The notes under the pieces are model-generated. The model was not told the origin of the DNA and searched no databases. It saw only the letters and a list, made by a program, of their open reading frames with translations. Source: Enchytraeus crypticus (lineage: Eukaryota > Annelida > Clitellata > Enchytraeida > Enchytraeidae). Taken from it: 64,000 bases of DNA. Position 1 is the stretch's first letter; each line of letters begins with the position of its first letter. Positions 1-64,000 of this stretch are shown here, piece after piece. A program made the position numbers and the translations under genes. Location: contig CAJHZI010000609.1 in assembly GCA_905160935.1 (NCBI GenBank), positions 476,501-540,500 on the forward strand, in the 5' to 3' direction.

Positions 1-129
1 AAATTTTCTAATCTAAAATTTTGTAGCCCACGGCTATTTTTGCATGTTTTTGCATATTTTGCATCGCATTTGCAGTATATTTTCTGTTGTTTATTGCCCA
101 CTGTTATATGTTTACTTTGTATCTTCACT

Positions 130-400
130 GCAGGTATTATACGCTTATTTTACATTAAAATTGACTCCTTTACTGCAGGCACTATATGCAGGTACTTATA
201 CTACAGGCACTATATGCAGGTACTTATACTGCAGGTACTATATGCAGGTAGTTATACTGCAGGCACTATATGCAGGTACTATATGCAGGTACTTATACTG
301 CAGGCACTATATGCAGTTACTTATACTGCAGGTAATACGTGCAGGTACTTATACTGCAGGTACTATATTCAGGTACTTATACTGCAGGTACTATGTGCAT
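130..400 (+). repeat. Minisatellite of tgcaggtac-type units upstream of the first copine exon
   Basis: A two-part unit of about 28 bp (tgcaggcactata and tgcaggtacttatac) is repeated roughly nine times, with single outliers further on at 470 and 511. Each half carries TGCAG|GT, resembling a 3' splice site followed by a 5' splice site. Confidence 0.9.
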
Positions 401-516
401 GTCTTGTAGGCGATCCGAAGAGGACTCTACTAACATCGCCTGCTTTGGATTTCTTTAACATGCTTTGTGCAGGTTTTGTATGCACGCTACTGTATATGTT
501 GTATCGACCTGTGCAG

Positions 517-8445
<7,929 letters not shown>

Positions 8446-8922
8446 ATTGACAGTTCCTTTTCCTACAATGTCATACATGCGGCATAACATCATCACGGTA
8501 ATAAGCCCCATATTAGATGAAGAACGATTCCTAATTCGCAGTTCCTTTATCTCTCCCAGACTCTTGGCTCTCTTTAGCTGAAGTGCTATGAGCCTGCATG
8601 TGAGAATTAAAAAGTAGTTATAAGAACAATGAACTAATCTTTTAATCATGTGGCTTCGAAGGACACTGAGCTCCTGCCCTGCGAAGAGACTTGTTCACTG
8701 CATAGCTAGTGGAAAGTATTAATTGATCTATATTTACTGTTATTCACGTGCCCTTTTCTCACCCCCGTAAGAGTTTGACTATCCCTCCTTCGCCCGTGTC
8801 AACTACACCAGCTTGAATCCTTCGCCATCCACTCTTGAGATAAGCGTGATCTCTGCGATTTACTAGTCTAAGACTAATCCAAACGTTATAGCGCTTACGA
8901 ATGTCTTGCTTTTCTTGCCATT

Positions 8923-9164
8923 GAATGTCCTAATAGCTTAGGGGTAACGTTAAGAAGTTTTAAATGACAGATCCTGAGGTGAATTGATTCCTCGTGGGTT
9001 CGATTCCCGGCCGCGCTGATCTGAGAATAAAAGCTCGGACATTCACTGGACTGGTTACACGGAAAACGGAATAAATTGCCTAGCGGTTTAAACATGTGGT
9101 ATTAAAAGTGATATATATATATATATATCAACGTAGTTGATCATTTCACTATAATGAGTGTTTA
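8923..9164 (+). mobile_element. SINE C (second tRNA-derived SINE), near full-length
   Basis: The tRNA-like head has an A box (tagcttaggggt) and a B box (GGTTCGATTCC). The body is actggactggttacacggaa, then ggtttaaacatgtggtatta, and the end tcatttcactataatgag. A short (TA)n expansion lies at about 9110-9128. It is about 240 bp and one of seven copies here. Confidence 0.8.
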
Positions 9165-9647
9165 TTTAGAATAATTTAGTGTTCCTGTGTCCATGAATGT
9201 GGATGTTGTTGAACCTGCCTGATTAGTCAGTGATATATTGTTGCAACTTATGCGTACAGTGGATACACATGAAATAGAATTATTACCATCATTAGGCTTA
9301 CTTCGCTTTAAGTAGAAAATAATGAATTTTATATATGAAAATTCAACATCTGCCGGATTATATGAGTTAACAAATTGAAGTGTTGTATATATTATTTAGT
9401 GCGTGTTAATGATTTAATTCTAGAATATTCGTGCTTATATTTTATTTTTATAATTTTGGCATTTAGTCGTCTGGCCTTGTTTTCATAATATAGATTGATT
9501 GCGAGTCTAGATATTTAACTAATTCGCAAATAATGAATTAACATTTACAAGGTGATTGTAAATTGTTGCATTTACGAGGTGTTAGCATTTGATCAGCAGC
9601 ACTATTTTGCCGTGCTATTGCGCTGAACATGGCAGTGTGGAATATAT

Positions 9648-9796
9648 GGTTGGAGCCATCGGTAAGATATTGGCGATTGGCGATATCGGTAAGTTATTTG
9701 ACCGCGGATCAGTATATATATCCGGGGTTCAAATCCTGGGCTCGCCCGTAACTGACATCGCTTTCGAATGAGGAAACTGAAGTTAACATTAGCTTT
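9648..9796 (+). mobile_element. SINE A with internal duplication in the head
   Basis: The head 'ggagccatcggtaagatat' is followed by a second 'ggcgatatcggtaagttat', then gaccgcggatcagtatatat, the B box GGTTCAAATCC and the standard body. It lies in the copine-SMAP spacer. Confidence 0.8.
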
Positions 9797-10162
9797 TTAT
9801 ACATTGCTTCGCATGTAAGCTGCAGAAACAGCTGAAGAAACTGCTATAATAATATTAGAGTTTTGTTCAGTTAGAATATAGTTAGCTGGCTTATTATAAT
9901 GAATATAAATGTAACTATAATTATTAGCAGCAATTAATTTTCATTGATCACTTGAAGAAATACAGTATAGACTAGCGAATTGTCTATAAGGACTTTACTG
10001 TAGAAGAATAATAGGTAATAATTACTTTTTATTTAATATTTACTTAATACAACTCAATGAGTTAGTGATTCAAACACTTGAGTTAAACTCGATAAAAGAG
10101 TCGATATTACATTCTAACTCATACCAATTAGGCCTACTTGAGTTAATCTAGTAGGCTACTCC

Positions 10163-10264
10163 TATAACGGAAAATGGTCTCAATTGCCTAACGGTTTAAA
10201 CATGTGGTACTAAAAAGTGATAGATATCAACATAGTTGATCATTTCACTATAATACGTGTTTAC
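10163..10264 (+). mobile_element. SINE C, 3' half
   Basis: It starts at cggaaaatggtctcaattgc and contains tttaaacatgtggtac, gatagatatcaacatagttg and the end cactataatacgtgtttac. The tRNA-like head is missing. Confidence 0.8.
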
Positions 10265-11199
10265 TTACTATTTAAGAATGAGTTTAACTCAAAGTTAGCA
10301 ACTCAATTTAAAAGTTAACTTTTAATTTTAGGTTAACTAATTAGCGTCATATATTATTACTCTATTATTAATCTATTATTATAGTCGGCCTACTCGATCA
10401 CTACATAAAGTAGAGCGGTCAGTAATTGTACTGCATATTGACCACTTCATATTATTAGACCTATATAGTTAATCGATTTTGGATCAGTTTCATAGTGCTC
10501 TACAGATGATGTCACGGATAATAGCTAAAGCACAAGTTCATTACTAAATTATAACATTTTTTCCTTAGATTACTAACTGAGGCATCAACATACATGTACA
10601 TTTAGCCGATCAATCATCCTTTAATTCTATCAATTGATACACTCAATATAATACTAATAAATCACTACGCGACTAAGTCAGTAAGTTATCTTTTCCATAT
10701 TAAATTTTATATTTACTAATTTAAATCTCTCAGTGCACTGCCTATTGGCAGGTCCATGGCATATATAACTCCTCCACAAATTTATATTCTCAGACTTTCT
10801 CTTCATATTAGCATTCGAATATCAGCCAATACCAGCCAATAGTAGCTATCAAATAATCCAGCATCTGAAGTCACGGTCTTCGACTAACCTTTTTCCTTCC
10901 ATTATTCCCTCAATTGCCTCTTTCAGCAAACCATTCCCTTTGAGTACATGACCCACCCGTTTCTTCTTTCTGGTCTTTAGTTCTTGTCAATTGTCTATTT
11001 ATGCCAACCCTAATTAGCACTTAATAATTCATTCGTAGTTTTTTTCAGTCTATTTGATCTCCATTCTTCATCATCATCATCATTCGTTCATTTCAGACAA
11101 CAGTCCATAAGACATTGCACGATACAATGACAGAAACAAGAGAAAAAGACAGAGAATTACGTAATCCATATGTAAAGATAAAAAAGCTAAACATAAAAC

Positions 11200-11645
11200 A
11201 ATGATCAGCTTAGACAGAACCTTGACATGGAGGAAATAAGAGCATTACGAGACTCTTTGATACGTTTTAACAAACTAAACCGAGACTTACATAGCACTGT
11301 GTCAAATAACGGCAGCCCAGTAGATAAAAACATTTCAGTGACACTACTATATTTTGGGAAGTTAAAAAATGATTTAACGCATTTTATATAGCAGGACTTC
11401 ATACGACTAAGAGCAGCTAATTTAAAGACCTTCCACAAGGCTATATCATAGAAGCAAGAACAATAACTTCTAAATAATTTAAATTTAACAGAAATTGAGC
11501 TTCTCCATAGCCACATTTCGAATGCTTCCAGTTTTCTCATATTCTACTTAGTTAACATCTATTTTCACTACCGTACAGTAGCGCGGTCCACTCTCCACAC
11601 TAAAGTCTTTACGATATTTATCTTCAGGGCTTCCTTGAAGTTTCT
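11200..11645 (-). pseudogene. Decayed LINE reverse-transcriptase region
   Basis: The minus strand reads ALKINIVKTLVWRV, then [14 protein letters not shown], the region after the RT catalytic domain (usually IVKTLVWSVxLYG and LEAFEMWCWRR). Further decayed similarity may extend to about 11870 and 10860, but I cannot support those ends. Confidence 0.65.
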
Positions 11646-12242
11646 TTTAACTTTTGGTAGTAATTCTTTCCACTTACTGAAGGCCTCTACATTTTATTTC
11701 TGTTCCACATTTCCTCTCTTCTTTTATGTGTGTCCTAATTATTTAAAACTCTTTACCTGTTCTAGGTTCGTACCGTCTATTTCTATATTAACTCTTCCTC
11801 CTTTTCTAGACATTCCCGATCATCACTTTGGTATGCTTTAGCCTATACTAATTTCATTTCCTGTTTATTTTACTGCAGTAATGTTCAGGTCATCCCCAAC
11901 TTTATGCAAGCCCATTTGGTTACTAGCAATAATTAATGTTTAATAAATACTATTTTAAAATTATAGAGCCTTATATGTACCAGAAAACTTCACGTAAATT
12001 GATTTACACGACAAACGGCTGGATTATTTTCTAACAGAACCAACACAGTAAGATTTTATCATTACCTGAAATCTTGTCATTTTCGGAAGATTTTGGCCAC
12101 ATAGTTACATGGTAACGCTGATGGTGTTTTCTAGGTAAACCATATAAATTAATAAATATAGAAATTATTGAATTAATTAATTAATCTACGATTTATAAAC
12201 TTAATTAAAGTTAACTTAAGACCTTATTGTAACTAATTTACG

Positions 12243-15200
12243 ATGAGTCGAGCAGATAGGGACAACAAGGAGAGACAAGAGAAATTTCAGTGTATATTGA
12301 CCGGCTTATTACGAGATGATGACAATAAATATTGTGTCGATTGTGATGCTAAAGGTAAGTTTAGCCTTAAACTGTGTTATTTTCAGGTATATTTATAAAC
12401 CGTCGAACGTAATTTTTATTAAAGATACTTTTCTTTTATGAATTAGCGACTGTTGTGTCAGTATTAATATTTCACCTGTTGTTATTATTTACCTCTACAT
12501 ATTGATCACTAATTTCCTTGGGGGCCGTTCCAGATAATAAATGATAATTAATTATATTGGTATGATATTTACTTAATTATACAAGTTCAGGAAGTCGAGA
12601 AGACTTGTAACACCATTCTTTATGTTATTGCATACTTCATCGTACAAAAATTGTAAAGGAAAAACAAATTAAATGTTCCTAAACATACTTACAAAATACA
12701 CATACAATACGTTCACACAGGTAGTAAATAGTAATAATAATAATTATATAATAATTATATTATTTATAATAACAATAATATTGTAGTAATATAACAAAAT
12801 TTGAGCCTGATTGTTAAGTTTAATTTTAATTTGTCCTATTTTAAACTATTTTGATTTTATTACCGTTCAAATACTCAAATCATCCGTTGAATGCAATGTA
12901 TAATTTCTTGTATCCCTGATGTCACTGCTTCATCCATTTAACGAAGAATAAATGTTTGTGTTTTATAAATTTAGTACAGCATTCAAATCCTACTAGTATT
13001 GTATTTATGTGAAATAAGTAAGTAATGTAAGCTAATGTAAGTTTGAAATCTATATGTGAAATGAGAAGCGGGAATTCGTTGTATCACTATTAAAATATCT
13101 GTAGTTGTGTCAGAATCAGAACTGGGCGCAAGGCTGTCCTGGAGTGTCCACGATGATGCTGCCTTTCTCCTAGAGTAATTTATGATGATTGACGGCCGGA
13201 TTTAGCTCACTTGGTTAGTTGCGCGTCAATAATCGAAGATTAGCTATATCGGCCTCGGTTAGTACTTTGTGGGTGACAACCTTGGAAAACTGAGTGTTGA
13301 CAGCTTTGAAGGAAAAAATCACAGTGTGATGGAAGGTTTTTCTTAAATCTGCGCCGGCTGCAATTGAAGCGCCATAAAAAGGCAACGATTACTAATAATC
13401 TTGGATAGGAAGGATGGAATGGGTCTTAAACAAATGTCTGTGCTTCCTGACCCAGTGTGCCATTATGTTATCTTTAGTGCTAGTTATTTACTGTGCTAGC
13501 TGCAATTTGCTGGTGTTCAGGCACTTGCTGATATTTAGATGAGTTCATATAATTTGTATTTAGTCTATTAAATCATGACTACTATTATTTATAGTTACTG
13601 ATTATATTGATGCTGTCCTAGGACCAAGATGGGCTTCATGGAATCTAGGAATATTTCTGTGTATCAGATGCGCTGGTATTCATAGGAATCTTGGTGTTCA
13701 CATTTCAAAGGTTAAATCCGTAACACTAGATACATGGACTTCAGAGCAAGTTGCGGTAAGTTGAATTTCAAGGAAGATATTTAGACCAAAACTCATTAAT
13801 GATTATGCTGATATCATTTACATTACAGTAGGTTTTATTAGAAATGTTTATGTAAAATTCTGCAAGTCAGAATAGGTCAGTTGGTTGCTCATTAGATGGT
13901 AATAATTATAAAATGTTAAATATAATGCCTGTTGCGCAATGACACCTTGTAAATTCAATCCATAGGTTTCCTGTAAGGGAGTAAGATTTATATTATAGGG
14001 ATGGATGCATTATTAACCCCGACTTTCGATTTAGGAAATTTGCTGATATTTTGTCAGTATCTGTATTTGAAGTTCTATCTCAAGTGAACACGTCTTACGC
14101 GTTCAATTGTGCTGATCACTTGCTTGGAAAGAGAGTGGTATGATTTTTTACGAGAGTCATGGTGGTGGCATCTGAATCATTATGAGGCATATTAGAGTTG
14201 GTGGGTGTAGGCATAAAATCTTTACACTCAAACACTATTCATTCTTAAAGGGTTCATAGTTACAATACTTAATAAAAATTTTAGGAGAATTTGGCTCCTT
14301 AAAATGTAAAGATTATTGTCTATATATTTAGTTTTGACTGATAACAATCGATATTGGACTCAAAACAAGGTAGTAGCTAAAATTTCATAAGAGAGTATTT
14401 GCCAGAAAAAGTCGCAAACCTCTTAAGAGTCACAAATTTGCGTATATAATTTCTACAGCAGTAGATCCACTATATATGAATCTAACTAATATCTAATTTC
14501 ACTTGTCACTGGGTCTTTCATGATGCTCCCCATGGAAAATATATATAACCATGACAACAGTAAATATTATGAATTTAACCTTTAATTACATGACTGTTGG
14601 TTTGTGTAGATGATGCAGGACATGGGGAATTCTCGCGCCCGAGCTGTCTACGAGGCTAACATCCCAGATAACTTCAGGAGACCTCAGTCTGATCAGTATC
14701 CTTATGTTCTTCAAAATGCTCATGTAGAGTCATTCAATCATCTCATATAGAATCATTCAAACATCTCATATAGAATCATTCAATCATCTCATATAGAATC
14801 ATTCAGTCATCTCGTATAGAATCATTCAATCATCTCATATAGAATCATTCAATCATCTCATATAGAATCATTCAGTCTGCTCATGTAGAATCATTCAATC
14901 TTCTCATATAGAATCATTCAAGCAACTCATATAGAATCATTCAATCATCTCGTATAGAATCATTCAATCATCTCATATAGAATCATTCAGTCATCTCGTA
15001 TAGAATCATTCAATCATCTCATATAGAATTATTCAATCATCTCATATAGAATCATAGAGAATGGCAGAGATTTTGTTTCAACTTGCTTATAGTTTATTTT
15101 CTATGTTAATGACTGAAAGGTAACAGTGTAAAGTTTTTAGGAATTACTGTATGTGCGTTTAGTATAGGTTTATAAAGCTGTATCTTGTTTATTATCTGTA

Positions 15201-15738
15201 TTTTGTCACCCTAAAGGAAGAATTTGTATTATATTTTTCTTGAAACTCAGACCCATGATGGCAATTGATGATTGGGGAATGTAAAGTTTACAGATTTTAG
15301 ATATTAGTTGAATTGAATGTTAGATAAATTATTTTATTTTCTGACTGTTATTTACATTAATTGAAATTCTGCTGCTATTCAGAGCTCTGGAGGCTTTCAT
15401 AAGAGCTAAGTATGAACAGAAGAAATATATAGCCTCAGAGTGGGTGCCTCCAAAACAAAGATCTCTGGTAAGTAATGCTTAGTATGTTTAACTGAATGTA
15501 GGATTGGTTTTAGAATTGAATTTAATCTATGAATAAATAAACTAGAATAGTGAAATTTCGCTCAGTGGTGCATTTTAGACTAGATTTTATTAACTTTAGG
15601 TTGCATTAAAATGTAATGGGATGGAAGATTTCTGAATCTATAAGGCTGGTGAAGTTGTTTAATGATAATTAAGATTGTGAAATCAATAACTTCAATTTTT
15701 TATGTACTCTACTAAACCTATTTATGTAAGTAATTGTG

Positions 15739-15823
<85 letters not shown>

Positions 15824-16925
15824 ATATATATATATATACACAAAGATTGACGAATGAATTATGCATGTAGATAATTGCAATTAATATTAGTAATCAATAT
15901 ACTGTTATTATAGTCCAAGACCATTTAAAAGAATAATGTTTATTGCTGAGTGGTTGATCTGAAAATGCATTAAAATAAAATCACAGGAGTGGTTTCAAAT
16001 TATCAAATTATTCTAAATTTTCAATTGAATAACTAATTTATTGAAAGTTTTAAATTATTTAATATTTTTTTTTGTAAATTTTCACATTAAAGTATTTTTT
16101 CCATAGTGTTACAATTTTAAACTTTTTTTAAATATATCAAAGCTCACATACACATTGTCTGTTTTTTAATCTAGGATGATATTTAGTGTATATTTGTTAA
16201 CTATATTCTACAATACTAGATAGTTGAGGACTGTGAGACAACTAATATTCCTTCCAAACAGGCTGTGGCTAAACCTAGGGTAATTGTATAATTAGAGCAT
16301 GGATTCAAGTGCTTCTTAGATTATTGGTGCTGCGGAATAAAAGTTTTCTTGGCTGTGGAATATTTACTTGTGTGTTTGCAATTTACTATTGTTATACGTA
16401 TATTTCTTGACATTCTACACAATTTTATTGCATATGGTTCATGCAGATAGAGTATTTTTTCTGAGACATTGTAAGAAAAAGCTAGATTAGTTGAGATTAC
16501 TTGGTTGAAGGTTGTGTGTGTGCGTGCGTGCGTGTGTGTGTAAAAGAGAGCGAGAGAGTGAGAGAGAGAAAGTTATTTAGTTATTTTAATTTAGTGAAGC
16601 TTGTGTGAATTACATACAAGCCTCATTAAGGGTGACCTTAATTTCCAGTCAGTCTCATCTTGTACATGTAGCAGTATAAGGGAATGGGTATTATATCTAA
16701 TTGTATTCATTTTCTATCATAGGTATAACGAAAGATTTAGATCAATATACTGCTACATTTGTTACATGTGCTTCTATATTAATTTGTACGTCTATTACAA
16801 ATTTTGTTATAATGTTGATATAGATATATTGCTTTTTATGATGGCTAGTTTAGAGCCAAAATATTTTCTGACAGCTTTTTATCATTGAAAGTTTGTAACT
16901 TTAGTTCTTTGATTGAATTATATAG

Positions 16926-16975
<50 letters not shown>

Positions 16976-19900
16976 TGTATATATATATAATATATTTATA
17001 TATGTATATATATTATATATATATATAAATAGTAGATGACTAGCGAGCAGGGAAGATGATAATGATGATGTTTGTTGATGACGATGTATGATAATGATGA
17101 TGGTTAGCGAGCAGTCTTGATTAAATTTACGGTGGCGGCTATCACTAAGTAGCTCTGATATATGATGGCACTCTCCAGCCTGTAGTGAATGAGATAATGT
17201 GGACGGCTGCTAGTGCTATGTAGGAATATAAGATTTGAAAAATCTGATCGTGATTGTAGCAGATGTAAGAATGACGGTTTGATAATCATCATCTCTTTAC
17301 CGTGTCGTTTGTTTGAAAAAGAGTTTTGTGCTAATGAACTCAGTGCAGCGAATAAGACCAACAGTGGGATTTCCTTTGGAATTGTGAAATATTATAGTTG
17401 TAATTTTTGAATTATTTATTGTATTTTGCGAATGTACATGTAAATAAACAGATAAATTAGTTCCATGGCTTATAGAAAATCAATTATTACGCACACATGC
17501 ATGCATTTTGTGTGCATAATATTTCATAAGCTGTAAAGCATAAATTGACATCAGTTTTGTCTCTTGAAAGTGATGTCAGTGACGGACGAACCCAGGATTT
17601 GAACACCAGACCTACTGATCCGCAATCGGATATCTTAGGAACATCATGACTGGCTCCAGCCATAAAGCTCATTTTATTCCAATTCTAAAAAGAGTCGATG
17701 GGTTCAAACTGCAGTCAGACTTCGCCTGACTGTGTGCCTTGTAATATGGAGATGGATGTTAAACTTAGTTATGACGTTCAAAGTTTCAAACTTACTTAGT
17801 AGTCTCATATCTAGATATGCTGATATTAACATCAGGTTATGGTATATATGCTAACTTCTTATTTTTGTCATTCGCTTGCTTTTTAAAATTCTTTGTTGAT
17901 GCATGGCAAGAAAACTATGTTACATGAAAATGTTACTTGAAAGGGTTCGAAAAGACTCACTCTCCTTTTTAAAAGTACTGCATATAACTGGTGTTTAGTC
18001 TAGAAACTTTAAGAATTTCTATAGAATTGCATGTATAAGAAATGACTAATTTATTATCTGATACAAAATGGTGCAGAATACAGTTGAAAACAACCGAAAA
18101 AAAATCATAATTTGCCAAAGCAAAATGGGCTCATTTCTGGTTTTGATATATTGCATTTACATGTATATGTATTGAGTTGTTATTTGGTAGAATGCTCAGC
18201 AGTGGGTATGATAGCTGATAAGTAGAAATATATGCCTTGATTCTTGTTACATTGGTAGTACACTAGAGGAGCGCAACCAATTGATTGATATCAATCTAAT
18301 ATATACGCTCTTATAACTAAGCTCAATGCGATATGTTACTAGTTTACTACTGTTGTATAGATTTTTTGTTGTTGTTTTTAAGCTTAAGGCTCTTTGTTAC
18401 TGTTGCAGGTTTTACCACCTGATGATGCCGGTAAAGATAAGAAGGTTCGTCCAAGATCTACGGTCAACCCAAATGTAAGTCTTTTGATAACAATTTCTTA
18501 CATTGAAAATACCTAAGAGATCCGATACTGTTTATATATTGCAAACTTATTAATTTTTTTAGATTATATAATTATTAGACAAGGATGCTGTATTACACGG
18601 CTACTGTTCAACCTCTATACTGAGGTGGTAAGTGAAGCGATGGAAGGTATTGAAGAATGAATAATCATTGGAGGTGAATTGTTGAAAAATGTTAAATTTT
18701 CAGATGATCAGTATATGCTTGCTAGTGGTGAAGTGGATTGCAAAGGAATATGGATTGTTTGAATGACACGGCATTGAGGCACGTCACATGAAGATTAGCA
18801 TGAGAAGGCAAAGTTGACAAGAGTGTCTATAAATTATGGAGATGTAAATATCGCATTGAGTAATACAAGATTAGAACAGTTATGAAGCTGTAAACATCTG
18901 GGCCACATCTTGCGAATGATGAAAAGTGTGAGGCGGAAATACAATGTAGATATGCACAGGCAAAAGAGACCTTCGGAAAGAGGTAAGAACAACTTACAAA
19001 AGGTGTTAAGTAAGAAAACACAAAGATAAAGATTGCAAACAGATTGTTGTAGACGACTCTTCTATATGGATGTGAAATGGGGCTATTCAGGAAATAGAAT
19101 GTCATGAAAGTAGAAGCATTTGAAATGTGGTTATGGGGAAAGATTGAAAAGATTAGTTGATTAATCTTTTGTTATCACAAAATTACAAATAAAGATGTTC
19201 TGATGGAGCTGGTACAGATAGACAGTTAATAAATGTGACAAGAAGTAGAAATAAAAACTGGATTGGACATATTTTAATAGAGAGGAGTGGTTGCTAGAAG
19301 AAGCTAAAAGATGTAATTGAAGAAAGAATTCAAAGGATATGAGTTTGAGGTAGACCAAGACAAAGGATTTTAGACGATGTGATAATAAATTTGCATATAA
19401 AGGTGAAAAAGTTAAGCCCAGGATAGAATTGGTTGCAGGATTTAAATGCCATGAATCTACAGTTAAGCAGTGCTCTAAGGGGAGAGAGAGGTATATGTAA
19501 TTGATTATAGTATAACTATGTGAAATATATTAGAACACACTGAATTTCTTGAATAGAGACCTTTCTGAAGCCTTTGCCATGAGGATAGAAATAATAATTC
19601 TTATTAATTATCATTGATACCTTAAACAACCTGCTAACATGACGCTTGTCACTGTGAATCAATTTGTTAATGACTCTTTATTCAGATCTGAACAATACCA
19701 TTCAAAGCTACCTCTGAGCTGTGAACAGTTTTACAGCTCCCTATTAAATTGCCTGGCCTATTAATTTTATCACTAGAAATGCCATGTAATTATCACATAA
19801 TAATAAGTTTATTGTCTTCTATCATATCACATGGGATACTGTCCAATGTGTTCTGGCTGGGTTTGAACTGATAGCCTCTTTTTGCTTTTGAGGCAAGTGT

Positions 19901-22900
19901 GCTATTCATTCAGTCATAGTATAGAAGTGATTGCAATAAGATGTTTTAATTCCTGAGGATTTTTGTTGACAGGTGCCGCCACAGCGTCCTGGTGGTGCCA
20001 CAAATGTGCCGCCCCCTGTGAGTGCAGAGGCACAGATGAGGGCTGAGGGGTCTCAACCCTCCACTAACCCCCCCCAAGAGGTCGCTAAGCCCCCCCAATC
20101 TTCCGTGGCTCCCGCCGCAGTTCCCTCTGCTCAGATCGATCTGCTGGGCCTAGGTATAGTATTGTTAATATAACAGTATAGTATTGCTATTATATTGGTA
20201 TAGTATTGTTACTGTATTGGTATAGTAATAAAATATTTACAGAATGAGTGAACTAATGAATGAAAACTTTTAAAAACATCATTTTATTAGTTTTAATGAT
20301 TTTTGTAATAGATATTAGTAAATTTTGTTTTGCTTGTTTTCACAATTTTAATTGAAAAATATATTGATTGCTTCATGATTTTTTAATGACTAATTGATAA
20401 ATTTCACGAATTTTGTCGAGCCACTGAAGAATAGACCAACCATAAACTGCACATGTCATAAGAGATGACTAAGCAAAAAATGTGGAAGACTACGGAAAAC
20501 CACCTCAGAAGCTAGTGTTTCCAAGCTGTAGGCTGCATTCAAGTATGGATAAGGCATAGACATTTGTGAAAAGATTTACAGGCTAATCAATGGAGGGCTC
20601 CTTATGGAGCGTGACAGCAGACTGTGAACATGTACCTTGGACCTGCCACTAGGCAGAACTCTAGAGACAGATAATTGACAAATATATGATGGATGATTGA
20701 ATCAGTACCTGATTGATTTAATTTACATTATGTACCGGGTACACGATGTAAATGAAATTACAATTGAATTAACGACTTTAATTCAATCTAGTTGCTCATA
20801 GAATTAATGCTTGATTATTTTCAGAAGCACCCATTCCATCTGTAAACAATCACTATGGTTCCGAAGATCTATTCACAGATTTTCTCAGCAGTGGTAGCAC
20901 TGGGGGCGGGTCCTCTGTTAACCCCGCCCCTCAGACTGCAGTGGGAAGTGCCAGTGCTGACCTGAGTGAAGTGGGAATGTTTAACGGCGTGGATGAGAAG
21001 AAAGCTTCTACCAAGGATGCCATCATGGCTCTGTTTGGTCCTACACCAGCTGCTCCTCCAGGCATGGAAATCAGATGTGTAATTGATGATAGTAATAAGT
21101 TATTTAACAACAAACAGCTGAATGACTTTGGATAGCCGGGCCTTGATGCACACCTATTGCTCGAATTGTTTTATCTAACCCCAGGTTCTATACGTCTGGG
21201 GTAAAATTTAAAATAAATTAAAATAGTAATAATAGTAATGAAGGCTTAACATCCATTTCCTCATCCAAGGATGATGTCAGGGACGTCCCCACTGCACACA
21301 TAATTACAAATTATAAATAATAATAATAACTATAGTAGTAGTAACAACAATAGCGAATTATATAATGATAGTAAGGACTTTATGATAATGAGAGTTTGTG
21401 GTAGATGATTAATTTATCGTGTTTTTTTATTGAGAAGGATGATTGATTTGTTTTGTTCTGGTAATGGTTATCTTATTTGTCTTATTCTTATGATAATAAT
21501 TTTGATTGGTATATGTTGTTTTAGTAATACAAACGTTCATTGATGTGTTTTGTTTTTATGATGCAAATGCTTGCTGTTGTTTAGTCATATTTCTGAGTTA
21601 CTGTTCTATTTAAATTTTTTAAACTTTTAAAAATTCTTTATTTTTTTACTGTAGTTGGAGCCTATATGAATAACCAGCAGATGATGAACATGATGGCTCC
21701 TCCCACTGGTGGAATGATTGGCATGGTACCGGCTGGAACCGCTATGCAGATGGTTGGAGGCATGCCCATGCAGGTTTGTACTGGCTTTAAAAAACTTTAT
21801 TGCACTATGTATGCTTGTGTTTGTATCCTCTTGTATATTTGTGTTCTCTTGTGGTCTCTGTGTACTCGGTCGTCATCGTGTGATGCTTTGGCACCTGTTT
21901 GTGTAGAGTCTGCAAGAGACTTCCCTGACATTGCTGGCGAGGCAATGTTATGGACGTTGTAGGGCAAGGAACCGGACTTTAAATTCTTATTGATTGTTTT
22001 TTTATTTATCCGTTTAGACTTGTTAGATATATTTATAAAAGGATGTTTTTGCTGTTCTATATTCTATCATATTTTGCTGTACATGTATGTATATGTTTGT
22101 CAGAACTACTTCTTCTGTAAGCAAGCTGTAGGAAATATTACGATGAATTCTAAAACAGACAAAAGTGACCGTTCTCATTGCAGAATCATTAGACATGTAA
22201 AATTTTCAATGTGATAGAGCTATGTTTCATGCTCTTTTCTAGTATAATTTGACAGTGTTTACAATTTTATGCATTAGCGGGTTAATTAAATGCCAATCTG
22301 ACACTGTACGACTTATCAGGAATCGATGGACTCCCTACTGCATCCTTCTCTGTAAAATAGCGATGTAAGAACGGCATTTAAACCAAATGCCAAGTGTTGT
22401 GGAATCTGACGTACTAAACCTACTAAACCTCTATTGTGATAATATCTCTAAGGAGCCGAGTACATCTGGTCAGCCGATACCTAAAACATTTTATTCTGAA
22501 GGAGAGACTTCAAGAGTCAATGCTAGCACTAATGCTTGGTCTACTGGAGGCCTCCCCCTCTATACCCCAGACCAACCCCCCGTGGCTTTAGACTCGTGGA
22601 CTCAGGGTCGTTACACCCCAAGTCCTCAAGCTCAGTGGATGTCACAGTGCCAGGTTTTTGTGCCGCCGGCTAATGGGTCTTTTTTACGTTTTTGGTGCTG
22701 GGAATGTTGCGTTTTAAATTTGTTTTGAAAATGTATAAGTATTTGTCGTTCCTGTAAATCTCTGTGTAAACGAATCGCAAGATGCTATGACATTAAGAAA
22801 ATCTGACCATCATTTTATTATTTATAGTAAATGGTAGTAAATTGCGACATTTTTCTCACAGTGTGCTCTACTTTTAAGATAAATATTATTATAAAAAATG

Positions 22901-25719
22901 TAGAGATATATTTTAGAATAGAATACTGAGCTCGCGAAGTACTATGAACACTGCCATCTAAGTATGTTTGATAAGTGTCCACGTGTATGTGTCGATATGC
23001 TAGTTTTACGCGTCTAGCAAGTATGAAAAGTTTTTATTCCATATAATGTCACTTTTTCACAATTTATTCATAGAATTTTGTGGCATATATTTAGATTTTA
23101 TATACGTTTCAGTTTTTGAAATTCGATTTGGTATGTTTATGTGCGCTAATTGAACTCTTCAGTGTGGCTTTGGAAAAAGCTACATGAGAGCAGAGATGTT
23201 ATTATATATGTTGATGCTTATATTTATAAATTTCAAATTTGAGTTGTATTTGGATGCCTGATTGGTTCTTGTAAAAAAGGTGTGAGTTTGTATGATTTGT
23301 AACTATTTTATTAACTGCATGCCATTAGTAAGGAAATATTTTCATTTTTTCTGATTCGCCCTTTTGGTTGAGCTCTTAAATGAGTGTCCTAGTGAAACTT
23401 ATTTTAGAATTTTTTGTAGATAAGATTAATTCAGCGTCTGCTCTGACTGATTGTTGCCTCAGTTGGCATAAGTGATCGTCAAACGATACGAACTAAAATA
23501 AAAAGTCGCTGTCATAGTACTATCAAATATTTAATTTAGATTATGATTATCTACGATGCTGTGGGATTAACAAAGTAAAGCTTGCACATGCCACTGAAGT
23601 GATCAAGTATCTAAGGTGCTGTGTTATTAACAAAGTAAAGCGTGGACATGCTTCTGAAATTATCTAGTATCTTAGATGCTGTGTGATTAAGTAAAGCTTG
23701 CACATGCTTCCGAATTGAACTAGTATCTGAATGTCATATTTTAAGAGTATTGAACTAACCGACGCGCTGTATTCTAGTGACCTGCGCTGTATTCTAGTGT
23801 AACTGTTAATCGCACAAAGTATTCCATGTAGTTAAAACCGAATACGTGTTCTGCAAGTATTTTTTTAACTGTATTATTAAGTTGTAGTTTTTCAAGTGTA
23901 ATAAGAAAGCCTTTAAAATATTTTAATGACACCGAAGCATCATAGCAATTTGTATGATTACTGTGTCAAGTGAAATGTACAGCGTGAATTGTAGAATGTA
24001 AAATAGAAGAATTTTATAGTTAACTATTTGTGAAAGCCAAATGCAAATTTTAGTTAATGAAAAAGTGACATCTGTAGATATTCAAACACTAACAAATAAA
24101 AATGGGTGGGTTATTGACAATTGTTTTAAAGCAGGCCCACTACAAGATTCACAATTTTTGTGGAGTGTACCTCATTGTATTCTGGCCTTAAGCTAAGTAT
24201 CCAACGACTTGCCACAGTGGGATTTCAGTTAGATTTGAGAGTTTCCATTTAGAATATTATTGCACCAGCACACCATCAACGCTTCAAGTTATCTTTAAGA
24301 GGTACCATTTGTCCGGACGATATTTTTAGATAAAGTCATGTTAGCGAATCCTTTGTCGTACACTTTATTGAGTTACCCTATCTGTAGCCCTGTGCACTTA
24401 GGTAACTATAGCTACTTAATTAACTAATAAAGTCTGTGTTTTATTAGCCAATGATGATGATGGGGCCAGGCATGGTGCCTATGATGAACATACAACAACA
24501 GCAGCAGCAGTACATGGCTCAGCAGCAGAACGGCATGCCAGCAGCAGCTGCTATGAGTGGCATGCATGCTAACGGTGTAGCACCTCAACAGTACGCCATG
24601 CCACAGCAGCAGATGTATGGCATGCAGCAGGTTTGTACTCTCACGCTCTAACTAGAATCAACTTCGCAAATATTGTAAATAAATAAAATAAATATTGTAT
24701 TATATTATTACTTAAATATTGCTCTTCTGAATCAACATGGAATAAACTACCAGCATCGCTGCGAAATGAACTCTGAACATTTTCCTTTAAATCCAAGCTT
24801 AAAACATTTTTATTTAGTAGAGTGGATTGGGATTAGTGTGCTGCCTTCTTTTTCCCGTACCTACGATTGCAAGTGTTGCTTATACACATCGGTGCTCTTA
24901 AGTGCATACTACTACTACTACTACTAGTTGTCCGATAATTAATAGCTCATAAATCCTCTGTCCAATAATATGTATAGATTACGTTTTAATGCATGGTCTC
25001 GTATATTGATAGTCCACTGATTGCTACACCTGGCTCAGCTGAATAGAATGGTCCCATATTGATTCAAAGGTGTGAATATCAAATAAGATATAAGCATAAA
25101 TTGTGCAACGTTTTGTATTGTCTGTCATTATAAGGAATATCTTCTGCCGCCCATTCTGGTCATGAATCTACTTTATATATATTCGATCAAACTGGGAAAT
25201 CTTATATATATATGACCAACTACTAATTGTAGTACTAGAATTAACTGTGGTTTGACTAAATACTTTGTCTGTATGAAACTTCAGGTCCTCTGATATTAAT
25301 TTAAGCTGGTAAGCTAATGTTAACGTCACTTTCCTCACTCGAAAGCGATATCAGTGACGGGAGAGTCCATGATTTATTTATTGATGCTCAGCAGCAGTAA
25401 CAATATTAATATTTTTGCTGATACTTATTGATATCAATTATTACATCATTTTTGTGAGGAAACTGGACCCTAAATGTCAGCTATTTAGCTTAACTTATTG
25501 GTCGTTTGAATTGCTGATATGTTGTTACAGATTCAGAATCAGATGGGCTCGATGACCCTAGCACAGGACCCTACGGGGGGAATGGGGGGTGCCTATATGA
25601 GCCAGGTGGGGCAGGCCGGTGTGGCCCCTATGGCTGGTGGGCAGGGTGGGTGGGTGCAGCACCCCTCAATGGCTACATATCAGGTTCCTGCAGCTGCTGC
25701 TGGAAATGTTTGGCAATGA
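12243..25719 (+). CDS. SMAP-family ArfGAP (stromal membrane-associated protein-like)
   Basis: Ten exons join in phase: 12243-12354, 13622-13755, 14610-14695, 15383-15467, 18409-18474, 19973-20153, 20825-21076, 21655-21773, 24448-24630, 25531-25719 (TGA). The product is about 468 aa, close to vertebrate SMAP1. The ArfGAP zinc finger is Cys31, Cys34, Cys51, Cys54 (CVDC-x16-CIRC). The arginine finger is Arg59 in [10 protein letters not shown], and NFRRPQSDQ closes the domain. A Pro/Ser-rich linker holds IDLLGL at residues 216-221, which matches the clathrin-box motif of the family, then [11 protein letters not shown], then Met/Gly/Gln-rich exons with a polyQ/polyA stretch. SMAPs stimulate GTP hydrolysis on Arf1/Arf6 in clathrin-dependent endocytosis and endosome/TGN transport. 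ATG 12243 is chosen because it opens a family-like N terminus (NKERQEKFQ) and exon 1 ends at a strong donor (gtaagt). The exon 7 donor (gtgtaa, after 21076) is chosen by phase and is less certain. Confidence 0.95.
13190..13400 (+). repeat. tRNA-like head of a further SINE-type repeat
   Basis: ggatttagctcacttggtta is a good A-box segment. No clear B box follows; the body runs to ggcaacgattactaataatc. It lies in intron 1 of the SMAP gene. The class is tentative. Confidence 0.45.
14717..15055 (+). repeat. 23-bp minisatellite starting about 20 bp after the SMAP exon 3 donor
   Basis: The unit aatcattcaatcatctcatat plus ag is repeated about 14 times with few changes (aaacatc, agtcatc, agcaact variants). 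Confidence 0.95.
15738..15840. repeat. (TA)n microsatellite
   Basis: About 100 bp of TA with two TG interruptions, in the SMAP intron between exons 4 and 5. Confidence 0.95.
16925..17030. repeat. (TA)n microsatellite
   Basis: Interrupted TA run in the same SMAP intron; the region around it shows no other structure. Confidence 0.95.
17529..17661 (-). mobile_element. SINE A, diverged
   Basis: On the minus strand it shows ggctggagcc, the GGTTCAAATCC equivalent (seen as ggatttgaaca, one change) and the body around gatgtcagtgacg. It lies in the intron between SMAP exons 4 and 5. Confidence 0.7.
18600..19495 (+). pseudogene. Decayed LINE reverse-transcriptase region
   Basis: Across several frames I read [11 protein letters not shown] (the degenerate RT F/YADD block), [27 protein letters not shown] and [10 protein letters not shown]. 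This order is typical of the second half of RTE/CR1-like LINE ORFs. Many stops show it is old. It lies in the intron between SMAP exons 5 and 6. Confidence 0.75.
20413..20660 (+). repeat. Repeat B, near full-length
   Basis: It contains gagccactgaagaatagacc, aaccacctcagaagc, ccaagctgtaggctgc, gtatggataaggcatagac and the end ttggacctgccactaggcag. It lies in the intron between SMAP exons 6 and 7. Confidence 0.75.
21140..21300. repeat. Dispersed repeat, related pieces at 50089-50132 and 62815-62885
   Basis: attgctcgaattgttttatc and ctggggtaaaa recur at 62838-62882. The part aagg-ttaac-tcc-tttcctca followed by aaggatgatgtcagg recurs at 50089-50130. It follows SMAP exon 7. Confidence 0.55.
22453..22653 (+). 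CDS. Possible cassette exon of the SMAP-like gene
   Basis: Inside the 2.7-kb intron between SMAP exons 8 and 9 there is an open reading frame from 22369 to 22728. Its middle has protein-like, low-repeat composition rich in Ser, Thr, Pro, Gln and Trp ([38 protein letters not shown]), like SMAP tails. An AG at 22451-22452 and a GT at 22654 would give a 67-codon exon in phase 0, the phase of both neighbouring exons, so it could be included or skipped without a frame change. The polypyrimidine tract is poor and the donor (CAGgttttt) is weak. It could also be a fragment of an unrecognised element. I do not know a homologue. Confidence 0.35.
23545..23735 (+). repeat. Three imperfect tandem copies of a ~65-bp unit
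   Basis: gatgctgtgggattaac, then aaagtaaagcttgcacatgc and a gtatct end, recur at about 23552, 23615 and 23677. They lie in the SMAP intron between exons 8 and 9. A shorter duplication (tgcgctgtattctagtg) follows at 23764-23799. Confidence 0.85.
24721..24925 (+). mobile_element. LINE 3'-end fragment with TAC tail
   Basis: The frame [14 protein letters not shown], then [12 protein letters not shown], is the typical C terminus of CR1/L2-type LINE ORF2, interrupted by one stop. It ends in a short (TAC)n run at about 24906-24925. It lies in the SMAP intron between exons 9 and 10. Confidence 0.75.
25303..25377 (-). mobile_element. SINE A, 5'-truncated
   Basis: Only the tail half remains (ctaatgttaacgtcac, gaaagcgatatcagtgacgg). 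It lies in the SMAP intron between exons 9 and 10. Confidence 0.7.
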
Positions 25720-25754
25720 TCCCCCCCCATCTCTGGTGGTCTCTCAGTGTGTGC

Positions 25755-25930
25755 TTGTGCATGATTTTAGTGTGCATGTGATTATGCTTTAGTATGTCTG
25801 TAGGTATCTCTTGTGCATGATTTAGCGTGCATGTGACTATGCTTTAGTATGTCTGTTGGTATGTCTTGTATGTCTGAGTGTTATGTGACTATGCTTTATT
25901 ATGTCTGTAGGTAGCCTATCTTTTGTGCAT
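25755..25930 (+). repeat. Tandem repeat in the SMAP 3' region
   Basis: Units of about 50 bp contain ttgtgcatgattta, gtgcatgtgactatgcttta and gtatgtctgtaggta, about three copies. It starts 36 bp after the stop codon, so it is probably in the 3' UTR. Confidence 0.85.
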
Positions 25931-26027
25931 GTCTGAGTTTGTATGTTTATTTCTCTTGGTATGTATCTGCAAATTGAATGAAACAATGCGCATTTATCCC
26001 TTTATGATTTATGTCAATGTTCCGACT

Positions 26028-26033
26028 AATAAA
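26028..26033 (+). terminator. Candidate polyadenylation signal of the SMAP gene
   Basis: AATAAA lies 309 bp after the stop codon. It is the first clear hexamer downstream. No transcript evidence. Confidence 0.4.
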
Positions 26034-26250
26034 AATATTGGTAAAAGTAATATAAGCTTTCATTTTGTTTCCAATTTTTTAAACAAAATCATCCGATTTT
26101 GCTTAATGTACTAATTAAAAGGTAAACATTTTATATATTGATTTCTGCTGCTTCAGTTAATTTTAATATAAATCTAATCTTGGTATTGACTGCCACTATT
26201 TTGAGTGTGATTATTATGTGTGTGATTTTAGTAGTCTTTAACATTCTGTA

Positions 26251-26390
26251 CTTGGTAAAGCTAATAGCTAATGTTAACGTCAGTTTCCTCACTCGAAAAC
26301 GATGTCAGTGACGGGAGAGTCCAGGATTTGAACCCCGCACATACTGATCCGCGGTCGAATATCTTGCCGACATCGCCACTGGCTCCAGCC
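26251..26390 (-). mobile_element. SINE A, near full-length
   Basis: On the minus strand it has the head ggctggagccagtggcgatg, the B box complement ggatttgaacc and the body with gatgtcagtgacggg. It is about 530 bp after the SMAP stop. Confidence 0.85.
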
Positions 26391-27454
26391 AGGTGCATAC
26401 TTGACAAATAATGCGTAGATTTATGTGTCACTCACTGGCGAATGTATGCACGTGCATTAGCAGCTCTCTGTGAATGCATATTGTAGAATATTGTACTCTG
26501 GTGTATTATCATATTATAGTATTGAGTGCACATTAAATCTACGTCGCTCGGTACCATCTTTTGGGTGATGTAAAATTATTTTTAAGGAATTGATTTAGCT
26601 AATGCTTGAAACATTTCTGTGAAAATCCGTGTGTAATATTTAATTAACAAATCAGTGTGTTTGTATGATTGTGTGTTTGTTAGTATAAATGTTGTAAAAA
26701 TAAGTATATGCTGCAAACAGAACTGAACTTTTAATTGTTGTCACTGAAGGTAAAAACATTAGACACAATATTCTGACTAGAATTATGTCTCTAAGTTCTA
26801 TATTCATCAATTCTGCTCTAACAATAGCATTCAATGGACTGACAGTTTGCTAACATCTTAGACAATTTTAGGCTGTATTCAATTGCTGTTTATTTTAGCT
26901 AATAATATGCATAGTGGTGAAAGCGATTATACTTTGCAAGTGTTTGTATTAGTAGGTACTGCTGGTTCAATTACTGGATGTTAATACAGACTCCGCTGTA
27001 GTTAATACAGTGCATGGTAGAAAAGTGGACATTTAATCCAGTTGTTATGCTATGCTTATGCTACGTTGTACGACGAATTCATTTCCATGTGAGTTTCGCG
27101 TTCATTTCTATTGACAAAGTGTATGGTGGAGCGTACATAGTCAATGTGTAGATAGAAACAACTGTGTGCGATTTTATGTAGCCGGTGTTGCCACATGCAC
27201 TGCCGCCTTTATGAACACTTTTAAATCAACACTTGGTTGTTGCTGATTTCCAAGTATTCATCTGTTACACGGTATATTGAACACTTTTCGGATTGTTAAG
27301 ATTTGGATTACTGTTGCAGATGTTTGAAGTCACTGCACATTTTTCTTTATTTTTATGTATGATCTTATATACATGTATGCTGCATGTTATTCATTATATA
27401 TATAGATAAATATATAAAAAAATATATATATACATGTATATATGTATTCATTTC

Positions 27455-27462
27455 CATGTGAG

Positions 27463-27512
<50 letters not shown>

Positions 27513-27530
27513 TTATATATACAGTATATA
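27455..27530. repeat. (TA)n microsatellite
   Basis: TA run in the SMAP to channel gene 1 spacer, with a shorter TA-rich stretch at 27398-27445. Confidence 0.9.
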
Positions 27531-29526
27531 TATTCGGTTTTTTGGCAAGTTTGTTTGAATTTATTATAAAAAATTTCTATTATTAAATTTTCTTTTAGAA
27601 ACTAATTGCAAAAAGGTTTTCAAAGTCTTTGTTGAAAGTAAATAGTGTTCAAACAATTGGAATATACATGTAGATTTTCTGATTGAGTGAACTATAAATA
27701 GTAATTGTTTAGCTGTGTATTTGATAAACTGTACGAGTAATACTATTTTTAAACGTCTGACATATGGGTGTTCGATTGGTTTCTGGATGTTGATTGATTG
27801 ATGAATTGGTGGATTGATTGATTATAAGTATAATAATTTGTATTTTTAACAAAATATTGTAAATAAGCCTCATGAAATCGTTCTGGTAGTATATTGTAAA
27901 ATACGAATAAATGATCTATTGCACTAATACGAATATGTGTAATAATATAATTAATGTAAGGTGTAGAATCACTAAGCAGTTAAATTTAGATATTTTTATT
28001 TCCTAACGTGTCTTGTTTATGATTTCATTTATAAATCTTTAGTGGGAAATTAATGCAAAACATATATTTTGAATCAAGCAATCAATAAAAGTTAATTTTG
28101 TATATTTAACATCTCTGGTTGAAATAAGTGTTTTGTGAATCTACATTTTACTATGTTATACATGAAATCTTATTTAGAATTATGTATCTCTGAGGTTTAT
28201 GCTAAATTAATAAACTACCTGATTTATATGCCAAGTTCATATAATGATAGTAATTATAGTTAGGGATTCAATCTCAAGACGTCTTTAGATATTGAGACAT
28301 GAGCAAGATTCGCGTTACTCGGCGGATGGTAGTAGGCTATTAGTATATACAAGATGCTGTGTAGTAGCGTGTCCTGCACTGTGTACGTTTCTGATATCAT
28401 CGTTGGAAGTATACGGACGTTAAACCTTTATTATTATTGTTATTGCAACTATTTGTTCAGATTTTCATATTCAAACTTTGGTCCTATTTACTTATCCAAG
28501 TCTTGTCTTATAAAAATACAATAAATGTGAATTGGTAGGCTTATCTACTAGTAGGGGCCTACTGATGATAGTAATTTAATTGCTATAGCGAGCATTTCAC
28601 AAAAGAAACACTGGAACATTAACGTCCATGCTTAATATATTTTAGAGATCTTAGCAGTGCTACATTTTTAAGGGCAATGGAAGCTGTTATATTGTTTTAC
28701 GCAAGTGTAATATTGCTAGTAAATTATTTCTGGTTAGAATTCATGTATTTGTTATGAAAATATAACTATTCTTGCTATGTAAACAACAGTAGTAAGTTGT
28801 AGCGTAATTTCCATCAACAGGTTATTTGAGGGGCATCAGCCTGGTAGTGTTTATCCGTGATGGGTTAACTGAATTAATCTGGAAAAAATATACTTATTTT
28901 TGAATTGAGAGAATTAATGGTTTATTATGTTGTTTATTTTATTAACCCCTGAATTATTCTAGCAGTAGATATAGTACTATTAAAATATATTAAGTTGAAA
29001 TTAAATATAGTTTGCATGAATTGTACTTATTAAGCGCCTACATATGTATTTACGGCTCATAGTTTAAAAAAATTTAATTTAATTATTTTTCTTGAAATAA
29101 CTTAATTTAGCTGTAGCTTTTTGGGCCTTGTTTCACTTGAGATTCTTTGCTTCTATGCAAAGAAAGAGCAATGAAATAATGTAGGCCTATTGCTACGAGG
29201 AATTTGTGTATATGGTGCATTCAAAGACTGTTTGTGTATTTCAGAAGTTATTTAGTTATTCTCTATTAGAGGTATGAAATACTACATAAAAATTCTAGTA
29301 ATATTTGTTAAATAGTCTAATGGTAATTATTGAATAACAGTTTGAAAATAAAAAAGATAAAGCCAGAATTTGTTGAAATTCTAAGTTATATTTAATTCAC
29401 AATTTGTAATTGTAGGATATTCACTTCATTCGATACTTAATAAAGTTTACCTTATATACGTTCTGCTTTCCTATCCTGTCTCTATTATTCTATTTTCTAT
29501 GGCTCTCTCTCTCTCTCTCTCTCTAT

Positions 29527-29628
29527 CTAGTGTTCTGCCAAGTGGCTATGCTTTATCCATATCGTAGCTTATAGCTTGGAAATAATATGGCTTCTGAGGT
29601 AGTTTCCCGTTGCCTTCCTCTCCTCTTA
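29527..29628 (-). repeat. Repeat B, partial
   Basis: On the minus strand it matches the family at ggcaacgggaaac, cctcagaagccat and caagctataagctacg, ending in tgccaagtggc. Confidence 0.65.
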
Positions 29629-29787
29629 TGGCCTGTGCAGTTTACAGATGAGCTTCTCTTCAGCCTCCGGGACACAACACGAGAAATGCCTAAATATACA
29701 TGTATATATAATTAATAGTCCACGCCTGTCACCTGAATACTTTAGTAGGAGTTCATAGTATTTGTATCTTGCTCTCTGTGGCTGTTC

Positions 29788-29849
<62 letters not shown>

Positions 29850-29872
29850 ATATACATATATATATATATATG

Positions 29873-29925
<53 letters not shown>

Positions 29926-29947
29926 TGTGTATGTGTATATATACATA

Positions 29948-30001
<54 letters not shown>
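29788..30001. repeat. Long compound (TA)n microsatellite
   Basis: About 210 bp of TA with tg/ca interruptions, in the SMAP to channel gene 1 spacer. ORFs in it (Tyr-Ile repeats) are artefacts. Confidence 0.95.
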
Positions 30002-30783
30002 TTAAATTATCTGTGTAATTCTAATTACTTAGTCTCATGGTCGCCTAATTCACCTGTAACGAAACATTGCAATAAAATAGCTCGATATTTATAATTTCTG
30101 CCAAACAATTATCTATTATTTTTAAATATAAGATTTTCAAAGGCACTTTTGGTAGCCAATCGATGACGATGCTTATTGCCAACATTAATCCATAAAAGTT
30201 ATGTAGGCTATTAGTGGGGATACTGACATCTGATTTCTGGCTGTGCAGAGAAAGAGAGAGAGAGAGAGAAAATATAAATATAAAAACTACTATTCGTGTG
30301 TGTCTTGATAAAAAAAATTAACATCGTTTTGTCCCACAAACGCACATTATTTTCTAGTAACACTAGATTGCAACTGCTAATGGAAATACTCGCTGAGCAA
30401 AAACAAATTCATCATACACGCCTTTTCGAACGTATACACGTTCCAATTAACTCCTACATGATTTAAACTATTTCATTGTTAGCCTACTTATTTTCGCACA
30501 GTGCTATGTCGTCATTGCACTGACTGTTTCAGTTTAATAGATTTTGATGACCTGATACTATTCTATGAAGCATTGAAATGTCTCTATGCTGAATTGTACT
30601 TGATATATGGCTGCCATTAACTGATTTGTAGAACAGGAGAAGATAACTATTAGGATTAAATATTGTTAGCTAGGATTAAATATTGTTAGCTATTGATATG
30701 CGTACTATGATATGAGGAATCGATTACCAATTCATTTAATTCGTCACTGATGACTTATCTTTCTCTCTCTCCCTCACTCTCTT

Positions 30784-30990
30784 AGTGTTATGAAAAGTGG
30801 CAGGTCCAAGGTACACATTCATACTCGAAGCCTCGACTTATCTCTCTCTATCTCTCTCTCACTTTCTCTTAGTGTTATGAAAACTGGCAGGTCCAAGGTA
30901 CATATTCATACTCAAAGACTCGAAGTCTGCTTTCACTGTTCATAAAAAGTACTCTTTTGATCAACAAATTGATCCCTTCTCACAAGGTAA
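30784..30990 (-). repeat. Repeat B end, tandemly duplicated
   Basis: The segment gtggcaggtccaaggtaca occurs twice (about 30795 and 30883), separated by a CT-rich run, followed by the reverse of the aagcagact and ttgatct blocks of repeat B. Confidence 0.65.
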
Positions 30991-32104
30991 TGACTTATTC
31001 ACATCGTATACATCCAATGATGACATACATGAATCAGAAAAATTCCTAATCGCAATAGTGTAGTACTCAATTTTGTTGCTGGTAATATATAACGTATATT
31101 GCTTATTCTCATGAAGGAATTTTTAGTAATTCACGCAGAAATTGAGTATATAAAATAAATTTGTAAATTTATTGGACCAATATTTACATTATTAAAGGAA
31201 AAATACTTTTTCGCAGATTCTCGACAGAGTTTTGAAACTGTGAAATTCATTCAATTTGTGACGTGTAGATGTACTATCGATCAATGCTTTAGTTACTTAC
31301 GTAACGAAAAGGCTTGAAGCCTTCTAATGTTTAATGATGATAGCGGAAACCGTAGGACAAGGCAAAGACTTAAGAAAGAATAAGGCAAAGCGAGAGTTGC
31401 TTAAAAGTTGTAGTTCGTAACTGCAGACAGAAGGCCTATTAGCGTCAGTAGTGGAACGGAATTTTAGTTCAGGTATGATTTTAAGTTAATTAAAGGATGT
31501 AATGTTAAGCTACATGTCTACTAGTAACAGTTACGAAACTACGACACCGTACTTACCTCTGACACAGTCTTTAAGATTAGTTTTACTTGATTCCAGGATA
31601 TTTTTTCAGGTTATGAGATTTTCCGGCGAGGTTTGATCATAGATCATTGTATATAGCGCTTATCAATAAATTATGTGAGATTGAAAAATAATATAATGAG
31701 AGAGAGAGAAAAAGAAATAGAGACAGAGAATGGGAAGAAGGTCATATCAAGACTACAGGACGTTGTGGATTTACCAGCAGGCACATATTCCTCTCTATCT
31801 CTCTCTCTCTCTCAAAGAGAGAAAGAGAGAGAGAGAGAGATGGATGGATATACAGTACGTGTACAGCATATATTTCTCTGAGCTGCATTTACAGATTTAT
31901 TAGGTTCGAGTTGTGTGATACAGGAGTGTGCACTCCTGCATCTTCATGTATTATCCTCATTATTTTATTTTCATATTAGTTATCTTCATGTGCTGACATG
32001 AACTTTGTGCTGGCAGGTAGATGTAAGAATTTTAATTGAACATTATTAGACATCGTATTTATTTATTTTCGTCTTTCAATTACATTGTAGGGTGTTTTCC
32101 AAAA

Positions 32105-44279
<12,175 letters not shown>

Positions 44280-45685
44280 AATCGCCCATAAATGTATTAC
44301 TATTATTAACAGCGAAAATGTATGCAGCAGTGTCATGGCCGAACTCGGTCTTCGAGACTACTTCACAGAAAGAATTCCATAGTAATAAGCAAAATAGCAC
44401 CGTAAATGTAAGACCCATGAAGCACTCTTGTGCATTTACCAACAAATATTCATTAATATCTCTTGCGGTTAAATTGCTTTATCGGAGCTCCATGAGTGAT
44501 TTTGAATTCATCGCTATATTTTAAACTTATGACTTAAGATTGTAAAATTCACTGTAGGGCTACAGTGAGCCCTACAGTGAGCCTCAATAAGCAGACCTGA
44601 CTCAATTGCTATGACCTCCGATGATTTCATTCTTGAAATAGCTTACCATATTCATTGAAATATGAAAAATATGTTGTAAAACTCAGTATAGGCCTTTTCA
44701 ATTTATACCGTATTTATTTTAATTCTAATGAGAGGATTAAAACCTTTTCGAATGCTGGATTTGAAATTATTAATCATTTTTGTGGCGTTTTTCATGAGAT
44801 TGTGCCCCGTTTCTGCTAAAAATATGTTTACCTCGTCGCTAGTGATATTTTCAGGACGCACAGAGATTCCGACGAAACATTTCATTTTCTTTAAGCGTGT
44901 TTTCTCATTTTCTAGCATTTATTTTATTTTCTAAATATTATATTATCTCTTTATTTAAAAACATTTATTCTGCCAACATTTTATTTTGGTTAAAAGATAC
45001 AAATTTTGTAGAAAATGTGAAAGTATTCGTTATTAATATTTAAAATATATATTTAATCAATCATATACTGTACAAATATCTTCTAAATCTAATTATTTCT
45101 AGGGGCGAAGTGAAGCAACAGTATGTTGGCGTGATAAATTTTACTTTTGCTTTAGGTTGTTATATAGATGTAAATTGCTAGAGTTACAGTAGAAATGCCA
45201 TGTACTACATATAGTTATGTATGTATGTATGTAGTTAGGTATTGATACTGATGCTGAATTCTATGTCTTAAATGGTTAAATATAAAATTTTGTGTGGTAT
45301 CTGGAGCGTTAGAAAATATCATTGTAGCCTAAGTAGAACTCTAAAAGTGCTTAATTTTAAAACTTATTTTATATTAAAATATTTCACTTTAAATATTTAC
45401 AATTTACACTCGCGTTTACAAATTATATAAATGCAACTAAACTCATATTTGGGGATATAGCCCGATGAATTGAAGTGCTTAGCATGTTGTTAACATAATC
45501 CCTACACTAATATAAACCATTAATATTTCTACTGAATCACAATTTTTAATGATTGAATAATACTGTAATGAAAATTAAGATATGCTGTACAGAGACGTAT
45601 TTGAAACTTGTGCACAGATGTAATGAAACTTAAGAATTGACGTATGCAGACGTGACGCCTTTATTACTTTAATTTATCTACTGTT

Positions 45686-45950
45686 GGAGAGGATATGGCG
45701 TAACGGTTAGCGTGTTCGCCTCACTCATATGCAAGTGACCTGGGTTCAAAGCTGAGAACAGTCAACGCGCAATCCACGGTCAACCTACAATTCGACATAG
45801 TTCAGGACGTGTTCAATCAAATATTTCACTTCACAAACATGAATATTTTCGGCAGAAAAGAACCTACCAGTCGGCCGAATTCCACAACTAAGTTAAAGAA
45901 TCTCGGTCATACTCGTTTCAAGAGCAACTCTTAGGACGGTCAACAGTGAA
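45686..45950. repeat. tRNA-like head plus the repeat also found at 4385
   Basis: The head has tatggcgtaacggttagcg (A-box like) and GGTTCAAAGCT (B-box like), followed by about 170 bp that contains the inverse of the 4385 repeat. It could be one SINE or two adjacent repeats. Confidence 0.5.
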
Positions 45951-46494
45951 ATGCTGTATAGATTATGAATGAACGAGTTCGACATGCTGATAAAATAAGG
46001 AGATATATAAAATAGGATACATTTCCTCTTATACAATTCTCAAATTTCTTGAAAACGTAGCTGTACTTTACTATCACTTTTTCTATCATACATCTATCTA
46101 TTCAGCTTTTTATAGTCTATCTCTTCAAATTTTAGTTGAGGCCTGATAATTAATATTCTTAACCGCCAAATGTATAATACAGAACTCAGTATCTTGTTCG
46201 ATGATTATTAGATGTGTTATAATAAAATTTTTGCTTTAAAGGAGGTCATATGACCAAAATTAATTGCAATGTTGAAGGTTTATTTTTCATTTTTAAAAAG
46301 AGAAGTAATGGCGTTGAGGTAAAGAAGGGTTACCCTAACACCGTATTCCTAAAACTGCCTACTCCTAGTAAATTCATGTTGCCTTTTTCAACGTCTTCTT
46401 TTTGCTGAAAACTTTCGATACTTAGAAAAAATGGTTCAGCTTCACACAATACACAATTACATACCGTTATTAAATATCGTTACCGGTATTTCAG

Positions 46495-46590
46495 AAAAAG
46501 ATAGTAAGAAAACCTCAAAGACAAAGATTGTGAAAACAATGACGTGGATGACAGTCCTGTATGGATGTATAGGTATGTTGTCCACATATA
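46495..46590 (+). pseudogene. Possible short LINE fragment
   Basis: The frame KIVKTMTWMTVLYGC resembles the IVKTLxWSxxLYGCE block of LINE RTs. It is short and flanked by nothing else recognisable, so this is tentative. Confidence 0.35.
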
Positions 46591-47481
46591 GTAACCGAAA
46601 AAATCTGACAATCCGACGTGGATTTGTCCTAGATTAAGCTGAAATTAATATTAAGAAAATCCTTGACTATCGAATAAAGTTAAACTCTTTGCTGAATCGA
46701 AGGAGCACATTTAGGGGTGAGGGAAGCCAAACAGTGATCAAGAAGATATGTGCCTGAACTTTTCTAAATAAATACAGAGAATGTTTCGTTTTTGCAAATA
46801 TTTATTTTTAACTTTTCCACTATCAGCCAACTTAATAGCTACGCAGAATGTAATTGGATAAAGATTAAAACCTAATTTGTGTAAATTTAGAGCAAATTGT
46901 AAAAAATAGATGTCAATATTGACCTTTGTTAGAGTGTTTTTATTCTAGACGGTGTCCACATTAAACCTGTACTGATGAACCTTTAACCTGGCTTTAGGTT
47001 TAGAAATGTATGGTGCCATTAGGTAACATTAGCAACAATATTTGCAATTACTAAATCAATCGCATAGAAGCAAATAGTATGAGATGAATTACCCGTTAGA
47101 CGCGTGAATTAACGGTGATATTGTGTTTCCAATGCTATTATGAAGCTAATTGATGCAGTAGTGATTGACTGAAGTTAAAAATTACTTTGGAAAGTAGATA
47201 AATGCAGGTTAAATAAATATTACCGGATATATACATAAAAGTATATCGATTACAACTGACACTAACTACAGCAGTGCCTGCATTGGCAAATAGTACCCAT
47301 AAATGTACAAATTATTTTTATTTTCGCAATGACTAATCCAGTATTGGTAAAACATAAGAAATACTCTTAACAAAAGTTATGATGAAGTTGCATGAGCTAT
47401 AAAGGCAACTAAACTCTGTCGCGACTAAATTTAAATTTAATTTTTGAATTCATAATATTTTTTGGAATAGATAGTAATAAA

Positions 47482-47713
47482 GCAAACACGCATTATAGTG
47501 AATAATCAACTATGTTGATATCTATCACTTTTAAAACCACATGTTTAATCTGTTAGGCAATTTAGACCATTTTCCGTATAACCAGTCCAGTGAATGTCCG
47601 AGATTTTACTCTCAGATCAGCGCGGCCGGGATTCGAACCCACGAAGATTTAAATCACCTCAGGATTTGTCATTTAAAACTTCATGACGTTACCCCTACGC
47701 TATTTAGACATTC
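47482..47713 (-). mobile_element. SINE C, near full-length
   Basis: Same structure as the copy at 40830-41062, with B box complement gggattcgaaccc. It lies 90 bp upstream of the start codon of channel gene 2, so it may lie in or near its promoter or 5' leader. Confidence 0.8.
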
Positions 47714-47802
47714 TAATTCTAATAATATAAAGAACTGAACCACACCTTATATTAAGACTCTAGTTGGTAACTGTAGTTTAATCATTGTTTCCATTAATTA
47801 TT

Positions 47803-50038
47803 ATGAAGCTGATTCTTGAGTCGCTTTCTATGGAAGCTAAAATTAAATGGACTCTAATTCTGCTCCTTTTGGTGATTCAAACGGATGTTGTGAAAAATCA
47901 GAATATGCACGCTACCGGTAAGTACATGTACGTGCCATACGTATAATTCTCTCTTTCTCATTTTGCCAAAACGCTAGATGAAAGTAGCAGGCACATTAGC
48001 ACTGAGCCTGTACTTAACCGGCTTTGGCTTTCATCCTACCAAATCTTTGATCACATGCAAATGCTATGCCCCTGCCGAGCAATAATTGCAGCCTTAAAAT
48101 GAGAAATGGCTTTAAGGTAGTTTCTCATCAAGTTCTTCATTATTTGGTTAGCAGCCTCAGCCGTGCCCAGTTCAATATCTAGTCGACAAATTCCACAAAT
48201 TCACACGTGAACATGTTGTTGTTATCTATTAGCAGATGCTTGCATGCTATTTTCTATCAAAGCGCTTTTATCTGTAGTAGCTCAAATTTGATGATTTTGA
48301 TGTTGTAATAGATTGAATTAGAATTTTATTAAATATATCGTGGAAAGCTATGATGATTTAAAAAGTAGGATCTTAGCTATTGAATGTACGACTCTAAATA
48401 AAATTCTAACACAAAAATATCAATAAACCAAAATAATGCTAGTTTAGATTTTTCATTGATGATTGATAATAAAAAAATAAATCAGGTTGATTTTATAAAA
48501 TTTCTAGGTGTTATTATTGATGATCCAAAATTTACATTGCAGCGACATGTTTCCAGTGTGTCACTAAAAGTTTCAAAATCTCTATACGCCCTTATGCGAG
48601 TGAAATTTAAATTACAAAAAATTGCACGTTTTGTGGGGTTGTGCATCTGTATCTGTACTAAAAGATTTATTTTTACTGCAAAAACGAGCCATTAGAATTA
48701 TAAATAAATATGACTACTTTTCACATACTTCTCCGATATTTAAAGATCTATCTTTGCTAAAATTGTAAGATATCAATTTTTCTGTACTATGCTATTCCTA
48801 TTTAAATTTAAAGTAATTATCTACCTGCATAACCAATTCTTGACGGTTAATAAACCTATAGTTGATAGTTTATATTGTTTTGGATCAATAAATGAACATT
48901 TAATTTCCTTTTCATATAGGGACTACAATAACATGTATACAAACAGCATTCATTTTTCACTCAATCTTTTTTTAATTTGTTTTCAAGTCATAATAAACAA
49001 CAAATACAGCATACTTATAATTACAAACTAAACTAGTATTCAGAAAGAGTGTTACCACAAAAGGAGCCTAAGCTCTGTGAGGTAATACAGTCAGTAGCAA
49101 TTACAAAAAATAACAAAATTAATACGTTTACTTATTGACTTCTGTGCTACAGAATACTGTAGAACCTATGGCAACATACACATTAATTACTGGCCATAAA
49201 AGATAGTAAATATCTGAAACATAGTTAGATAAATGTAAAGTAAAAGATAGTCTACTTAAACCTTAGTCATAAGGTAATAAAAAATCAAATGAACTAAATC
49301 AATATTGAGCTAATATCAAACTAAACATTTAGTTGACTTAGGGTCTAAAAAGGAAATAGAGCTACATGTATGTATAGTGTAGGGTAAATTGTTCCGTAGT
49401 TTAGGACCACGTACATATGAGCTTTTCATACGAATATTGGTAGGCCTACTTTTTCTCTTAAGTACTGTATTCCTAATTCTTTACCTACACTTGGCTTGAT
49501 TTAATATTTGTTATATGGGACTACTAGCCTCTGAATTAAAATGATTTGATTGGATTTTTGTCGTAGCAATAAGGTAGGTATATTTCGCTTAAATATATTG
49601 CCTTCAACTGATAACTTTATTAATTGTGTAGGAATTTTGAATGGGAGCCAAATGGAGCCAATAAACGAGGAGTCGAGATTGATCAGAGTTCTTCTGGACC
49701 CGCAGAGATACGATAAACTGGCTCGACCTGTGCGCAACTCATCGAGAGCCGTCGTTGTCCACGGAGCGTACTACTTGGAGGCTATTCTTGATTTGGTTGG
49801 ACTTTTTACAGTTTACAAGTGCGATTAATAACCGATAGGTTTTTAATCTATTTCAAACCAAAAACAATTTGCATTCAAGATTTTATTGCTCGATTGTTGC
49901 ATGTAATTGATATTATATTTAGTATTTCAATTTATTTTATAAATATTAATTTATGACACAAAAGTCAAGAAGCAAAGCCCCCACAAAACCCACAAAAGCA
50001 CACATAACTAACGAAACACAATACACACGCAGAAGCAC

Positions 50039-50088
<50 letters not shown>

Positions 50089-51336
50089 GGTTTAACGTCC
50101 GTTTCCTCATACAAGGATGATGTCAGGAACTTCTGACGTATCAAAATTAGGAATACTATAAAAGTAACATAAATGTAATGTGACGGTTAAACTATCCAGT
50201 ATTTAAAAATGAAAGAAACGTAAGTCATTATCATCACATAAGAAAAATACAAAAAATTAATTGAGTCTTAAAATAGACAATCACAAGTTAAGGTAGTTAA
50301 CTAAAGCACTTCCGCACATACACTCTATATAAGCACAAATTTAGAGTTATTTATAAGCGTATCAAAATTAGGAATACTATAACAGTAACATAAATGGAAT
50401 ATGACGGTTAAACTATCCAGTATTTAGAAATCAAAGAAACTTAAGTTATTATCATCACTTAACCGATTGCTAATGAAATGACAAAAGGGATGTTAATCCT
50501 GCTATTGCATCTACTGCTGTATTACGCGATGTTTATTTTGCTAATCGAAAAAAAAGTTTGACACTCGGGTTTTCTCGTCAGTCACCCTATCTCCAGTGAC
50601 TCCATCTTTAGACTCAAGTATTGTGTGTGGCAGATATAATATTTGTTTATTTTCTCAGGACGAGAAGAATCAAATACTAACATCCTATGGATGGGTATCT
50701 TTGGTTAGATATGCCTCTATTTTTACTATGCTGTATTATCATTGTTACTGAATTTATTTAACGTTTATTTATTTATGATTATTATTACTCATACTATTGT
50801 TACTTAATATTAAGTATTTTGTTAATTTATGATTATATTCATATAATTAACTTATACTATTATTATTATTATTATTATTATTCTTTTATTATCACAATTA
50901 TTATTATTCTCTCTAAAATATTCTGCCAAGTGGCAGGTTCGAGGTACATATTCATACTCAACGTCTGCATTCACCCTCTATCAAGAGCACTGCATAGAGC
51001 AACAAGTTAATCACTTCACAACAAAAGGCAATACATTATCCATACCTTATGTAGTCTAGAGCTGGGAACAGATACGGGTTCTGAGGTGGTTTCTGTTTCC
51101 TTCCTCAGTTCTTGCTTAGTCGCTAATTACGACACCTGTGGTCTATTTTTAAGTGTCCCGAACAACAGTAATATTATTATTAGTGTTATTATTATAATTA
51201 ATATAATTATAATTACATTTTTAAAACTTTTTATTATGATTTAAGTTATTTATTCTCTAATTAAGTTTCTTATAATGTATTTTGATTGTTTATGATAGTA
51301 TGTGCTTGTGTGAGTGTGAGTGTGTGTGTATATATG

Positions 51337-51397
<61 letters not shown>

Positions 51398-54300
51398 TGT
51401 ATCCTGTCTGTTTATGATGAATAAAGAAATGAACATATTATTATAATAATTATAATAATAATAATAATAATAATAATTATTATTATTATTATATAGCATT
51501 ATTATTATTATTTTTACTTTATTAATAATAATAATAATAATTATTATTATTATTATTATTATTATATAGCATTATTATCATTATTTTTACTTTATTATTA
51601 TTATTATTATTATTTATTTTTAAATGCCCTGGGTTGTAAAGGGCCCTGGGCTAGAAAATAAGATAAAAGAGACTTTATTTAATTAAAGAGCTGAAAGAAA
51701 GTGGCGTCATACCCATTCAGATTTTTGGAAAACTGTTTCTAATTTGCAACACAAGATTTATCGTACTGCTATTTGCTAATGCTAAGAAAGAGTACTACTC
51801 CTCTTTGGTCAGTAAGGCTGAGAATGTCAAGAGTTTATGGACAACCGTTAATGATCTTTTACATAGATCTATTTCTCCTTCTCTTCCTTCTACTCCTGTG
51901 GAGTCACTGCCTGATTAGCAGGCAGCGTGACGTCGTGTGTTGACAGACTGTTTATTTATTGATTTATAATAAATAAATAGAATTTTAATGAAATTTAGCG
52001 TCTTGAGTGAATAGTTTTAGACTTAAGTTCATTGGCGTACTTTTAACTTGGTTCATAGTTCTATGTTATATTGTTAATCTATTATATAGTTATTTTGTTG
52101 AAAAATCAATTTGCAGTTTTGACCGTTATTTTACCGTTATAGTTGATCCGTTACACGTTATTTTATATTGATTTTAGTGTTTAAATTGTTAAAGTTATAG
52201 TGTTTACGTTTTGATCGTTAGTTAATTATTGCATATTTGTATTTTTTATGTAATTTGTGTATAACTATATTGCAATTTATATTGTACTTTCTGCATTGTT
52301 TACAAGTACTGTTTTTCCAGTTTTGTAAGCATGTTTCGATCGAGAATTCCGGTTAATTGTCTTCGAAGCAATATTTCTCTTTGCTCTCTTAACATCCGAT
52401 CTCTCTCTAACTCAGACCATATCATTGCTTTGCATGATTTGGCTGAGACTCACAAGTTTGATTGTTTTGCTATCAATGAAACTTGGCTATCCTCTATAAC
52501 CACTCCTTCTGAACTGATGTCTATTCTTCCTCCAGGTTATGATATGTTTATTGCAAATCGTGACTCTAGGATATCTGGTGCTAAGGGTGGTGGAGTTGCT
52601 CTCCTACTAAGGAAGCCCTTTACCCTTCTTAGCAATGACTGTCATAAATTTTCTTCATTTGAAGCAATTTCAGTCACTGGTAAATTTAGCACATGTACTC
52701 TGCATGTTGTTGCAGTGTATCGACCACCATCTTCTTCCCCTTATGCCAAACCTTTCTCTCTCTTTTTATCGGAGTTTTCTACCCTACTCTCCTTCCTTAC
52801 TACTTCTAAATCAGACTTTGTGATTACAGGTGACCTCAACATTCACCTTGATAATCCTCTTGATCCCTTAACTTAGCATTTTAATACTTTGCTGCCTCTT
52901 GTAATGCTGTTCAACATGTGAATGTTGCTACTCATATTGACAATCATACACTTGATGTTGTTATTGCACCAAGTCTCTCTGCTATTGATCCTTTAAGTGT
53001 TACTATTTTATCTCACTCGCCGTCAGACCATTTTCCTGTTGTATTCACTTATAATCATGTTAAGCCAGATACTATTAAAAATTCACCTACTGTTTCATTT
53101 AGGTGTGTAAATAACGTTGATCTTGATCTCTTTTGTTCTGATCTTGAAAATTCGACCTTGATCAAGTCTTCTGCTAATGATCTTGATGAATTAGTAAAAC
53201 AGTATAACACTACTCTTTCATCTCTACTTGATAAGCATGCACCTCTAACTACCAAGAAGCTTAGGAAATCTAACCCTTGGTATACTTCTGGTTTGAGAAA
53301 GCTAAAGGCTGCATGCTGTAGAGCTGAAAGAAAGTGGCGTCATACCCATTCAGATTTTTGGAAAACTGTTTCTAATTTGCAACACAAGATTTATCGTACT
53401 GCTATTTGCTAATGCTAAGAAAGAGTACTACTCCTCTTTGGTCAGTAAGGCTGAGAATGTCAAGAGTTTATGGACAACCGTTAATGATCTTTTACATAGA
53501 TCTATTTCTCCTTCTCTTCCTTCTACTCCTGTGGAGTCACTGCCTGAACAATTTTCCAAATACTTTACAGATAAGATAAGCAATCTTAGAGAATCTATCA
53601 CTCCAGCTCCTAACTCTACTCCTCATACTCCTGCAACAAAGTTTTCAGTCTATATCCTCTTGGATGTCTGCTAATTTCTTGGCACTTAATCCATCTAAGA
53701 CTGAATTCTTGTTGGTCGGGACACCTCAACAGTTTCTGAAGCTGAATGGGAAAACTCTTTCGTTATCTTCGGGTATTAAAATATCACCTGTTTCTTCTGT
53801 GAGAAATCTCGGTGTTATCCTTGATAAACACCTAACCTTCCACGAACACAACTAAAATTCACAAGCATGTTTCTTCCATATCCGTGATCTTCGTCGAATA
53901 CGTCCATATTTGTCACGTGAGACAGCTGCTACAATTGGTGCGGCTCTTGTGCAATCGAAGTTGGACTACTGCAATTCCCTGTTTTTAAATCTCCCTGGCT
54001 GTGATTGATCGGTTGCAGTTTGTTCAAAATTCTCTTGCGCCAGCAATTTTTTGTAGTTCCAAGTACTCACATCTTACGCCTATTTTGAAGTCTTTGCACT
54101 GGCTAAAGATTAAAGAGCGTATCATTTACAAAACAGCTTCGTTAACCTATAAGTCCATCACCATCCCTGGACAAACTTGTACGTCTCACTTGATTAAAGT
54201 GATGCAGCCTGCTATTACTCGGTCTTCTAAGTTAATTACTCTTGTGAGACGTAGCTTACCTTCACGCTGTAAGCTATCTAATCGTTCTTTCCAGCATGAT

Positions 54301-54890
54301 GCACCTCAGATCTGGAATTCTCTTCTATCCAATCTTCGGAAATCTTCATTTGAATCACATCAGCCTTGCTTTCCTATGAGCAATTCCATAAGCAGTTGAA
54401 GACGTATCATTTCCATCTCTCTTTTTCATCCAGTGTCCATGAGCAGCGACCTGCGCCTAAACCACCTTTTCTTTAACTCCCTTTACTTTGGACTGAATTT
54501 CTGGATTTTGGAATTTGCACCGTTTTTGGACCATCTTTTTTTGCTCGCCGGCTTGATTTTGTCTTAATAGTGCTCGATGTTGTCATTGATGACTGTAGCA
54601 CTCTAATTGTTGTTACTATTATTGTTATTATTATTAGAAGTTTAAAAAGAAGCGATTAAAATAATTTCTCTACACTCTGGGATGCCGCATTAGCCAAAGT
54701 GCCACTGACACAGACTGCATTGAAACGCTGGAGAGCAATAGACAGTCGCTGCCAAAGAAAAGCTTTTTCCCGTTGATCACCAGTAATGGCGCTGGTCCTC
54801 CTGCCTATTAGGTCAATAAAGTCTGATGCGACAGAGTTGATGGGGCCCAGGGTCTCAAAGGCAAATTATTATTATTATTATTATTATTAT

Positions 54891-54928
<38 letters not shown>

Positions 54929-55131
54929 TTATTAGTATTATTATTTTTATGTCAGATTGTGAAAAAATAGAGACTATATTTTATATTTCGATTCTAAATA
55001 CTATTTCTATTTCTGCATTTTCAATATTTTAGTAATAATAATTAATTAATTAAATTAATTTTCTATAAGAGTCTCAATGAAACATAATTTTTTGACAAAG
55101 TGTCAAAGTCTTCGTTGCCGAATATGATAAT

Positions 55132-55167
<36 letters not shown>

Positions 55168-58100
55168 TATTATTATTATTATTTTATATATAGATCTCTG
55201 TTAATCAAATATTGAGATAAATATGTAAGTGTGTTTTTGTAGGCAAATCTTTAGATACTTGCTTATTAGCATGTTTTTTTATAGAATTAGATGTCTGGAC
55301 CAGCGGGAATTTTCACAAAAACCTACGCTATAATTTTATAAAGTAGGACTTCAAAGGTTAATCTATTAATCTATTAAACGCAAGTATTCTATACAAGTTG
55401 TCCAGAGACTCTGGACAATTTCATCTACGGAATACTTGCGTTCGAGAAGTATTTGTCTAATTTTAAAGTTTCAATATGTTTCTTCATTCTATTTTTATAT
55501 CTTCGCTCTAAAGAAGAAGACTTTGGTACGAAACTTTGGTTTAATGCGTAAATTCTATAGACTATGTTGCTAAATCTGAATACATGCAATAATTTTGCAG
55601 TCATGGACGGATGAGTTTCTACAATGGAACGCTGAAGATTTTTCAGGATTAAGATCGATTGTTGTTCCAACAACTGAGACCTGGTACCCTGATATTGTTG
55701 TTAGGAATAGGTAGGGTTATTGTTACCTCTTTGCAATATAAAATAAGGCCAAATCTGTGTTTAGCGTCAGTTTCTGTCTCAAAATCATGTCAGTGACAGA
55801 TCGTGTACGGTACTGAATAGTAGTACAGTATTGAACAGTAGTACAGTACTGAACAGTAGTACAGTCTTGAACAGTAGTACAGTACTGAACAGTAGTACAG
55901 TCTTGAACAGTAGTATAGTATTGAACAGTAGTACAGTCTTGAACAGTAGTATAGTATTGAACAGTAGTACAGTATTAAACAGTAGTACAGTATTGAACAG
56001 TAGTACAGTCTTAAACAGTAGTACAGTATTGAACAGTAGTACAGTATTGAACAGTAGTTCAGTCTTGAACAGTAGTACAGTATTGAACAGTAGTATGGAA
56101 GTGAATAGTAATCATCATCATCATCATCATCATCATAATCATCATCATCATCTTCATCATCGTCATCATCATTATCATCACGTTTCCTTGAATCACGGTT
56201 TTAAACAGGGTTGGTTGGGATTAGGACCTTTTGTAGCGCTCACCAACCGAATGCCCTTTTTGACTTTGGTTTGAATCTTAGTGATTTTATATTTATGTAA
56301 AATACAAATTATTATTATATGCGTGCATGCTTTCAGGCCAGATGAAAGTTTTGTATTCCTACTAATTACTTGGACTTGAAATTTTTACTGAACAGCTATG
56401 GAAATATGAAAATATAGGTTGGTGGAAACAGTTGTGATGTAAGATATTTTCTAACGTTATTCATGTATTCTTACCCATTAGTTTCATCTAATTTTATTTG
56501 TGCAGTAGGCAATGCTCATAGCTGGACATAAATGATAAATTACTTTAAAATATATGTAATAATTCGTACAAGTAAAGCCTACCGATTACTTCATTTATTA
56601 ACTGAACAATGAACTATTTCATGATTGCACAATTTCTTATTAAATTTCTATAAATTTATATATAACCTAAAGTGCTTCTTATAAATAAGCATAAACTGGA
56701 TAGATCACTACAGACATGGAGCCAGTGGCGATGTCGGTAAAATATTCGACCGCGAGCAGGGGCGGGGTTCAAATCCTGGGCATGCCCGTTACTAATATCT
56801 CTTTCGAGTAAGGAAACTGACGTTAACATTAGCTTTTCTACTATCATTTATAACAGTGCAGATCAGCTATACGGTGATTTCTTGGACGCAACTAAGTACT
56901 TCACCTACGTGGGTTCCTCAGGGTTCACGCAGTACTGCCCTGCTGGTAAGTCCAGCACAACGTGCCTCCTCGATCTCACCTACTTCCCATTCGACGCTCA
57001 GGCTTGCTACATAGAGCTGGACAGCTGGACCCAGGATGTAACTAGGCTGAAACTGCTGGTCTGTAGTTCTTGATTGCTATGACTCACTTTTTATTAATCA
57101 GCTGGACTCAGGATGTCACTAGGCTAAAGCTCCTGGTCTGTAGCTCTTGATTACTATGGCTCACTGCTCAGACTTCTTTCCTGTCATCTATTGCACAGGA
57201 AGTCTTTGTTTCGATTCCAGTGTCAGATTAACTGTTAAAGTAGCAAAATTTCATTCAATAATTCATAGATAAATTTAAATTTAAAAATTAAGATAATAAA
57301 ATTTACGCGAAGATGGAAAATGTTTTAAGAGTTAACACACAACCGTTAGCTTGAGGATAGGTCAAATTTTGGCATTTGATGTTTGATAGTTGACTATTTC
57401 AAATTATTGAAATTTCGATTTCTAGATGAAGCATAAACAAATGATAGCATATTTCTTGAATGTAGATACTAAACATATGTTATAGATTTTGCTATAATAT
57501 ACATTAATTTTGCAAGCTTATAATATTACGTTTGCATTGAGTGTCATGATGTTTTAGTAAATTTTAATTGCTTTAAAAGATTTTTTGTTGTATTTGTTTG
57601 GGGCACATGTTGGTGCCTTAGGGCCTTTGAGTCCATTTCACTTCATCTTTATTCTTAGCGTAATTACATCGGGATGGACTTACATCTACTAAAAATTAGC
57701 ATATGAAGTACATGTAAATTTTCTACTATAAAAATACAAAGCCATAATAGGGATTAACTAAGTAATCTACTACTTTTAGAAATGGAAGAAACCCGGCTGA
57801 TTCGTATTAATAGTTTAAATCATGGGCTAGCCAGTCACTGACATCGCGTTTGAGTAAGGAAACTGACGTTAACCTTAGCTTTTTAACAGCTTTTTTCATA
57901 GTCTTGTGTATCGTTGACAACAATGAATCAGACTAGAAGTATGATCTGATTACCATCAGATAATTGCCTGACTGATATTCAACTTCATTCGAAGCTGGAA
58001 TCCCAATTTATCGTAAAATCTATGTTGATATATTAACTCTCTATACAATATAAACATATTTGAAGGTTATAGACCAAGTATTCACAACCAGTTATAGACA

Positions 58101-59817
58101 GAACAGCCAGTGGAAGCTGGAAAAAGCCACAATACAGAACGACACTGTTATCGGCTACAGCATCATTCGTTTCCACTTCCACCTTAGACGTAAGCCTACC
58201 TACTTTCTCTTGACTATTGTTCTGCCAGTGGTGGTTATGACCTTCATGTCAGTCTTGGTCTTCCTCGTTCCCAACGAAGCCGGAGAAAAAATATCCCTCC
58301 AAGTGACCATCCTGCTATCCTTCTCCGTGTTCCAGCTTGTGATCGCTGATCACATGCCCAATGCATCCGACTATACCCCTATCATTAGTAAGTGCACTAC
58401 TAATTCTTATCAATAAAATAATAATAAATAATAATTTTTAATAAATAAAAATATATAATCTTATCAATTTTACGAGTACATCCTACCCGCCTTGTGTCGT
58501 GTTCGCTAAAGAATAAACCAACCGTAAGAGACGAGTGAGCAAGAATTGAAGAAGGCAAAGGGAAACCACCTCAGAAACCATATTTTTCCCTATCTATAGG
58601 CTGCAAATTATAGAATTCTATTTCAGTAAATGTATTCTTTCAAAATATAAATGTTATTTTAAAATTGTTCCTGCATAGTGCTGTTCTAAATCACATGAAT
58701 ATAGGATATCATATTTGTGTTAATTTGTAATTAACAATCAACTACCATAGTCGCAAAGGGTCACAACTTGAATAGCAGCTAGATGTTTATCTGCTTTATT
58801 TCACTAAAATAATTTTGAAAGGATTAGGTATTAAGAATTCGTGTAATATAGTTCACTGCTCTAACAGCGCACAAGATGCGCTTCAGTTGAGCTTAAAAAT
58901 CTCAAATAATTCTGAGCGATTTTTTAATTATAAATAATAGTTTGCGGATATGCAAACTATTATTTTAGTCAATTAAGAGTTGAGAGAACAGCAATAGCTC
59001 GATATTACAATTCGTTATAGCAATCTATTTGATTGTTGCGATTGCATAACAGTCAATATTTAATTTATATATTATTATATTACATAAATATATATTAATT
59101 TCTTTTTGTAACATTCAATATTTAGGTGTCTACGTCTTGTGCAGTATGCTTCTCTCGTCTCTGTCGCTCTTGGTAACAATTCTGCTGCAGAGAATTCATC
59201 ATGCAATCTTCAAACCGTTTCCGCACTGGCTTGATGTCTTAACTTTCGATGTCATTGGCAAAATTATGGGAGGCAAGAGACCAAACTTAGATTCATCCAG
59301 TTCAAGATGGTTTGAAAGGTCGTCTAAGGACTTGAATGATGTTCTTCTTGGTGAGGATCATGTTCATCATAGTTCTGAAAAGAAAATATCGTTCATAGGA
59401 GATAAATCATTCCTCGACAACGAGAGTCCACCCTTTCGCTATGAAAGCCTCTCGGGTGAAGTACAGGAAACAAATAAATGCGGTAGAAGGATGAGATTTC
59501 ATGACGAAGAAGCAATCACTTCAGATTTTAGAGGACCCTGCTTTAGCGCAAAACGCTCTTCAAATTTCAAGAAAAGGGGAGGTAACGTTAGAGGCCTGAA
59601 AGACAGAGCTTTCTCAAGAGACGACGGTTCCCTTTTTCAGAAGATTAACAACTGGAATATAGATGAAGATGCTGTGTACAAATCAGCAAGTGAAATCTTG
59701 GATAGATTCTTTCTCTACTTATTTACATTTGTAATGATCGCTGGAACTATTGCTATGTTTGTTACATTCGGTATTGCTGGATCAAAAGAAGCCAAACCCA
59801 TTGGAATTGTTGTATAG
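47803..59817 (+). CDS. Cys-loop ligand-gated ion channel subunit (nicotinic-receptor-like), gene 2
   Basis: Seven exons join in phase: 47803-47917, 49632-49795, 50659-50703 (45 nt), 55601-55710, 56857-57058, 58066-58387, 59126-59817 (TAG). The product is about 549 aa. The first exon encodes a signal-peptide-like stretch ([12 protein letters not shown]); a second in-frame ATG follows at codon 10. The Cys-loop is [15 protein letters not shown] (Cys181-Cys195), with loop [12 protein letters not shown]1-TM2 is nearly identical to gene 1, and TM2 is preceded by NEAGEK (cation type). TM4 lies in the last exon ([16 protein letters not shown]). The vicinal cysteines of alpha subunits are absent. Exon count, the sizes of exons 3 to 6 and all phases match gene 1, so the two are tandem duplicates. 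Three donors are unusual for this window (gttgga after 49795, gttaga after 50703, gtctgt after 57058). A LINE of over 2 kb sits in intron 3. Confidence 0.93.
48430..49040 (+). pseudogene. LINE reverse-transcriptase C-terminal remnant
   Basis: Broken frames carry [20 protein letters not shown], then [20 protein letters not shown] and [11 protein letters not shown]. These match the usual order FKFLGVx[11 protein letters not shown], PLFKxLxILKL at the end of LINE RTs. There is no intact ORF. It lies in intron 1 of channel gene 2. Confidence 0.8.
50137..50458 (+). repeat. Direct duplication of ~100 bp (50137-50237 and 50358-50458)
   Basis: Both copies run from cgtatcaaaattaggaatac to attatcatcac with about nine differences, separated by 120 bp. 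They lie in intron 2 of channel gene 2. Confidence 0.85.
50930..51130 (-). repeat. Repeat B, near full-length
   Basis: This reverse copy runs from ctgccaagtggcaggttcga to ttcttgcttagtcgctaatt. It lies in intron 3 of channel gene 2. Confidence 0.7.
51325..51400. repeat. (TA)n-(TG)n microsatellite
   Basis: TA run followed by a long TG run, in intron 3 of channel gene 2. Confidence 0.9.
51440..51620. repeat. (AAT)n-(ATT)n inverted microsatellite, duplicated in tandem
   Basis: Each half has an AAT run followed by an ATT run, then tatagcattattat and tttttactttatta. The AAT/ATT runs are self-complementary and could form hairpins. Confidence 0.85.
51688..51913 (+). repeat. Perfect ~226-bp copy of an internal LINE segment (same as 53321-53547)
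   Basis: From agagctgaaagaaagtggcg to gtggagtcactgcctga the sequence matches 53321-53547 base for base by eye, including the frame-breaking extra base at the 'tgctaatgctaag' site. It sits upstream of the LINE's 5' leader, head-to-tail with the element. The junction contains CTGCCTG-attag-CAGGCAG, an inverted repeat. Confidence 0.9.
51914..52330 (+). other. LINE 5' leader (no ORF)
   Basis: AT-rich sequence lies between the duplicated segment and the first endonuclease codons. It starts at an inverted-repeat junction and is probably the 5' untranslated region of the LINE. I see no promoter motif I can defend. Confidence 0.4.
52331..53674 (+). pseudogene. LINE ORF2 remnant: endonuclease domain and start of RT linker
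   Basis: Three consecutive frames (52331-52876, 52918-53412, 53438-53674) read as one endonuclease-to-RT protein broken by a stop, a frameshift and a 1-nt insertion at 53409-53413. Catalytic endonuclease motifs (Asn, Glu-Thr, Tyr-Arg-Pro-Pro, Gly-Asp-Leu-Asn, Ser-Asp-His) are all still readable, so the copy is fairly young. Confidence 0.85.
52331..54620 (+). mobile_element. LINE (non-LTR retrotransposon, CR1/L2-like), internally deleted
   Basis: The 5' part encodes an apurinic/apyrimidinic endonuclease: [41 protein letters not shown] and, after a stop at 52874-52876 and a frame change, [11 protein letters not shown] second frame break occurs at 53412. At about 53640 the sequence jumps from the start of the reverse transcriptase linker straight to the end of the RT domain ([23 protein letters not shown]) and the C-terminal blocks ([36 protein letters not shown]). 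The RT catalytic core is therefore deleted. The 3' end runs into a TTA-type microsatellite tail. It lies sense in intron 3 of channel gene 2. Confidence 0.9.
54635..54870 (-). pseudogene. Retroelement protein fragment (LETLGPINS type)
   Basis: The minus strand reads [19 protein letters not shown], then [14 protein letters not shown] and [14 protein letters not shown]. This block recurs, to my memory, at the C terminus of reverse-transcriptase-bearing ORFs in invertebrate genomes. It ends at a stop near [13 protein letters not shown]. It abuts the 3' tail of the sense LINE and is flanked by TTA/TAG microsatellite. Confidence 0.55.
55760..55802 (-). mobile_element. SINE A, tail fragment
   Basis: The match is short (gcgtcagtttctgtctcaaa, atgtcagtgacag), just after exon 4 of channel gene 2 and before an 18-bp satellite. 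Confidence 0.45.
55805..56100 (+). repeat. 18-bp satellite, about 16 copies, in intron 4 of channel gene 2
   Basis: The unit aacagtagtacagtattg is repeated without indels, so one frame stays open and reads as repeats of NSSTVL. An (ATC)n run follows at 56110-56180. Confidence 0.95.
56714..56838 (+). mobile_element. SINE A abutting exon 5 of channel gene 2
   Basis: It has head ggagccagtggcgatgtcgg, B box GGTTCAAATCC, and tail gacgttaacattagctttt ending 18 bp before the exon at 56857, so part of the pyrimidine tract of that acceptor comes from the SINE. Confidence 0.8.
57022..57165 (+). repeat. 77-bp tandem duplication spanning the 3' end of channel gene 2 exon 5
   Basis: Copy 1 starts at 57022 (cagctggacccaggatgta) and includes the last 12 codons of the exon plus the donor and about 29 intron bases. 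Copy 2 starts at 57099 (cagctggactcaggatgtc). Over 12 codons there are five differences, all third-position and synonymous; about three more occur in the next 29 bases. Confidence 0.9.
57811..57896 (+). mobile_element. SINE A, head truncated
   Basis: It carries gccagtcactgacatcgcgt, aactgacgttaaccttagct and the agcttttt end. It lies in intron 5 of channel gene 2, shortly before exon 6. Confidence 0.7.
58505..58612 (+). repeat. Repeat B, 5' half
   Basis: It contains ctaaagaataaaccaaccgt, gagcaagaattgaagaagg and gggaaaccacctcagaaacc. It lies in intron 6 of channel gene 2. Confidence 0.7.
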
Positions 59818-60125
59818 CCAAAAATGAGAAAAACTAAAAAAAAAGTTTAACTAAAATTTACCAAAAAGATTACAGTCTTTGAGTTGTATGTTATGATATG
59901 CATTTTATTTTACAAATTGTGAATGAACTAGAATTTTAACTTTATAGTTTCATCTAAAGTAGTGATATTTCAATGCATTTAGTGTCGTTAATATTTTATA
60001 CGAGATGAACCCGTTTGCAAAAATGTACACATCGGGGGAAAATGCCTCTTTTAACTGAACCTCTATTTGAATACAAACCTCTCAATTCTAAGCCAGACGT
60101 TCTACAAAAGTACCATATGCCGTAC

Positions 60126-60131
60126 AATAAA
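60126..60131 (+). terminator. Candidate polyadenylation signal of channel gene 2
   Basis: AATAAA lies about 310 bp after the stop codon of channel gene 2. Confidence 0.4.
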
Positions 60132-60810
60132 TCAATATCTAACAATTTCTTATATATGAAAAAGTTGTTTTAATTAAAAGTTATAAATATGCCATTAAGA
60201 TTAAATCTATACTCGTCATAAATCTATATTGGACAAATGACTGAGCAGTAATTAGAGTAAATGTTTAGGAATTATAAATATGACGCTGCGATTAAACTTA
60301 CACTCGCCAGATGACAAACGCTGTAATCAGCTTCACTTCAGACGGATAAACCGACACAACTGACTTAATATACATTATTTATTACGAATAATAAGGAAAA
60401 TGTGACGCAGACTTTGCAGGTTTTTATCAAGTTATAGAATATAAAATTAGAATAATTGGACAATATTGTTAGCTTCTTACCATCAGGGCCTAAGAGACGT
60501 AACAGATGCTCCATAGGTGCATTGATTTTCAGTGGACGACGAAGACTAGCTATCTTAAGCTAAATGCAATAATAATAATAATATTTTAACATTATTGTGT
60601 TATTTGACACCTTCCGATTTATTTAATTATATATTAACTGAATTTTGTGATGATGTCTGAATGGCAATAATTGCCCAAAACAAGTCTTTTTTGAATCTCT
60701 TCTTTCTTGAGTCTGACGAAAGTTAAATTAAATCAGTAAATCCACTGTGCTGCTGAAATTTCGCTCATAATTTAGACCTACATGTAATTTCAGATTATAA
60801 TTATTGATCA

Positions 60811-60963
60811 GCTCGATCCCAGACGCGCTGATCTGAGAGTAAAATCTCGGACACTCACTGGACTGGCTACACGGAAAATGGACAAAATTGCCTAACGGTT
60901 TAAACATGTGGTATTAAAAGTGATAGATATCAACATAGTTGATCATTTCACTATAATGTGCGC
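60811..60963 (+). mobile_element. SINE C, head truncated
   Basis: It starts within the B box (gctcgatcccag) and continues with gcgctgatctgagagtaaaa and the normal end tcatttcactataatgtgcg. It lies downstream of channel gene 2. Confidence 0.75.
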
Positions 60964-61447
60964 TATTATTACTTTCACACTTTCCTGTTGTAAGATTTCA
61001 TAAAAATTTGATATTACATGTAAGTAAATTAAATTAATAATTACTATAAATGAAATCCCATGTGGTACATATGAACGAATTTGCAAATTGGTATCCTTAA
61101 AATTGAATATTATTCCCTTATTTTTATATTTTCTTTTGAAAAAGTGTGAATATACTTCTTGAACAAGTTAGTTTAGATCCGCCTAAAGAAGTCCAGGAGT
61201 TCTAAGTTGACAAGGAATTACTGCAGCTAATTGTCAGCAGAACAGTTATCGTGCCTGCTCAGTAAGCGATAATATAAATACCTCAGAAGTACAATCTTAC
61301 AGTCGCTGTTAACTGGCAGGCTACAAGTGAAAGGGTAGTCTATTGTTTCAGCATTCAAAGACCATAATATTATATAGCTCGAGCATTTCCATAGTTATTT
61401 AGTCATGCGCAATAAAATCTTAATTAATTAAATTAAGTAAGTCAATA

Positions 61448-61650
61448 TACGAGGAAGGCAACGGGAAACCACCTCAGAAGTCATACTTTTCCCAAGCTAT
61501 AGGCTACATAAGACATGGATAAGGCATAGACTTTGTGAATGGATTAACTTGTTGATCTAAGGAGTGCTCTTATGGCGCGAGAAAGCAGACTTTAAGTATG
61601 AATAAGGTACCATGAACCTGCCACTTGGCAGTGCACTGAAGAAGAAGAGT
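61448..61650 (+). repeat. Repeat B, 5' end missing
   Basis: It starts at gaggaaggcaacgggaaacc and ends gaacctgccacttggcag. It lies downstream of channel gene 2. Confidence 0.75.
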
Positions 61651-61680
61651 CTAAATTGGTGTAAAAATAAAAATAAAAAA

Positions 61681-61909
61681 GTAAACACGCATAATGAATA
61701 ATCAACTATGTTGATATCTATCACTTTTAAAACCATATGTTTAATCCGTTAGGCAATTTAGACCATTTTCCGTATAACCAGTCCAGTGAATGTCCGAGAT
61801 TTTACTCTCGGATCAGCGCGACCGGGATTCGAACCCACGAGGATTCAAATCACCTTAGGATTTGTCATTTAAAACTTCATGATGTTACCCCTACGCTATT
61901 TAGACATTC
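61681..61909 (-). mobile_element. SINE C, near full-length
   Basis: This minus-strand copy, very similar to 47482-47713, has B box complement gggattcgaaccc. Confidence 0.8.
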
Positions 61910-62529
61910 TAAATAGCGTAGTATTTAGCATCTATTATTATGCACTGAACAAATTTTGAGTGTACTCGTAGATGATATGAATAATTAACACTTCTCGATT
62001 ATCAAAATGGTAGCGAATACAAACACGGACCTACTACTTTGTTTTACCTAATATTTTTTACTAATATTTCATATGACTATATGGATATTTCGCCTATCTC
62101 AAATCTCTTAAAGCAGCTAAGAGCTAAGCAAAAAGTTTATTACAAGCAGTTATACAACTTGCTGCTAAGTGAAGTAGTTTATTTACTTCGTTGTAGTAAA
62201 ATTATTCTGCAATTTAAAATATAGAGTGATTTCACCAAATTAAATTTGTTAAGTACATTTATCATGAATTTATTTCACTTATATCAAGTTAAAAACATAA
62301 CCTGTTTTAATTTCAATTTATTAATTATATTCATCAGGTCATCAAACTTATGACAGTCAGAATTAAATGACATAGATTTCACGAGGAAATAGAAATTATC
62401 TAAGGCGCACCTCAATTCAACTTTATATTCGTTTATCTTTCGTTCCATTGAAATATGGAACTCTCTATACGAGAGTACAATATATCTAATGAGTGTATTT
62501 ATCGATAGAGTTGACTTCAATATTTGTAC

Positions 62530-62672
62530 GGCTAGAGCCAGTGGCGATGTCGGTAAGATAATAGACCGCGGATCAGTATGTACGGGGTAGGTATAAATCC
62601 TGGGCTCTCCCATCACTGACATCGCTTTCGAGTGAGGAAATTGATGTAAACATTATCTTTACCAGCTTTTTT
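62530..62672 (+). mobile_element. SINE A, near full-length, B box disrupted
   Basis: The head ggctagagccagtggcgatg is followed by ccgcggatcagtatgtacgg, an insertion inside the B box (ggggtaggtataaatcc) and the standard body and tail. Confidence 0.8.
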
Positions 62673-63629
62673 ATAGGCAGACTTATAGCAGAGCAAACCG
62701 GCTATAACTGAGAGACCTCATTTTTTGGCAAAGCCTATATATGGTTTTGCATAGATTTAATGCAGTCTGCTTCGGAAATTCTTTTAAGCAGCTAGATGGT
62801 CTCGAGTAGCCAGGCAGCGATTCAGCAGGTATTGCTCGAATCGTTTTTATCAAACTCCAGATTCTTTACATCCGGGGTAAAAAATACTAATTATAAAACT
62901 AATAAACGAATAAAATAAAATGAAACTCTACAAAATAAAATATAAAAAAGAAGATATTAGTAGTAATATTTAAAAAATAATAATAATGAGTAATTATTTT
63001 ATATGAGCGCCGCTCTATCCAATTAGCCATAGTAACTATAAGCTAACCATAAGGTCGGCTATCCTTCGGTCTTACACAAACCAGTGTACACTACTAGGCG
63101 TATACCAGTCCTGCTAGAGGCGTGCACTAGGATTATTATATACACTGTAAGCGCTATAACCTACTTCACGTATCTTGAACAGTATTGAAAGCAGGTGACT
63201 TTATAATATGATCAATTCTCGCGCCATCAACGGCAAGCGCACACGGGTAAATTTCTGAAATGCTGAACGAGTTTATTTGTCGATATATTGAGCACGATCT
63301 CTGCAGCTTTGACTTGGATAATTAGATTTATTATAACGTGGGTTTGTCGTTCCTTGCTTGAGCATCTGAAACTATTTAGAAACGTTACTTACTAATTATC
63401 ACGCGCGTATAACATGTGTGTAAGTATACGGAATTAAAAATTTAAAAAATAAAAAAGCTCACGTTACATTTACAATTTTAATTTTTTATGGCAACATCTA
63501 TATCAGGCTTGTAGAATTAAGCAGAATCTGAGGCTTTATATTAAAAATATATACTTACGATATTTAACCAAGTGGAGTGGACTTAATTATATTCTACACT
63601 CCCGTGTTATGTCATAACCAGCACTTGCT

Positions 63630-63745
63630 ATAAAAGGCTACTAAGCAAGAACTAAGGAAGATAATGGGAAACCATTCCAGAAACCACTATTTTCAAAGCT
63701 TTAGGCAACATAATGATATGAATTAGACGTAGCCTTTTACTTTTT
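63630..63745 (+). repeat. Repeat B, diverged
   Basis: It contains ggctactaagcaagaactaa and gggaaaccattccagaaacc, then aagctttaggcaacataatg. It is near the right edge of the window. Confidence 0.55.
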
Positions 63746-64000
63746 AACTTCTTTTCGTAGGATCGCTATACACTTGTAATGTCACGCTTGTTGCAGAATT
63801 AACAAAGTCAACACTCGATTTTGTTGGAGATATTAAACTGATCAATTTTCGCTCATTTCGTTAACGAAAATGAGTAATAAATGCATTTAATTGAGGTCAT
63901 AATTTATATAGCATATTTGATTTCTGATTTTACCTAGTGTAAAATTTATAAAATCAGATTACGAATGATAAAGTTATGGATACTCTACTGTGGAATATTA

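Follow-up and report, generated by a model that had tools for sequence, protein, structure and literature searches.

In the potato RdRp gene, a tandem genomic duplication lies across an exon-intron boundary; it copied the acceptor side, and a newly formed intron was detected (PMC4974935). In insects, exons 4 and 4' of nAChR alpha4, located near the Cys-loop, are whole exons that are duplicated and expressed (PMC2045683), and tandem duplicated exon substitutions in human genes are enriched in ion-channel and transporter genes (PMC9741552).

Here, we describe a duplicated exon end, that of exon 5 in a receptor gene referred to as channel gene 2, in a window of 64,000 nucleotides of Enchytraeus crypticus DNA; the window is the whole stretch that was analyzed, and all coordinates refer to it. 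Like the potato duplication, it is short, tandem and placed over an exon-intron boundary, so that splice signals were duplicated; in potato, however, the acceptor side was copied and a new intron detected, whereas in gene 2 it is the donor side and a new intron would be hypothetical. As in insect alpha4, the segment that was duplicated belongs to this part of a receptor of the Cys-loop superfamily; in contrast to the whole expressed exons found there, the segment in gene 2, read from DNA, comprises only the last 36 coding nt and the donor, and would encode an identical peptide. Tandem exon material in a gene of the ion-channel class is also common to gene 2 and the human cases, in which homologous exons alternate with each other, whereas copy 2 would encode the same peptide without the rest of the exon. 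No published report of the duplicated end of exon 5 of gene 2 was found in the literature searched, which does not prove its absence.

The locus is probably best explained as an old local tandem duplication, ordinary in kind, of which copy 2 survives inside the intron as a relic that carries a second, unneeded donor and a chance acceptor. Seen in this way, the locus illustrates clearly, on a small scale, how a short tandem duplication can copy splice sites without harming the gene. Splicing of copy 2, should it occur, would make the duplication a donor-side counterpart of the known acceptor-side route to new introns or exons, in a ligand-site loop within a strongly expanded receptor family.

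The Duplicated Exon End

A direct repeat of 67 nt joins positions 57022-57088 (copy 1) to 57099-57165 (copy 2) on the plus strand, 77 nt apart, with 59 of the 67 positions identical (88%) in an ungapped alignment, and TRF reports the same region, 57022-57165, as an array of period 77 with 1.9 copies. Such a repeat is far beyond chance, and the duplication is real. By repeat search, reading frame and junction, copy 1 comprises the last 12 codons of exon 5 (57023-57058), the donor and the first 30 nt of intron 5; copy 2, delimited by the repeat search, is an intronic duplicate of the same 67 nt with eight mismatches and no indel. The two are separated by a filler of 10 nt, TTTTATTAAT (57089-57098, plus strand), which is T-rich and forms, together with the CAG that follows it, an acceptor-like sequence, tttttattaatcag, ending at 57101. 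A prior sequence-only reading, made from this DNA without database searches, had claimed a tandem copy of the exon end, the donor and about 29 intronic bases at a distance of 77 bp, preceded by an acceptor-like sequence; both the copy, its intronic part being 30 nt, and the acceptor-like sequence are present. The arrangement is that of a local tandem duplication, i.e., two head-to-tail copies for which a genome search returned no further copy, although copies may be missed by such a search.

The Host Gene and Its Probable Natural Donor

Gene 2 was modeled on the plus strand from exon 4 (55601-55710), placed by the joined open frame, exon 5 (56857-57058; 202 nt, phase 2 to 0), which carries the Cys-loop and loop-B region, exon 6 (58066-58387), which carries TM1-TM3, and exon 7 (59126-59817), which carries the intracellular loop, TM4 and the stop and was placed by the joined frame and Pfam. 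Joined via the copy 1 donor at 57058, exons 4-7 form a single open frame with a stop after TM4, and the product matches Neur_chan_LBD (3e-28) and Neur_chan_memb (1.3e-27) in Pfam; this frame, like the repeat, is a direct observation. An exon further upstream was glimpsed as a tblastx match at 49655-49801, the frame model being that of exons 4-7. When aligned to solved nAChR chains, exon 5 displays two Cys residues 13 residues apart and the loop-B Trp (SWTQ), and the joined protein of exons 5 and 6 aligns with such chains across the junction to within one residue, as the alpha-6 chain has one extra residue three residues past the junction and the alpha-7 chains have one fewer at the junction. 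By its predicted ligand-binding and membrane domains and its Cys-loop, the host is a nicotinic-type Cys-loop receptor. The loop-C stretch in exon 6 contains no Cys and thus lacks the vicinal pair of the alpha type, which by that rule makes gene 2 a non-alpha-type subunit.

The presumed normal donor of exon 5 (57059-57064, plus strand) reads GTCTGT after CTG. Since exons 4-7 stay open through it, the neighboring paralogous gene 1 has an exon 5 of the same length (35367-35568, plus strand; 202 nt) and the spacing between the SW and QW motifs agrees with that of paralogs, we infer that the upstream, copy 1 donor at 57058 is the natural one. Exons 4-7 of gene 1 join in the same way as those of gene 2, and 24 residues lie between SW and QW in gene 2, in gene 1 and in an intron-less paralog (L011). 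Elsewhere the spacing is 25 (L013, L014, and L016), 26 (L033) or 21 (L015 and L017), hence length alone leaves room for a form of gene 2 with one more residue.

Two features of the surrounding introns may be recorded here. Intron 4 contains an 18-nt unit repeated about 16 times (55805-56095), and exon 5 is flanked by same-direction copies of a dispersed repeat (56717-56837 and 57813-57893), which we take to be SINE-like; the upstream one stops some 20 nt short of the exon 5 acceptor and may therefore supply its pyrimidine tract.

Divergence Between the Copies

The eight mismatches between the copies fall at 57031, 57040, 57049, 57052, 57055, 57067, 57076, and 57082; they share a single phase, corresponding to third codon positions in the exon frame. 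Five of them lie within the 12 codons, and comparison of the codons of both copies upheld the earlier claim that each is in third position and silent. The same reading had counted one more silent change before a TGA, and this too is correct for 57067, which is silent within a virtual read-through to VCSS; it had left uncounted 57076 and 57082. Both follow the in-frame TGA and are out of reach of coding constraint, so coding cannot account for the whole of the phase pattern. Reading the differences on the reverse strand, as judged by eye, was tried and rejected: a third-position fit exists, but in that frame one change would alter an amino acid and copy 2 would contain a stop.

The nominal probability of eight mismatches out of eight on one phase is 4.6e-4, calculated post hoc and for any phase. 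In a simulation that constrained copy 1 to keep its protein and left copy 2 free, the differences were all silent in 101 of the 10,892 runs with five exonic differences (0.9%); a smaller simulation with copy 2 free gave 7 of 1,126, and a cruder formula put the probability of five silent changes out of five at 0.0095-0.024. With both copies coding, 1,726 of 60,000 runs placed five of the eight differences in the exon with every one of the five silent, 17 times as many as the 101 of 60,000 obtained when copy 2 was free. All eight fell on the third position in 15 of 60,000 runs with copy 2 free, in 83 with both copies coding and in 5 with neither copy constrained. The five other repeat arrays of the window that served as controls each have mismatches on more than one phase. 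The silent-only pattern thus leans towards coding constraint as simulated, but rests on eight sites that were spotted post hoc.

These figures bear on an alternative in which copy 2 is, or recently was, used as a small exon and both copies diverged under coding constraint; the prior reading had suggested such constraint on copy 2. That suggestion is possible, and the simulated ratio of about 17:1 speaks for it; on the other side, two of the eight differences are not part of the frame at all, and divergence is higher at the third positions than in the intron next to them (5/12 vs. 3/30; Fisher p 0.03). Given the low prior for a functional copy 2, the relic is retained as the best reading despite the silent pattern.

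Possible Use of Copy 2 in Splicing

Splice sites were scored with weight matrices not fitted to this organism. The nine bases around the donor (CTG/GTCTGT) are the same in both copies, so that the duplicated donor of copy 2 (57136-57141, plus strand) is identical over this 9-mer to the normal exon 5 donor, which is itself weak (score 0.71). The acceptor-like sequence ahead of copy 2 scores 2.59, compared with -0.46 for the inferred exon 5 acceptor, and at 57101 ranks in the 96th percentile among the AGs of the window. The strongest donor-like site nearby, CTG/GTAAGT at 56946-56951 (99.8th percentile of the GTs of the window), is located inside the coding part of exon 5.

Five alternative splice outcomes were written out from the sequence, three of which are in frame. 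Use of the distal copy 2 donor is predicted to let exon 5 read into VCSS and a stop, and insertion of a 34-nt exon (57102-57135) after exon 5 to shift the frame to a stop. A 24-nt microexon (57112-57135), preceded by an intron of 53 nt, would stay in frame and add DVTRLKLL, whereas a 74-nt intron (57038-57111) would stay in frame and add one Asp in loop B. Finally, splicing of exon 4 to 57102, with the 34-nt exon ending at 57135, would be in frame and skip the Cys-loop exon.

A small-exon role for copy 2 could accordingly take the form of the microexon (DVTRLKLL, or the single Asp from a donor at 57037) or of the 34-nt exon joined to exon 4, and the fit of three routes to the frame, an acceptor that scores above that of exon 5 and a donor equal to the normal one are consistent with it. 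The one-Asp form would give gene 2 25 residues between SW and QW, as in L013, L014, and L016, and duplicated alternative exons near the Cys-loop have a precedent in insect alpha4 (PMC2045683). Each route nevertheless carries a cost. The exon 5-skipping product would lose the Cys-loop part, its LBD match falling from 99.2 to 40.6 bits; the DVTRLKLL route needs the 53-nt intron, which is very short for an animal; and for the one-Asp route the donor at 57037 scores -0.38 vs. 0.71 for the normal donor, and the acceptor at 57111 scores below that at 57101. We regard a present or recent exon role as unlikely, and the chance that copy 2 is expressed as low.

The narrower proposal is that the exon end and the T-rich filler created a new in-frame microexon or mini-intron, spliced in some tissue, which would lengthen loop B by DVTRLKLL or by one Asp, the peptide having been held since; we consider this decidedly improbable. 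If it were true, the birth of an exon or intron would have been caught, by way of a donor-side tandem duplication. Two related models were compared. Exact intron gain in the manner of the Rogers model was rejected, as AGGT is absent from both copies, the nearest route being the one that inserts an Asp. The structure also departs from that of mutually exclusive tandem exons, as copy 2 holds 36 of the 202 exon nt and is not a complete exon, though a 34-nt exon of phase 2 to 0 can be drawn.

Origin of Copy 2

The genome searched is an assembly of 524 Mb in 802 contigs, and the search scores the best candidates only (one for the 112-nt query), so that a copy could have been missed. A 301-nt query over the region found one full-length place and four exon-only matches to paralogs, of 43-69 nt and 80-93% identity, none of which extends past the first ten bases of the repeat; a 112-nt copy 2 query matched only itself and copy 1 in the assembly, where a missed copy is possible. 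Neither query revealed the closer match to copy 2 in another receptor gene for which the prior reading had proposed a search.

That reading had offered conversion from a paralogous exon as a source, and copy 2 might derive from a paralogous receptor exon that had already diverged, an origin that would account for the silent-only divergence. The receptor family is large, with at least 98 protein matches to exon 5, and a displaced exon piece does occur in the window, namely an inverted 64-nt fragment of gene 1 exon 5 (31728-31791, minus strand, vs. 35439-35502; 62 of 64 nt identical). Against this, the paralog pieces stop within the first ten repeat bases, the searches yielded no other source, and the best paralog by protein, gene 1, reaches only 54%; moreover, such a source must also have supplied the 30 nt of intron, which match at 90%, though third positions differ at 5 of 12. 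We find a paralogous source very improbable. The companion claim of a misassembled second haplotype likewise found no support, and an assembly artefact in general, such as alleles or an erroneous sequence placed head to tail, is very improbable, given the single full-length place for the 301-nt query in the assembly, the unique flanks on both sides, the 10-nt filler and a divergence of 12% over only 67 nt.

Direct repeats at short range are not rare in this DNA. Among 250 random 200-nt pieces of the window, 20 had a direct repeat within 1.5 kb, with a spacing of up to 200 nt in six, and TRF lists a further six arrays across it, with periods of 43-97. At the 30 fetched exon 5 loci, drawn from at least 98 matches, a direct repeat of part or edge of the exon occurs within 1.5 kb in four (L009, L011, L014, and L029), which suggests no clear excess over the background; the comparison is rough, since the random pieces were searched as 200 nt on the direct strand with E up to 1e-5, and the exon 5 loci as longer pieces on both strands with E up to 1e-2.

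The most economical origin is a local duplication: direct repeats at short range are common, and the search, which scores its best candidates only, turned up neither a source among the paralogs nor a contig of a second haplotype. One such event, with its 10-nt filler, would have carried the last 12 codons, the donor and 30 intron nt to the start of intron 5. The spliceosome would keep using the copy 1 donor, copy 2 leaving with the intron, and gene 2 would have kept working because this upstream donor is still used. Copy 2, presumably a relic, would have drifted since, its spare donor unchanged and its acceptor arising by chance through the T-rich filler. Use of the spare donor without the upstream splice would lead to VCSS and the TGA, and such transcripts would therefore be truncated.

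Separately, the window contains a 228-nt direct repeat (51687-51914 and 53320-53547) whose copies are 100% identical and 1.6 kb apart; it flanks an endonuclease-type retroelement piece and is either recent or an effect of the assembly.

The Exon 5 Family

By protein matches, the receptor family sharing exon 5 is strongly expanded, and most of the 30 fetched loci read on without this intron. At 26 of the 30, the frame extends beyond the Cys-loop motif by more than 45 residues without a stop, in gene 1 (L010) by reading into the intron, and in the other 25 it continues over the Trp position. Of the remaining loci, L009 corresponds to gene 2, the frame of L025 is broken shortly past the motif, and L018 and L037 were missed by the motif; L018 has a donor-like break before the Trp, while L037 reads on. 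An ancestral intron between the S and W codons, in which case copy 2 would be an old separate exon, had been considered because many paralog protein matches end near the Trp; no such intron was seen among the 30 fetched loci, not all of which can be judged, and the idea was rejected.

Several paralogous loci carry repeats of their own. In L014 (locus positions 1661-1981), the acceptor and the first bases of exon 5 are present in three tandem copies of about 106 nt each, an acceptor-side duplication that is the mirror image of the donor-side case of gene 2. In L011, 44 nt of exon 5 coding sequence recur upstream within 1.5 kb at 80% identity, and in L029 a piece of 29 nt recurs at 97%. No direct copy of the exon end was found within 1.5 kb of gene 1 exon 5. 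The inverted fragment of that exon lies 3.6 kb upstream of it, with GA/TC simple repeats on either side, and the last intron of gene 1 harbors an antisense open frame of 595 codons (41498-43285, minus strand), which has no Pfam match at E 0.001 and is perhaps a mobile element.
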